The translations under genes and the position numbers were made by a program. From Ramlibacter sp. (lineage in GTDB: Bacteria > Pseudomonadota > Gammaproteobacteria > Burkholderiales > Burkholderiaceae_C): a DNA stretch of 64,000 nucleotides. The stretch is from the NCBI RefSeq assembly GCF_028291745.1, contig NZ_JAQGNQ010000093.1:1-64000 (forward strand), read 5' to 3'. Numbering within the stretch: the first letter of the stretch is position 1; each line of letters opens with the position of its first letter. Below the pieces are notes generated by a model. That model searched no databases. It saw nothing but the letters and a program-made list of their open reading frames with translations, and had not been told where the DNA came from. Shown one piece after another: positions 1-64,000 of the stretch.

Positions 1-1336
<1,336 letters not shown>

Positions 1337-1404
1337 GGTGGCTCCGGATGGGCGAGGTGGACAAAGCCCACGGCCTCCGGAGGGATCTCACCGCACGGAA
1401 GCGT

Positions 1405-1468
1405 GGGTGAGCGTCGTTGCAGATGTTCCGAGCCTCGCGTCCTGGGCGGACGCTGCAACGCTCCTCGG
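1405..1468 (-). promoter_or_regulatory. SAH riboswitch in the ahcY leader
   Basis: Read on the minus strand, the leader matches the SAH riboswitch known from ahcY genes of beta- and gammaproteobacteria. Paired elements can be seen directly: GAGCG (1463-1459) with CGCTC (1413-1409), continued inward by TTGCAG/CTGCAA; the hairpin GCGTCC (1453-1448) with GGACGC (1442-1437); and the pseudoknot CCGAG (1468-1464) with CTCGG (1432-1428). Downstream, CTCCGG (1382-1377) is complementary to the ahcY ribosome-binding segment CCGGAG (1347-1342), a plausible expression platform. The class is known to switch expression on when SAH accumulates; the platform is my inference. Confidence 0.93.
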
Positions 1469-1540
1469 TGACTTCCTATTGTAATGGAGGCGGCGGGGAT
1501 CGGACATCCGAACGCCGTCCTCTGCGTCCGGAAATCGGCT

Positions 1541-2509
1541 TTACGCCTCGACCGGCCGCGCTTCCATGGGGGCCTCTTCCGGACTGTCATCGAACCGCTG
1601 GTACCACGTCGCCACCAGCCCGCCCGAGATGTTGTGCCACACGCTGAAGATCGCGCTCGGCACGGCGGACAGCGGCGAGAAGTGCGCGGAGGCCAGCGCG
1701 GCGCCCAGGCCGGAGTTCTGCATGCCCACTTCGATCGAGAGCGCCTTGCGCTTGGCCACGGGCATGCCCGTGAACTTGCCGAGCAGGTAGCCGAGCAACA
1801 GGCCCAGGCCGTTGTGCAGCACGACCACCGCGAAGATCAGCAGGCCGCTGGCGGCGATCTGCTTCTGGCTGGCCGCCACCACCGCGGACACGATGGCCAC
1901 GATCGCAATCACCGACACGAGCGGCAGCACGCCCACTGCGACCTTCACCTTGTCGCGCAGCAGCGATTGCGCGACCACGCCCAGCGCGATGGGCAGCAGG
2001 ACGACCTGCACGATCGACCAGAACATCGCGGCGGCGTCGACGTGCAGCCACTGGCTGGCCAGCAGGTAGATCAGCGCGGGCGTGACGAGGGGCGCCAACA
2101 GCGTGGTGACGGCGCTCACCGCGACCGACAGCGCCACGTCGCCCTTGGCCAGGAAGGTCATCACGTTGGAGGCCGTGCCGCTGGGACAGCAGCCCACGAG
2201 GATGACGCCTACCGCGATCTCCGGCGGGAGCTGCAGCACCTTGCACAGCAGCCAGGCCAGGCCCGGCATGATGACGAAGTGGCCCAGGCAGGCGATGAAC
2301 ACGTGCCACGGCCGGCGGAACACCTCGCGGAAGTCCTCCTTCGACAGGGTCAGCCCCATGCCGAACATGATGACGCCGAGCAGCGGGACGATCCACGCGG
2401 CCAGCGGCTTGAAGGTGGCGGGGGCGAAAAAGGCGAGCGCTGCGAACAGCAGCACCCAGGCGGCAAAGGTCTTGCCGACGAACTGGCTCAGGCGAAGAAG
2501 GGCCTGCAT
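1541..2509 (-). CDS. Bile acid:sodium symporter (BASS) family transporter
   Basis: Predicted inner-membrane transporter of 322 residues with nine to ten hydrophobic segments, typical of the bacterial BASS family (about 310-330). Family marks are [12 protein letters not shown] near residue 50, the [13 protein letters not shown] loop (the BASS sodium-site/crossover region) and [14 protein letters not shown] near residue 260. Bacterial members carry organic acids such as ketopantoate, pyruvate or bile acids with sodium; the substrate here cannot be read from sequence. ATG at 2509 is preferred over an in-frame ATG at 2518 because AAGGA lies 8 nt upstream of it. It is divergent from the ligase gene, and the shared intergenic region contains a strong palindrome (2546-2568). 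Confidence 0.9.
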
Positions 2510-2545
2510 GGGAAACATCCTTGGCGATTGCGATACGGCGATGCG

Positions 2546-2568
2546 GATTGTAAGCATGCTTAGCAATC
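2546..2568. promoter_or_regulatory. Candidate operator: 12-bp perfect palindrome with extended arms
   Basis: TAAGCATGCTTA at 2551-2562 is a perfect palindrome, flanked by GATTG (2546-2550) and CAATC (2564-2568), which extends the dyad with one unpaired G. It lies about 40 bp upstream of the BASS transporter start and about 70 bp upstream of the ligase start. Dyads of this shape are typical of dimeric repressors such as MarR-type proteins. No regulator gene adjoins it, so its factor is unknown. Confidence 0.45.
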
Positions 2569-2634
2569 GGCCCTGTGCGCCGGAATTGCGCGCATGGCCG
2601 CCCCGCGGCGGCGCGGAACGGCTACAAACGCGGC

Positions 2635-3702
2635 ATGACCACTGCTCCTTCCGCCCCCGTCGAGCCGATGCTCGCCAAGATCGCCGAGACCCTGCCGACC
2701 GAGCCGGGCTTCCTGTTCGAGCCCAAGTGGGACGGCTTCCGCGCGCTGGTCTTCCGTGGCAACGAACAGACCTACCTGCAAAGCCGCGACCTGCGGCCGC
2801 TGAACCGCTACTTCCCCGAGCTGGAAAAGGCGCTGCACGATGCACTGCCCAAGGGGTGCGTGCTCGATGGCGAGATCGTCATCGCCACCGCCCGCGGCCT
2901 CGACTTCGACGCGCTGCAGATGCGCCTGCATCCGGCCGCCTCGCGCGTGGCCAGGCTGGCCAAGGAGACGCCCGCCAGCTTCATCGCGTTCGACCTGCTG
3001 GCCGCCGGTGGCAAGTCGACGATGGAGCTGCCGCAAGGCGAGCGCCGCACGCGACTCGAACGCCTGCTCGGAACAACGAAGCCGCCGCTGCACCTCACGC
3101 CCGTGACCCGCGACCGCGCGCAGGCCGAGGAATGGCTGGAGAAATTCGAAGGCGCCGGGCTCGACGGCGTCGTCGCCAAGCTCGAGTCCGCGGCCTACCA
3201 GCCGGGCAAACGGGCGATGCTCAAGATCAAGCACGTGCGCAGCGCCGACTGCGTGGTCGCCGGCTTTCGCTGGTACAAGGAGCGCGACGACGCCGTCGGC
3301 TCGCTGCTGCTGGGGATCTACGACGATGCCGGGACGCTGCAGCACGTGGGGGTGACCTCGTCCTTCACCATGGCCATGCGCGAACAGCTCGCGCAGGAAC
3401 TCGCGCCGCTGCGCAGCGGCGTCGAGGAGCATCCCTGGCGCGAGTGGGCCGGCGCGGTGGTCGGCGAGGCCCAGCGCATGCCCGGCGCGCAAAGCCGCTG
3501 GAGCGGCGGCAAGGACCTGAGCTGGGTGCCCTTGCGGCCGGAGCGGGTGTGCGAGGTCAAGTACGACCACCTGCAAGGCAAGCGCTTCCGCCACGCCGCA
3601 GTGTTCCTGCGCTGGCGCCCGGACAAGCCGGCGGAGGATTGCCGATACGACCAGCTGGAGGTGACGACGCCGTTCGAGCTGGCCAAGGTGTTCGGTGCTT
3701 GA
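2635..3702 (+). CDS. Stand-alone ATP-dependent DNA ligase (LigD-type ligase domain)
   Basis: Predicted to seal nicks in DNA using ATP. The 355-residue protein has only the nucleotidyltransferase and OB domains. The adenylation motif KWDG has its active lysine at residue 31, followed by RALVFRG, DGEIV near residue 80, GLDGVVAK near residue 175 and the nick-binding [12 protein letters not shown]. The C-terminal motif [15 protein letters not shown] is characteristic of LigD/LigC-like bacterial ligases. There is no fused polymerase or 3'-phosphoesterase domain; the matching polymerase is a separate gene at 4372-5592. I start at ATG 2635; an upstream in-frame start at 2575 would add an unconserved tail. 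No Ku gene is visible. Its exact pathway (end joining or base-excision repair) is open. Confidence 0.92.
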
Positions 3703-3707
3703 TCTTG

Positions 3708-3790
3708 GATGTCATCCCGGGCTTGACCCGGGATCCATGCGGCGCTTGATCACAGGCCGCGTGGATTGCGGGTCAAGCCCGCAATGACAT
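3708..3790. repeat. Dispersed double-palindrome repeat, copy A
   Basis: Two related inverted hairpins face each other: GTCAT-CCCGGGCTTGACCCGGG-ATCCA at the left and TGGAT-TGCGGGTCAAGCCCGCA-ATGAC at the right, separated by about 25 bp. The ends are complementary, so the whole unit is also an imperfect palindrome. It lies between the convergent ligase and tag genes, where it may act as a bidirectional terminator. The same element recurs at 8191-8276, 10631-10714 and 36775-36860. Confidence 0.9.
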
Positions 3791-3794
3791 GTCT

Positions 3795-4361
3795 TCAGCG
3801 GCCGTCGCGTCGGAAGCAGCCCGCCGCGTGATCGTCCACCATCCCCACTGCCTGCATCCACGCATACACGATCACCGGCCCCACGAACTTGAAGCCGCGG
3901 CGCTTCAGCGCCTGCGAGATCTCTTGCGACTTGGGCGTGCTCACCGGCAGGCTGCGGCCATCACCGCGGATCACCTTGCCATCGGTGAAGGACCAGCAAA
4001 AGCGCGCGAAGTCCTCGCCGCGCTCGTGCATGTCGCAATAAATCTTCGCTGCGGCGATCGTCGCCTCGATCTTCGCGCGCGAGCGGATGATCTCCGCGTT
4101 GCCCACCAGCCGCTCAACCTCGTGGTCGCCGAAGCGCGCCACCTGCTCCGGCACGAAGCCGGCGAAGGCCTGGCGGAAGGCCTCGCGCTTGTGCAGGATG
4201 GTCCGCCAGGAGAGCCCCGCCTGGAAGCCTTCCAGCACGAGCATCTCCCACAGCATGCGGCCGTCGCGCTGCGGCACGCCCCACTCTTCGTCGTGGTAGC
4301 GCGCCATCAGCGCGTCGTCGCCATCGGCCCAGGAACAGCGGTGGAGTTCTGCGGTCGGCAT
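3795..4361 (-). CDS. tag: DNA-3-methyladenine glycosylase I
   Basis: Base-excision-repair glycosylase that removes 3-methyladenine from alkylated DNA. The 188-residue length matches the family. The N-terminal RCSWADGDD with YHDEEWG and the C-terminal DDHAAGCF provide the structural zinc ligands Cys9, His23, His178 and Cys182. The GLSWRTILHKREAFR segment near residue 50 is the family helix-hairpin region that forms the base pocket. It lies between a DNA ligase (convergent) and a LigD-type polymerase (same strand, 10 bp upstream), suggesting a small repair island. Start ATG at 4361. Confidence 0.96.
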   Translation of the reverse strand: MPTAELHRCSWADGDDALMARYHDEEWGVPQRDGRMLWEMLVLEGFQAGLSWRTILHKREAFRQAFAGFVPEQVARFGDHEVERLVGNAEIIRSRAKIEATIAAAKIYCDMHERGEDFARFCWSFTDGKVIRGDGRSLPVSTPKSQEISQALKRRGFKFVGPVIVYAWMQAVGMVDDHAAGCFRRDGR

Positions 4362-4371
4362 CCCCGCATTG

Positions 4372-5592
4372 TCAGGCCGGCTTCTCGACTTTCGGCCGCA
4401 GCGGCACCGGCACGTGCTCCAGGTTGATCCGCACGCGGTACCACAGCGACGAACTCCCGCGCATGCGGTCCACCAGCACGTCGGCCGGCTCCAGGTGCGC
4501 CGCTACCTTCGGATGCTGCGCCTGCCACGCCTGCGCCGCGGCCACCGCATCCGCCTCGCGTTCGGAACGCGCCACCTCGATCAGCGGTTTCTTCACGCGC
4601 GCCGTCGAGGGCGGCGCGCGGCGCGGCTCGCCCTCGGCCTTGCGGTAGTGCGGTGGCCAGGGGGCATCGCCCTCGCCTTCGGCCTCGTGCCGACGCGAGA
4701 GCTCCAGCAGCGGCGCTAGCGAGCAGCGCCACTGGTCGATCTCCGCGTGCGGATCGCCGATCCGGCGCAAGCGCTGCGGCATGGTGTGCAGCGTGAATTC
4801 GGCCGGATTGCACTCGGCCAGTTCGCGCCAGTGCAAGGGCGCCGACACGCGTGCGTCGGGCTTGGCCCGCACCGAGTACGCGGAGCTCACCGTGCGGTCC
4901 TTGGCGTTCTGGTTGTAGTCGACGAACACGCCGCGCCGCTCCTCCTTCCACCACTTGCTGGTGGCGAGCTGCGGGGCGCGCCGCTCCACCTCGCGCGCCA
5001 GCGCGAGCGCGGCACGGCGCACTTCATCGAAGGTCCAGTTCGGCTCGATCCGGATCAGCACGTGGATGCCGCGCGAGCCGGAGGTCTTGGGCCAGCCCTT
5101 GAGCCCCAGCTCCGTCAGCACTTCGTGCACCACGTTCGCCACCTGCACGATCTGCGGCCATTCGACACCGGGCACCGGGTCGAGGTCCACCCGCAGTTCG
5201 TCGGGATGGTCCAGGTCCTCGGCGCGCACCGGATGCGGATGCAGTTCCAGGCAGGCGAGATTGGCCATCCAGGCGAGGTCGGCGGGATGGCGTGGCACCA
5301 CCTCCTCCGCGCTGCGCCCGGAGGGAAAGCGGATTTCGGCGACCTCCAGCCAGTCCGGCCGCTTGGCCGGGGCCCGCTTCTGGAAGAAGAACTCCTCGCC
5401 GATGCCGTTGGGGTAGCGCACCAGCACGCACGGGCGCCCGCCCGCGCCGCGCAATGCGCCCTCGGCGACGGCCAGGTAATAGTTCACGAGGTCGAGCTTG
5501 GTGACGCCCGGCATCAGCAGCTTGCCGGGGTGGCTGACCACCACCTCGCGGCCGTCAATCTCCAGCGTCGTGTCGTCCTTTGCCAGGGCCAT
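4372..5592 (-). CDS. Stand-alone LigD-type DNA primase-polymerase (AEP superfamily)
   Basis: Archaeo-eukaryotic-primase-type polymerase domain like the polymerase part of LigD, which fills gaps with NTPs or dNTPs at DNA ends. Catalytic marks are the metal-binding DLD (Asp136, Asp138), the SGSRGIH motif (171-177) and the third acidic residue in FVDYNQNAKDR (Asp225). The phosphate-binding region HPGKLLMP is at the N-terminus. At 406 residues it is about 100 longer than a minimal polymerase domain; the extra C-terminal part (about 300-406) is charged and not recognised. ATG 5592 is chosen; an in-frame TTG at 5601 lacks a better ribosome site. It probably works with the separate ligase at 2635-3702. 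Confidence 0.92.
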   Translation of the reverse strand: MALAKDDTTLEIDGREVVVSHPGKLLMPGVTKLDLVNYYLAVAEGALRGAGGRPCVLVRYPNGIGEEFFFQKRAPAKRPDWLEVAEIRFPSGRSAEEVVPRHPADLAWMANLACLELHPHPVRAEDLDHPDELRVDLDPVPGVEWPQIVQVANVVHEVLTELGLKGWPKTSGSRGIHVLIRIEPNWTFDEVRRAALALAREVERRAPQLATSKWWKEERRGVFVDYNQNAKDRTVSSAYSVRAKPDARVSAPLHWRELAECNPAEFTLHTMPQRLRRIGDPHAEIDQWRCSLAPLLELSRRHEAEGEGDAPWPPHYRKAEGEPRRAPPSTARVKKPLIEVARSEREADAVAAAQAWQAQHPKVAAHLEPADVLVDRMRGSSSLWYRVRINLEHVPVPLRPKVEKPA

Positions 5593-5713
5593 GGGCAGCA
5601 AAGTACACCGGCATGGGACAATCGCGGGTCAGACACGGCCGTGATTCGCAGCGCGGCCGTCACGTCCTGGCGGTCCCGCCGCAGCGGGCCGCGTGCTTTC
5701 CGGAGTCACCCCC

Positions 5714-7354
5714 TTGTCCGCCTCGCCCTTCAGCGCCGAAGTCCAGCGCCGCCGCACCTTCGCCATCATCTCGCACCCCGACGCGGGCAAGACCACGCTC
5801 ACGGAAAAGCTGCTGCTGTTCTCCGGCGCGATCCAGATCGCCGGCGCCGTGAAGGGCCGCAAGGCCTCGCGGCACGCGACCAGCGACTGGATGGAAATCG
5901 AGAAGCAGCGCGGCATCTCGGTGGCCTCCTCGGTGATGCAGATGCTGTACCGGGACCACGTGATCAACCTGCTCGACACCCCCGGCCACAAGGACTTCTC
6001 CGAAGACACCTACCGTGTGCTGACCGCGGTCGACGCGGCCCTGATGGTGATCGACGCGGCCAACGGTGTCGAGGCGCAGACGCGCCGGCTGATCGAGGTC
6101 TGCCGCCAGCGCGACACGCCCATCATCACCTTCGTCAACAAGATGGACCGCGAGGTGCGCGAGCCGCTCGACATCCTCGACGAGGTGGAGCGCGAACTCG
6201 GCATGCCCTGCGTGCCCATGACCTGGCCGGTCGGCAAGGGCAAGGGCTTCGGCGGCATCATGAACCTGCGCACCCAGGCCATGACGGTGTTCGAGTCCGG
6301 CAGCGAGCGCCGGTCACAGGACTTCGACACGATTGCGCTGAGCGACCACGCCGAACTGCGCAAGCGCTTCGGCGCCGAATACGACGCGGCCGCCGAGAGC
6401 ATGGAACTGGCGGCCGGCGCCTCGCCCGACTGGGACCGCGCGGCCTTCCTCGCGGCCAGGCAGACGCCCGTGTTCTTCGGCTCCGCCGTCAACAACTTCG
6501 GCGTGATGGAAGTGCTCGATGCCCTGGTGGACCTCGCGCCGGCGCCGCAGCCGCGCAAGAGCCACGCCGTGGTCAATCGCCAGCCGGTGGAGCGCGTGGT
6601 GGAGCCCGACGAAGCGACCTTCTCCGGTGTGGTGTTCAAGGTGCAAGCCAACATGGATCCTTCGCACCGCGACCGCATCGCCTTCGTGCGCATGGCCTCG
6701 GGCAAGTACACGCCGGGCATGAAGCTCAAGGTGCAGCGCACGGCCAAGGAACTGCGTCCGACCTCGGTGGTCACGTTCCTGTCGCAGCGGCGCGAAGCCG
6801 TGGACGAGGCCTATGCCGGCGACATCATCGGCTTCACCACGCACGGCGGTGTGCAGCTCGGGGACACGATTACCGACGGCTCGGTGAACCTGCAGTACAC
6901 CGGGCTGCCCTTCTTCGCACCGGAGTTGTTCCAGGTCGTGATCCTGAAGAATCCGCTGCGCACCAAGCAGCTGCAGCAAGGCCTGGCGCAGCTCGGTGAA
7001 GAAGGCGCGATCCAGGTGTTCCGGCCGCACGTGGGCGGGCCGATGCTGCTGGGGGCGGTGGGCCAGCTGCAGTTCGAGGTGGTGCAGCATCGCCTGCGCG
7101 GCGAGTACGACTGCGACGTGCGGCTCGAAGGCTGCCCGTACACGGGCGCGCGCTGGATCACCGCCGATACCCCGGCCGAATTGAAAGCCTTCACCGATGC
7201 CTATCCGCAGCGGCTGGCGCTGGACGCGGCGGAGGCGCTGGCCTTCCTGTGCACCTCGCCCTACGACGTGCGCCTGGCGCAGGAGCGCTTTCCGAAGATC
7301 CATTTCCACCTGCTGCGCGAGCACGCGGGGCTGGCGCTGCAGAAGGCTGGCTGA
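5714..7354 (+). CDS. prfC: Peptide chain release factor 3 (GTPase)
   Basis: Translational GTPase that recycles RF1/RF2 from the ribosome after termination. The order is an N-terminal G domain with SHPDAGKTT (G1, about residues 20-28), DTPGHKDF (G3) and NKMD (G4), then the beta-barrel and C-terminal domains. The RF3-specific insert around GKGKGFGGI distinguishes it from EF-G. Length is 546 residues, in line with the family (about 530). I place the start at TTG 5714, because GGAG sits 8 nt upstream and the resulting N-terminus fits the family; an in-frame GTG at 5693 would add seven residues without a ribosome site. The next gene begins immediately after the stop codon. Confidence 0.96.
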   Translation: MSASPFSAEVQRRRTFAIISHPDAGKTTLTEKLLLFSGAIQIAGAVKGRKASRHATSDWMEIEKQRGISVASSVMQMLYRDHVINLLDTPGHKDFSEDTYRVLTAVDAALMVIDAANGVEAQTRRLIEVCRQRDTPIITFVNKMDREVREPLDILDEVERELGMPCVPMTWPVGKGKGFGGIMNLRTQAMTVFESGSERRSQDFDTIALSDHAELRKRFGAEYDAAAESMELAAGASPDWDRAAFLAARQTPVFFGSAVNNFGVMEVLDALVDLAPAPQPRKSHAVVNRQPVERVVEPDEATFSGVVFKVQANMDPSHRDRIAFVRMASGKYTPGMKLKVQRTAKELRPTSVVTFLSQRREAVDEAYAGDIIGFTTHGGVQLGDTITDGSVNLQYTGLPFFAPELFQVVILKNPLRTKQLQQGLAQLGEEGAIQVFRPHVGGPMLLGAVGQLQFEVVQHRLRGEYDCDVRLEGCPYTGARWITADTPAELKAFTDAYPQRLALDAAEALAFLCTSPYDVRLAQERFPKIHFHLLREHAGLALQKAG

Positions 7355-8152
7355 GTGCAGCCGCTGCACGCGTGGCCGCTGGCCGAGCGCGCGCGCATCC
7401 GCGGCGTATTGACGGACATCGACGACACGCTCACGACCGAGGGCGCCGTCACGCCCGACGCGCTGGCGGCGCTGACCGATCTCGCCCGCGCGGGGCTGCA
7501 CGTCATTGCGATCACCGGGCGGCCGGTGGGTTGGAGCGAGCCGTTCGCGCTGCAATGGCCGGTGGCTGCCATCGTTGCGGAGAACGGCGCCGTGGCGCTC
7601 ACGCGGGGCGCCGACGGCGGCGTGCGCAAGCTGTATGTGCAGGACGCCCGGCAGCGCGCGGCCAATTACGCGCGCCTGCAGCAGGTCGCGCAGCGCATCG
7701 TGCGCGAAGTCCCTGGCGCGACGATCTCGCGCGACAGCAGCGGCCGCGAGACGGACATTGCGGTCGACCACAGCGAGTTCGCGCAGCTTTCCGGGCAGCA
7801 GATCGCGCAAGTGGTGGCGGTGATGCACGAGCAGGGGATGAATGCCACGGTCAGCTCGATCCACATCAACGGCTGGTATGGCGATCACAACAAGTTGTCG
7901 GGCGCGCGCTGGATCGCGCGCGAGCTGCTGGCGTGCGATCTCGATGCGGAGCTCGATCGCTGGGTGTATGTCGGCGACTCGACCAACGACGTGCTGATGT
8001 TCGAGCACTTCCCGCACAGCGTGGGGGTGGCCAACATCCGGCGCTTCCTGGCCGCACTGGCGTTCAAGCCGCGGTATGTGACGCAAGGGGAACGCGGGGC
8101 GGGTTTCGCGCAAGTGGCGCGGGCGATCTTGCGAGCACAAAGGACGTCCTGA
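7355..8152 (+). CDS. HAD-superfamily IIB (Cof-like) phosphatase
   Basis: Predicted Mg-dependent phosphatase of the HAD IIB group, whose members act on sugar phosphates and related metabolites. Motif I DIDDTL supplies nucleophile Asp21 and acid/base Asp23, motif II is ITGRP, the motif III lysine is in HNKLSGARW, and motif IV is GDSTNDVLMF. The 265-residue length and cap between motifs II and III fit mannosyl-3-phosphoglycerate or sucrose phosphatases, but I cannot name the substrate. Start GTG 7355 directly abuts the prfC stop, so translation is probably coupled. The 3' end runs into a 12-bp tandem repeat (8140-8199) that encodes the last four residues and the stop. Confidence 0.9.
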   Translation: MQPLHAWPLAERARIRGVLTDIDDTLTTEGAVTPDALAALTDLARAGLHVIAITGRPVGWSEPFALQWPVAAIVAENGAVALTRGADGGVRKLYVQDARQRAANYARLQQVAQRIVREVPGATISRDSSGRETDIAVDHSEFAQLSGQQIAQVVAVMHEQGMNATVSSIHINGWYGDHNKLSGARWIARELLACDLDAELDRWVYVGDSTNDVLMFEHFPHSVGVANIRRFLAALAFKPRYVTQGERGAGFAQVARAILRAQRTS

Positions 8153-8199
8153 AGGATGTCCTGAAGGACGTCATGAAAAATGTGACGAAGGATGTCATT
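8140..8199. repeat. Five tandem copies of a 12-bp unit
   Basis: AAGGACGTCCTG, AAGGATGTCCTG, AAGGACGTCATG, AAAAATGTGACG and AAGGATGTCATT follow one another without gaps. The last unit is the left end of dispersed repeat copy B, so the array looks like a local expansion of the repeat's end sequence. The first unit holds the stop codon of the HAD phosphatase gene. Confidence 0.9.
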
Positions 8200-8276
8200 G
8201 CGGGCTTGACCCGCAATCCAGGCAGCGCCTGAACAAGCGCCGTCGTGGATCCCGGGTCAAGCCCGGGATGACATCC
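8191..8276. repeat. Dispersed double-palindrome repeat, copy B (inverted relative to A)
   Basis: The same element as at 3708-3790 but in reverse orientation: the GCGGGCTTGACCCGC hairpin comes first and the CCCGGGTCAAGCCCGGG hairpin second, bounded by GTCATT and ATGACATCC. It separates the convergent HAD phosphatase and glutamine-amidotransferase-like genes. Confidence 0.9.
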
Positions 8277-8298
8277 AGGAAACCCCCGAGGACATCCT

Positions 8299-9108
8299 TC
8301 AGGCCACGATCGCCTGCAGCGGCAGTTCCCGCGCCGCCATGCGACCCGCCAGCCGCTGCCAGCACGCCCGCACGAAGGCATTCATGATGCGGCCATAGGC
8401 GCGATGCCAGCGCCAGCCCCACTCGGGGTGGAACTGGAAGCCCCAGGCGAACGCTTGCGGATCGTGCCAGCGAAAGGCCTCCACCAGCCCGTCGTCGGCA
8501 TGCGCCTCGGCGACCAGGCCCTCGCCCAGCCGCTTCACGCCCTGCGAATGCAGCGAACTCACGGGGAAGCGTCCCATCTGCGTCATCGCCTCCAGCGCGC
8601 CGCTCGGCACGCAGCTGACGAAGTGCCGCTCCTGATACGCCTCGTCCAGCGACTCTTGCGGATTTTCGTGGTGCTGCAGCATGCCCGGCAGCTCGGGCAG
8701 CCACTGATACAGGCTGCCACCCAAGGCTGCATTGAGGTCGTGGCAACCACGGCAGAAGCCGATCACCGGCACCTTGCGCGCGATCGCCAGCCGCACCAGC
8801 GCCTGCGCCAGCGCGTCGCGCTCGTAGTCGAATTCGAACTCCGGCCGCGCCGGCTCCTCGCCCCACAGGCGCGGGTCCACGTTGGTGTCCGAGCCGCCCA
8901 TGAGAATGCCGTCCACGGACGCCAGCAAGGCCTCGATGCGCTCGGGCGGCACCCGCGGATAGCAGACCGGTTGCAGGCCCATGTTCAGCCCCGTGCGCTG
9001 GCCGCCTTCGTCCACCACCGTGTACAGCTGTGTGTGCCCCGAGGGATTGGTGAGTTGCCGGTGGCTGGCCACCACCCACACCAGGGGCACCTGCGGCGGA
9101 TTCGCCAT
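8299..9108 (-). CDS. Class I glutamine amidotransferase-like hydrolase (PuuD / gamma-Glu-GABA hydrolase type)
   Basis: Predicted peptidase-like amidotransferase of the C26 family, which removes gamma-glutamyl groups, for example from gamma-glutamyl-GABA in putrescine breakdown. The nucleophile elbow GFCRGCHD has Cys119, and the His-Glu pair is in GFQFHPEW near the C-terminus. An oxyanion-type GGSDTN lies near residue 72. Length is 269 residues. Its ATG overlaps by 1 bp the stop of the paralogous gene upstream (9108-9875), with which it shares ALGGSLYQ and LGEG-V-EAHA-DGLVE segments, so this is a translationally coupled tandem duplication. The real substrate is not known. Confidence 0.88.
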   Translation of the reverse strand: MANPPQVPLVWVVASHRQLTNPSGHTQLYTVVDEGGQRTGLNMGLQPVCYPRVPPERIEALLASVDGILMGGSDTNVDPRLWGEEPARPEFEFDYERDALAQALVRLAIARKVPVIGFCRGCHDLNAALGGSLYQWLPELPGMLQHHENPQESLDEAYQERHFVSCVPSGALEAMTQMGRFPVSSLHSQGVKRLGEGLVAEAHADDGLVEAFRWHDPQAFAWGFQFHPEWGWRWHRAYGRIMNAFVRACWQRLAGRMAARELPLQAIVA

Positions 9109-9875
9109 CAGTCCTCCCGCGCCTCGCAATGCCCGCGGCAGGCGCTGGCGAAAGCCTCCAGCGTGCGCTGGTAGAACGGATGCTGGTCGTGGCGCCACTC
9201 GGGGTGCCACTGCACGCCGTAGGCAAAGGCGGGGGCGTTCGCCACCTGCACGCCTTCCACCAGGCCGTCGGGTGCGTGCGCCTGCGCCACCACGCCCTCG
9301 CCCAGTCGCTTGAGCCCCTGGCCATGCAGCGAGTTGACCTGCGCCCGCGTGCCGCCCGCCCATTGGGCGAAAGCGCTCCCCGGCTCCAGCAGCACGTCAT
9401 GGCGCTCGGCGAACTGCACGGCGAGGTCCTCGTCCTCGGGCTCGCGGTGATCGAGCATGCCCTCGTTCTCGCGCAGCGACTGATAGAGGCTGCCGCCCAG
9501 GGCCACGTTGATTTCCTGCAGGCCGCGGCACACGCCGAACAGCGGCACGGCGCGCGTGATCGCCTCGCGCACGAGTCGCATGGTGAGCTTGTCGCGGCGG
9601 GGGTCGAGCAGGTCGGTCGGCAACACCGCGGCGCCGAAGTGCGTGGCCTCCACGTTCGAGGGCGATCCGGTCAGCAGCACGCCATCGACCAGCGGCAACA
9701 GCGTCGGCACGTCTTCGACCTCCGCCATCGGGAACAGCACCGGCTGCAGCCCGAGCTGCGTGACGGCGGCTGCATAGCGATCGGCCAGCACGGTGTAGCC
9801 GCCGGGGTCGTCCAGGTCCAGGTTGCGGTGGCAGGCAGGCAGCCACACGAGGGGCTTGTGCGGTTTCTTGGGCAT
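9108..9875 (-). CDS. Class I glutamine amidotransferase-like hydrolase, paralogue of the next gene
   Basis: The same C26 family as the gene at 8299-9108. The nucleophile motif is FGVCRGLQEIN with Cys116, followed by ALGGSLYQ, and the catalytic His-Glu is in YGVQWHPEW. The chain is 255 residues. ATG 9875 is chosen because conserved sequence begins there (PLVWLPACHRN aligns with the paralogue's PLVWVVASHRQ); the reading frame continues upstream but that part looks non-coding. The ribosome site is weak. The pair is cotranscribed, and the two products could form a heteromer or divide related gamma-glutamyl substrates; both are inference. Confidence 0.88.
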   Translation of the reverse strand: MPKKPHKPLVWLPACHRNLDLDDPGGYTVLADRYAAAVTQLGLQPVLFPMAEVEDVPTLLPLVDGVLLTGSPSNVEATHFGAAVLPTDLLDPRRDKLTMRLVREAITRAVPLFGVCRGLQEINVALGGSLYQSLRENEGMLDHREPEDEDLAVQFAERHDVLLEPGSAFAQWAGGTRAQVNSLHGQGLKRLGEGVVAQAHAPDGLVEGVQVANAPAFAYGVQWHPEWRHDQHPFYQRTLEAFASACRGHCEARED

Positions 9876-10005
9876 CGTCGGGGCTCTCGCCCATGGTGCC
9901 AAGCGCGGCGCGGCTGCGCTGGCCGCAGAGGCGTTTCCACGCGTCGGATGGCGACTACGTCGTGTTGCACTTTCGGTCGCTGTGGCGCGCACGAGACGTC
10001 GGGTG

Positions 10006-10019
10006 CGGAACGTGTTCCG
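10006..10019. promoter_or_regulatory. Inverted repeat upstream of the outer-membrane protein gene
   Basis: CGGAAC (10006-10011) and GTTCCG (10014-10019) form a dyad with a 2-bp centre, about 75 bp before the outer-membrane protein start. A TACACT hexamer resembling a -10 box follows at about 10028. It could be an operator; nothing else supports this. Confidence 0.3.
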
Positions 10020-10092
10020 GCGCCGATTACACTGCGCCCGGCTCCGGCTTGCCGGGGTCTTAACAACAGACAGATCATCCAAGGCAGTAAAC

Positions 10093-10623
10093 ATGAAACG
10101 CATCGCAATCGCGGCCGCCGCCGCCCTCCTCATGATCGGCTCCGCCCAGGCGCAGCAAGCCCGCAGCGCCTCGCCGCTGTACGGCGAACTGGGCTACAGC
10201 TTCCTGAACGTGAAGGAAAGCTCCACCGGTTTCGACGCCACGCCGCAGGCCCTGCGCGGCATCATCGGCTACAACTTCCATCCGTACTTCGCGGGTGAAG
10301 CCATGCTCTCGATCGGCACCAGCTCCGACAGCGATCTGGGCGTGGACGCCAAGGTGAAGAACGCCTTCGGCCTGTTCATCAAGCCGAAGTACGACATCAA
10401 CAACTTCGAAGTGTTCGGCCGCCTGGGCTGGGCGCGCACGAAGGTCAGCGTCAGCGTTCCCGGCTTCTCGGGCGAGGGCAGCGACAACGACTTCGCCTAC
10501 GGCGCAGGCGTGAACTACAACTTCAACCCGAAGATGTACGTGGGCGCGGACTACCTGCGCCTGCTGGACAAGAACGGCACCAAGGTCGGCGGCTGGACCG
10601 TCAGCGTCGGCTACCGCTTCTAA
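10093..10623 (+). CDS. Outer-membrane beta-barrel protein (OmpA/OmpX-like opacity type)
   Basis: A 176-residue exported protein with a classic signal peptide (MKRIAIAAAAALLMIGSAQA, cleavage after the AQA). The mature part alternates aromatic and small residues in about eight predicted strands (YGELGYSFLNV, LRGIIGYNF, YFAGEAMLSIG, VFGRLGWARTKV, YGAGVNYNF, MYVGADYLRL, WTVSVGYRF). It ends in YRF, the terminal aromatic signal for BAM insertion. This fits small eight-stranded barrels of the OmpX/opacity family; a pore or adhesion role cannot be told apart. Monocistronic, followed by repeat copy C. Confidence 0.9.
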   Translation: MKRIAIAAAAALLMIGSAQAQQARSASPLYGELGYSFLNVKESSTGFDATPQALRGIIGYNFHPYFAGEAMLSIGTSSDSDLGVDAKVKNAFGLFIKPKYDINNFEVFGRLGWARTKVSVSVPGFSGEGSDNDFAYGAGVNYNFNPKMYVGADYLRLLDKNGTKVGGWTVSVGYRF

Positions 10624-10630
10624 GCGAGAA

Positions 10631-10714
10631 GGATGTCGTCCCGGGCTTGACCCGGGATCCATGCGGCGCTTGATCGGTGGCCGCATGGATTGCGGGTCAA
10701 GCCCGCAATGACAT
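10631..10714. repeat. Dispersed double-palindrome repeat, copy C
   Basis: Same orientation as copy A: CCCGGGCTTGACCCGGG hairpin first, GCGGGTCAAGCCCGC hairpin second, ending in ATGACATG. It lies between the convergent outer-membrane protein and uvrA genes. One base change from copy A breaks the left GTCAT (GTCGT). Confidence 0.9.
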
Positions 10715-10738
10715 GCCTCCGAGGGGTATCCCCGCCCC

Positions 10739-16633
<5,895 letters not shown>

Positions 16634-16767
16634 GAAGGGCGGGCTTTCCGGAGGAGGGCCCGACATTCTAGGGAGGGCGCGGAGCTGGCGCAGGGCCGCC
16701 CAGCGATGTCCTCGTCTGACGGCGGTCATCCGGGAATTCCTACAGACGGTGCTCGACCGCCCCTTCT

Positions 16768-17109
16768 ATGTTGGCGCTTCCTTCGCTCCTTGGCCTTGCC
16801 GTGGCTTCACAGCATCTCCGGCTGCACAGCTTTCCCATCGAATGGCAATTCCGGCCGACCTCGCCGGCCGTCGAGGCCGTGCGCCGCCAGTTGCTGGCCG
16901 TGCTCGACGACTGCATGGGATTCGAATGCGACCGGGTGCGCTGGCGGGTGCACACCGCCGAGCGCGCGCAGGAGCTCTGGTTGCTGCGCGATGCGGTGTT
17001 CCAGGCGGTGGCCGCCCAGCACTGCCGCGACGACGCAGTGGCCCGCATGAAGGACCTGGTGCCGGCCTTGCACCGGCTGCTGCCGGAGCGCCAGCTCCCG
17101 GGAGCCTGA
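16768..17109 (+). CDS. Hypothetical protein, 113 residues
   Basis: A small protein I do not recognise. After a short hydrophobic N-terminus (MLALPSLLGLAVASQ) it is mostly helical, with WQFRPTSPAVEAVRRQLLAVLDDCMGFECDRVRWRV-type amphipathic pattern and a second helix around LWLLRDAVFQAVAAQH. It sits between uvrA (divergent) and a histidine kinase (convergent, 17 bp away). No clear ribosome site precedes ATG 16768; a GTG at 16799 region is an alternative start. Reading-frame codon use is like that of neighbouring genes (third-position G/C). Moderate confidence that it is expressed. Confidence 0.5.
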   Translation: MLALPSLLGLAVASQHLRLHSFPIEWQFRPTSPAVEAVRRQLLAVLDDCMGFECDRVRWRVHTAERAQELWLLRDAVFQAVAAQHCRDDAVARMKDLVPALHRLLPERQLPGA

Positions 17110-17126
17110 GCCCGCGCCGATCCGGC

Positions 17127-18743
17127 TCAGTCGCTGCCGCCCAGGGTGACGGCGGGCAGCCGGATCTGCACGCCGCCCGCGGCGGCCTCGATGCGGCCGT
17201 TCATCGTCGCGATGCGCCGGCGCGCCGAGTCCACCCGCGGATCGGCCAGCGGAAAGTCCCAGGCCTTGCCCTCGCAATCGGCGCGCACCTGCACCACGAC
17301 CTCGCCGGCGTGGCCCAGCGTTTCCACCTGCAGCCGGTTGGGCGCATCGCTTTTCTCGCAGGCCTGCTCCAGCGCCTGCAGCAGTCCCATCAGCGCCTCG
17401 GTCAGGTGGTCGGGAATGATCTCGCAGGCCGGCAACGACTCGCCCAGCTTCAGCTGGATCGGCGAACCATGAAAGCGGCGGTCGAAGCGCAGAAAGTCGC
17501 AGATCGCCTTGATCTGCTCGTTGATGTCCACGATCTCGGGCGCGTTACGGCGGGCGCTGGCGAAGTGCGTGATGCGCCGCGTCATGCCGGCGACGCGGGC
17601 CGTCTGCTCCACGATCATGGCGGGGTACTCGGGCTTCACCTCGCCCCCGGTCTGGGTGGCATGGGCGATCTCCTCCGCCAAGCCGGAGATGATGGCCAGC
17701 GGGTTGCCCACGTTGTGCGAGATGTTGGCCGCCATGGCGCCCATGGTCGCCATCTTGTCGCGGTGCCATTCCTGCTCGCGCAGGGCCGCCTGCTCGCGCG
17801 CCCGCGCCTCGCGGTCGATGAACTGCTGGCCGCGGCGCACCAGGAACAGCAGCGCCAAGTAGGTGAGCACCAGCATGCCGTAGATCGTCATCAGGAAGCG
17901 GTCGGACGATCGCTGCACCGCGCGCACGTTGTTGGCCGAGCCCTGCTGCATGCGCGTCTGGTTGCGGGCAATGGTGGCGCCGCCGCGGGCCGACGAGGAC
18001 TCCAGTTGCTGCAGCAGCGGCGTCACGTCCGAATAGATCTCGAACACGCCGACCACGCCCTGGTCGCCCATGACCACGGGCACGTAGCTCTGGATCAGGT
18101 CGCGGTCCTTCACCACGTCGTCGAACACGCTCAGCTGGTTGCGGTGGACCAGCTCGCTGGCGCTGTGGCCGCGGGCCGCCGCGCGCCAGCCGCCGTTGTC
18201 CGACTTGTCCTCGCCGATCATCTCGGGAGCGGAGGAATAGACGGTCAGGCCGCGCAGGTCGTAGACCTTGATCTTGAAGACGCTGCTGCCCCGCATCAAG
18301 TCGCGCACCGGCGCGTCCAGCCCCTGGAAGGCGGGCAGCATGCGCACCTTGGCGCCCACCCGCGCGATGCAGGCCAGCTCCTGCGCATGCGCATTCTTCG
18401 CCTTGGGATCGCGCGGATGGCAGGAAGTCAGCGGCACCGACTGTGCCTGCTCCACCAGCGGCGCGAAGCGGGTGGGCCACAGGGCATTGGCGAACAGGCG
18501 GGCCAGGCTGGCCTGGCCGGAGTCGTACACCGAGACGACCGTCGCGCGTGACGTTTCCTTCTGCTGGCGCAGCAGGTCGGATTGCACCTCGGCGAAGAAG
18601 GCGGTCTGGTCGCGCTCCACGCCCGCGAAGTAGTTGATTTCGCCGACCTGCAGCAGGTAAAGGGCCCCGGCCAGCACGGCAAACGCGACCAGGCTCGTGA
18701 GCGTGAAGTAGCGGGTGAGCTGGAAGGCCGGCGGAGATACCAC
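17127..18743 (-). CDS. Membrane sensor histidine kinase with a weakly conserved ATPase end
   Basis: A 538-residue inner-membrane sensor. One membrane segment lies near residues 12-32 and another near 287-305 (YGMLVLTYLALLFLV), bracketing a periplasmic sensing region of about 250 residues. The dimerisation/phosphorylation helix contains NISHNVGNPLAIISG (His about 345). The following ATPase part is odd: the N-box position reads HLTEALMGLLQALEQACE instead of NLxxNA, and I see no DxGxG or GxGLG box, so ATP binding may be impaired or divergent. The start is GTG 18743. It lies 75 bp downstream of a DsbA-like gene with a hairpin between. No cognate response regulator is adjacent. Confidence 0.82.
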   Translation of the reverse strand: MVSPPAFQLTRYFTLTSLVAFAVLAGALYLLQVGEINYFAGVERDQTAFFAEVQSDLLRQQKETSRATVVSVYDSGQASLARLFANALWPTRFAPLVEQAQSVPLTSCHPRDPKAKNAHAQELACIARVGAKVRMLPAFQGLDAPVRDLMRGSSVFKIKVYDLRGLTVYSSAPEMIGEDKSDNGGWRAAARGHSASELVHRNQLSVFDDVVKDRDLIQSYVPVVMGDQGVVGVFEIYSDVTPLLQQLESSSARGGATIARNQTRMQQGSANNVRAVQRSSDRFLMTIYGMLVLTYLALLFLVRRGQQFIDREARAREQAALREQEWHRDKMATMGAMAANISHNVGNPLAIISGLAEEIAHATQTGGEVKPEYPAMIVEQTARVAGMTRRITHFASARRNAPEIVDINEQIKAICDFLRFDRRFHGSPIQLKLGESLPACEIIPDHLTEALMGLLQALEQACEKSDAPNRLQVETLGHAGEVVVQVRADCEGKAWDFPLADPRVDSARRRIATMNGRIEAAAGGVQIRLPAVTLGGSD

Positions 18744-18772
18744 AGCCGCAGTTTATTCCAGCAGGTTACAAA

Positions 18773-18791
18773 TCCTCCGTAATGCGGAGGA
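18773..18791 (-). terminator. Small hairpin between the isomerase and sensor-kinase genes
   Basis: TCCTCCG (18773-18779) pairs with CGGAGGA (18785-18791) around TAATG. On the minus strand the stem is preceded by TTTT and followed by ATTTG, so it could weakly terminate or attenuate transcription leaving the isomerase gene. The U-tract is too short for a confident call. Confidence 0.35.
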
Positions 18792-18818
18792 AAACCGGGC
18801 GCGAACCTGATAGAGCCG

Positions 18819-19490
18819 TCAGCTTTCAGGAATTTTGCCCGGCCCAGTTAGGGCCTTGCGCGCCATTCCGGCCGGTAGTGCGGCCGCCCGTTCCCAGTCG
18901 CCGCTGGCAAACCACGGGTCACCGGCCAGCCAAGCGCGCAGCATCGGCAGGGCGTCGAGGCCCCAGAACAGCTTGCCATCGGCCTCGAAGGTCGGGACTC
19001 CGAACAGGCCCCGCGCGAGCGCAGCGTCGGTATTGGCCTTCAGCTCGGCCTTGACGACATCGCTTGCCGGATCCCGCTGCGGCGCCAGTTGTGTGCGCAA
19101 CTGTTCCAGCCGCTGCCGGTCGGCGGCGTCGGCACCGCCCCGCCACGCGTGCCGGAACACCGTCTCGGCGACGTAGCGGTTGATCGTTCCCGCCTGGCCG
19201 CAAGCCAGCGCCAGGCGCAGCAGGCCCAGCGGGTTGAAGGGATGCGCCGCCGGCAACTGCAAGGGGATGCCGTGCGCCTGCGCCAGCCACAGCACCTGCC
19301 GGTAAGTCCAGTCGCGCTTGGGCGCGATTTCGGCCGGCCCGAGCTGGCCGTGATGCCCGAGGAAGGCGGCAAACAACACCGGCCGGTACTCCACCTCGTA
19401 GCTCAAGCCCGCCAGCGCCTGCGGCAGGTGCTCGAAGGCGAGATAGGCGTACGGCGAGATGAAGTCGAGGAAGAAGGTGATGCGCTTCAT
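18819..19490 (-). CDS. DsbA-family 2-hydroxychromene-2-carboxylate isomerase-like protein
   Basis: A 223-residue thioredoxin-fold protein of the HCCA isomerase/kappa glutathione-transferase group. The N-terminal FFLDFISPYAYLAFEHLP carries the S-P-Y motif in which Ser13 replaces the redox Cys and binds glutathione. GLFGVPTFEADGKLFWGLDALPML near residue 165 is the conserved cis-Pro region. Members isomerise aromatic ring-cleavage products or conjugate glutathione; the substrate is unknown here. ATG 19490 overlaps the stop of the DUF1289 gene by 4 bp (ATGA). It is the last of a coupled set with ybaK and mvaB upstream. Confidence 0.9.
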   Translation of the reverse strand: MKRITFFLDFISPYAYLAFEHLPQALAGLSYEVEYRPVLFAAFLGHHGQLGPAEIAPKRDWTYRQVLWLAQAHGIPLQLPAAHPFNPLGLLRLALACGQAGTINRYVAETVFRHAWRGGADAADRQRLEQLRTQLAPQRDPASDVVKAELKANTDAALARGLFGVPTFEADGKLFWGLDALPMLRAWLAGDPWFASGDWERAAALPAGMARKALTGPGKIPES

Positions 19491-19711
19491 TCGGGACCTG
19501 TCCTTTGCACCAGCAGCCGCCACAGCGCGCGGCGGGCGTCGTCGTCCATGCCGCCCCAGTCCGCGATTTCGTCCAGCGTGCGATAGCAGCCGGCGCACAG
19601 CCCGGTCTCGGCGTCCATGCGGCAGACCGAGATGCACGGCGAGGGCACGGGCTCGTCCTGGGTCAGTTCGGCCGCGCGATCGCGCAGGAGCTGGATCGCG
19701 CCCAGTCCCAT
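19487..19711 (-). CDS. DUF1289 small cysteine protein
   Basis: A 74-residue protein of unknown function, common in proteobacteria. It has the four-cysteine signature SPCISVC-(9)-CAGCYRTLDEIADWG, typical of the DUF1289 family, which may bind a metal. Members frequently lie in small operons with unrelated metabolic genes. It overlaps ybaK by 1 bp upstream and the isomerase by 4 bp downstream, so the three are almost surely cotranslated. ATG 19711. Confidence 0.9.
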   Translation of the reverse strand: MGLGAIQLLRDRAAELTQDEPVPSPCISVCRMDAETGLCAGCYRTLDEIADWGGMDDDARRALWRLLVQRTGPE

Positions 19712-20211
19712 CAGGCGGGCGCCTGCACCACGTCGGCCACCGGCGCGCCGGTGAGCGCCTGCAAGTCCTGCGGCCGCAGCTTGAAGACGCCATGCGGATG
19801 CCCCGCGGCGGCCCAGATCTCCTCGAAGCGGAACAGCTCGCGATCGATCAGCGTCACCGGCGGCTGCGCATGCGCGAGCGGCGACACGCCGCCGATGGAG
19901 AAGCCGGTCGTGGCTTTCACGAACTCGGCGTCGGCGCGACCGGTCTTGCCGACCAGGGCATCGACCTTCTTCTCGTCGACGCGCCGGTCGCCGGAGGCGA
20001 TCACCAGCACCGCGGCATCGTCGGACTGGCGCCGGAAGATGATGCTCTTGGCGATCTGCCCGACACCGATGCCAAGCGCATCGGCCGCCTGCTGCGCAGT
20101 GCGCGCAGCCGCATCGAGCATGACGGGCAGGTGCGGATGCCCGGCTTCCTGCAGGGCGCGGGCGACGCGCTGCACGCCTTCGGGCAACTCGGTGAGTTCG
20201 GCGCCGCACAT
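19711..20211 (-). CDS. YbaK/EbsC-family aminoacyl-tRNA deacylase
   Basis: A 166-residue trans-editing domain protein of the YbaK/ProX fold, which hydrolyses mischarged tRNAs such as Cys-tRNA(Pro) in the cytoplasm. The conserved lysine sits in IAKSIIFRR (about residue 54), followed by LVIASGDRRVDEKK and the GFSIGGVSPLAH glycine loop (about 110-121) that form the pocket. It begins 2 bp after the end of mvaB and overlaps the DUF1289 gene by 1 bp. Which mischarged tRNA it edits is not evident. Confidence 0.93.
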   Translation of the reverse strand: MCGAELTELPEGVQRVARALQEAGHPHLPVMLDAAARTAQQAADALGIGVGQIAKSIIFRRQSDDAAVLVIASGDRRVDEKKVDALVGKTGRADAEFVKATTGFSIGGVSPLAHAQPPVTLIDRELFRFEEIWAAAGHPHGVFKLRPQDLQALTGAPVADVVQAPA

Positions 20212-20213
20212 GG

Positions 20214-21122
20214 TCACGCGCTCCGCTTGTTCAGGATCGCCGTGGCCGCGCGCGAATTCGGCTTGCGGCCCAGGAAGTCGCTGATCGCCTTGCCGGCGTC
20301 GACCAGCTTGTCGAGGTCGATGCCGGTCTCGATGTCCATGCCGCGCAGCAGGTAGACCAGGTCTTCGGTCGCGACGTTGCCGGTCGCGCCCTTGGCGTAG
20401 GGACAGCCGCCCAGGCCCGCGACCGAGGCATCGAATTGCCAGATGCCCAGCTCCAGGCAGGCCAGCGTGTTGACCAGCGCCTGGCCGTAGGTGTCGTGGA
20501 AGTGGCCGGAGACCTCGTCGATGGCGTAGTGCTGCAGCGCCGCCTCCATGGCCGCCTGTACCTTGCGGGGCGTGCCCACGCCGATGGTGTCCGCGACGCC
20601 GCAGTGCTGCACGCCGATCTCCTTCATCATGCGCGCCACGCGGCCCACGCTCTCGGGCGAGACCTCGCCCTCGTACGGGCAGCCCACCGCCACCGACACG
20701 GCGCCACGCACGTGGATACCGTGCTCGCGCGCGGCGCGCACCACGGGCGCGAAGCGTTCGATGCTTTCCGCGATCGAGCAGTTGATGTTGCGCTGGCTGA
20801 AGGCCTCGCTGGCCGCGCCGAACACCACGATCTCGTCCGGCTTCGAAGCGAGCGCGGCCTCCAGGCCCTTCATGTTCGGCGTCAGCACCGAATAGCGCAC
20901 CCCGGGCTGCCGGGCGATGCCCGTCATCACTTCGGCGTTGTCGGCCATCTGCGGCACCCACTTCGGCGAGACGAAGCTGGTGACCTCGATTTCTTTCAGG
21001 CCGGCCTCCTGCAGGCCATGGACGAGGGCTATCTTGACCGCCGCGGGCACCGGCTCCTGCTCGTTCTGCAGGCCGTCGCGCGGGCCCACGTCGACGAGCT
21101 TGACCTTGCTGGGGATGGGCAT
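20214..21122 (-). CDS. mvaB: Hydroxymethylglutaryl-CoA lyase
   Basis: Cleaves 3-hydroxy-3-methylglutaryl-CoA to acetoacetate and acetyl-CoA, the last step of leucine degradation. The 302-residue TIM-barrel shows VGPRDGLQNE (metal and catalytic Arg/Asp, residues 12-21), HFHDTYGQALVN (metal His pair) and GLGGCPYAKGATGNVATEDLVYLL with the catalytic Cys loop. Length and all motifs match the family. The two other enzymes of this pathway, methylcrotonyl-CoA carboxylase and methylglutaconyl-CoA hydratase, are encoded at 23.3-29.1 kb on the same strand. ATG 21122; it is the first gene of a tight four-gene set. Confidence 0.96.
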   Translation of the reverse strand: MPIPSKVKLVDVGPRDGLQNEQEPVPAAVKIALVHGLQEAGLKEIEVTSFVSPKWVPQMADNAEVMTGIARQPGVRYSVLTPNMKGLEAALASKPDEIVVFGAASEAFSQRNINCSIAESIERFAPVVRAAREHGIHVRGAVSVAVGCPYEGEVSPESVGRVARMMKEIGVQHCGVADTIGVGTPRKVQAAMEAALQHYAIDEVSGHFHDTYGQALVNTLACLELGIWQFDASVAGLGGCPYAKGATGNVATEDLVYLLRGMDIETGIDLDKLVDAGKAISDFLGRKPNSRAATAILNKRSA

Positions 21123-21144
21123 GGCTTAGTCCTGATTCAGCGGA

Positions 21145-22074
21145 CTAGTATCCCTTCTTCCGGTCGACCACGCCGGCAACGGGTTCTCCGCGTTCCAGCG
21201 CGCGGATCTTGCCCGCGATCTGCGCGATGCTTTCGTCGCGCAAGGTGCGGGCGGAGGTGTGCGGCGTCACCACGATCTTCGGGTGCCGCCAGAACGGATG
21301 CTCCGCCGGCAGCGGCTCGGTGCGGAAGACGTCGAGGGCAGCGCCGGCGAGATGGCCGCTGTCCAGCAAGGCGATCAGGTCGGCATCCACCAGGTGCGCG
21401 CCGCGGGCGACGTTGATCACGTAGCCGCCCGGGCGCAAGCGGCCCAGCGTGCGCCGGTCCAGGATGTTCTCGGTCTCCGGCGTCAGCGGCAACAGGTTGA
21501 CCAGCACGCGCGTGCCCGCGAGGAAGTCGTCGAACTGTCCGGAGCCGGCAAAGCATTCGACGCCGGCGACCGCGTGCGCACTGCGACTCCAGCCTCGCAC
21601 CGGGAACTCGAAGGCCGCCAAGGCCTGCGCGACCCGCCGCCCGAGCACGCCGAGCCCCAGCACCCCCACGGGGAAGTCGGCGCGCGAACGCGGCTTGCGG
21701 AAGGTCCACTTGCCTTGCGCCACATCGCGCTCGTAGCCGTCGAGCTCACGGAAGTGGCGGATCACCGCATGGCAGGCGAACTCCGCCATCTGCACCGACA
21801 TCCCCGCGTCGTCCAGCCGCACGACCAGCGCATCTGGCGGCAGCCGCAGCTTCATCAACGCGTCGACGCCGGCACCGATGTTGAACAGCGCCCGCAGCCC
21901 CTGCTGCTCATCGAGGAACTGCTGGGGCGGCGCCCACACCACCGCGTGGTCGGCCGGCGCCGCGCCGGGGCGCCACTCCTGCACGTCGGCCTCCGGCAGG
22001 GCGGCGCGCAAGCCGTCGAGCCAGCGCTGGATCTTGGTATCGGTACAGCAGACGGTGATGCGCATGGGGCGCAT
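21145..22074 (-). CDS. ghrA: Glyoxylate/hydroxypyruvate reductase A-type 2-hydroxyacid dehydrogenase
   Basis: NAD(P)H-dependent reductase of glyoxylate or hydroxypyruvate to glycolate or glycerate. The 309-residue chain has the GVLGLGVLGRRVAQAL dinucleotide loop, the NVARGAHLVD motif, a catalytic Glu in DVFRTEPLP, and the His in VVTPHTSART. This GhrA subgroup lacks part of the N-terminal domain of larger dehydrogenases, as seen here. ATG 22074 is chosen because GAGG lies about 10 nt upstream; ATG 22065 is an alternative. It ends 22 bp before mvaB and may be cotranscribed with it. Confidence 0.9.
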   Translation of the reverse strand: MRPMRITVCCTDTKIQRWLDGLRAALPEADVQEWRPGAAPADHAVVWAPPQQFLDEQQGLRALFNIGAGVDALMKLRLPPDALVVRLDDAGMSVQMAEFACHAVIRHFRELDGYERDVAQGKWTFRKPRSRADFPVGVLGLGVLGRRVAQALAAFEFPVRGWSRSAHAVAGVECFAGSGQFDDFLAGTRVLVNLLPLTPETENILDRRTLGRLRPGGYVINVARGAHLVDADLIALLDSGHLAGAALDVFRTEPLPAEHPFWRHPKIVVTPHTSARTLRDESIAQIAGKIRALERGEPVAGVVDRKKGY

Positions 22075-22156
22075 TGTGGGGGAGCCTCGCTTGCGCTGGC
22101 TGGCGCGGGGTGCCAAGCTGGCGCGCCCGCAGTACCCCACACAAGGAGACAACAAG

Positions 22157-23233
22157 ATGAGAACAAGCGTGTTCCGCGGCCTGGCCGTGGCCTTGATCGG
22201 CCTGCTGCTGGCCGCCTGCCAGGCTTTGGCCGCCGATTTTCCAGCGCCGAAGCAGGGTACCTGGGTCGTGCGCGACTTCAAGTTTCACACCGGGCAGGTG
22301 CTGCCGGAATTGAAGCTCGCCTACAGCACGGTCGGCGAACCCACGGGTGAGCCCGTCCTCGTGCTGCACGGAACCACCGGCTCGGCGAACTCCATGCTCA
22401 CGCCCGGTTTCGCGGGCGAGCTGTTCGGGCCCGGGCAGCCGCTCGATGCCACGAAGTACTACGTGATCCTCACCGACGCGATCGGCACCGGTCGTTCGAG
22501 CAAGCCTTCGGATGGCCTGCGAATGAATTTCCCCAAATACAACTACGACGACATGGTGGACGCGCAGTACCGCCTGGTGACCGAGCACCTGGGCATCAAG
22601 CACCTGCGGGTGGTGATGGGCAACTCCATGGGCGGCATGCAGACCTGGATCTGGGCCCAGAAGTACCCCGGCATGATGGACGTGGCCGTGCCCATGGCCT
22701 CGCTGCCGACGCAGATGTCGGGCCGCAACTGGATGATGCGCCGCCTGCTGACCGAATCGATCCGCCGCGACCCGGCCTGGAACAACGGCAACTACACGCA
22801 GCAACCGCCCGGTTTCCAGCTGGCCACGGTGTTCTTCGCCACGGCCACGAGCGGCGGCAATCACTCGTACATGAAGCAGGGGCCCACGCGCGAGAAGGCG
22901 GACGCGGCGCTCGAGGCGCGCCTGAAGCCCGGCGCGCTGAATGGCGACGCCAACGACCAATTGCTGCAATGGGAATCGTCGGCCGACTACAACCCCGCGC
23001 CCGGGCTGGAGAAGATCACGGCGACGCTGCTGGCGATCAACTCCGCCGACGACGAACGCAACCCGGTGGAACTGGGCGTGCTGGACCGCGAGATCAAGCG
23101 CGTGAAGAACGGGCGCGCCTACATCATCCCGGCCAGCGACCAGACGCTGGGACACGCGACGACGGGCAATGCGCGGTTCTTCAAGGAGCAGCTGGATGCG
23201 GTGTTGAAGACGGCGCCGCGTAGGGGGATGTAG
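22157..23233 (+). CDS. Exported MetX-like alpha/beta hydrolase (putative lipoprotein)
   Basis: A 358-residue alpha/beta-hydrolase of the homoserine O-acetyltransferase (MetX) superfamily. It starts with a signal sequence ending in LAAC (18-21), a lipobox, so it is probably exported and lipid-anchored. The nucleophile elbow is VMGNSMGGMQTW, with Asp likely in SADDERNP and His in QTLGHATTG. True MetX enzymes are cytoplasmic, so an exported esterase or other acyl-transfer role is more likely than methionine synthesis. ATG 22157 has AAGGAG 8 nt upstream. It stands divergently from ghrA and convergently to the carboxylase gene, separated from the latter by a 90-bp inverted repeat. Confidence 0.88.
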   Translation: MRTSVFRGLAVALIGLLLAACQALAADFPAPKQGTWVVRDFKFHTGQVLPELKLAYSTVGEPTGEPVLVLHGTTGSANSMLTPGFAGELFGPGQPLDATKYYVILTDAIGTGRSSKPSDGLRMNFPKYNYDDMVDAQYRLVTEHLGIKHLRVVMGNSMGGMQTWIWAQKYPGMMDVAVPMASLPTQMSGRNWMMRRLLTESIRRDPAWNNGNYTQQPPGFQLATVFFATATSGGNHSYMKQGPTREKADAALEARLKPGALNGDANDQLLQWESSADYNPAPGLEKITATLLAINSADDERNPVELGVLDREIKRVKNGRAYIIPASDQTLGHATTGNARFFKEQLDAVLKTAPRRGM

Positions 23234-23242
23234 CGGCGCAGC

Positions 23243-23330
23243 GCTGGGGTGCCCTGCGGGCAGCCCAGCCTACAGATGCCACCACCTCATCGAAGTCGGT
23301 AGGCTGGGCTGCGCGCCAGCGCACCCCAGC
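23243..23330. repeat. Long inverted repeat between convergent genes
   Basis: A left arm (23243-23273, GCTGGGGTGC...CAGCCCAGCCTAC) is matched by a right arm (23299-23330, GTAGGCTGGGCTG...GCACCCCAGC) with a few mismatches and a loop of about 25 bp. The left arm also contains the inner hairpin GCCCTGCGGGC. A relative with the same GGTGCCC-TGC-GGGCA core lies at 32573-32599. Likely a bidirectional terminator or mobile palindrome. Confidence 0.85.
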
Positions 23331-23335
23331 TCCCC

Positions 23336-25324
23336 TCACGCCGCCAGCTTCAACAACTCCGCCCCTTCCGCCACCTGGTCCCCCGGCGCGTACAACAACT
23401 CCGCCACAGTGCCGTCGACCGGCGCCGCGATCGTGTGCTCCATCTTCATCGCTTCGAGCACGGCCAGCGGCTGACCCTTGCGGACCTTGTCGCCGGCTTG
23501 CACCGCGAAGGACACCACCTTGCCCGGCATGGGCGCGGTGAGCCGTCCGACTTCCGCTGCACCTTCGCCCGCATGCGCCAGCAGGTCGATGCTCACGATC
23601 GGCGCGGCGCCGGCATCCGTGAACACGTGGTCGGTCTCGCCCTGCGTGTACACCGTGGCGCGAGTGCGCTGCGCGCCGTAGTGCACCTCGATGCCCTCTT
23701 CGGTCGCCCGAAAGGACAGCGGCGCGGATTGGCCATTCACCGCCAGCACCAATCCGCCATCGTGCAGCGTCGTGAGCTGCGCCTTCGCATGCGTGCCGCC
23801 GAAATCGAACTCCAGCCGACGACTCGCCGCGCCATGCGAACGCCAGCCATCGCGCCGGCTGAAGGGATCACTGCCGGCGAGCTGCGCCTCGTCGATCAGC
23901 GTCTTGGCAACGACGCAGGCAGCGGCCAGTTCCAGCGACAGCGGCTGCTGCTGGAACAGCACCGCCGCCTCCCGCTGGATCAAGGCGGTGTCGAGATCGG
24001 CCTGCGCAAACGAGCGGCTGCGCACCACGTGACGCAGGAACTGCACGTTGGTCGCGAGGCCGACGATGTGGGTGGCCGCCAGCGCCTCATCGAGCCGGGC
24101 CAGCGCCTCTTCCCGCGTGCTGCCGTGCACGATCAGCTTGGCGATCATGGAATCGTAGAACGGCGAGATCGCGTCGCCTGCGCGCACGCCATCGTCGATG
24201 CGGACGCTCGCCCGCCGGAAGGCGGCGGCCGGTGGCTTGCGGTACACGTGCAAGGTGCCCGTGGCCGGCAGGAAGTTGTTGTCCGGATTCTCTGCGCAGA
24301 TGCGCGCCTCGATCGCGTGGCCGTCGATGCGCAGGTCCGCCTGCTGCAGCGGCAGCGGTTCGCCGGCCGCGACGCGCAGTTGCCACTCGACGAGATCGAG
24401 GCCGGTGATCGCTTCCGTCACCGGGTGCTCCACCTGCAGCCGCGTGTTCATCTCCATGAAGAAGAAGTCCAGCTCGGAACCGCGCTGCTCCACGATGAAT
24501 TCCACGGTGCCGGCGCCGACGTAGTTCACCGCGCGCGCCGCGGCCACCGCGGCCTCTCCCATGCGACTGCGCATGGCTTCGCCCAGGCCCGGCGCGGGCG
24601 CCTCCTCCAGCACCTTCTGGTGGCGGCGCTGCACCGAGCAGTCGCGCTCGAACAGGTACACGTAATGCCCCTGCGTGTCGCCGAACACCTGGATCTCGAT
24701 GTGCCGCGGCCGCGTCACGTATTTCTCCACCAGCACCGCGGCATCGCCGAAGCTGTTGCGCGCCTCGCGCTGGCACGAGGCCAGGGCCGCCGCGAAGTCC
24801 TCGGCGCGTTCCACTGCCCGCATGCCCTTGCCACCGCCGCCGGCGCTGGCCTTGATCAGCACGGGATAGCCGATGCGCGCGGCCTCGCGGGCCAGCAGCC
24901 CCGGGTCCTGGTCCGCGCCGTGGTAGCCGGGCACGAGCGGCACGCCGGCCTGCGCCATCAGCCGCTTGGATTGCGCCTTCAGGCCCATGGCCTGGATCGC
25001 CGCGGCGGGCGGACCGATGAACACGATGCCCGCTTGCGCGCAGGCGGCGGCGAAGCCCTCGTTCTCGCTCAGGAAGCCGTAGCCCGGATGGATCGCCTGC
25101 GCACCGGTGGCCCGGGCCGCCTCGATGATCCGCTCCCAGCGCAGGTAGCTGTCCTGCGGCGCGCTGCCGCCAATGGGCACGGCCTCGTCGCAGGCGTGCA
25201 CGTGCTTGGCATCGGCATCGGCCTCGGAGTACACGGCCACCGTGCGGATCGCCATGCGCCTGGCCGTAGCAGCGACACGGCAGGCAATCTCCCCCCGGTT
25301 GGCAATCAGGATCTTGCGGAACAT
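23336..25324 (-). CDS. liuD: Methylcrotonyl-CoA carboxylase, biotin-carrying alpha subunit
   Basis: Carboxylates biotin with ATP and bicarbonate, then passes it to the partner subunit that carboxylates 3-methylcrotonyl-CoA in leucine/isovalerate breakdown. The 662-residue chain has the biotin carboxylase N-domain (MFRKILIANRGEIACR), an ATP-grasp with KASAGGGGKGMR, the EMNTRLQVEHPVTE motif, a linker domain of about 450-590, and a C-terminal biotinyl domain with AMKM (EAMKMEH, about residue 626). The cognate beta subunit is encoded at 27470-29092. ATG 25324 overlaps by 1 bp the stop of the DUF4126 gene. Alternative acyl-CoA carboxylases are similar, but the neighbours favour methylcrotonyl-CoA. 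Confidence 0.95.
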   Translation of the reverse strand: MFRKILIANRGEIACRVAATARRMAIRTVAVYSEADADAKHVHACDEAVPIGGSAPQDSYLRWERIIEAARATGAQAIHPGYGFLSENEGFAAACAQAGIVFIGPPAAAIQAMGLKAQSKRLMAQAGVPLVPGYHGADQDPGLLAREAARIGYPVLIKASAGGGGKGMRAVERAEDFAAALASCQREARNSFGDAAVLVEKYVTRPRHIEIQVFGDTQGHYVYLFERDCSVQRRHQKVLEEAPAPGLGEAMRSRMGEAAVAAARAVNYVGAGTVEFIVEQRGSELDFFFMEMNTRLQVEHPVTEAITGLDLVEWQLRVAAGEPLPLQQADLRIDGHAIEARICAENPDNNFLPATGTLHVYRKPPAAAFRRASVRIDDGVRAGDAISPFYDSMIAKLIVHGSTREEALARLDEALAATHIVGLATNVQFLRHVVRSRSFAQADLDTALIQREAAVLFQQQPLSLELAAACVVAKTLIDEAQLAGSDPFSRRDGWRSHGAASRRLEFDFGGTHAKAQLTTLHDGGLVLAVNGQSAPLSFRATEEGIEVHYGAQRTRATVYTQGETDHVFTDAGAAPIVSIDLLAHAGEGAAEVGRLTAPMPGKVVSFAVQAGDKVRKGQPLAVLEAMKMEHTIAAPVDGTVAELLYAPGDQVAEGAELLKLAA

Positions 25325-25962
25325 CAACCCAGCTCCCGCGGCAATGGCCGCCCCTTGAAGAATGCGCCCACGCCCTGCACCACCTTGCGCAGGAAGCGGG
25401 TCAGCACCACCAGCAGAATGACGGCCAGCACGATGCTCACCAGCAGCACGACGCCGAAGGCGAAGGGATGCGCCGCGGAGAGCCACAGCATGAAGACGAC
25501 CAGGCCGTCTTCCCCCAGCGACACGGCCACATTGGAAAAAGGTTCCGGCGAGGTGTTGACGGCGGCACGCGTGGTCATCTTGGCCGCGTGACTGGTGGCC
25601 GCGAGGCTGCCGCCCAGGATGGCCGCGATCCAGCCCATCGCCTGGCTGTCGGCACCGAGCGCGCCGGCCGCCAGCGCCGCGCCGGCCGGAATGCGGATCA
25701 CGGTGTGCACCGCGTCCCAGACCGTGTCCACCAGCGGAATCTTGTCGGCGAAGAATTCGGCGAACAGCATGAAACCGCTGGCGATCAGCACGCCGGGATG
25801 CTGCAGGATGTGCAGGCCCGGAGGCAGGGGCACCCATCCGAGCCAGCCCGCGAGGCCGGTCAGAAAGACCGCGGCATAGAGCCGAAAGCCGCTCGCCCAG
25901 CCGAGCGCCGCGGCCAGCGCCAGCAGGTGCGGTGTATCCAGGACGTGGCCCAGGGCGTCCAC
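25324..25962 (-). CDS. DUF4126 membrane protein
   Basis: A 212-residue integral membrane protein of unknown function with four or five hydrophobic segments (LLALAAALGWASGFRLYAAVFLTGLAG, GVLIASGFMLFAEFFADKIP, AGAALAAGALG, WIAAILGGSLAATSHAAK and the C-terminal VVLLVSIVLAVILLVVLTRFL). The FADKIPLVDTVWDAVHTVIR stretch is typical of the DUF4126 family. The start is GTG 25962 with GGGAG 6 nt upstream. It is wedged with 1-bp spacing between the hydratase and carboxylase genes, so it is translated with the leucine-degradation genes, but no catabolic role for the family is known to me. Confidence 0.87.
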   Translation of the reverse strand: MDALGHVLDTPHLLALAAALGWASGFRLYAAVFLTGLAGWLGWVPLPPGLHILQHPGVLIASGFMLFAEFFADKIPLVDTVWDAVHTVIRIPAGAALAAGALGADSQAMGWIAAILGGSLAATSHAAKMTTRAAVNTSPEPFSNVAVSLGEDGLVVFMLWLSAAHPFAFGVVLLVSIVLAVILLVVLTRFLRKVVQGVGAFFKGRPLPRELG

Positions 25963-25963
25963 T

Positions 25964-26749
25964 TCAGCTCCCGGAGACCCACTGCGGTTTGCGCTTGGCC
26001 AGGAAGGCCTGGATGCCCTCGCGCCCCTCGTCGCTGGCTCGGATGTCCGCGATGCCCTCCACCGTGCGCCGCACCAGGCCAGCGCCGATCTCGTGGCCCG
26101 CCACATCGTGCAGCAGACTCTTGCAGGCCTTCAGTGCCTGCGGCCCGGCGTTGACCAGCGACTGCGCGATCTCGCCCAGCCTGGCATCGAGTGCGTCGGC
26201 CGGCACGGCCTCATGCACCAGGCCCATGCGCAGTGCCGCGGCGGCATCGAAGCGCTCGGCGGTGAGAAACCAGCGATGCGCCGCGCGCGCGCCGATCGCG
26301 CGGATCACGTAGGGACTGATGGTGGCCGGGATCAGCCCCAGCCGCACTTCGCTCAGGCAGAACTGCGCGCTGTCCGCGGCCACCGCCATGTCGCAGACGG
26401 CCACCAGCCCCACGCCGCCCGCGTAGGTGTCGCCGTGCACGCGCGCGATCGTCGGCTTGGGACAGCGGTAGATCACCTCGAGCAGGCGGGCCAGCCGGGA
26501 CGCGTCCTCGATGTTCTCCTCGCGCGTGTACTCCGCCATGCGTTTCATCCAGTTCAGGTCGGCGCCGGCGCAGAAGGCGGGGCCGGCACCGGCGAGCACG
26601 ACGCAGCGCACCTCGTCGCGCTTGGCGAGTTCGAGGAACACCGCGGTGAGTTCGGCGATGACCTCGTCGTTGAAGGCGTTGCGCACGTCGGGGCGGTTGA
26701 GGGTGACCGTCTCCACGCCGCGATCGAATTGCAGGGCAAGGTGTTTCAT
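25964..26749 (-). CDS. liuC: Enoyl-CoA hydratase/isomerase family protein, probably methylglutaconyl-CoA hydratase
   Basis: Crotonase-fold enzyme of 261 residues, predicted to hydrate 3-methylglutaconyl-CoA to HMG-CoA. The oxyanion-hole segments are FCAGADLNWM (about 60-69) and GDTYAGGVGLVAVCD (about 106-120), and the catalytic Glu is in CLSEVRLGLIPATISPYV. The gene stands between the two methylcrotonyl-CoA carboxylase subunits on the same strand, the usual position of liuC, and this supports the substrate. ATG 26749 is preceded by AAAGGA with 6 nt spacing. Confidence 0.93.
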   Translation of the reverse strand: MKHLALQFDRGVETVTLNRPDVRNAFNDEVIAELTAVFLELAKRDEVRCVVLAGAGPAFCAGADLNWMKRMAEYTREENIEDASRLARLLEVIYRCPKPTIARVHGDTYAGGVGLVAVCDMAVAADSAQFCLSEVRLGLIPATISPYVIRAIGARAAHRWFLTAERFDAAAALRMGLVHEAVPADALDARLGEIAQSLVNAGPQALKACKSLLHDVAGHEIGAGLVRRTVEGIADIRASDEGREGIQAFLAKRKPQWVSGS

Positions 26750-26787
26750 GTTCGTCCTTTCGCTGGATGCGTGATGCGGCCGGTGCC

Positions 26788-27189
26788 TCAGTGGCGCCAC
26801 GTGCGCAGTCCGCGCACCTGCTCGAAGGCGTCGAAGTCGCGGCCGCGATGCAGCAGGGTGTACCCGTTTTCTATGCAGAAGCTGGCGATCAGGACGTCCA
26901 TGCCACTGCGGAGCGTGAAGCCCGCCGCCCGCAACGCGCGGTAGTGCTGGGCAGCCTCGATCGCCATTCCCGCGCCGCCCGCCGTCTCCACGTCCAGGGC
27001 TCCCATCAGCAGGCGGGCCTGCCGGAACTCGCGCTCGTGGCGGAACCCGCGCAGCACTTCGTACAGGACGAGGTCCGGCACCACGATGCGTACCTCGCCC
27101 TCGTCGAGCAGGCGGTGCAGCGTGCGGCTTTGCGGCGTCGCCGCGCCACCGAAGAAATCGATCCAGACGCCCGAGTCAACGACCAGCAC
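26788..27189 (-). CDS. vapC: VapC-type PIN-domain ribonuclease toxin
   Basis: A 133-residue PIN domain, predicted Mg-dependent RNase and toxin of a type II module. Acidic site residues are Asp5 in VVDSGVWIDFF, Glu in YEVLRGFRHE, Asp in SGMDVLIASFC and Asp in GRDFDAF. Start GTG 27189 has AAGG 7 nt upstream and overlaps the antitoxin gene by 14 bp, the usual coupled arrangement. The pair interrupts the leucine-degradation genes between carboxylase beta and hydratase, indicating insertion into that cluster. The RNA target is unknown. Confidence 0.92.
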   Translation of the reverse strand: MLVVDSGVWIDFFGGAATPQSRTLHRLLDEGEVRIVVPDLVLYEVLRGFRHEREFRQARLLMGALDVETAGGAGMAIEAAQHYRALRAAGFTLRSGMDVLIASFCIENGYTLLHRGRDFDAFEQVRGLRTWRH

Positions 27190-27430
27190 GGCGTCGCCTT
27201 CCCCCCGGCTCCTGCGCTTCGGCGCGGGTGGCAATGGCGGGCGCCGCCCAGTCGGAGCGCTCGCCGCCTTCCCACTTCAGCCGGCCTTCCCACTTCAGGA
27301 TCTCGCGACAGGCAGCCTGGCGCGCCAGCAGGCGCAGCCCGGCCTCGACGGCTTCCTTCTTGGTCTGGTACGGGCCCGCCTTCATGGCTTCGGCCAGCAG
27401 GCCGTCGTCGATGTCGATGTTGGTGCGCAT
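27176..27430 (-). CDS. vapB: VapB-type antitoxin
   Basis: An 84-residue antitoxin of the VapB/DUF2191 group. The N-terminal MRTNIDIDDGLLAEAMKAG followed by TKKEAVEAGLRLLARQ is the ribbon-helix-helix DNA-binding fold; the C-terminal part with WEG repeats (KWEGRLKWEGG) wraps the toxin in known homologues. ATG 27430 is chosen over GTG 27442; GGAG lies about 11 nt upstream. It overlaps vapC. Such antitoxins repress their own promoter, so the promoter is expected in the 40 bp between this gene and liuB. Confidence 0.92.
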   Translation of the reverse strand: MRTNIDIDDGLLAEAMKAGPYQTKKEAVEAGLRLLARQAACREILKWEGRLKWEGGERSDWAAPAIATRAEAQEPGGRRRRAGR

Positions 27431-27469
27431 GATGTGTACCACTCCTGCTTTCCATACACATTCTGCACC

Positions 27470-29092
27470 TCACATCCGGAACACGCCAAATTTCGTCTCC
27501 CCGATGGTCGCGTTCATCGCGGCGGACAGGCCGAGCGCCAGCACGCGGCGGGTGTCCGCCGGATCGATCACGCCATCGTCCCACAGGCGCGCGCTGGCGT
27601 AATAGGGATGCGACTGGTGCGCGAACTGCTCCAGCAGCGGCTGCTTGAAGGCCGCCTCTTCCTCGGCGCTCCACTGGCCGCCGCGCGCCTCGATGCCGTC
27701 GCGCCTGACGGTGGCCAGCACGCTGGCCGCCTGCTCGCCGCCCATGACGGCAATGCGGGCGTTCGGCCACATCCACAGAAAGCGCGGCGAATAGGCGCGG
27801 CCGCACATGCCGTAGTTGCCGGCGCCGTAGCTGCCGCCGATGATCACGGTGAACTTGGGCACGCTGGCCGTCGCCACCGCCGTCACCATCTTGGCGCCGT
27901 GGCGGGCGATGCCTTCAGCCTCGTACTTGCGGCCCACCATGAAGCCGGTGATGTTCTGCAGGAACACCAGCGGCACCTTGCGCTGGCAGCACAGTTCGAT
28001 GAAGTGCGCGCCCTTCTGCGCCGATTCGGAAAACAGGATGCCGTTGTTGGCGACGATGCCCACCGGCATGCCTTCGATGTGGGCGAAGCCGCACACCAGC
28101 GTCGCGCCGTAGCGCGCCTTGAATTCGTGGAAGTCCGAGCCGTCGACGATGCGGGCGATGATCTCGCGCACGTCGAAGGGCTTGCGCGTATCGGTCGGAA
28201 TGACGCCGTACAGCTCCTTGCCGTCGTACCTGGGCGGCTCGGGCTGGCGCAGTTCCAGCGGCGGCACCTTGGGCTTGTTCAGCGTCGCCACGGCGCGCCG
28301 GGCGAGCGCCAGCGCATGCGCGTCGTTCATGGCCAGGTGGTCGGCCACGCCGGAGAGCCGCGTGTGCACGTCGCCGCCGCCCAGGTCCTCCGCGCTCACC
28401 ACCTCGCCGGTGGCGGCCTTCACCAGCGGTGGTCCGCCCAGGAAGATGGTGCCCTGCTCCTTGACGATGATGGTCTCGTCGCTCATCGCCGGCACGTAGG
28501 CGCCGCCGGCCGTGCACGATCCCATCACGACCGCGATCTGCGCGATGCCCTGCGCCGAGAGGTTGGCCTGGTTGTAGAAGATGCGGCCGAAGTGGTCGCG
28601 GTCGGGGAACACCTCGTCCTGGTTCGGCAGGTTGGCGCCGCCTGAGTCCACCAGGTAGATGCAGGGCAGGCGGTTCTGCGCGGCGATCTCCTGCGCCCGC
28701 AGGTGCTTCTTGACGGTGAGCGGATAGTAGGTGCCGCCCTTCACCGTGGCGTCGTTGCAGACGATCATGCAATCGATGCCGCTGACACGGCCGATGCCGG
28801 CGATCATGCCGGCGCAAGGCGCGTCCATGGTGCCGTCCTTGCCCAGGTACATGCCGTGCGCGGCCAGGGGCGCGATCTCCAGGAAGGGCGTGCCGGGGTC
28901 CAGCAGCATCTGCACGCGCTCGCGCGGTGGCAGCTTGCCGCGTGCCTCGTGCTTCTTGCGCGCCGCCTCGCCGCCACCGGCCGCATGCAGCGCCACCTGC
29001 GCATTCAGATCGGCCACCAGCGCCTGCATGGCAGCGGCATTCGACTGGAAGTCCGCGGAACGGGGATTGAGCTGGGTCTCCAGGGCAGGCAT
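27470..29092 (-). CDS. liuB: Methylcrotonyl-CoA carboxylase, carboxyltransferase beta subunit
   Basis: Transfers the carboxyl group from biotin to 3-methylcrotonyl-CoA. The 540-residue chain carries the paired crotonase-like carboxyltransferase domains, with [20 protein letters not shown] and the CoA/oxyanion glycine loops [15 protein letters not shown] and [27 protein letters not shown] is also typical of this subunit. Length is as in MccB/LiuB (about 535). The alpha subunit follows after vapBC, liuC and a DUF4126 gene. ATG 29092 heads the cluster on this strand; an isovaleryl-CoA dehydrogenase gene, often next to it, is not in the window. Confidence 0.96.
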
Positions 29093-29384
29093 GTCTCGGT
29101 CTTGGTAGGGGGGTGAGTCGCTCCCGAAGATAGCGCCATCCCGCCCAGCTTGGGGCAGAGCAAGCGCATCGGCGGGGCGGCAAGTTGCCCATCGTGCCAC
29201 TCTCCGCACCGCCTGCGCGCATGCGCTCCATTCCGGTGCCGGTTGCGCAGCGACGCGCCCCCCAAGCGCCACCAAGCCGCCCTTTGCCTGGGCACGCGGC
29301 TTGCACTCAGCCCTGGAACCGGGCGCGGCGTCCGCGGGCTTGCCGCGACCGGCCCTCCCCGCAACCCACTCCAGGAGAACGCCC

Positions 29385-30197
29385 GTGGCCTACCTTGTCC
29401 CCTCCGAATTCGTCACCAAGATGGTCGACGCCGGGGAATCCAAGATCTTCATGGCGCCGCGCGACACGCTGATCCGCGCGTACATGGCCGGTGCGATCCT
29501 CGCGCTGGCGGCGGTCTTTGCGGTGAGCATCAACGTGCAGACGGGCCAACCCATCGTCGGCGCCATCCTGTTCCCGGTGGGCTTCTGCATGCTTTACCTG
29601 CTGGGCTTCGACCTGCTCACCGGCGTGTTCGTGCTCACTCCCCTCGCGTGGATCGACAAGCGTCCCGGCGTCACCTGGCAGGGCGTGCTGAAGAACTGGG
29701 GGCTCGTCTTCGTGGGCAACTTCGCGGGCGCCTTCACCGTCGCCGCCCTGATGGCGATCGTCTTCACCTTCGGCTTCTCCACGGAACCCAATGCAGTGGG
29801 CAAGGCGATCGGCGTGATCGGCGAGAACCGCACGCTGGGCTATGCGAAGTACGGCGCGGCCGGCATGCTGACGCTGTTCGTGCGCGGCATGCTGTGCAAC
29901 TGGATGGTGTCCACCGGCGTGGTGGGCGCGATGATCTCCACCACCGTCAGCGGCAAGGTGATCGCGATGTGGATGCCGATCATGCTGTTCTTCTACATGA
30001 CCTTCGAACATTCGGTGGTCAACATGTTCCTGTTTCCCTCGGGCCTGATGCTGGGCGGCCACTTCTCGATTCTCGACTACATGATCTGGAACGAGATCCC
30101 CACGGTGCTGGGCAACCTGATCGGCGGCTTGTCCTTCACCGGCCTGACGCTCTATGCCACGCACCTGAAGACCGCGCCGCGCCGCGTCGCCGCCTGA
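29385..30197 (+). CDS. Formate/nitrite transporter (FNT) family channel
   Basis: A 270-residue inner-membrane protein with six hydrophobic segments, the FNT plan, in which pentamers pass formate, nitrite or similar small anions. Half-helix filter motifs are [11 protein letters not shown] (about residue 80) and LCNWMVSTG (about residue 170), and NMFLFPSG follows. Start GTG 29385 has AGGAG 7 nt upstream. The 290-bp divergent gap to liuB shows no other gene and must hold both promoters. The neighbour downstream is a phosphatase-kinase often found with nitrate/nitrite genes, so nitrite is the favoured substrate by inference. Confidence 0.92.
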
Positions 30198-30250
30198 GAT
30201 GCCGTGAACGAATCGCTCACGCCCGCGCGTCGATTCATTCACAGCGTGTT

Positions 30251-31975
30251 GTGCCGCTGAAGGTCGCCGCCGGCCAGTACTCCGCAGCCGGCCGCAAGCC
30301 GGCCAACCAGGACTTCCACGGCCTGGCCGTTCCGCGCGAGCCGCTGCTGGCGACCAAGGGCGTGGCCATCGCGCTGGCCGACGGCATCAGCAGCAGCGCC
30401 TCGGGCCGGCAGGCCAGCGCCGCGGCGGTGCACGGCTTCCTCGCCGACTACTACTGCACCTCGGAAACGTGGTCGGTGAAGAAGTCGGTCGAGCGCGTGC
30501 TGGCGGCCATCAACTCGTGGCTGTTCGCGCAGACGCAGCAGGGCCAGGGCCGCTACGACAAGGACCGCGGGTGGGTCTGCACCTTCAGCGCCATCGTCGT
30601 CAAGGGACGCACGGCGCACCTGTTCCACGTCGGCGATGCGCGCATCTGGCAGGTGCAGGGACAGGCCCTCGAGCCGCTCACGACGGAGCACCGGGTGCAT
30701 GTGGGTGGCGGCCAGAGCCACCTCGGGCGGGCGCTGGGCGTCGCGCCCCACCTGGAGATCGATTACCGCAGCGTGCCGCTGGCGCCGGGCGACACCTTCG
30801 TGCTGGCCACCGACGGCGTGCACGAGCACGTGCCCCATGGCGCCATCCTCGCCGCGCTGACCACGCACGACAACGACCTGGATGCTGCGGCCCGCGCGAT
30901 CGCCGACCAGGCGCTGCATCGCGGCAGCGAGGACAACCTCACGGTGCAGGTGTTGCGCATCGAGGCCTTGCCGCAGCCCGAGGCCGGCGAGCTGCACGAC
31001 GCGGCTGCCGCGCTGCCGCTGCCGCCGCTGCTGGCGCCGCGCATGGAGTTCGACGGCTGGACCATCGTGCGTGAGCTGCATGCCAGCAGCCGCAGCCACA
31101 TCCACCTGGCGGTGGACCTGGCCACGCAGCAGATCGCCGTGCTGAAGACGCCTTCGATAGCTCTGGCCGACGATCCGGCCTACCGCGAACGCTTCCTGCT
31201 GGAGGAATGGGTGGCGCGGCGCATCGACAGCCCGCACGTGGTGCGTGCCGTCGCCACAGGCCGGCCCCGCCGCGCGCTCTACCTCGCGCTGGAGTACATC
31301 GAGGGCCGCACCTTGCGCCAGTGGATGGTGGACCATCCGCGGCCCCCGCTCGATGCGGTGCGCGCCATCGTCGGGCAGGTCGCGCGCGGGCTGCGTGCAT
31401 TGCACCGCATGGAGATGGTCCACCAGGACCTGCGGCCGGAGAACGTGATGATCGATGCCACCGGCACGGTGCGCATCATCGACCTGGGTGCGACCAGCGT
31501 CGCCGGCATCGTCGAGACCACCGGCCGCGGCGACCACCTGCTGGGCACGCCGCAGTACAGCGCGCCCGAATGCTTTCTGGGCGGCGGCGGCACGCCAGCG
31601 GCCGACCAGTTCGCGCTGGCGGTGATCGGCTACGAGATGCTCACCGGGCAGCTGCCTCATGGCGCGCAGCTGGCGCAATGCCGCACGCTGGCGCAGCAAA
31701 AGCGGGTGCGCTATCGAACGCTGCTGGCCGTGCGCCCCGAGCTGCCCTTGTGGATCGACGAGGCGCTGCGCAAGGCCGTGCAGCCGGAGCCGCAGCGCCG
31801 GCACGGCGACGTCGACGAGTTCGTCGCCAGCCTGCATCGGCCCGACTCGGCGCAGCCGGTGCGGCGCCGGCCGCCACTGGCGGCGCGCGATCCGGTGGCC
31901 TTCTGGCAAGGTGTGTCCTTGCTGCTGGCGATCGGCTGGCTGGCGATGTGGGGCCTGCGATCGGTGGGCGCGTGA
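30251..31975 (+). CDS. Bifunctional PP2C phosphatase-Ser/Thr protein kinase with C-terminal membrane anchor
   Basis: One 574-residue chain joins an N-terminal PP2C phosphatase (about 1-240) to a Hanks-type kinase (about 260-530) and one C-terminal membrane helix (FWQGVSLLLAIGWLAMWGL). Phosphatase metal sites are NQDF, LADGIS, VGDARIW, ATDGVHEHV and SEDNLTV. Kinase marks are the VAIK-type lysine in IAVLKTP, HQDLRPENVM in place of HRDLKxxN, IIDLGA in place of DFG, and GTPQYSAPE. The glycine loop is degenerate. The DLG variant keeps the metal-binding Asp, so activity is likely. It follows the FNT gene by 53 bp. GTG 30251 is the start; its ribosome site is weak. Opposing activities in one chain suggest a self-limiting switch. 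Confidence 0.9.
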   Translation: MPLKVAAGQYSAAGRKPANQDFHGLAVPREPLLATKGVAIALADGISSSASGRQASAAAVHGFLADYYCTSETWSVKKSVERVLAAINSWLFAQTQQGQGRYDKDRGWVCTFSAIVVKGRTAHLFHVGDARIWQVQGQALEPLTTEHRVHVGGGQSHLGRALGVAPHLEIDYRSVPLAPGDTFVLATDGVHEHVPHGAILAALTTHDNDLDAAARAIADQALHRGSEDNLTVQVLRIEALPQPEAGELHDAAAALPLPPLLAPRMEFDGWTIVRELHASSRSHIHLAVDLATQQIAVLKTPSIALADDPAYRERFLLEEWVARRIDSPHVVRAVATGRPRRALYLALEYIEGRTLRQWMVDHPRPPLDAVRAIVGQVARGLRALHRMEMVHQDLRPENVMIDATGTVRIIDLGATSVAGIVETTGRGDHLLGTPQYSAPECFLGGGGTPAADQFALAVIGYEMLTGQLPHGAQLAQCRTLAQQKRVRYRTLLAVRPELPLWIDEALRKAVQPEPQRRHGDVDEFVASLHRPDSAQPVRRRPPLAARDPVAFWQGVSLLLAIGWLAMWGLRSVGA

Positions 31976-32024
31976 TGGCGCGGCCGGCGCTAGGATTGCG
32001 GCCACCCCACGGCCGGAGCCCGCG

Positions 32025-32513
32025 ATGAACAAACCCCTGCGCACCCTGGCGCTGCTTGCCTCCCTGGTTCTTGCCGGCGCCGCGCAGGCGCAGGTGCCGC
32101 CGCAAGGCAACGCCGACCAGGAGAGCATGCTGGCCGCAGCCGACGCGCATGTCGCCGCCAACAAGCGCCTGGTGTACGACTTCTGGCGCGAGGTGTTCGA
32201 GGGCGGCCATCTCGAATTCGCCGACAAGTACCTGGCCGAGGGCTACATCCAGCACAACCCGAACGTGCCCACGGGCCGCGCCGCCTTCGTCACCTTCTTC
32301 GGCCGCTTCGTCAAGCCGAAGCCGGTGGCGGCCCGCATCAACGCGCCGCTGGTGGCCGTCGTGGGCGAAGGCGACATGGTGGTGCTGGCCTTCGCGCGCG
32401 AGAACCCCGACCCGAAGGACCCCACGCGCAAGTACGCGACGACGTGGTTCGACATGTTCCGCCTCGAAGGCGGGAAGATCGCGGAGCACTGGGATCCGGC
32501 GTTGAAACAGTAG
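32025..32513 (+). CDS. Exported SnoaL-like (NTF2-fold) protein
   Basis: A 162-residue protein with a cleavable signal peptide (MNKPLRTLALLASLVLAGAAQA). The mature part is a SnoaL/NTF2-like domain: VYDFWREVFEGGHLEFADKYL, then YIQHNPNVPTGRAAFVTFF with the conserved QHNP motif, and WFDMFRLEGGKIAEHWD at the end. Polyketide cyclases and lactonase-like proteins share this fold, but most exported members have no known activity. It is followed by a GC-rich hairpin pair and is 50 bp downstream of the phosphatase-kinase gene. Confidence 0.88.
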   Translation: MNKPLRTLALLASLVLAGAAQAQVPPQGNADQESMLAAADAHVAANKRLVYDFWREVFEGGHLEFADKYLAEGYIQHNPNVPTGRAAFVTFFGRFVKPKPVAARINAPLVAVVGEGDMVVLAFARENPDPKDPTRKYATTWFDMFRLEGGKIAEHWDPALKQ

Positions 32514-32519
32514 GATGGG

Positions 32520-32599
32520 ATGGGCGAAGCCCACACCACCATGCGCCCCCGGGGCAGGCATGGCGGCCGCACGGTGGGGTGCCCTGCGGGCACCCCACC
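32520..32599. repeat. GC-rich hairpin repeat
   Basis: GGTGGGGTGCCC (32573-32584) pairs perfectly with GGGCACCCCACC (32588-32599) around TGC, and a smaller TGGGC-GAA-GCCCA hairpin lies at 32520-32532. The core is the same as in the inverted repeat at 23243-23330. It lies after the SnoaL-like gene and may end its transcript. Confidence 0.8.
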
Positions 32600-32687
32600 C
32601 TACCTGGGCCGCTGGTTAACCCCCGTCACTGCCGCCCCGCCCAGCCCCTATCCTGCACTCCCGCCCACCGCCTCCGGAGACTGCCCG

Positions 32688-33932
32688 ATGCTGCGCCGAC
32701 TCTCGTCCACCCTGGTCCTCGCTGCCTGTGCCCTCGCTCCGCTTGCCTGGCCGGTGGCCGCGCGGGCCCAGGGCGAGCCGCTGAAGATCGGCTTCCTCAC
32801 GGTGCGCACCGGCCCGCTGGCCGCGGGCGGACGGCAGATGGAACAGGGCATCCAGTTGCTGCTGAAGGAGCGCAACAACATGCTGGCGGGACGCAAGGTG
32901 GAACTGATCATCGCCGACACCGGCGGCAATCCCGCCGGCGCCAAGACCAAGACACAGGAACTGGTGGAGAAGGACAAGGTGGACGTGATCATCGGCCCGC
33001 TCGCCACCTTCGAGGCGATCGCCATCGACGACTACGTGCTCAATGCCAAGGTGCCGCTGATCACGCCCACCTCCGCGGCGCAGAACGACCTGGCGCAACA
33101 GAAGAAGAACGACTATGTGATCCACGCCGTCGGCACCGCGGCCCAGCCCACGCACGTGCTCGGGCAATACGCGGCGAAGAAGCTCGGGCTCAAGCGCGTG
33201 GCCCTGATCGCCGACGACTTCGCCTACGGTCACGAGGGCGCGGCCGGCTTCTTCAAGGCCTACGAGGACAACGGCGGCCGCGCCGTCCAGCGCCTGTGGC
33301 CGCCCTTGAACGTGCCCGACTACGGCAACTACATCGCGCAGATCAAGCCCGACGTCGACGGCGTGTATGCCGGCTTCGCGGGCACCAACGGCGTGCGCTT
33401 CCTGAAGCAATACAAGGAGTACCAGCTGAAACCGGTGGTGCTCGGCAACCCGACCGCCGTCGACGAGGGAATCCTCAAGCTGATGGGCGACGAGGCGCTG
33501 GGCGTCTACTCCGCGAGCTGGTATTCGGCGGCGCTGGAAACCCCCGACAACAAGCGTTTCGTGCAGGCGGTGCAGAACGAATACAAGGTCACGCCCGGCT
33601 TCTACACCGCGGGCACCTACACCGCCGGGCTGTGGCTCGAGGCCGCCTTGAAGACGGTCAATGGCCGCTTCGAGGACAAGCCCGCGTTCGTGCGGGCCTT
33701 GCACCAGGCGAAGCTCACCAGCGGACCGATGGGGCCGATCCACCTCGACGAGTATGGCAAGCCCGTGCTGAACATCTACGTGCGCAAGGTGGAGCGCAAG
33801 AACGGGCAACTGGTGAACACCATCGTCGAGACCTTCCCGGAGGTCACGCAGTTCTGGACCTATGCGCCCCGGGATTTCCTGGCGATGCCGCCCTATTCGC
33901 GCGACACGCCGGCGGCAACCCACCTGGAATGA
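32688..33932 (+). CDS. ABC-transporter periplasmic binding protein, branched-chain amino acid (LivK) type
   Basis: A 414-residue periplasmic receptor with an N-terminal signal (hydrophobic about 8-25, cleavage near AARA-QG). The mature protein begins LKIGFLTVRTGPLAAGGRQMEQG and has the type I periplasmic-binding fold with IIGPLATFEAIAIDDYV, PLITPTSAAQNDL and FAYGHEGAAGFFKAYEDNGG. This class binds leucine-type amino acids, amides or aromatic acids. No permease or ATPase genes adjoin, so it is an orphan receptor. ATG 32688 has GGAG 9 nt upstream. Confidence 0.92.
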   Translation: MLRRLSSTLVLAACALAPLAWPVAARAQGEPLKIGFLTVRTGPLAAGGRQMEQGIQLLLKERNNMLAGRKVELIIADTGGNPAGAKTKTQELVEKDKVDVIIGPLATFEAIAIDDYVLNAKVPLITPTSAAQNDLAQQKKNDYVIHAVGTAAQPTHVLGQYAAKKLGLKRVALIADDFAYGHEGAAGFFKAYEDNGGRAVQRLWPPLNVPDYGNYIAQIKPDVDGVYAGFAGTNGVRFLKQYKEYQLKPVVLGNPTAVDEGILKLMGDEALGVYSASWYSAALETPDNKRFVQAVQNEYKVTPGFYTAGTYTAGLWLEAALKTVNGRFEDKPAFVRALHQAKLTSGPMGPIHLDEYGKPVLNIYVRKVERKNGQLVNTIVETFPEVTQFWTYAPRDFLAMPPYSRDTPAATHLE

Positions 33933-34066
33933 GGCCGCGCTTCGTTCCCTGATCTGCCTCCGAGTTACCGGCCGTCGGGCTGTACGGCCGCCGGGCGTTG
34001 GACCCAGCGCGCGCACGGCAACGTACACTCGGCTCCCTCCAAAAGAAAGCCAACCCGAGTACACGC

Positions 34067-34354
34067 ATGAACAAGACCGAGCTTGTCCAGGCCCTGGCCG
34101 CCGCCACCGACCAATCGCAGGCGGCCGCTGCCCGGTCCCTGGAAGCCTTCATCAAGATCGTCTCCGACGAGTTGTCGCGCGGCGGTGAAGTCGCCATCAC
34201 CGGCTTCGGCGCCTTCAAGGCCGCGTCGCGCGCGGAGCGCGCCGGCCGCAACCCAAAGACCGGCGAGGCCATGACGATCGCCGCCTCGACCGCCGTGAAG
34301 TTCGTGCCGGGTGCGGCACTGAAGTCGGCGGTGAACACGGCGAAGGGCGAATAG
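34067..34354 (+). CDS. HU-family histone-like DNA-binding protein
   Basis: A 95-residue nucleoid protein. The N-terminal helices MNKTELVQALAAATDQSQAAA and the beta-arm region GFGAFKAASRAERAGRNPKTGE are the HU/IHF signature (GFGxF and RxGRNPxTGE, with the DNA-intercalating proline). VKFVPGAALKSAVN closes the fold. Length is slightly above standard HU (90). It binds and bends DNA as a dimer with little sequence preference. The upstream region has a TACACT -10-like hexamer at about 34024 without a well-spaced -35. Confidence 0.96.
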   Translation: MNKTELVQALAAATDQSQAAAARSLEAFIKIVSDELSRGGEVAITGFGAFKAASRAERAGRNPKTGEAMTIAASTAVKFVPGAALKSAVNTAKGE

Positions 34355-34377
34355 CGCCAGGCGGCGGGGCAGCTGCC

Positions 34378-34872
34378 TCAGCCAAACGCCTCCAGCGTCT
34401 TCCCCCCCGCCTCCACCGGCTTCGCGTGGATGAGGATCACTGCCATCGTGCAGGGCTCGCTGCCGCGGTTCACCCAGTTGTGCACGGTGCCGCGCTGGAC
34501 CATCACGTCGCCGGTCTTCAGGTGCACCTGCTCGCCCTCGTCGAGCTCCATGTCGATCTCGCCGGCCATGACGACGATGTAGTCGATCGAGTCGGTGCGG
34601 TGCACGCGCTTCTGCACGCCCGGCAGGAAGTGCAGGATGCGAAACACCGTGCCGTTCTCGATCATCGTGAAGCGGCCCGGGCGCGCAGCCGCGTCCGCCT
34701 GGCCGTCGTTGTCGGCCGGGGTGGTATCGGTCGTCCAGATGTTGCGCAGGAAGCCGTTGGGCCGGCCCTCGGTGAAATCGCTGCAGACCTCGTCGATCTT
34801 GACGATGGCCTTGCCCTCGGCATCGTGGCCGGTGATGACGCGGCGGACTTTGGGTGCTTCGTTCATGTTCAT
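34378..34872 (-). CDS. Cupin-domain protein
   Basis: A 164-residue single-domain cupin. Motif 1 reads VHRTDSIDYIVVMAGEIDMEL and motif 2 GDVMVQRGTVHNWVNRG, so the metal ligands are likely His in motif 1, Glu and the His in motif 2. Cupins of this type can be dioxygenases, isomerases or sensors; the reaction is not evident. ATG 34872 overlaps the stop of the Bug receptor by 4 bp (ATGA) and is preceded by AGGA; ATG 34866 is a weaker alternative. It is the last gene of the operon hydrolase-Bug receptor-cupin, which suggests uptake and breakdown of a carboxylated compound. Confidence 0.9.
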   Translation of the reverse strand: MNMNEAPKVRRVITGHDAEGKAIVKIDEVCSDFTEGRPNGFLRNIWTTDTTPADNDGQADAAARPGRFTMIENGTVFRILHFLPGVQKRVHRTDSIDYIVVMAGEIDMELDEGEQVHLKTGDVMVQRGTVHNWVNRGSEPCTMAVILIHAKPVEAGGKTLEAFG

Positions 34873-35834
34873 TGAATCCTGATCCTGGCGTCGCGAATCA
34901 CGCCGCCCCACTTGTTGACTTCCGAACGGATGTAGGCCGCGAACTCCTCGGAGCCGGCGCCCCCGAGCTCGTAACCGAGGTCGTGCGCATCGGCCTGGAA
35001 GGCCGGCGAGGCCATCACGGCGGCGACGTCCGCCTGCAGCTTGCGCACCACGTTTCTGGGCGTGCCGGCGGGCACGAAGAGGCCGTTCCAGCCGGAAGCC
35101 TCCACGCCCGGCAGGCCCGCTTCGGCGAGCGTCGGCACATCGGGCAGGATGGGAATGCGGTGCGGACCGGCCACGCCCAGCGCCACCAGCTTGCCGGCCT
35201 TGATCAACTGCGCCACCACCACCGGCGCCAGGTAGCCGGTCTTGACGTGCCCCGCCAGCAGGTCGGGCAGTTCGGCCCCGATCGCCTTGTACGGGACCTC
35301 CTGCACCTTCAGGCCCTCGACCATGTTGAGCTTGGTGCCCACCAGCTGCGTGATCGAGCCGGTGCCGCCGGACGCGAAGGTCAGCGCCTGGGGCTGCGCC
35401 CTGGCGAGCGCCAGGTAGTCCTTCAAGGTCCGCACGTTGAGCGACGGCGTCACCACCATCACGAGCGGCGTCGCGGTCAGCAGCGTCACCGGCTGCAGCG
35501 CTTCGTTGAGTTTGCAACAAGCGTCGTTGACCAGCAGGTCGTTCAGCGAGTTGTTGATGTTGGCGTGGAACAGGGTGTAGCCGTCGGGCGCGGCCTTGGC
35601 GGCCTCGCGGGCGCCGATGGCACTGTTGGCGCCCGGGCGGTTCTCCACCACCACCGGCTGGCCCCAGCGCGTCTGCAACTGCTCGGCCAGCTTGCGCGCG
35701 AACACGTCGACCGCACTGCCCGGCCCGGCCGGCTCGATGATGCGCACCAGCTTGGCCGGATAGTCCTGCGCGGCCGCACCGAAGGGCAGTGCGAGCGCCA
35801 GCGCGGCCCCGCAGAAGAAGCGGGCAAGGTTCAT
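34869..35834 (-). CDS. Bug-family (tripartite tricarboxylate transporter) periplasmic binding protein
   Basis: A 321-residue periplasmic receptor with a signal peptide ending FGAAAQ-D. The start of the mature protein, YPAKLVRIIEPAGPGSAVDVFARKLAEQL, and VVVENRPGANSAIGA are the Bug signature that hydrogen-bonds the ligand carboxylate. Bug proteins bind dicarboxylates, tricarboxylates or aromatic acids and are greatly expanded in Burkholderiales. An unusual Cys pair (DACCKL) lies near residue 107. There are no TctA/TctB membrane genes nearby, so it is an orphan receptor. It overlaps by 4 bp both the hydrolase upstream and the cupin downstream. Confidence 0.95.
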   Translation of the reverse strand: MNLARFFCGAALALALPFGAAAQDYPAKLVRIIEPAGPGSAVDVFARKLAEQLQTRWGQPVVVENRPGANSAIGAREAAKAAPDGYTLFHANINNSLNDLLVNDACCKLNEALQPVTLLTATPLVMVVTPSLNVRTLKDYLALARAQPQALTFASGGTGSITQLVGTKLNMVEGLKVQEVPYKAIGAELPDLLAGHVKTGYLAPVVVAQLIKAGKLVALGVAGPHRIPILPDVPTLAEAGLPGVEASGWNGLFVPAGTPRNVVRKLQADVAAVMASPAFQADAHDLGYELGGAGSEEFAAYIRSEVNKWGGVIRDARIRIQ

Positions 35835-36682
35835 GGCGTCTCCTTGTTCATCACGTCCTTCATGAAGCCGGCCAGCGCGTCGGCCAGCGTGTCCTCGTGC
35901 GGCGCCCAGTCGGAGAAGGGCAGCAGCGGCACGTCCTGGTCGGCGATGGGCAGGCGGAACAGCACGCTGCCAGGGATCGCTTCGGCGGCAGCCAGGCCGT
36001 TCGCCGAGGCATGCGTGTTGTCGTTGCCCGGCACGACGATGGTCGGCACGGCGATAGAGCGCATCGCCTCCTCGGTCATGCCCAGCACGGGCGCGCGTGG
36101 GCCGCGCAGGAAGATGTCGAGCCAGTGCTGCATCACGGCGATGTAACGCTGCGGGTCCATGGCCATCAGCCGCTCACGGGTGCGTGGATTGGCGGCGATA
36201 CGCTCCTGGTACTGCTCGGTGGCACAGACCGCCGCCATGCCGCCTTCCTTGGCCGCCTGGATGAACTGGCCGTAGTACATGGTGGGCAGGCGGCCCGCGG
36301 CAAAGGCCCCGCCGGTGATGCGCATCAGCAGCAGCCCGCGCACGAGCTCGGGATGGCGCAGATAGGTGAGCATGGACAGCCGCGCGCCCGAGGAGGTGCC
36401 GCCGACGAAGGCCGGCAAGGCGTCCAGATGGCGCAGCAGCAGCACCAGGTCGTCGGCCCAGATCTCCTCCTCGCCGTCCTCGCCCTCGATCAGGACGTCG
36501 GAAGCACCGGTGTTGCGGCGGTCGTGCAGCAGCACGCGAAAGCCACGCGCCGCCAGCTTGCGGGCGAAGGAGCGGAATTCGTCGAAACCGCGCCGGCCGC
36601 CCGTGACCAGCGCAACCCAGGGCCCCTGCTCCCCGGCCACTTCGTAATGCAGCGCAACGCCGCGAATGGTATGAAAAGGCAT
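35831..36682 (-). CDS. Alpha/beta hydrolase
   Basis: A 283-residue cytoplasmic alpha/beta-hydrolase. The nucleophile elbow is VGGTSSGARLSML (Ser about 96), preceded by HDRRNTGAS; the acid Asp is probably in VPGNDNTHA and the His in SDWAPHEDT. The family includes esterases, C-C hydrolases and lactonases, so the substrate is open. It is the first gene of a three-gene operon with a Bug receptor and a cupin, linked by ATGA overlaps, suggesting a joint role in using an organic acid or ester. Repeat copy D lies upstream. Confidence 0.9.
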   Translation of the reverse strand: MPFHTIRGVALHYEVAGEQGPWVALVTGGRRGFDEFRSFARKLAARGFRVLLHDRRNTGASDVLIEGEDGEEEIWADDLVLLLRHLDALPAFVGGTSSGARLSMLTYLRHPELVRGLLLMRITGGAFAAGRLPTMYYGQFIQAAKEGGMAAVCATEQYQERIAANPRTRERLMAMDPQRYIAVMQHWLDIFLRGPRAPVLGMTEEAMRSIAVPTIVVPGNDNTHASANGLAAAEAIPGSVLFRLPIADQDVPLLPFSDWAPHEDTLADALAGFMKDVMNKETP

Positions 36683-36774
36683 GCGGCGGTTGTGCCAAAG
36701 CGCGGGCCCGCTGGCAAGGGAGACTACCCGGATGGTGAGCAGTTGCTCAATTAGCGACTGGCTGCCCTGGATCG

Positions 36775-36860
36775 GATGTCATTGCGGGCTTGACCCGCAA
36801 TCCACGACGGCGCTTGTACAAGCGCTGCATGGATCCCGGGTCAAGCCCGGGATGACATCC
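36775..36860. repeat. Dispersed double-palindrome repeat, copy D
   Basis: Same orientation as copy B: GCGGGCTTGACCCGC hairpin first, CCCGGGTCAAGCCCGGG hairpin second, bounded by GATGTCATT and ATGACATCC. A partial extra end (CCCGGGGACGACATCC) follows at 36870-36886. It lies between the 3' end of the ankyrin gene and the 5' side of the alpha/beta hydrolase gene, the only copy not between convergent genes. Confidence 0.9.
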
Positions 36861-36896
36861 ATGGAAGCCCGGGGACGACATCCATGACGTCCAAAG

Positions 36897-37415
36897 TCAA
36901 CCCCGCGCCGCGAACCACTCCAGCGCCGGCTGCGCGGCCATCTTCTGCGCCAGCGCCTGCCCATCCCAGCCGGCCGCGTCGCGCGCGGATGGATCCGCCC
37001 CGTGCTGCACCAGCAGGTCCATCAGCGCCGTGCGGCCGAACATCGCGGCCATGATGAAGGCGGTCTTGCCGTCGGCCATGCGGCCGTCGACGCGGGCGCC
37101 GCGTTCCAGCAGCAGGCGGCACATGGTCTCGTCGCCCTTGAACACGGCGCCGGCCAGCGGGGTCTGGCCGCGGTCGTTCTGCAGTTCCGGGTCGGCGCCG
37201 GCGGCCAGCAGTGCCCGCGCAAGCTCGAGGCGCCCGTGGTACGCGGCCAGCATCAGCAGGCTGTCGCCCTTCTCGTTGCGCAGGTTGGGCGGCAGCCCCT
37301 GCCGCAGGAAGGAGGCGATCGCCTCCACATGGCCGCTGCGGGTCCATTCGAAGATCTGGCGCACTTGGCGCAGGTCCTCGTCGTCGAGGGTCGGGAGTTG
37401 CGGGTCGTCGGTCAT
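36897..37415 (-). CDS. Ankyrin-repeat protein
   Basis: A 172-residue protein built of about four ankyrin repeats after an acidic N-terminus (MTDDPQLPTLDDEDLRQV). Repeat cores are GDSLLMLAAYHGRLELARALLAAGAD, GQTPLAGAVFKGDETMCRLLLERGA and GKTAFIMAAMFGRTALMDLLVQHGAD. These repeats mediate protein binding; no signal peptide or enzymatic domain is seen, so it is probably a cytoplasmic adaptor. ATG 37415 overlaps the stop of the arabinofuranosidase gene by 4 bp, so the two are cotranslated, an odd pairing with no obvious functional link. Confidence 0.9.
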   Translation of the reverse strand: MTDDPQLPTLDDEDLRQVRQIFEWTRSGHVEAIASFLRQGLPPNLRNEKGDSLLMLAAYHGRLELARALLAAGADPELQNDRGQTPLAGAVFKGDETMCRLLLERGARVDGRMADGKTAFIMAAMFGRTALMDLLVQHGADPSARDAAGWDGQALAQKMAAQPALEWFAARG

Positions 37416-38941
37416 GGATTCATTGCGGAGGAAGGCGCCTGCAGCACGAACACGTTCCACGATCCGGGCTTCAGCCGCGCGCGCAGGCCGCCGTCGCCGG
37501 CGCGCACTTCGCGGTGCGGCCGCGGCGCCACGGTGTCGGGCGCGTGGACGGTGTTGGCCGCGTTCATGTCCAGGTGGAACAGCTCGTGGGCGTCTATCAA
37601 TTGCTGGCGCGGATCCATGCCGCGCAGTTCCACCTGCAGCTCCTGCGCCTCGCTGAGGTGGCGGTTCAAGGCGAAGATCGCGGTGCGGCCGCTGGCCGGG
37701 TCGTGCGTGGCACTGGCGACCAGGTAGGCCATCTCCGGATGGAGCACGCCGTAGCGCGTGGGCGAGTCGATCACCGGCCGCAGCACCTGGCCGCGGGCAT
37801 GGCGCGCGGCCAGCGCGAACGGATGGAAGATGGTCTGCCGCCAGGCCGGTCCGCCGGGCTCGGTACGGATCGCGCCGATGGCGTTCACCAGTTGCGCGAG
37901 GCAGGCGACCCGCACGCGGTCCGCATTGTTCATCAGCACCGAGAGCGCGCCGCCCGCGGCCAGCGCATCCTCGAAGTTGTAGACCTCCTCGATCAACCGC
38001 GGCGTCCGCGGCCATCCCGGCTGGTGCGCATGCGCGCCATGGCGGGCCTTGTACCAGATGTTCCACTCGTCCACCGCCAGCATGATGCGCTTGCGCGAAT
38101 GGCGGCGCGCCGCCACCGCATCGGCGATCGCCGCCACCTCGCGGATGTGCATGTCCATGCGGTCGATGTTGCCCAGGAACTCCCAGGTGTCGGCATGCGG
38201 GTTCTCGAAGTAGGCATGCACCGAAAGCAGGTCGACGTCGTCGAAGCATTGCTCCAGCACCTCGTACTCCCAGGCGCCGAAGGTGGGCAGGTCACGATTG
38301 GACGAACCGCAGGCGGTGAGCTGCAGGTGCGGCGAGACGCGGCGCAGCAGCTGCGCGGTGTCGCGCGCCAGCCGCCCGTATTCGGCCGCGGTTTTCTGGC
38401 CGATCTGCCAGGGCGCATCCATCTCGTTGCCCAGGCACCAGGAGCGCACGCCGTGCGGTGCCTCGCTGCCATGGCGGCGACGCTGGTCGGAGAGCGCGGT
38501 GCCGCCCGGGTGGTTGCAGTACTCGATCAAGCCCCGCGCGTCGTCCGCGCCGCGCGTGCCGAGGTTGACCGCCATCATCGGCTCGACGCTCGCGGCGCGG
38601 CACCAGGCGATGAATTCGTCGGTGCCGAACTGGTTGCTCTCGGTGGAGTGCCAGGCCAGGTCCAGCCGCACGGGACGTTGCGCGCGCGGGCCGACGCCGT
38701 CCTCCCAGCGGTAGCCGGAAAGAAAGTTGCCGCCGGGGTAGCGCACGATGGTGGCACCCAGCTCGCGCGTGAGGGCCAGCACGTCGCGCCGCAGCCCCTG
38801 CGCGTCGGCATCCGGATGGCCCGGCTCGTACAGGCCGGTGTAGACGCAGCGTCCCAGGTGTTCCACGAAGGCGCCGAAGATGCGGCGGTCCAGCTCGCCG
38901 ATCACGAAGTCGCGGTCCAGCGTCAGGCGCGTGCGGATCAT
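37412..38941 (-). CDS. abfA: Alpha-L-arabinofuranosidase, glycoside hydrolase family 51
   Basis: Predicted to release terminal alpha-L-arabinofuranosyl residues from hemicellulose or pectin oligosaccharides. The 509-residue chain is a (beta/alpha)8 barrel plus a C-terminal beta domain. FGAFVEHLGRCVYTGLYEPGHP opens the protein, RYPGGNF follows, the acid/base Glu is in CLGNEMDAPW (about 173) and the nucleophile Glu in AVDEWNIWY (about 290). No signal peptide is present, so it acts on imported oligosaccharides. It is followed by the overlapping ankyrin gene; the aldose epimerase gene lies 16 bp upstream on the same strand. Confidence 0.94.
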   Translation of the reverse strand: MIRTRLTLDRDFVIGELDRRIFGAFVEHLGRCVYTGLYEPGHPDADAQGLRRDVLALTRELGATIVRYPGGNFLSGYRWEDGVGPRAQRPVRLDLAWHSTESNQFGTDEFIAWCRAASVEPMMAVNLGTRGADDARGLIEYCNHPGGTALSDQRRRHGSEAPHGVRSWCLGNEMDAPWQIGQKTAAEYGRLARDTAQLLRRVSPHLQLTACGSSNRDLPTFGAWEYEVLEQCFDDVDLLSVHAYFENPHADTWEFLGNIDRMDMHIREVAAIADAVAARRHSRKRIMLAVDEWNIWYKARHGAHAHQPGWPRTPRLIEEVYNFEDALAAGGALSVLMNNADRVRVACLAQLVNAIGAIRTEPGGPAWRQTIFHPFALAARHARGQVLRPVIDSPTRYGVLHPEMAYLVASATHDPASGRTAIFALNRHLSEAQELQVELRGMDPRQQLIDAHELFHLDMNAANTVHAPDTVAPRPHREVRAGDGGLRARLKPGSWNVFVLQAPSSAMNP

Positions 38942-38957
38942 GCGTGGCGCAGCGGGC

Positions 38958-39911
38958 TCAGTTCCATTCGGGGCGCAGCGTGAAGCGCGCGCTCAGGGTC
39001 TCGCCGGGGGCCAGGCGCGCTCCGCCCAGCGGCTCGCGTCCGTACTGCGGCAGCAGGTTCAGCCAGTCGGTGCACTGGCTCACCGGCTCGGCGCAGAAGG
39101 ACTCGACGCCGCGCGGGCAGTACAGCACGAAGTAATCCAGCGGCGGCTGCGCCTGAAGCGTCAGCACGCGCGCGGGGCCGTGCAGGTCGGCCGGCCACTC
39201 GACCCGCGCCGAGTGCTCCCAGCCCACGAAGTTGTTGTCCAGGTCGAGGTTGGAAAGCTCTACGCCGGAGCGCAGTGCATCGACCGGGCCGCCCTCCTGC
39301 AGGTCCAGCGGCATCGCTTCCGCATCGCCGCGCCACATGGCACGGGAACGGCTGGTGAGATAGGTGCCGCGGTGGTGCGGGAAGTAGGGATGGTGGCCGA
39401 TGCCGGCGGGCATCGCCACCGCGTCTTCGTTGCGGATGGAGATCGTCACCTCCAGGGCGCGTTCGTCCAGCGTGAACTGCTGGCGCGCGGAAAAACTCCA
39501 GGGCCAGGCTTCGTTGGCCTGGAAGGCGAAGGACAGCTGCGCGTGCTTGGCGCTGGCCTCGGCCACCTGCCACGGCTGCAGCCAGCCGATGCCGTGCAAG
39601 GGATGCGGCGAATCCTCGCCCGGGTGGTTCGGCGGAAAACGGATCTCGCGCCCTTCGAAGCTGGCACGCCCGTTGCGAATCCGATTGCAAAAGGGCACCA
39701 GCGGAAAACTCGCCATCTCCAGCGGATTGCGCGTGACCAGGCCGGTGGCCGTGGCCGGGCGCAGCCAGTGCAGCGCGCGTCGCTGCCGGCCCTCCTGCCA
39801 GTGGCGCGAAAAGCTCGCGATCGAGCCGCCCACCTCGGGCGCCAGCACCAGCCGCAACTCGCCGGCAGCCAGGGTGACCAGCTGCTGCCGGGCTAGGGAA
39901 TCAGGGGTCAT
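38958..39911 (-). CDS. Aldose 1-epimerase family protein
   Basis: A 317-residue beta-sandwich enzyme of the galactose mutarotase superfamily, expected to interconvert anomers of free sugars. Visible elements are FPLVPFCNRIRNGRASFEG, HPLHGIGWLQPW with the substrate-binding His, GIGHHPYFPHHRGTYL with the catalytic His, and a late Glu in RGVESFCAEPVS. Its place just upstream of the arabinofuranosidase gene suggests it handles arabinose or galactose. ATG 39911 is chosen; the reading frame extends upstream to 39953 but conservation begins after MTPDS. Confidence 0.88.
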   Translation of the reverse strand: MTPDSLARQQLVTLAAGELRLVLAPEVGGSIASFSRHWQEGRQRRALHWLRPATATGLVTRNPLEMASFPLVPFCNRIRNGRASFEGREIRFPPNHPGEDSPHPLHGIGWLQPWQVAEASAKHAQLSFAFQANEAWPWSFSARQQFTLDERALEVTISIRNEDAVAMPAGIGHHPYFPHHRGTYLTSRSRAMWRGDAEAMPLDLQEGGPVDALRSGVELSNLDLDNNFVGWEHSARVEWPADLHGPARVLTLQAQPPLDYFVLYCPRGVESFCAEPVSQCTDWLNLLPQYGREPLGGARLAPGETLSARFTLRPEWN

Positions 39912-39942
39912 CGTATGCGCTCGTCCTTGGTCGCCAGTCCGG

Positions 39943-40740
39943 TCAGTAGGCAAAGCTGCGATAGGTTTCCTCGCCCTGCATCAGCTGGTCGTCAGGCACC
40001 ACGGGGTTGTAGCGCAGCAGCTTGCGGCCGGTCGGCGAGAGCGTCTCCCACGTGCTTTGCGGAATGCGGATGTTCACCTCCGGCCGGTAATACCAGCGCC
40101 GGCTGTAGCCGATCACCACCATGGGCCGCGGCGTGTCGGTGTTGTTGGGTGTGCCGCGGTGCACCGCACGCACGTCGCGGATCATCACGTCGCCCATGCG
40201 CATGGGCAGGCGATGCTGCGGGATCGCCCCCGATTCCAGGCCGGCCATGGCCTCCGGCTTGTTCATCCGGTGGGTGCCGTACGTGGTTTCGAACGGGCCG
40301 TTGTCCTCGCCCACGTCGCACAGCGCAAAGTTGACGGCAAGCTGGAAGGACGGCGTGTCGTTGCTGCCGGTTTCCGGGAACAGCGCCGGCGTGTCGGCGT
40401 GCCAGGGCTGGTATTCCGAGCCTTTCAAGGGCGTGTCGCTGGCCAGCTGGCACATCACGGGGTCGGGTCCCGCAACGCGTTCGACGACGGCGAGCAGGTC
40501 GCGATCCTCGTAGATCTCCGGGTCGGCCCACAGTCCCTGGAAGGGCAGCGTCACGTAGTAGCGCTGGCTGCCGCGGCTGGACGCCTGCTTCTCACGCGCG
40601 ATCTGCGCCTGCAGCAGCGGCGGGAAGGCCTGCGCCCAGCGCTGCAGCTTTTCGCGCGGAATGTGGTCGCGCAGGATCACCAGGCTGTCGCGGTTGAACT
40701 GGCTCGCGAAGGCATCGTGTTCGGCGGCGGAATAACGCAT
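39943..40740 (-). CDS. Phytanoyl-CoA dioxygenase (PhyH) family oxygenase
   Basis: Fe(II)/2-oxoglutarate-dependent oxygenase of 265 residues. The iron ligands are His and Asp in YQPWHADTPAL and the distal His in RAVHRGTPNN, followed by the 2-oxoglutarate-binding Arg in TPRPMVVIGYSRRWYY. Family members hydroxylate fatty acyl-CoAs, ectoine, mitomycins or small metabolites; the substrate is unknown here. It lies 31 bp upstream of the aldose epimerase gene on the same strand. ATG 40740 lacks a good ribosome site, and GTG 40782 is an alternative start. Confidence 0.9.
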   Translation of the reverse strand: MRYSAAEHDAFASQFNRDSLVILRDHIPREKLQRWAQAFPPLLQAQIAREKQASSRGSQRYYVTLPFQGLWADPEIYEDRDLLAVVERVAGPDPVMCQLASDTPLKGSEYQPWHADTPALFPETGSNDTPSFQLAVNFALCDVGEDNGPFETTYGTHRMNKPEAMAGLESGAIPQHRLPMRMGDVMIRDVRAVHRGTPNNTDTPRPMVVIGYSRRWYYRPEVNIRIPQSTWETLSPTGRKLLRYNPVVPDDQLMQGEETYRSFAY

Positions 40741-40821
40741 CGGAAATCGGGAGGTGATGGGGGTGGAGCTCCATGCTTCCACCCCCGGCCGGCCGGTGCA
40801 AGCTCAGCACCGGCGGCGCGC

Positions 40822-41430
40822 TCAGCCGGCCATCGTTCCGGCCAGGGTCTCCGCGTCGCGCAGGTGCTGGCGCAGCACCGGCAGCGTCTTGTCGATATAG
40901 GCCTGCAGGTCGCGGTCGGTCACGCTGCGGCGCCCCTGCTCGAAGGCGTTGATCGCCGCGCGGTGATCCTGCACGCCGGTCGTGCGCACGAACTCGCGAT
41001 CGAGGCCTTGACCGGACAGGCCGGAGAGCGTGCTGACCTTCTGCTGCAGGCTGGGCGGCAGGCCGGGCGCGAGGCTATGGCCCTTGGCGCGCACGAGCGA
41101 CATCAGTTCGCGGTTGTTGGCCGTGTGGTCGTCGACCAGCATCTGGGCATAGGCGCGCACATGGGTGTCGGAGGCGCGGCTTGCCGCTACCCGGCCGGCC
41201 TCGACTTCGTACATGCCGGCGCCGGCGGCCACGGCCACGAACTGCAGATCGGCGGCGGACAGCTGCATCGCCGACGGGCCGGCGGCCATGCTGGTGGTCT
41301 GGCTGGTCACCGCGACCGCAGGGGCCGTGCCCATGGCGGTCGGGTTGTGGTACATGCCGCAGCCAGCGAGCGCGAGCGCCGCGCAGGACACCAGGGCGAG
41401 GGAAAAGGCGCTGTGCCTGGTCTTGTTCAT
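40822..41430 (-). CDS. DUF4142 lipoprotein
   Basis: A 202-residue exported protein with a lipobox LAGC at 21-24, so probably lipid-anchored. The body is a ferritin-like helical bundle of the DUF4142 family: LSAADLQFVAVAAGAGMYEVEAGRVAASRASDTHVRAYAQMLVDDHTANNREL is the family signature region, with the conserved HTAAN-like DDHTANN. Function is unknown; members are often associated with envelope stress. ATG 41430 has AGGAG about 6 nt upstream. It is divergent from the glycosyltransferase gene; the 228-bp gap holds no gene and presumably both promoters. Confidence 0.88.
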   Translation of the reverse strand: MNKTRHSAFSLALVSCAALALAGCGMYHNPTAMGTAPAVAVTSQTTSMAAGPSAMQLSAADLQFVAVAAGAGMYEVEAGRVAASRASDTHVRAYAQMLVDDHTANNRELMSLVRAKGHSLAPGLPPSLQQKVSTLSGLSGQGLDREFVRTTGVQDHRAAINAFEQGRRSVTDRDLQAYIDKTLPVLRQHLRDAETLAGTMAG

Positions 41431-41658
41431 GACATCTCCTGAAAAACGGAACGCGATCGTGCAGCGAAGCAGGACGACGCCGACGTAGTGGAGCGCGGTT
41501 GTCCGATGTAGGACGCGACCGCCCAAGCGCTCGGCTTCGCGGTCGGCACGGCCGCGTGAGCCGCCCCTCTACGGCTCGCCAGCCTTTGCTGCTGACTGGC
41601 GTAGGACGAGGTCGATTTGCTTGTGCTTGGGCGCACGGTCGCGGATAGGCTCTCCAGA

Positions 41659-42852
41659 ATGGCTCTCATGAAAACACTCGTCGTCTTCTCACACCTGCGC
41701 TGGAACTTCGTCTATCAACGTCCGCAGCATCTGCTGTCGCGGCTGGCGCACCGATGGCCCGTGATCTTCATCGAAGAACCCATGCCCGATTCGGACCAGG
41801 ACCGGATCGAGCACATCGCCGCCGCGCCTGGCGTCGAAGTGTGGCGGCCGCACGTGCGGGGCGGCGCGCACGGGTTCCACCCCGATCACAAGGCCGTGAT
41901 GCAGCGACTGGTGGCGCAGTCCCTCGCCGACCAGCGCATCCAGGATTACTGGATCTGGTTCTACACGCCCATGGCGCTCCCGATGGCCGCCAAGCTCGAG
42001 CCCGAGGGCATCATCTACGACAGCATGGATGAGCTGTCGCTGTTCCGCGGTGCGCCGCGCGAGCTGATCGACCAGGAGAACGCGCTGTTCAAGGCGGCCG
42101 ACCTCGTCTTCACCGGCGGCCGCAGCCTCTACAACGCCAAGAAGACGCGCCATGCCAACGTGCACTGCTTTCCGAGCAGCGTCGACGCACTGCACTTCCG
42201 CCAGGGCACGCCGGACCATCCGCTGCAGCAGGCCATCGCGCATCCGCGCCTGGGCTACTGCGGCGTGATCGACGAGCGCATCGACCTGGAGCTGATCGCG
42301 GGCATCGCCGACCGGCGCCCCGACTGGCAGATCGTGATGGTCGGCCCGGTGGTGAAGATCGATCCGGCCCACTGCCCGCAGCGTCCCAACATCCACTGGC
42401 TGGGCCAGCAGGGCTACGACGATCTGCCGGCCTTCATCAACGGCTGGGACGTCTGCCTGCTGCCGTTCGCGCTGAACGAGTCGACCCGCTTCATCAGCCC
42501 CACCAAGACGCTCGAGTACATGGCGTGCGGGCGGCCCTGCGTCAGCACGGCGATCCGCGACGTGGTCGAGCCTTATGGACACGTCGTGCCGATCCACCCC
42601 GATGCCGACGGCTTCGTGGCGGCCGCCGAGTCCTTCCTGCAGCTCGACGCAGCAAGCAAGGCGCAGCATGACCGCCAGGTCGCGGACATCATCGCCCGCA
42701 CCTCGTGGGACGCCACCGCCGCAGCGATGGCCGACCTGATCGCGCAGGCGCAGGCCCGCCGCGAGCAGGAGGAACTGCCGGTCGCCAACATCGCGGCCGA
42801 ACTGGCACGGGCCTCCTCGGCCTCCTCGGCATCGGCGGCCCTCAGCGCCTGA
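41659..42852 (+). CDS. Glycosyltransferase, GT-B fold (family 4/1-like)
   Basis: A 397-residue cytoplasmic glycosyltransferase. The N-terminal FSHLRWNFVYQRPQHLLSRLA is typical of the group found beside UDP-galactopyranose mutase genes, GYCGVIDERIDLELI starts the second Rossmann domain, and NESTRFISPTKTLEYMACGRPCVST holds the E-x7-E-type nucleotide-sugar-binding motif. The Ala/Ser-rich tail is low complexity. It is followed by glf after 63 bp, so it may transfer galactofuranose or build the same glycan; this is inference. ATG 41659 is chosen, with ATG 41668 possible. Confidence 0.9.
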   Translation: MALMKTLVVFSHLRWNFVYQRPQHLLSRLAHRWPVIFIEEPMPDSDQDRIEHIAAAPGVEVWRPHVRGGAHGFHPDHKAVMQRLVAQSLADQRIQDYWIWFYTPMALPMAAKLEPEGIIYDSMDELSLFRGAPRELIDQENALFKAADLVFTGGRSLYNAKKTRHANVHCFPSSVDALHFRQGTPDHPLQQAIAHPRLGYCGVIDERIDLELIAGIADRRPDWQIVMVGPVVKIDPAHCPQRPNIHWLGQQGYDDLPAFINGWDVCLLPFALNESTRFISPTKTLEYMACGRPCVSTAIRDVVEPYGHVVPIHPDADGFVAAAESFLQLDAASKAQHDRQVADIIARTSWDATAAAMADLIAQAQARREQEELPVANIAAELARASSASSASAALSA

Positions 42853-42865
42853 AACCCATCCGGCC

Positions 42866-42895
42866 GGGTCGGCCGCTGGCCGATCCGGCCGACCC
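42866..42895. terminator. Hairpin between the glycosyltransferase and glf genes
   Basis: GGGTCGGCC (42866-42874) pairs perfectly with GGCCGACCC (42887-42895) around a 12-bp loop. There is no T-tract, so it is more likely an attenuating or mRNA-stabilising structure within the operon than a full terminator. Confidence 0.4.
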
Positions 42896-42915
42896 CAGAA
42901 GTACCGGAGACTCCC

Positions 42916-44126
<1,211 letters not shown>

Positions 44127-44127
<1 letters not shown>

Positions 44128-46301
44128 TGCGGATCGAGTTGTGGGCGGGTCCGGAATGCACGGTCAACCGGGTCGGCGACCGGTTCAAGGACCAGTTGCC
44201 GGCCAGCGGCTTCGCCCACCGCATCGACGATCTTGACCGGCTGGCCAGCCTGGGCGCCACGCGCCTGCGCTTCCCCCTGGTGTGGGAGCGCACGGAGCGC
44301 GAGCGCGGCAGCCTCGACTGGACCTGGAGCGACCCGCGCATCGCGCGGCTGCGCGAGCTGAATGTCCGTCCCATCGCCGGCCTGCTGCACCACGGCAGCG
44401 GCCCGGCCTGGACCGACCTGCTGGATCCGGCGTTCCCCGAATTGCTGGCCGAATACGCAGCGGCGGCGGCGCAGCGCTATCCCGACATCGACGCCTGGAC
44501 GCCGGTCAACGAGCCGCTCACCACGGCGCGCTTCAGCGGGCTGTATGGCGTGTGGTACCCGCACCGGCGCGACGACGAGAGCTTCGTGCGCGCCTTGCTC
44601 AACGAGCTGCGCGGCACCCAGCTGGCGATGCGTGCGATCCGCAAGGTGAACCCGCGGGCGCAGCTGGTGCAGACCGAGGACCTCGGCTTCGCGACCAGCT
44701 CGCCGCGCCTGGCGTACCAGGCGGAGTTCGAGAACCTGCGCCGCTGGCTGTCGTTCGACCTGCTCACGGGCCGCGTCGATCGCCAGCACGGGATGTGGAA
44801 GTACCTGCGCAAGCACGGCGCTAGCGAGCAGGAGCTGCTGCAGTTCCAGCGCGATCCCTGTCCGCCCGACATCGTCGGCATCAACAGCTATCTCACCAGC
44901 GAGCGCCATCTCGACGAACGCGTGGAGCTCTATCCGCCGCACTACGTCGGCGGCAACGGCCGTGACGCCTACGCCGACGTGGAAGCGGTGCGCGTGTCCG
45001 GCGCCATCATCGGCAGCTTCGAGGCGCGGCTGCGCGAGACGAGCCAGCGCTATGGCCTGCCGGTGGCGATCACCGAGGTGCACCTGGGTTGCACGCGCGA
45101 GGAGCAGCTGCGCTGGCTGCACCAGGCCTGGCGCGCCGCCGAGAACGTGCGCATGGAGGGGCGCGACGTGCGCGCCGTCACCTGCTGGGCCGCCTTCGGC
45201 AGCTTCGACTGGACCAGCCTGGTCACGCGCGACGACGGCCACTACGAACCCGGCCTGTGGGATGTGCGCTCGGACCCGCCGCGCGAAACCGCGCTGGCCG
45301 GATTGGCCCGCCAGCTGGCGAACGGCCAGGCGCCGACCCATCCCGCGCTGGACAGCCCGGGCTGGTGGCAGCGCGATCATCGCATCAAGTTTCCGCCGAC
45401 CGGCCGGCTGCAGGCGCTCCCCGCGCGCGGCCGGCCCCTGCTGATCACCGGGGCCACCGGCACGCTGGGACGCGCCTTCGCGCGCGTGTGCGAAGAGCGC
45501 GGCCTGCGCTATCACCTGCTGCACCGCGCCGACATGGACGTGGCCGATCCCGCTTCGGTGGAAGCGGCGCTGGAGCACTGGCAGCCCTGGGCCATCGTCA
45601 ACACCGCCGGCTTCGTGCGGGTGGACGATGCCGAAGACGATGCCCGCCAATGGCGCGAGAACGTGACCGGGCCGCAGGTGCTGGCCCAGGCCTGCGCGCG
45701 CCAGGGCATCAAGCTCCTGAGCTTTTCCAGCGACCTGGTGTTCGACGGCGGCAAGGACCAGCCCTATGTGGAAGGCGACCGCGCGGCGCCGCTCAATGCC
45801 TACGGGCGCGCCAAGCGCGAGGCCGAACGCCGCATGCTCGCCTTCTACCGCGGCGCGCTGGTCGTGCGCACGGCGGCTTTCTTCGGTCCCTGGGACCAGC
45901 ACAACTTCGTGACGCAGGCACTCGCGGCCCTGCGCCGTGGCGAGCGCTGGCAGGCGGCGCAGGACCAGTGGGTCTCGCCGACCTACGTGCCCGACCTGGC
46001 GCATGGCGCGCTCGACCTGCTGATCGACGGCGAGAGCGGCATCTGGCACCTGGCCAACCGCGGTGCGGTGAGCTGGTCGCAGCTGGCCTGCATGGCGGCC
46101 GAGGGTGCGCGGCTCGATGCCGGGCTCGTGCAGGCGGTGCCGGGTGCCAGCCTGGGCTGGGTGGCGCGGCGTCCGCGCTTCTCGGCGCTGGCCAGCGAGC
46201 GCGGCCTGGTGATGCCCACCCTGGAAGAGGGCCTGAGCCGCTATCTTGCGGCGTGTGCCGGGCAAGGCGCGCGTGACATACTCGAGCCCGCATTGTCATG
46301 A
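44127..46301 (+). CDS. Fusion of GH1-like glycoside hydrolase and RmlD-like sugar-nucleotide reductase
   Basis: A 724-residue two-part protein. Residues about 1-410 are a GH1-type (beta/alpha)8 barrel: RFPLVWERTERERGSLDW, the acid/base Glu in TPVNEPLT (about 131), and ITEVHLGC in place of the usual TENG nucleophile motif, so the Glu is kept but the context differs. Residues about 430-724 are an extended SDR like dTDP-4-dehydrorhamnose reductase: ITGATGTLGRAF (about 438), NTAGFVRVDDAE, SSDLVFDGG and YGRAKRE with Tyr/Lys (about 558). It overlaps glf by 1 bp and galE by 4 bp. A bifunctional role in building or trimming a deoxysugar or Galf glycan is plausible but unproven. Confidence 0.88.
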
Positions 46302-47305
46302 GCAACAACACTGAGCCCACCGTCGTGGTGGCCGGCGGCGCCGGCTACATTGGTTCCCACATGGTCCGCATGCTGGCGGAGAGTGGCTTCCGGGTGGTCG
46401 TGGTCGACAACCTGGCCACCGGCTATGCGGACGCCGTGCAAGACGGCACGCTGCGCATCGGCGACATCGGCGACCCGGCCTTCATGGGCCCGCTGCTGCG
46501 CGAGTTGCAGCCGCAGTGCGTCATGCACTTCGCGGCGGCCAGCCTGGTGGGCGAGTCGATGACCGCGCCGGCCAAGTACTGGCGCAACAACCTCGTGCAG
46601 ACGCTGAACCTGCTGGACACGATGCTGGAATGCGGCGTCAAGCAGTTCATCTTCTCGTCGACGGCGGCGGTGTACGGCAATCCGGTCGAAGTACCGATCA
46701 CCGAACAGCATCCGCAGGTGCCGATCAATCCCTACGGCAACAGCAAGCTGGCGGTGGAGAAGGCGCTGGCGGATTACAGCGCCGCCTACGGGCTGCGCTC
46801 GATCACGCTGCGCTACTTCAATGCCGCCGGTGCGCATCCGGACGGCAGCATCGGCGAGCGGCACGAACCCGAGACGCACCTGATCCCGCTGGTGCTGCAG
46901 GTGGCCTCGGGCCGGCGCCCCTTCATCTCGCGCTTCGGCTCGAAGTTCGCCACGCCGGACGGTTCCTGCGTGCGCGACTACATCCACGTGCAGGACCTGT
47001 GCACGGCGCACCTGCTGGCGCTGCGCAAGCTGGGCGAGGGCGCGCAGACCACGATCTACAACCTGGGCAACGGCAACGGCCACTCGGTCAATGAAGTGAT
47101 CGAAGCGGCGCGCCGCGTCACGGGCCATCCGATCCCGCTGCGCGACGATCCCCCGCGCGCCGGCGATCCGCCGGTGCTGGTCGCCGACGCCAGGCGCGCG
47201 CGGGCGGAGCTGGCCTGGGTGCCGCAGTACCCGGACATCGAGACCATCCTGGCGCACGCGTGGCAGTGGGAGCAGAAGTTCGCGCAGATGAAGAAGGGGC
47301 GCTGA
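46298..47305 (+). CDS. galE: UDP-glucose 4-epimerase
   Basis: NAD-dependent epimerase interconverting UDP-glucose and UDP-galactose. The 335-residue chain shows VAGGAGYIGSHMVRML, the SSTAAVYG serine region, YGNSKLAVEK with catalytic Tyr and Lys, YFNAAGAHPDGSIGERH and CVRDYIHVQDL. All match GalE in length and motif. It overlaps the GH1-SDR fusion by 4 bp, and converges on the galK-galT operon, so it links the Leloir pathway to Glf. The 220 bp downstream contain GCGGCC-ATCC-GGCCGC, a small hairpin, but no long gene. Confidence 0.96.
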   Translation: MSNNTEPTVVVAGGAGYIGSHMVRMLAESGFRVVVVDNLATGYADAVQDGTLRIGDIGDPAFMGPLLRELQPQCVMHFAAASLVGESMTAPAKYWRNNLVQTLNLLDTMLECGVKQFIFSSTAAVYGNPVEVPITEQHPQVPINPYGNSKLAVEKALADYSAAYGLRSITLRYFNAAGAHPDGSIGERHEPETHLIPLVLQVASGRRPFISRFGSKFATPDGSCVRDYIHVQDLCTAHLLALRKLGEGAQTTIYNLGNGNGHSVNEVIEAARRVTGHPIPLRDDPPRAGDPPVLVADARRARAELAWVPQYPDIETILAHAWQWEQKFAQMKKGR

Positions 47306-47527
47306 GGCCCTTGCCGGCGGCGCAGACCGTTGCGCGCACAACCAACGTGGCCTGCGCGCAAGCCAGGAACGATCTGTAGGACGGCGGCCATCCGGCCGCT
47401 ACCGGCGCACCTTCCTCGCAGTCCACGGCGCACCTACCGCGCGCCATGCAGTTGTTTGTAGTAATGGACAGACAGCCTCCTGCTGTCTCCACCCCGCCAG
47501 AGTCGAGGCGGTCTCCAGCCATTCAAC

Positions 47528-47701
47528 ATGACCAAGCTGCTTTCCATCACCCTCCTCACTGCCTTCCTCGCCGCCTGCTCCTCGTGGTCGGGCATGCACT
47601 CGTCATCGATGGGCAACACCTCCGCGGACCTGCAGCACAGCACCGACAGCGCCGCCGCCAAGCACGACAACCCGGCCGCCGTCAGCCCCGGCGGCAAGTA
47701 A
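47528..47701 (+). CDS. Small putative lipoprotein, 57 residues
   Basis: MTKLLSITLLTAFLAAC is a compact lipoprotein signal with lipobox LAAC (14-17), followed by a Ser/Asn/Ala-rich, low-complexity mature part (SSWSGMHSSSMGNTS...) ending PGGK. No family is recognised. ATG 47528 lacks a clear ribosome site, but the signal sequence, frame length and stop (47699-47701) are convincing. It ends 14 bp before the end of galK on the other strand. Likely an envelope-anchored small protein. Confidence 0.68.
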   Translation: MTKLLSITLLTAFLAACSSWSGMHSSSMGNTSADLQHSTDSAAAKHDNPAAVSPGGK

Positions 47702-47715
47702 GCTGCCGTCTCGCC

Positions 47716-48789
47716 TCAGACGGGTGCCGGCACCAGCTGGCGCCCGTTGTGGCCGGCGCCGTTGTACTTGGCCAGCACCGCTTGGGCGATCTGCGCGATC
47801 GCACCGGTGCGGCACAGCGCCACACAGGCGCCGCCAAAGCCCGCGCCCGTCAGGCGCGCCCCGAACACGCCCTCTTCCGCCTGCAGCCAGCGCACCAGCA
47901 GATCGAGCTCCGGTGTCGAGACTTCGTAGTCATCTCGCAGGCTCGCATGCGAGGCGTTCATCAACTGGCCGAATTCCGCGGCATCGCTGCACTGCGCCGC
48001 CTGCAGCACGCGCGCGTTCTCGGTGAACACGTGGCGGGCGCGCCGCCTGGCGACATCGTCGCCGGCGAGCTGCTCGATGTCTTCCAGCCGCTGCACGTCG
48101 CGCAGCGAAGCCACGCCGAGCAGCCGTGCGGCGCGCTCGCACTCGGCGCGCCGCTGGTTGTAGCCGCTGCCCGCGAGCGTGCGGGCGACGCCCGAATCCA
48201 GCACCAGCACCGCGCTGCCGGGCGGCAGGGGCACCTCGCGCCGCTCCAGCGAGCGCGTGTCGATCAGCACGGCGCGATCGGTGCCGGCCAGGCTTGAGGC
48301 CATCTGGTCCATGATCCCGCAGTGGACGCCGGCGAACTCGATCTCGGCACGCTGCGCCAGTTGCGCGATCTGCACGTCGTCGAAGGGCAGGTCCAGCAGG
48401 CGCCGCAGGCAGCGCAGCGTCGCCACTTCCAGCGCCGCGCTGGAGGACAGGCCCACGCCCATGGGCACCTCGGAACTCACGCGGATGTCCAGCCCCGGCA
48501 CGTCCGCCCGTTGCGCCCGCGCCAGCGCGAGGCAGCCGAAGACGTAGGTGGCGAAATGCTCCTCGGGCGGATCGTCGAACGAGAAGGCGACGCTCGCACC
48601 CAGTTCCGCCGCGTGCAGCGAAAAACGGTCGGTGCCATTGCGCCGCATGCTCACCTGCGTGCGCTGCGTGATCGCCACCGGCAGCACGAAGCCGTCGTTG
48701 TAGTCGGTGTGCTCGCCCAGCAGGTTGACGCGGCCGGGCGCATCGGCCACGGCGTCGGCTTGGCCGGACAGGTCGCTCGCCATCGTCAT
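47716..48789 (-). CDS. galK: Galactokinase
   Basis: Phosphorylates galactose to galactose-1-phosphate, the entry step of the Leloir pathway. The 357-residue GHMP kinase shows [21 protein letters not shown] (sugar-binding signature), the phosphate loop [14 protein letters not shown], the catalytic-Asp segment [12 protein letters not shown] and [19 protein letters not shown] 48789 overlaps the galT stop by 1 bp and has GGAGG about 10 nt upstream; ATG 48783 is an alternative. It is the third gene of the GH2-galT-galK operon. Confidence 0.96.
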
Positions 48790-49871
48790 CAGACGGTCAC
48801 CTCCACCTGTTGCAGCTCGCGCGCCTTTTCCTCGGGCAGCGCGTCCATCGCGAAGAAGCCGGCCGCCAGTTCGGTGCCGGCCAGGTATTTCAGCCGGTCG
48901 CGCGTGCGATAGGGCGGCCACAGCTGCGCGTGCAGGTGCGACTCCGGATGCGGCTGGCCGTCCGTGGGCGCCTGGTACCAGGCCATCAGATAGGGGAAGG
49001 GCCGCTGCCACAAGCCGTCGTACTTCAACAGCACCGTCTTGAGCGCGCGCGCGAGGTCGGCGCGCACCGCGTCATCGAGCTGCGCGAAGCCTTCGACCGC
49101 TCGCACGGGCGCGATCCACACCTCGTAGGGATAGCGCGCGCAGACCGGCACGAAGGCCGCGGCATGCGGCCCCTCGTACAGCATGCGGGCGCCGTCGCGG
49201 CGCTCGGCCTCGATGTGCATCTCCAGCAGGGCGCGGCCATGTTTCGCGTAGTGCTCCGTGGCCACCTGCTGGATGCGCGCGGGCACCGGCGGCACCACGG
49301 GATACGCATAGATCTGCCCGTGCGGATGGTGCAGCGTCACACCCACCTCGGCACCGCGGTTCTCGAAGGGCAGCACGTATTCGATCTGCGGCTCGCCGCC
49401 GATGCGCCGCGTGCGGTCGCCCCACACCTGCAACAGCAGCTCCATGTGGTCCAGGGGCAGTGCGCCGAGCGAAGCAGTGCGGTCCTGCGTGAACACGACC
49501 ACCTCGCAGCGGCCCTGCGCCGGCGCCGTCGGCACGATCAGGTCCGGCGGCGGCACCTGCAAGCCGCCCAGCGACGGGAAGCGGTTCTCGAACACCGCGA
49601 TATCCCACGGGCCGGTCGGCACCTCGGTGGGATTGGCGGGATCGGTCATCGGCGCCAGCGGGTTGTATTCCGGCGGCGGCAGGAAGGTGCGGTCCTGCCG
49701 GTACGCCGCATAGGTGACCCACTCGCCGCGCACCGGGTGCCAGCGCAGGTGCGCGCCGCCGCGCAGCGGATCCGCGAACGGCGACGGCGCCTGCAAGCCT
49801 TGCGGCAGCGGCTGCCGCGCGTACAGCGTCATGCTGCGGCCGTCCGGCTTGGTCAGCTCCAGCGTATGCAT
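48789..49871 (-). CDS. galT: Galactose-1-phosphate uridylyltransferase
   Basis: Exchanges UMP between UDP-glucose and galactose-1-phosphate. The 360-residue chain of two HIT-like halves contains the active-site [14 protein letters not shown] with the HPH nucleophile, [10 protein letters not shown], and [11 protein letters not shown] in the second half. Length is as expected for GalT. It overlaps by 1 bp both the GH2 gene upstream and galK downstream, so all three are translationally coupled. Confidence 0.96.
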
Positions 49872-51664
49872 CACGCCGCTCCGGGGATGTAGGTGCGCGA
49901 ACGCGAGGTGACCTTGCGGATGCGCTCCAGCGGAATCTTGGGCGAGCGGTCCGCGTGCAGCAGCCCGTTGGCCTCCTGGAAGGTGTCGGCGAATTGCGTG
50001 TAGCAGAAGCCCGAGAACAGCGCCGTGTTGACGATGGTCTCCAGCAGCGCCTCGTAGTGCCGGGCGAAGGTCTCGGGGTCGCTGATCTCGGTGTAGCCCC
50101 AGACCTTCTTCACGCCCTCTTCGGTGTGCGTCTGGTAGGTGATGCCGCCGAATTCGGTCAGCATGATCGGCTGGCCCTGGTGCGGATAGCCATCGAGCGT
50201 CAGCACGCGGCCCCCGGGGCGGCGCCGGTCGAACAGCTGCTCCGTCTCCACCTCGGGTCCGTAGCGCTGGCGGATGTGATCGAGGTTGGAGTCGTAGTCG
50301 TGGATGCCGATGATGTCGGTGGCCGAGGACTCCCATCCGTCGTTGCCGATCACCGCCCGGCTCTGGTCGAGGGTCTTGGTCAGGTGATAGAGCGCCTCCA
50401 CCGCGTGCCGGTGGGCCTGCACCGATGGCAGCTCCGGCACGCCCCAGGACTCGTTGAAGGGAACCCACACGATGATGCAGGGGTGGCTGTAGTCGCGGTC
50501 GATCGCCTCGGTCCACTCGCGGATCGTGCGCTTGATGGCGGTGCGGGTGAAGCGGTAGGCCGAGGGCATCTCCTCCCACACCAGCAGGCCCAGCTTGTCG
50601 GCCCAGTACAGGTAGCGCGGGTCCTCGATCTTCTGGTGCTTGCGCACGCCGTTGAAGCCCATCTCCTTGGCGAGCTCCACGTCCCGCTTCAAGGCTTCGT
50701 CGTCCGGGGCGGCCAGCAGCGTGTCGGGCCAGTAGCCCTGGTCCAGCACCATGCGCAGCACGTAGGGCCGGCCATTGAGCATGAAGCGGTCGCGCAGCAC
50801 CGTGGCCGAACGCAGCGCGGTGTACGACTGCACCTCGTCGACCATCTCTCCCTTGAGCCACAGGCGCAGCCTGGCATCGATCAGCGTGGGCCGCTCGGGG
50901 CTCCACAGCAGCTCGTTGCGGAAGTCGTCGATCCCGGGATCGGAAAGGACGACATAGCGATCGACCTCGCCGTCGACCACGCGATAGCGGTCCCTGGCCA
51001 GCAGGCGGTCGCCCGCGCGCAGCTCCAGTTCGAGCGAGGCCTCGTCGCCGGCGACGCCTTCGATGCGCGCCTCGAAGCCGAGGGCGAAGCCCTCCAGCCG
51101 GGGCGTCCAGCGGATCTTGTCGATATAGGTGGTCGGCACCCGCTCGAACCACACCGTCTGCCAGATGCCGGTGGTGCGGGGATACCAGATCGAGTGCGGC
51201 TCGAGTTGCCAGTCCTGCTTGCCGCGCGGCTTGGTGAGGTCGAACGGATCGTCCTCGGCGCGCACCGTCACCGTCTGCACGCCGTCCGGCCTGAGCATCT
51301 CCGTGATGTCGGCCCAGAAGGGGGTGTGGCCGCCTTCGTGGGTCACTGCCAGCTGGCCGTTGACCCAGACGCGCGCCGAATAGTCGATGGCGCCGAAGCG
51401 CAGGATCACGCGGTCGCGCCCGGGCTTGCACTCGAATTCGCGCTCGTACCAGCAGGCGTGGTGGAAGCCGCGATCGCCGATGCCGCTGGCTTTCGATTCG
51501 GGTGGAAACGGCACGGTGATTTCCAGCGGCCAGTCCGCCACCTCGGCGGGACAGTTGAGGCAGGCTTCGTCGTCGAAGCGAAAGCGCCAGCGGCCGTTGA
51601 GCGAAGTCCATTGGGCCCGCTGCAGTTGCGGGCGGGGATAGCCATGTTGCGAGCCGGTCTGCAA
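49871..51664 (-). CDS. Glycoside hydrolase family 2 protein (beta-galactosidase/glucuronidase type)
   Basis: A 597-residue three-domain GH2 enzyme: N-terminal jelly-roll (SLNGRWRFRFDDE, VWVNGQLAVTHEGGHTPFWADIT), immunoglobulin-like middle and catalytic barrel. NGVRKHQKIEDPRYLYWADKLGLLVWEEMPS precedes the acid/base Glu in PFNESWG (about 403), and the nucleophile is in MLTEFGG (about 503). No signal peptide is seen, so it acts inside the cell. The downstream galT and galK make a beta-galactosidase role most likely. The start is taken as TTG 51664, with AGGAG 7 nt upstream and the fold beginning soon after; no ATG fits. A candidate operator lies 25 bp upstream. Confidence 0.9.
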   Translation of the reverse strand: MQTGSQHGYPRPQLQRAQWTSLNGRWRFRFDDEACLNCPAEVADWPLEITVPFPPESKASGIGDRGFHHACWYEREFECKPGRDRVILRFGAIDYSARVWVNGQLAVTHEGGHTPFWADITEMLRPDGVQTVTVRAEDDPFDLTKPRGKQDWQLEPHSIWYPRTTGIWQTVWFERVPTTYIDKIRWTPRLEGFALGFEARIEGVAGDEASLELELRAGDRLLARDRYRVVDGEVDRYVVLSDPGIDDFRNELLWSPERPTLIDARLRLWLKGEMVDEVQSYTALRSATVLRDRFMLNGRPYVLRMVLDQGYWPDTLLAAPDDEALKRDVELAKEMGFNGVRKHQKIEDPRYLYWADKLGLLVWEEMPSAYRFTRTAIKRTIREWTEAIDRDYSHPCIIVWVPFNESWGVPELPSVQAHRHAVEALYHLTKTLDQSRAVIGNDGWESSATDIIGIHDYDSNLDHIRQRYGPEVETEQLFDRRRPGGRVLTLDGYPHQGQPIMLTEFGGITYQTHTEEGVKKVWGYTEISDPETFARHYEALLETIVNTALFSGFCYTQFADTFQEANGLLHADRSPKIPLERIRKVTSRSRTYIPGAA

Positions 51665-51688
51665 GTCTTGTTCTCCTGAAAACGCGCA

Positions 51689-51704
51689 GCGAAAAGCTTT
51701 GCGC
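51689..51704. promoter_or_regulatory. Candidate LacI-type operator before the GH2-galT-galK operon
   Basis: GCGAAAAG (51689-51696) and CTTTGCGC (51697-51704) form a 16-bp dyad with one mismatch and no spacer. It is nested inside AACGCGCA (51681-51688) and TGCGCGTT (51700-51707), a second perfect inverted repeat. The position, 25 bp upstream of the GH2 start, suits a repressor site of LacI type. No repressor gene is adjacent, and the nitrile hydratase gene could also be affected because it is transcribed away from the same gap. Confidence 0.45.
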
Positions 51705-51793
51705 GTTGCGGCCGGCCGGCCTGTCGGACAAGCGCTTGAATCCTGTTTATTGCCTCCTTGCCGCCCGGCGGCGGCTGCGGCACACTGCCGCGC

Positions 51794-52429
51794 ATGGCGA
51801 CGCAGGATCCCCACGACGGGCACGAACACGGGCACAGCGACCTCGACGCGACCGAGCTGCGGGTGCGCGCCCTGCAGAGCATCCTCACGCAAAAGGGCTA
51901 CATCGATCCGGCCGCCCTCGACGAAATCGTCGACACCTACCAGACCCGAATCGGCCCGCGCAACGGCGCGCGCGTGGTGGCCAAGGCCTGGTCGGACCCG
52001 GCGTTTCGCGAATGGCTGGAGCGCGATGCGTCCGCCGCGATCGCCTCGCTGGGATACACCGGCCGGCAGGGCGAGCACATGGTGGCGCTCTTCAGCACGC
52101 CGCAGGTGCACCACCTGGTCGTGTGCACGCTGTGCAGCTGCTATCCGTGGCCGGTGCTGGGCCTGCCGCCGGCCTGGTACAAGAGCGCGGCGTACCGCGC
52201 GCGGGCCGTGCGGGATCCTCGTGGGGTGCTCGCGGACTTCGGCGTGAGCTTGCCGCCCGGACAGGAGATCCGCGTCTGGGACTCCACGGCGGAAGTGCGC
52301 TACCTGGTCATTCCGCAGCGGCCGGCCGGCAGCGAAGTGCTCGCCGAGGACCAGCTCGCCGACCTGGTGACGCGCGACGCGATGATAGGCACCGGCCTGC
52401 CGCGCGCGCCGGCCGGCGTGGCGCCTTGA
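51794..52429 (+). CDS. nthA: Nitrile hydratase alpha subunit, cobalt type
   Basis: Metal-bearing subunit of nitrile hydratase, which hydrates nitriles to amides in the cytoplasm. The 211-residue chain has the metal-binding claw [10 protein letters not shown] with Cys111, Cys114, Ser115 and Cys116; Thr after the first Cys indicates the cobalt form. [31 protein letters not shown] is the conserved N-terminal helix pair, and [21 protein letters not shown]-type C-terminal sequence is present. Thiocyanate hydrolase gamma is the main alternative, but the unsplit beta gene argues against it. An antisense lipoprotein gene ends 1 bp after its stop, separating it from nthB. Confidence 0.94.
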
Positions 52430-52430
52430 C

Positions 52431-52736
52431 TCACTGGCCGATGGCCGTGCCGCCGGTGGCCGAACCCGCAGTCCCGGTGCCGGTGCTTGTCGTGGTCGTC
52501 CCGGTGGTGGTGGTGCCCGTGGTGGTCGTGGTGCTGGTCGTGCTCGGGGTGCTGGTATCGGGCGTGTTCGTGATCCCGGAAGACGGGCCGGTGGACACGT
52601 TCGGATTGCCGTTGCTCACGCACTCGGCCGCGCTGCCGGAGCAGGTGCCCGGGTTGCCCCCACCGCCGCCGCACGCGGCGAGCGCCACGGCGCAAAGCAC
52701 CGCCGGAAAGATGAGTGCCAGGATTCGTTCTTGCAT
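52431..52736 (-). CDS. Low-complexity putative lipoprotein between the nitrile hydratase genes
   Basis: A 101-residue protein whose N-terminus is a lipoprotein signal ending VALAAC (lipobox LAAC, about 19-22) followed by GGGGG. The rest is Ser/Thr/Gly/Asn-rich, ending in long Thr runs (STTSTTTTTGTTTTGT...), presumably a flexible linker without fold. The same lipobox-Gly-run style is found in the lipoprotein at 56660-58630. ATG 52736. It is on the strand opposite to nthA and nthB and fills most of the gap between them. Low-complexity sequence makes expression less certain. Confidence 0.6.
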   Translation of the reverse strand: MQERILALIFPAVLCAVALAACGGGGGNPGTCSGSAAECVSNGNPNVSTGPSSGITNTPDTSTPSTTSTTTTTGTTTTGTTTTSTGTGTAGSATGGTAIGQ

Positions 52737-52817
52737 GCTTGCCTCCCGCGACGATTATGGTTCCCATTGGCGCGCTGCGTCCCCCGTGCCATCATTCCGC
52801 GCGCAAGGAGGTTGCCT

Positions 52818-53477
52818 GTGAGCTACACCACGCATGCCGATCTCGGTGGCGAACCGGGCTTGGGCCCGGTGCTGCCGCAAGCCGGGGAGCAGCTCTTTCA
52901 CGAAGCATGGGAGCCCGCGGCACTGGCCATCGTGCTGGCGATGGGCGCGACGGCCAGCTGGAACATCGACATGAGCCGCTCGGCACGCGAGACGCTGCCC
53001 GCGTACCGAGCCCTCGCCTACTACCAGATCTGGCTGGCCGCCCTCGAACGATTGATGCTCGAACGCGGCCTGCTGCAAGCCGACGAACTCGCTGCGGGCC
53101 GCATGCTGCATCCGCCCGTGCCGGTCGCCCGCGTGCTGCACGCTGGCGATGTCGCGGCAACGCTCGCGCGGGGCTCGCCGACCACCCGGGACGAAGGACC
53201 GCCTGCGCACTTTCGCGTTGGCGACCCGGTGCGCACGCGCGCCGACGCGGTGCCGCATCACACGCGACTGCCCGCTTACGCGCGCGGCAAGGTGGGCACG
53301 GTGGAACGCGTGCACGGTCGCCACGTGTTCGCCGACACGCACGCGCATGGCCTGGGCGAACAGCCGCAGCCGCTGTACACCGTGGTGTTCGCCGGCAGCG
53401 AACTGTGGGGCGCCGACGCGGCGCCGGGACTGCGCGTCTCGATCGACGCCTGGCAGCCTTACCTGCAAGCCGCCTGA
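52818..53477 (+). CDS. nthB: Nitrile hydratase beta subunit
   Basis: Partner of the alpha subunit. The 219-residue chain has the N-terminal helical part (THADLGGEPGLGPV, FHEAWEPAALAIVLAMG, WNIDMSRSARETLPAYRALAYYQIW) and the C-terminal SH3-like barrel (FRVGDPVRTRADAVPHHTRLPAYARGKVGTVERVHG, and YTVVFAGSELWGADA). Both parts are intact in one gene, which favours nitrile hydratase over thiocyanate hydrolase. The start is GTG 52818, directly decided by AAGGAGG 6 nt upstream. Normally this gene directly follows or precedes alpha; here 388 bp with an antisense gene intervene. Confidence 0.93.
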   Translation: MSYTTHADLGGEPGLGPVLPQAGEQLFHEAWEPAALAIVLAMGATASWNIDMSRSARETLPAYRALAYYQIWLAALERLMLERGLLQADELAAGRMLHPPVPVARVLHAGDVAATLARGSPTTRDEGPPAHFRVGDPVRTRADAVPHHTRLPAYARGKVGTVERVHGRHVFADTHAHGLGEQPQPLYTVVFAGSELWGADAAPGLRVSIDAWQPYLQAA

Positions 53478-53596
53478 GCCAGGCCATGCCCTACACTGGG
53501 GCTGCACGGGAAAAGGGACATGGCCACCGCACCGATTCCGACACCGCAAGCCGCGCGGTGTCTGCACCCATCGAGCAGTGCGCCGCAGTTACGGCC

Positions 53597-53797
53597 TCAG
53601 TCGGCGAGCGCGCGGCGCAGGATGTCCGCTTCGTCGCGCATCATGTGCAGGCTGTGCGCAAAGGCGTCCCGTGCCGCGTCCTGGCCCACAGGCCCGGGCG
53701 GCAGCAACTTGTGCCGCGCCAGGGCCGCATCCAGCAGCCGCAGCGCCTGCCGCATCTCCGCCACATGGGAGCGTCGGCTGTGTTCACTTTCGGACAT
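53597..53797 (-). CDS. Small hypothetical protein, 66 residues
   Basis: A charged, helical 66-residue protein (MSESEHSRRSHVAEMRQALRLLDAALARHKLL...) with no recognised family. It contains several His and ends RRALAD. It lies antisense between nthB and the Crp-type regulator and is divergent from the latter, sharing a 64-bp gap that has TATAGA, a possible -10 element. The ribosome site is weak. Plausible but unproven. Confidence 0.45.
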   Translation of the reverse strand: MSESEHSRRSHVAEMRQALRLLDAALARHKLLPPGPVGQDAARDAFAHSLHMMRDEADILRRALAD

Positions 53798-53861
53798 AGC
53801 TGCACTATAGATGAGGCCTGTCCGCTTTTAACGGCATGTGCACGTAAAAAGGGAATCGAAG

Positions 53862-54581
53862 ATGGACAGTGTGCATTCGGATCTGCGGGCCAACCGCCTG
53901 CTCGCGATGCTGGACGACGCCACCCTGCACGCGGTGGCGGCACAGCTGGAGCCGGTGACACTGAGCTTGCGGCAGAACCTCTACGAAGAGCGCCAGACGA
54001 TGACGCATGCCTGGTTCCCGGCCGAGGGCGTGCTGTCCATGCTGGGCGCCGCGTCCGCCGCGGACACGCCGGTCGAAGTCGGCACTATCGGCTCGGAAGG
54101 CATGCTGGGCGTGGCCGTTTTCCTGGGTGCGCAGGAGAGCCCGGGCACCGTGTTCGTGCAGGTGGAAGGCCGCGGCTGGCGCATGAGTGCACGGGCCCTG
54201 CGCGACTGCATCGAGGCGCACAGCGGTCTGCGCTTCGTGCTGCAGCGCTACACACACGCGTTGATGGTGCAGATCTCCCAGAGCACGGCGTGCAACCGCG
54301 CGCACAGCGTGGAACAGCGCTGCGCGCGCTGGCTGCTGGAGACGCACGACCGCGTGCGCGGCGACGTCTTCGACCTGACGCAGGAATTCCTGGGCCAAAT
54401 GCTCGGCGAGCGGCGCGCCACCGTGAACCAGGTGGCCACCACGCTGCAGGAGCGCGGCCTGATCCGCTACATGCGCGGGCGCATCGAAGTCAGGGACCGG
54501 GCCGGCCTCGAGGCGCTTGCGTGCGGCTGCTACCGGTTTGTGCAGGAGGAGTTCGCGCGCGTCTTGCAGCGCGCCGCCTGA
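53862..54581 (+). CDS. Crp/Fnr-family transcriptional regulator
   Basis: A 239-residue regulator with an N-terminal cyclic-nucleotide-binding fold (about 10-135; GTIGSEGMLGVAVFLG is the phosphate-cassette region but lacks the Arg that binds cAMP phosphate) and a C-terminal winged helix (DLTQEFLGQMLGERRATVNQVATTLQERGLIRYMRG). There is no N-terminal Cys cluster for Fe-S, so it is neither Fnr nor clearly cAMP-responsive. ATG 53862 has AAGGGAA upstream. It is 5 bp before the nitrile hydratase accessory gene, so it may regulate this locus. TTTTAACG...CGTAAAA just upstream might be its own site. Confidence 0.88.
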   Translation: MDSVHSDLRANRLLAMLDDATLHAVAAQLEPVTLSLRQNLYEERQTMTHAWFPAEGVLSMLGAASAADTPVEVGTIGSEGMLGVAVFLGAQESPGTVFVQVEGRGWRMSARALRDCIEAHSGLRFVLQRYTHALMVQISQSTACNRAHSVEQRCARWLLETHDRVRGDVFDLTQEFLGQMLGERRATVNQVATTLQERGLIRYMRGRIEVRDRAGLEALACGCYRFVQEEFARVLQRAA

Positions 54582-54586
54582 GCCTC

Positions 54587-54997
54587 ATGGCCGCGCCACT
54601 CGAACTTCCCGGATTGCCGCGCGACGAGGCCGGCCCGGTGTTCCGTGCGCCGTGGCAGGCACAGGCTTTCGCGCTGGCATTGGCGCTGTACGAACACGGC
54701 CTCTTCACCTGGCCAGAGTGGGCGCAGGCGCTGGCCGATCGCATCCGCGCCGCGCCGGCGCAAGCGGCCGAGGACGCCGGGGATGCCTACTACCGGCAGT
54801 GGCTGGAAGCGCTGGAGGCCATCGTGGCCGTCAAGGGCGCGAGCTCGCCGGCGGAGCTGCAGCGCTACCAGCAGGCGTGGGACCATGCCGCCGACCGCAC
54901 GCCGCACGGGCGGCCGATCGAATTGCGAACCTCCGACTTCCGCGACTCGCCCCAGGCGTCGGCAGCAACGCCGCTCAGTCCGCCAGCAAGCGGCTGA
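54587..54997 (+). CDS. Nitrile hydratase accessory protein (p14K-like)
   Basis: A 136-residue protein of the nitrile hydratase accessory family, which delivers cobalt to the alpha subunit through self-subunit swapping. It resembles the N-terminal half of the beta subunit: GPVFRAPWQAQAFALALALYEHGLFTWPEWAQALADRI and YYRQWLEALEAIVAVKG. The C-terminus (GRPIELR...) is short. It is separated from nthB by a small antisense gene and a Crp-type regulator, an unusual order, yet it is on the same strand and confirms the locus. ATG 54587. Confidence 0.88.
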   Translation: MAAPLELPGLPRDEAGPVFRAPWQAQAFALALALYEHGLFTWPEWAQALADRIRAAPAQAAEDAGDAYYRQWLEALEAIVAVKGASSPAELQRYQQAWDHAADRTPHGRPIELRTSDFRDSPQASAATPLSPPASG

Positions 54998-55355
54998 GCT
55001 CGGACGCCTCGGTCGAGACGTAGAGCGCGCATTTGCGGCGCGCCTCGTGGATCGCCACCTTGTGGCGTCCATGGAAGGCCACCACGCGGCCGTTGATGCG
55101 CGTCGGCGCGCGCATCGTCCACAGGGCATGCATCAGGTCGACGCGGCTGATCAGCAGCTCGGTCCAGGTGGTGGTCAGCCGCGGCAGTGTCTCCGCGAGC
55201 ATCTGAATGCGGTCGAACCGTTCGGAGAGCTCGCGATACAGCTCTGGATCCCAGCGCAGCTCGAGCAGGCGGCGCAGTCCGCTCTCGTACGCCGCCAGCT
55301 CGGACCTCAGTTCGGACGCGATCGTGGCTTGCTCGGGCGAGTGGGAAGGAAACAT
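54975..55355 (-). CDS. Hypothetical protein, 126 residues
   Basis: Unknown protein, mostly helical: TIASELRSELAAYESGLRRLLELRWDPELYRELSERFDRIQMLAETLPRL suggests two long helices; TTTWTELLISRVDLMHALWTM and GRVVAFHGRHKVAIHEARRKCALYV follow. No signal peptide or membrane segment. It overlaps the end of the accessory gene by 23 bp, tail to tail. The start is taken as ATG 55355, although the frame extends to 55532. No function is proposed. Confidence 0.6.
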   Translation of the reverse strand: MFPSHSPEQATIASELRSELAAYESGLRRLLELRWDPELYRELSERFDRIQMLAETLPRLTTTWTELLISRVDLMHALWTMRAPTRINGRVVAFHGRHKVAIHEARRKCALYVSTEASELSRLLAD

Positions 55356-55528
55356 GCGGTGCTCGGCTTTGGAAACGAAAGGCCACTTTACAGTTCCTAC
55401 ACAACAGCGCGCAAGGTGTCTCCTCCCGATGGGGGAGGGATGACGAATCGATACGGAAAACTTCCCGGTCCATGGCTCCGCGAGCGCCAGGCGCCGCGCT
55501 TCGCGCTGCCTGTGGCGCAGCGGCAGCA

Positions 55529-55903
55529 TCACGCGCCTGCGAAGGCGGCGCTGAATGCCGCACAGAACGCGGCCGTGCCGGTGAGGGTCAACGTGAGCGT
55601 CACGCGCGGACTGCCGGTGCCCGCGTCGCGCAGTTCGATGGTGGCGCCGGCCTCGTCATAGCGCACAGCCAGCGGCGTGCTGAGTTCGCGCACACCGTCG
55701 AGGTGACAGTCCCATTCACCCCCTTCGTCCAGGTGTGCCGGTGCACCGAACAGAGCGTGGGCCCAGGCCAGCACCCGCGCGATCTCGGCCTGCAGAGCTG
55801 GCAGTCGAGGCTCGTCCACCGCGGCCATCGCGTCGAAGCTGCCATGGCCCTCCTCGTCATCGCTGTGATCGAATTCCAGATAGCTGAGCGGCTGCAAGGA
55901 CAT
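55529..55903 (-). CDS. Hypothetical protein, 124 residues
   Basis: Unknown acidic protein (MSLQPLSYLEFDHSDDEEGHGSFDAMAAVDEPRLP...) with a helix around LQAEIARVLAWAHALFG and a beta-rich second half (TPLAVRYDEAGATIELRDAG). It ends in an Ala/Phe-rich stretch. No family recognised. ATG 55903. The 170 bp to the preceding gene contain a CCTCCC/GGGAGG hairpin (about 55425-55440) resembling the repeat read through in uvrA. Confidence 0.6.
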   Translation of the reverse strand: MSLQPLSYLEFDHSDDEEGHGSFDAMAAVDEPRLPALQAEIARVLAWAHALFGAPAHLDEGGEWDCHLDGVRELSTPLAVRYDEAGATIELRDAGTGSPRVTLTLTLTGTAAFCAAFSAAFAGA

Positions 55904-55987
55904 GCGCCGATCATAGGCACACCTCTTTACAGCGACGGCGGCGGCTGCGTGCTAGCTTGCGAGTGGGGAAGTTCCCGGGGAGACGCC

Positions 55988-56656
55988 ATGGACCTCAACC
56001 TCCTGCTCACGGTGGCCATCATCCTGCTGCTGGCGGTGATCGCCGCGGCCGCGGTGATGCGGCGCCGCCGCTCGCGCCAACTGGCGCGCCGCTTCGGCCC
56101 CGAGTACGAGCGCACGGTGCAGGCGATGGGGCATCGCGGCCGCGCCGAGGCGGACCTGATGGCACGCGAGCAGCGCGTGCAGCAACTGGACATCGTGCCG
56201 CTGGCCGCGCACGAGGCACAGCGCTTCCGGATGGAGTGGCAGGGACTGCAGGCGCGCTTCGTCGACAGCCCCCGCAGCGCCGTCGCCGAGGCCGACCTGC
56301 TGGTGCGCGACGTGATGCTGCGCCGCGGTTACCCCATGGGCGACTTCGAGAGCCGCGCGGCCGATCTCTCGGTGGACCACCCGCAGGTGGTGGAGCATTA
56401 CCGCGCGGCCCATGCGATCGCGCTCAGCGACCGCCAGGAGCACCAGGCCGACACCGAGGCCCTGCGCCAGGCGCTGGTGCACTATCGCGCGCTGTTCTCC
56501 GAACTGCTGGAAGTCACCGATGACACGGTGCCGCGCCGCCAGGACGGCCTGGAGCGCGCGCCGCAGCGCACCTTGCGTGGCAGCCAGCCGCCCGAACGCG
56601 CGCTCGCCCGCGACGAACCGGTCGCGCGCGAGCGCGAGCGCCGCAGCGCGCGATAG
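55988..56656 (+). CDS. Membrane-anchored hypothetical protein, 222 residues
   Basis: One N-terminal membrane helix (LLLTVAIILLLAVIAAAAVM, about 4-24) followed by RRRR and a long charged cytoplasmic domain, with coiled-coil-like stretches (QALVHYRALFSELLEV). ATG 55988 has GGGGAG 5 nt upstream. I do recognise its general plan (positive-inside anchor plus soluble helical domain resembling DUF-type secretory proteins with the RFGPEYERTV motif), but no function is known to me. The C-terminus is Arg/Glu-rich and disordered. It converges on the next gene with 3 bp between. Confidence 0.78.
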   Translation: MDLNLLLTVAIILLLAVIAAAAVMRRRRSRQLARRFGPEYERTVQAMGHRGRAEADLMAREQRVQQLDIVPLAAHEAQRFRMEWQGLQARFVDSPRSAVAEADLLVRDVMLRRGYPMGDFESRAADLSVDHPQVVEHYRAAHAIALSDRQEHQADTEALRQALVHYRALFSELLEVTDDTVPRRQDGLERAPQRTLRGSQPPERALARDEPVARERERRSAR

Positions 56657-56659
56657 GCC

Positions 56660-58630
56660 TTACTGCACCGATGCGGGCGCGACCCACGTGTAGCCCAGCG
56701 CGGTGATCGCTTCGACCAGGCTGGTGAAATCCTGGAAGCCCGGCTGGCCCACGGCCGCCTCCAGCCAGAAGGGATGGAAGAAGAAGGACGCAAAGCCGTC
56801 GCGCACCGTCAGCGCGTACTGCGCGTTGCCGTAGATCTCCTGCCACGAGTAGTTGAAGTAGGAGCTCGGGTCGACGTTGCTGATGTCGTACTCGATGTTG
56901 CCCAGGCTTTCCGGCAGCACCCGCTGGCCGTAGTAATCGCGCTGGATCACGTACGGGAAGATCTGGCCGGCGGCGAAGTCCTTGCCCGGGTGCGGCGAGA
57001 AGTCCGGCCGGTCGGAGGTGAGGTACACCACGCGCTGGTAGGTCGTGCTGAACACCTGCGGCACGGCCTTCGACGCGAGCGACGAAGCGAAGTAATGCGG
57101 CGTCTCCCAGGCCACCGGGCTGTAGCCGCTCGCCTGCATCTCGGCGAGACCGGCGTTCAGCCGTCCCAGCGCCCAGGCCGTGGAATCCTCCGGCACCGGT
57201 GCGTTGTGCACGATGTCCCAGAACTCGTAGTCGTCGCCGCTGATGCCGCTCCAGGGATTCTTCTGGGCGGCGTACTGATGGGTGTAGCCGTGCATCACCA
57301 ACTGCGCGCCGCGCGCGATGGCGTAGTTGACGGCGGTTCGCAGCGAGGTCGCCTGTGCCAGCGGGATGTCCTCCGGCGTGCCGTCGTTGGCCAGGCCCAG
57401 CGGATCCTTGTAGTGCGGGATCAGCGCGATCGAGAACGGCACGTGCTTGCCGAAGAGGTAGTCGCTCAGCTTCTTCATCGCCGGGACCGACACCTTCGCG
57501 TCCACGTCCTCCAGCCGCACCATGGCCTGGTGCGACTCGGCGTGCGGGATGCCCATCATGTCGTGCAGCAGGTCGGCGATCACGAGGTAGCGGTCGCGCG
57601 GGCCGATGTAGCTGAAAGGCATGTCCGCCACGTACCAGAAGTTGCCCGCGCGCACGACGTAGGGCGCGCGCTCGCGCGTGGCCGCATTGGTGATGCTGAC
57701 CAGCGCCGTGGCCTTGGTCGCATCGGCAATGGTGGTCACGCCCAGGTCGGGATCGGCGGCGACCTGGTTGGTCGGGGCGTCGTAGGCGTAGTACTTGACG
57801 AAGTCGCGGCCCTTGTAGCTCACCGTGTCGAAGAAGCCGGGCGCGGGCGCGGACGCGGTCGGCGCCGCATTCAGGCCGCGCAGCGCGCTGAAGGAAAAGC
57901 CGCGGTTCTGCGCGAACGCGTACTGCGGGTCGCTGGCCAGCTCCCACAGGTTGTACTTGAACCAGACCAGCGTGCGCGTGGTGGTGGCTGCATCGGCGAG
58001 GAAGGCGGCGGGGATCGGGTTGTTGTACGCCGCACCGAGATAGAAGGTGGCCGCATAGGACTGCATGCGACCCGCGGTGTATTGCTGCACCGGCAGCAGG
58101 TCGACCTGCGCATCGAAGTGCCCCAGCAGGTTGCGCAGCATCACCGCATAGGAGAAGCCGAGCTTCTCCCATTCGGAGCCCGCGGGCGCATCGAACAGCA
58201 CCAGCGTGCGCGGTCCGGTGCCGGGGGAAGACACGGCGAGCGAGGTGGTGCCGGACGTGGGGCCCGTGGCCAGCGTCGAACCGCTGGGCGCCGGCGTGCT
58301 GCCGACCGTGCCGGCACCGGTGCCCGTGACGGCGGGCGAAGGCAGCGCGCCGCTGGCGTTCGCGCTCGTGCTCGTGCTCGTGCTCGTGCCGACCGTGATG
58401 GTGCCGCCCGCGCCGGCGATGCCGCCGCCGCTGGCGAATCCGCCGGTGCCGGCCGCGCCCGCGCTGCCGGTGTCGGCGGCAGACCCGGAAACGGTGCTGC
58501 CCGAACTGCCCGCGGCGGCACTGCCGTTGCTTGCGGCCGTGGCTGCCGCACCGCCTCCACCGCCGCCGCCACATGCGCTCAGGGCGGCGGCGAACAGCAG
58601 TGCTACCAGGGTGGCATGGGATCGTTTCAT
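56660..58630 (-). CDS. Lipoprotein with DUF2334-like (polysaccharide-deacetylase-related) domain
   Basis: A 656-residue exported lipoprotein: signal with lipobox LSAC (about 17-20), then Gly7 and a Gly/Ser/Thr/Ala linker of about 120 residues, followed by a folded domain (about 140-656). The domain shows MVRLEDVDAKVS (metal-type Asp pair), FSIALIPHYKDP and LVMHGYTHQY, the layout of DUF2334 proteins, which relate to NodB-type polysaccharide deacetylases. It may modify exopolysaccharide at the outer membrane; this is inference. GCTCGT is repeated four times in the linker coding sequence (58365-58388). Confidence 0.82.
   Translation of the reverse strand: MKRSHATLVALLFAAALSACGGGGGGGAAATAASNGSAAAGSSGSTVSGSAADTGSAGAAGTGGFASGGGIAGAGGTITVGTSTSTSTSANASGALPSPAVTGTGAGTVGSTPAPSGSTLATGPTSGTTSLAVSSPGTGPRTLVLFDAPAGSEWEKLGFSYAVMLRNLLGHFDAQVDLLPVQQYTAGRMQSYAATFYLGAAYNNPIPAAFLADAATTTRTLVWFKYNLWELASDPQYAFAQNRGFSFSALRGLNAAPTASAPAPGFFDTVSYKGRDFVKYYAYDAPTNQVAADPDLGVTTIADATKATALVSITNAATRERAPYVVRAGNFWYVADMPFSYIGPRDRYLVIADLLHDMMGIPHAESHQAMVRLEDVDAKVSVPAMKKLSDYLFGKHVPFSIALIPHYKDPLGLANDGTPEDIPLAQATSLRTAVNYAIARGAQLVMHGYTHQYAAQKNPWSGISGDDYEFWDIVHNAPVPEDSTAWALGRLNAGLAEMQASGYSPVAWETPHYFASSLASKAVPQVFSTTYQRVVYLTSDRPDFSPHPGKDFAAGQIFPYVIQRDYYGQRVLPESLGNIEYDISNVDPSSYFNYSWQEIYGNAQYALTVRDGFASFFFHPFWLEAAVGQPGFQDFTSLVEAITALGYTWVAPASVQ
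58365..58388. repeat. Four tandem GCTCGT hexamers inside the lipoprotein linker
   Basis: GCTCGT is repeated four times without gap in the coding region, giving alternating Thr/Ser on the minus strand (TSTSTSTS). Copy-number change by slippage would keep the frame and only alter linker length. Confidence 0.75.
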
Positions 58631-58772
58631 CGGCGACTTCTCTGTAGGTGACGAGGCAATTTAGTTTTTGTTGCACGCCGCCGGGCCACACGCGCTTCCT
58701 GTGCGGCTGTAGGACCATTTCCCCGGGTTGCTCCGCTTCCTGCCGCCGTGCGACGCGGCTGAGGCACGCGCG

Positions 58773-60626
58773 CTAAGGCACCAGCGGCAGGCGCACCGTG
58801 AAGATCGCGCCGGCGCCCGGGCCCGGGCTGTGCGCCACGATCGCGCCGCCGTGCAGTTCGACGAGCCGCTTGACCAGCCACAGCCCGATGCCCAGGCCGC
58901 TCTGGTCGCCGTGGTGCGGCCCATGGCCCTGCGCGAACAGCCCGAAGATGTCCGGCAGCACATCGGCCGCGATACCGTTGCCGTTGTCGGCAACCTCGAT
59001 GACCGCCTCCTCACTTGCCACGTGCGCGCGCACGGTGATGCGGCCGCCCGCGGGCGTGTAGCGCACCGCGTTGCTCACGAGGTTGGAGAACACCTGCGCC
59101 AGCCGCGTGAGGTCCCCCTTGAGCGGCACCGGCGCCGAGGGTAGTTCGACGGCCAGCGTGTGGCGCGCTGCCCGGATCGCCGGTTCGCAGGTGTCGATCG
59201 CCTCGGCGACCACCTGGTCGAGCGTGAGCGCCTGCAGCCGCAGTTCCAGCTTGCCGCGACTCACGCGCGAGACATCGAGCAGGTCGTCGACCAGCCGCAC
59301 CATGTGCGTCATCTGGCGCTCCATCATGTCGCGCGTGCGGGCGGCGGCCGGCGGCAGTCCGCCGACCCGGCGCAGGATCTCGAGCCCGGTGCGAATGGGT
59401 GCCAGCGGGTTGCGCAGTTCGTGGGCCAGCGTGGCGATGAATTCGTCCTTGCGGCGATCGGCCTCCACGACGTCCGTGATGTCGGTCGACACACCGCACA
59501 CCGCAAAGGCGAGCCCACTCTCGTCGTACAGCGGGAACCGGCTGGAGCGGAAAGTGACCGGCTGGCCGGCGAGCAGCACGCGCTCCTGCGCCAGCAGCGG
59601 CTCGCCGGTCGCGAGCACCTTGCGGTCGTTCTCGGCCAGCAGCGCCGCGGCCTCGGCACCGAAGATGTCGGCGTCGGTCACGCCCTTCGCCTGCTCCGCG
59701 GAGAGGCCGTGCAGGCTGCGCCAGGCCTGGTTGGACAGGATGTAGCGGCCCTGCAGGTCCTTGGCATACACCAGCGCGCCGGCGCCTTCGATCACCGATT
59801 GCGCCAGCCTCTGGGCGGCCCGCAACTGGCGCTGCGCCAGCATCTCGGTGGTGACGTCGCGCGCGGCGCAGATGCCGCGTTCCGGTTGCAGCACGCCGTC
59901 GACGAGGGCGAACACGATCTGCAGCCGGATGTGCAGCCAGCGCACCTCGCCGCTCGGAAGCAGCGCGCGCACGTCGATGGCCAGGTGGCCGTTGCCGCCC
60001 GGGTCGAGCGTGCGCGCTATGCCTTCAAGATAACGGGCGCGGTCGTCCGGGTGGACCCGGTCGAAGATCGCCTGGCGCGGCACCACCGTGGGCCCGTCGC
60101 CCAGTTCGAGCAGGCGCGCGAGTTCGGCGGAGATGTGGTTGAGGTTGGTGCGGTAGTCGATCTCCGCCATCACCAGGCCGGCGGCCTGCACGCCCATCTC
60201 CAGCATCAGGCGCGTGGCCTCGCGCTGCGCCTCGTCGATCTTGCGCTGCGTGACATCGCGCCCGATCCCGAGCAGGCCCACGATGCTGCCGGCCGCATCG
60301 CGCAGCGGCATCTTGCGCACGTGCCAGTGCCGCACCGTGCCGTCGGGCCGCATCAGCGCTTGCTCGAAGTCGGCACCCTCGCCGCACTCCAGCACGCGGC
60401 GGTCCTGGGCCATCGCGCGCAGCGCAAAGGCTGCATCGGCCTGGACCTCGTCGTCACGGCGCCCCAGCAAGTCCTCGGCGCGGCGGCCGATGGCCGCCAG
60501 GGCCGCGGGATTGGCGTACTGGTAGCGGCCCTCGCTGTCCTTGGCGAAGATGGCGTCGTCGGTCGCGTCGGCAATGGCCCGTGCCAGCAGGCCGGCGTCC
60601 GTGAACAGGCTGGGCGTCGCGGTCAC
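58773..60626 (-). CDS. Soluble PAS-domain sensor histidine kinase
   Basis: A 617-residue kinase without membrane segments. Three PAS/PAC units occupy about 10-375 (AIADATDDAIFAKDSEGRYQYANPAAL; LARLLELGDGPTVV; QSVIEGAGALVYAKDLQGRYILSNQAW). The phosphorylation helix has [21 protein letters not shown] (His about 396), and the ATPase has FSNLVSNAVRYTP (N-box), VADNGNGI (G1) and GLGIGLWLVKRLVELHGG (G2). Start GTG 60626 has AAGGA 6 nt upstream. It is downstream of a hybrid kinase and may be part of the same run. It probably senses a cytosolic ligand or redox state through PAS. Confidence 0.92.
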   Translation of the reverse strand: MTATPSLFTDAGLLARAIADATDDAIFAKDSEGRYQYANPAALAAIGRRAEDLLGRRDDEVQADAAFALRAMAQDRRVLECGEGADFEQALMRPDGTVRHWHVRKMPLRDAAGSIVGLLGIGRDVTQRKIDEAQREATRLMLEMGVQAAGLVMAEIDYRTNLNHISAELARLLELGDGPTVVPRQAIFDRVHPDDRARYLEGIARTLDPGGNGHLAIDVRALLPSGEVRWLHIRLQIVFALVDGVLQPERGICAARDVTTEMLAQRQLRAAQRLAQSVIEGAGALVYAKDLQGRYILSNQAWRSLHGLSAEQAKGVTDADIFGAEAAALLAENDRKVLATGEPLLAQERVLLAGQPVTFRSSRFPLYDESGLAFAVCGVSTDITDVVEADRRKDEFIATLAHELRNPLAPIRTGLEILRRVGGLPPAAARTRDMMERQMTHMVRLVDDLLDVSRVSRGKLELRLQALTLDQVVAEAIDTCEPAIRAARHTLAVELPSAPVPLKGDLTRLAQVFSNLVSNAVRYTPAGGRITVRAHVASEEAVIEVADNGNGIAADVLPDIFGLFAQGHGPHHGDQSGLGIGLWLVKRLVELHGGAIVAHSPGPGAGAIFTVRLPLVP

Positions 60627-60687
60627 AGGTATTCCTTCGGGCAGCGCCGCCGCGCGCCTGCGCGCCCCGGCTGCGGCACGACGCCCG

Positions 60688-62364
60688 TCAGCCGCCGCTG
60701 TCGGCGCAGCGCGCGCGGATCAGCTCGAGCAGCGCGTTGATTTCCACCGGCTTGACCAGGTGGTGGTCGAAGCCGGCATCGTGCGCCGCCTGCACGTCCT
60801 GCGGCTGGCCGAAGCCCGTGATGGCGATCACCGTGCGGGCCGCTCCATCGGCCTGCTCCCGGATACGCCGGCAGGTGTCGTAGCCGCTCAATCCGGGCAT
60901 GCCGATGTCCAGCAGCACCAGTTGCGGATTGAAGCTCGCGAGCAGTTGCAGCGCCGACTCGCCGTCGTTCACCCGCTGCACCGTGTGACCCATCACTTCG
61001 AGCAGCAGCGACATCGTCTCGGCGGCATCGCGGTTGTCGTCGGCCACCAGGATGCGCAGGTTGCCTTCGGCGGAGAGCGCGGGGGAATTCATGGCCGCAG
61101 TGTCCTCCTGCGCGTCCGCGTGCGCAACCGCCAGCGGCAGGCGCACGACGAAGTGGCTGCCCCGGCCCGGGCCTTCGCTGTCGGCGCGGATATTGCCGCC
61201 ATGCAGTTCGACCAGCTTGCGGGTCAGGGCCAGGCCGATCCCGAGGCCGCCGCGCGCGCGGCTCAGGGCCGGCTCTTCCTGCGAGAACATCTCGAACACG
61301 CTTTCCAGCCGGTGCGGCGGAATGCCGATACCGCTGTCGCGCACCGTCAGGAGGGCATGGCCGCCCTCGCTGACCACGCGCAGTTCGATCTGCCCGCCCG
61401 GATCGGTGTACTTCGCTGCATTGGACAGCAGGTTCATGAAGACCTGCGCCAGCCGCGCCCGGTCGGCATGCAGCAACAGCTTGCACGGGGGCTGCAGCAC
61501 GGTCAGCTTGTGGCCGGCGCCGTCGATCTGCGGCTGGATGGTTTCCAGCGCATCGGCCAGCACCTCGTCGAGCGCCACCAGAGCACTGCGCAGCTCGATG
61601 CGGCCCTGGTTGATGCGGCTGATGTCCATCAGGTCGTCGATCAGGCGGCGCATCGCGGTGACCTGCCGGTCGATCACGTCCGAGGCCCACTGCACATCGG
61701 GGGTCGCCGGGCCGCGCAACTTGAGGAAGTGGATCGCGTTGCGCACGGGCGCCAGCGGATTGCGCAGCTCGTGCGCGAGGGTCGCCAGGAATTCGTCCTT
61801 GCGCCGGTTCGCATCGCGCAGGAGCGCCTCGCTTTCCTGCAGCTTCAGCGTGCGCTCGGTCACGCGCTGGTCGAGCGATTCGTTCAGCTCCGACAGGCGC
61901 GCCTCGGCGCGGCGGCGCTCGGCCACTTCGGCCAGCAGCAGGCGGTTGGCGCGTTCGACCTCGCGGCTCTTCTTGTTCAACTCGGCGAACACCGACACCT
62001 TGGAGCGCAGCACGGCTGGATTGACCGGCTTGTGCAGGTAGTCCACCGCGCCGGTGCCGTAGCCCTCCAGCACGTGCTGGTCCTCGTTGTAGTAGGCGGT
62101 GAGGAAGATGATCGGGATCCGCGCGGTCTTCTTGCGCTCCTTGACCATCTGCGCCAGCTCGAAGCCCGTCATCCCCGGCATGCGCACGTCCAGCACCAGC
62201 ACGGCGAACTCGTCGGCCATCAGGGCCAGCAGGGCCTCTTCGCCCGAGGTCGCGCGCACCAGGCGGTAGCTCGGGTCGTCGAGGACGGACTCCAGCACCG
62301 CGAGATTCCTCGGCTCGTCGTCGACGATGAGGATGTTGACCGTATTGGTGTCGAGGGGAGTCAT
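60688..62364 (-). CDS. Hybrid response regulator-histidine kinase-response regulator
   Basis: A 558-residue protein with receiver 1 (about 10-125; [11 protein letters not shown]-like start, [10 protein letters not shown] phospho-Asp, HKPVN Lys), a coiled-coil linker (about 130-205), the kinase ([54 protein letters not shown]) and receiver 2 (about 440-555; [27 protein letters not shown]). No output or membrane domain. ATG 62364 follows the preceding gene's stop by 5 bp, so the two hybrid kinases are cotranscribed and may form a phosphorelay. Confidence 0.93.
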
Positions 62365-62369
62365 CGTTT

Positions 62370-64000
62370 TCACCGGAACAGCCAGACCCGCATCAGCGAC
62401 AGCAGCTGGTCGGTGTTGACCGGCTTGGAAATGTAATCGCTGGCGCCCGCTTCGAGGCACTTCTCACGGTCGCCCTTCATCGCCTTGGCGGTCAGGGCCA
62501 GGATCGGCAAGGTGCGGAAGGCGGGCTCCTTGCGGATCTCGCGCATGGTTTCGTAGCCGTCCATCTCCGGCATCATGATGTCCATCAGCACCATCTCGAG
62601 CTCGGGCGTGCTCTTGATCAGCTCGATCGCCTGCCGGCCGTTGGTGGCGCTGATCACCTGCACGTCGTGGTTCTCCAGCACCGAGGTCAGGGCGAAGATG
62701 TTGCGGGCGTCGTCGTCGACCACCAGCACCTTGCGGCCATGCAGCACCTCCGAGGAGTTGTGCAGCCGCTCCAGCATCGCCTGCTTCTCGGAAGGCAGTT
62801 GCGTCACCACGCGGTGCAGGAACAGCGCCGTCTCGTCGAGCAGGCGCTCGGGCGACTGCACGTCCTTGAGCACGATGCTCTTGGCCATGCTGTTCAGGCG
62901 GTCCTGTTCGGCCTGGCTCAGGTCCTTGCCGGTGAACACCACCACCGGCACGCCCGAGAGTTGCTGCTCGCTGCGCATGTGCTCGAGCAGATCGAAGCCG
63001 CTCATGTCCGGCAGCCGCAGGTCCAGCACCACGCAGTCGAAGGGCTGCTTGCGCATCGCGGTGAGCGCCGCGTCGCCGCTGCCGGCGGTGGCAATGTCGA
63101 TGTCGTCGTAGCCCAGGAGTTCGACCACGGCGTCGCGCTCGACCTCGTTGTCCTCCACCACCAGCAGGCGCTTGGTGCGCGGCAGGGTGAATTCCTTCAG
63201 GCGGTCGAAGGCGGCTTCCAGGCCGGCGGTGGTCGGCTCCTTCAGCAGGTAGTTGAAGGCGCCGTGCGAGAGGCCGTGCTGGCGCTCTTCTTCCATCGTC
63301 ACGATCTGCACGGGGATGTGCCGCAGCGCCGGGTCCAGCTTCAGCTGGTTCAGCACGGTCCATCCCAGCATGTCGGGCAGGAAGATGTCCAGCGAGATCG
63401 CCGAGGGCCGGTACTGGCGCGCCAGCGACAGGCCGATCGCGCCCTTGTTGGCCACCAAGCCCTTGAAGCCCTTGTCGCGCGCCAGTCCCAGCAGGATGCG
63501 GGCGTAGTGCGGGTCGTCCTCGATCACCAGCAGCACCGGGTCGCCGGGCACGATGGTTTCGCGATCGTCGGGGATGTGCTCCTCGCGCGCCACCGGCAGC
63601 GTGATGATGGTGGTCTCCGGTGCCTTGGACTTGCACGCCGAGACCGTGGCCGCGTCCGGGCCCGAGTAGTGCAGCGGCAGGTAGAGCGTAAAGGTGCTGC
63701 CCTGGCCCGGAATGCTGGTCAGCCTGATTTCGCCACCCAGCAGGATCGCCAGTTCGCGCGAGATCGCCAGGCCCAGGCCGGTGCCGCCGTACTTGCGCGA
63801 GGTGCCGGCGTCCGCCTGCTGGAAGGCTTCGAAGATCAGGCGCTGCTTTTCCGGCGGCACGCCGATGCCGGTGTCTTCCACCGTGAAGGCGACCACGTTC
63901 GGCGCCTGGCTCAGGACCGGGTGGTCGTTGCTCCAGCCGCCTTGCGCCAGGCCCACGCGCACCTGCACGTGGCCGTGCGAGGTGAACTTCACGGCATTGG
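62370..64000 (-). CDS. Hybrid histidine kinase with three receiver domains, N-terminus beyond the window
   Basis: The visible 543 residues begin within the kinase ATPase domain (NAVKFTS of the N-box; VEDTGIGVPP; GGTGLGLAISRELAILLGG), then three receivers follow: LLVIEDDPHYAR with LDIFLPDM, LLVVEDNEVERD with LDLRLPDM, and VLVVDDDARN with MDIMMPEM and KPVN. All three keep the phospho-acceptor Asp. The sensing part and the His helix are past position 64000. The arrangement resembles large HAMP- or CHASE-type hybrid kinases of stress/biofilm phosphorelays. It is followed after 5 bp by another hybrid. Confidence 0.92.
   Translation of the reverse strand, partial: NAVKFTSHGHVQVRVGLAQGGWSNDHPVLSQAPNVVAFTVEDTGIGVPPEKQRLIFEAFQQADAGTSRKYGGTGLGLAISRELAILLGGEIRLTSIPGQGSTFTLYLPLHYSGPDAATVSACKSKAPETTIITLPVAREEHIPDDRETIVPGDPVLLVIEDDPHYARILLGLARDKGFKGLVANKGAIGLSLARQYRPSAISLDIFLPDMLGWTVLNQLKLDPALRHIPVQIVTMEEERQHGLSHGAFNYLLKEPTTAGLEAAFDRLKEFTLPRTKRLLVVEDNEVERDAVVELLGYDDIDIATAGSGDAALTAMRKQPFDCVVLDLRLPDMSGFDLLEHMRSEQQLSGVPVVVFTGKDLSQAEQDRLNSMAKSIVLKDVQSPERLLDETALFLHRVVTQLPSEKQAMLERLHNSSEVLHGRKVLVVDDDARNIFALTSVLENHDVQVISATNGRQAIELIKSTPELEMVLMDIMMPEMDGYETMREIRKEPAFRTLPILALTAKAMKGDREKCLEAGASDYISKPVNTDQLLSLMRVWLFR

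Follow-up and report, generated by a model that had tools for sequence, protein, structure and literature searches.

A Crp-like regulator gene between the beta and activator genes of a Co-type nitrile hydratase cluster shared by a Ramlibacter lineage

Cobalt loading of Co-type nitrile hydratases requires an activator protein, and the activator gene usually lies close behind the genes for the two subunits. In the sections of the literature consulted, the activator gene of Pseudomonas putida NRRL-18668 (P14K) starts 2 bp past the beta stop codon (PMC3511329), and Variovorax boronicumulans CGMCC 4969 has the order alpha-beta-activator (PMC11573777). The same sections describe CblA of Rhodococcus rhodochrous M8, a cobalt-responsive repressor called a downstream regulator (PMC11573777), and, as other modes of nitrile hydratase regulation, NtrC in Ensifer adhaerens and induction by amide or urea in R. 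rhodochrous J1.

The DNA analysed here was a 64,000-nt stretch of a Ramlibacter sp. genome (the window). By family assignment, positions 51794–54997 of the window are a Co-type nitrile hydratase locus with alpha, beta and activator genes, all scoring over the curated NCBIfam cut-offs (alpha, TIGR01323, 301.5 bits against 249.85; beta, TIGR03888, 204.7 against 152.2; activator, TIGR03889, 95.1 against 46). The alpha product contains VCTLCSC, in which we take CTLCSC to be the metal motif, and the best solved relatives carry the Co-type label. The closest alpha gene (85% identity) was in a genome of the same genus, G014. The genes of the locus and its downstream neighbours were mapped as follows.

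51794–52429, forward strand: nthA, nitrile hydratase alpha with the VCTLCSC motif (family search, motif)
52431–52736, reverse strand: small threonine-rich lipoprotein gene (101 aa), a sporadic insertion (gene mapping, relatives)
52818–53477, forward strand: nthB, nitrile hydratase beta, GTG start (family search)
53597–53797, reverse strand: s66, 66-aa product, divergent from crp, no Pfam match
53862–54581, forward strand: crp, Crp-like regulator gene (Pfam, tree, paralogue alignment)
54587–54997, forward strand: nitrile hydratase activator (accessory) gene (family search)
54975–55355, reverse strand: p126, overlapping the 3′ end of the activator gene on the opposite strand
55529–55903, reverse strand: p124, a conserved neighbour in several relatives, including the crp-less G037

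The usual contiguous order alpha-beta-activator, which is customary and not a strict requirement, was broken in the window by two insertions. The initial annotation had described the three genes as split by inserted genes and a Crp-like gene, with the lipoprotein gene ending 1 bp from nthA; the mapping agreed on both points, the single base 52430 lying between the latter two genes. Nor was the arrangement peculiar to one assembly, since the order beta-crp-activator was found in six other genomes and alpha-lipoprotein-beta in one other. No Pfam match was obtained for s66, p126 or p124, even with E values up to 10. In G048 and G030, too, crp has a p126 relative next to it. The p126 family is multicopy within the genus, and one member in the window's own genome (G000, contig C95, 12715–13962) adjoins another Crp gene. 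The upstream flanks of the crp-bearing clusters vary: the window and G021 have one gene in common, presumably resembling beta-galactosidase, and G023 and G026 have others. A repeat of ~64 bases in the window (3726–3789, 8193–8257, 10650–10713 and 36777–36841), some copies of which match on both strands, has a further match at the beginning of the G048 stretch (L176, 1–64; 87–89% identity in the better orientation) and looks like a dispersed palindromic element.

To place the two insertions, 98 loci were mapped in addition to the window, namely the top 80 among 577 relatives plus 18 stretches taken from the genomes of relatives. Three incomplete loci (L068, L072 and L125) were dropped, leaving 96 complete rows, in which two contigs are counted twice (L032/L127 and L036/L126). 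In these 96 rows, which include the best 80 of 577 relatives, the median gap between beta and activator was 6 nt, and the gap exceeded 200 nt in ten: seven with crp, two (L059 and L078) with a second beta match, and L124 (G050), where alpha and beta are fragmented. The second beta-like match lies between beta and activator, at 8298–8927 of L059 and 8244–8825 of L078. The seven clusters interrupted by crp (the window, G014, G011, G026, G021, G023 and G056) made up 7 of the 96 rows overall and 7 of 19 within Ramlibacter, counting complete clusters of this alpha type and including the window. Among the remaining mapped loci, only L120 (G008) gave a crp match (E 1e-3), to a different Crp paralogue (6707–7378, 38% identical) that starts ~70 nt past the activator match. 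A second, more distant alpha type (45–49% identical) was seen in G007, G012, G016, G020, G025, G053 and G055; within 1.5 kb of loci L028–L030, and of nine other loci (L019–L027), there was no crp match. The alpha-beta gap exceeded 200 nt in two of the 96 rows, the window (388 nt) and G023 (427 nt), and was 115 nt in G021. By this mapping, the insertion of the Crp-like gene is a lineage trait and that of the lipoprotein gene is sporadic. The window cluster is best read as a real, lineage-shared variant of the known cluster, in which a changed control of the activator is plausible.

In five of the seven clusters the end of crp and the start of the activator gene share 4 nt (ATGA; GTGA in G011); the two genes are 5 nt apart in the window, without overlap, and 14 nt apart in G021. 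From this overlap, the activator is probably expressed together with the regulator, and its coupling to beta appears to have been replaced by coupling to crp; the adjoining of a regulator gene and an activator gene hints at separate control of the activator. We consider it fairly probable that an ordinary Co-type cluster gained s66 and crp between nthB and the activator gene, and that the activator switched from beta-coupled to regulator-coupled expression. The observed gene order, its conservation, the stop/start overlap in five of seven clusters and the compatible trees (below) underlie this reading, and its regulatory steps are our interpretation of them. The gain would have taken place within Ramlibacter, probably once, in an alpha-beta-activator cluster, uncoupling the activator from nthB and coupling it to crp. 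Regulator and activator would be transcribed together on a single mRNA from the conserved −10 region of crp, so that the amount of the cobalt-loading activator would track that of the regulator, not of the subunits. The Crp-like protein may act at the crp promoter, and perhaps at that of nthA as well, and the facing s66 and crp promoters may compete for polymerase. The lipoprotein gene would be a separate sporadic insertion, after which nthB would need either transcription continuing from nthA or its own promoter.

The window regulator is named Crp-like by its DNA-binding domain only. A Crp-type helix-turn-helix was recognized (PF13545, 61.1 bits against a cut-off of 27), and the cyclic-nucleotide-binding domain stayed under its cut-off (PF00027, 20.9 against 27.5 bits). 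In the alignment, FGELSIFDPGPRTSS of the compared chain, residues of a kind that presumably contact cNMP, pairs with LG-VAVFLGAQESPG of the window protein. Other Ramlibacter Crp/Fnr-like proteins are ~40% identical to the regulator and alignable with it over nearly the whole length, but the lineage of the window regulator formed a starred clade separate from 14 paralogues (100/100) and has other residues in the recognition-helix region (ERRATVNQ, against VRREGVTE in three paralogues aligned). This lineage (at least 53% identity) was present in 9 of 60 genus genomes, the seven with crp in the cluster plus G048 (64%) and G030 (53%). No alpha match was found in G048 (~93% complete) or G030; the regulator is therefore not strictly dedicated to nitrile hydratase, nor confined to genomes that encode it. 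In a family sample of 399 genomes from 141 genera, into which few members of the genus were drawn and in which at most seven candidates were scored per genome, only the window and G021 matched at E 1e-60. A short conserved protein (71–74% identical) is encoded near crp in the G048 (L176, 8982–9398), G056 and G023 stretches.

A tree built from the three nth proteins placed G037 together with the crp-bearing clusters in a starred group of eight (98/94). The crp label required two changes on this tree, a number as low being reached in 0 of 500 shuffles, and a single clade of the seven crp-linked clusters was not rejected (p-AU 0.102). G037 lies within the crp-linked clade, yet has the standard order and no crp match, which calls for a loss, a transfer or a second gain. 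In the Crp tree, G048 branched first (others 84/98, unstarred) and G030 fell among the seven with a long branch; a single clade of the seven was again not rejected (p-AU 0.371). The pairs G026 with G023 (starred), G056 with G014 and G021 with G011 (both unstarred) were compatible with the nth tree. The rpoB tree covered 14 genomes, 7 of 23 giving no rpoB match (G056, G002, G046, G019, G041, G048 and G068) and G042 and G050, with partial matches, being left out. On it the crp label required four changes, as low in 190 of 500 shuffles, and was not clustered, which is therefore no demonstration of simple vertical descent; all six crp-linked genomes present sat in one starred group of nine with G030, G037 and G047. 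The cluster may thus have been passed from one species to another, or lost repeatedly.

Divergent from crp, s66 (64–71 aa) was found in seven of eight loci examined, 63–69 nt from the crp start: in six of the seven nth-linked clusters (all but G023) and in G048. In G030, the surroundings of crp gave no s66 match. The following promoter-like sites were located.

53804–53831, reverse strand: s66 promoter-like site (TTAAAA, 16 nt, TATAGT; consensus scan, conserved box)
53827–53832, forward strand: putative crp −10 box (TTTAAC; conserved in seven of eight crp loci)
51758–51786, forward strand: putative nthA core promoter (TTGCCG, 17 nt, CACACT; by eye), 7 nt before the ATG

A [CT]TATAGTG box stands 5–8 nt ahead of the s66 ATG in seven of the eight crp loci, and a TATAA or TTTAA box for crp occurs in seven of eight, G021 being the exception. 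By our own count, 16 nt separate the facing hexamers in the six loci that carry both boxes, except in the window, one of the six, where the distance is 17 nt; with this spacing each occupies the −35 position of the other, and we infer that the two promoters exclude each other. A CTATAG/CTATAA pair considered as an operator was rejected; it fits promoters better, because in G023 the s66-side box disappeared along with s66 while the crp-side box stayed. A consensus scan of 51500–56000 gave one promoter-like site, that of s66 (shuffles, mean 0.1), and did not recover the putative nthA promoter. nthA looks leaderless, with a −10-like box 7–8 nt before its ATG; similar boxes were seen by eye in other crp-bearing genomes and in some crp-less ones, such as G013, G015 and G037.

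No binding site common to the nthA and crp promoters was established by a dyad search, which is weak on GC-rich DNA and was compared with mononucleotide shuffles only, or by eye. With two mismatches the best score was matched by 3 of 12 shuffles; with one mismatch the top three scores (0.71, 0.70 and 0.68, against 0.57 for the best shuffle) belonged to GC-rich motifs mainly from nthA regions (five of seven with none of eight crp regions, four with one, and three with two).

These data bear on how far the regulator belongs to this locus, to which the initial annotation had thought it might be specific. The idea is supported in part: the lineage lies inside the nth cluster in seven of nine holder genomes and has a tree compatible with that of nth, but G048 and G030 have it without alpha, and a common nthA/crp operator was not established. 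A stronger version, in which a dedicated local regulator, bound at the nthA promoter, would control the entire cluster upon a nitrile, amide or cobalt signal, draws on the same linkage and on the regulator's own recognition-helix residues. We regard it as rather unlikely, given the two holders without nth, the nthA box seen by eye in crp-less relatives too, and the common operator not having been established.

That last result also suits neutral hitchhiking, in which the s66-crp module landed by chance, has other targets, and the activator is merely read through. The module occurs as s66 plus crp without nth in G048, crp stands with a p126 relative in G030, and the crp label is unclustered on the rpoB tree. 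This account is unlikely, however, as crp kept its place in seven genomes despite differing upstream flanks, and the 4-nt crp/activator overlap is tight in five of the seven. Switched coupling of the activator, the preferred reading, has a more elaborate form that we think quite unlikely as a whole: a Crp-like one-component regulator without a canonical cNMP domain would have captured the activator in a translationally coupled unit, with maturation regulated and the facing s66 and crp promoters serving as a switch.

The lipoprotein gene has a relative in G023 at the same position and in the same orientation (53% over 49 residues). A further relative in G030, a genome without an alpha match, shows the Cys-Gly and PGTC pattern too, and matches were found in 17 of 60 genus genomes, low-complexity ones among them; the gene is taken as a dispersed small lipoprotein gene. 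The initial annotation had counted inserted genes found elsewhere, with standard nth order in relatives, against its reading; such occurrences were found for the lipoprotein gene and, in part, for the Crp pair. Both opposite-strand genes fill gaps and overlap neither nthA nor nthB, so the word antisense does not hold for them; only a read-through transcript, should one exist, would be antisense to them. The convergence of nthA and the lipoprotein gene one base apart, with no terminator-like site found in 51500–56000, means that transcripts could overlap, but the proposal that opposite-strand transcripts tune subunit balance by lowering beta or activator expression was set aside as highly improbable, given the absence of coding overlap, the sporadic lipoprotein gene (2 of 96 clusters, the best 80 of 577 relatives included) with relatives away from nth, and s66 staying beside crp in G048 without nth.

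If the activator was captured by the regulator, it would be maturation of the enzyme that is regulated rather than synthesis of its subunits. An activator gene beside a regulator gene lets one ask if maturation can be a control point of a metalloenzyme, and the Ramlibacter lineage also poses the question of how tightly chaperone and subunit expression must match.

The CblA and NtrC systems resemble the window in that a regulator acts on the nitrile hydratase genes or is linked to them. In the consulted sections of PMC11573777, PMC8955678 and PMC3511329, neither these nor the J1 induction is described as involving a Crp-like regulator between beta and activator. P. putida NRRL-18668 and V. boronicumulans CGMCC 4969 have the same three proteins in the same order as the window, but in the window the activator gene follows a regulator gene, not beta, and a lipoprotein gene lies between alpha and beta.
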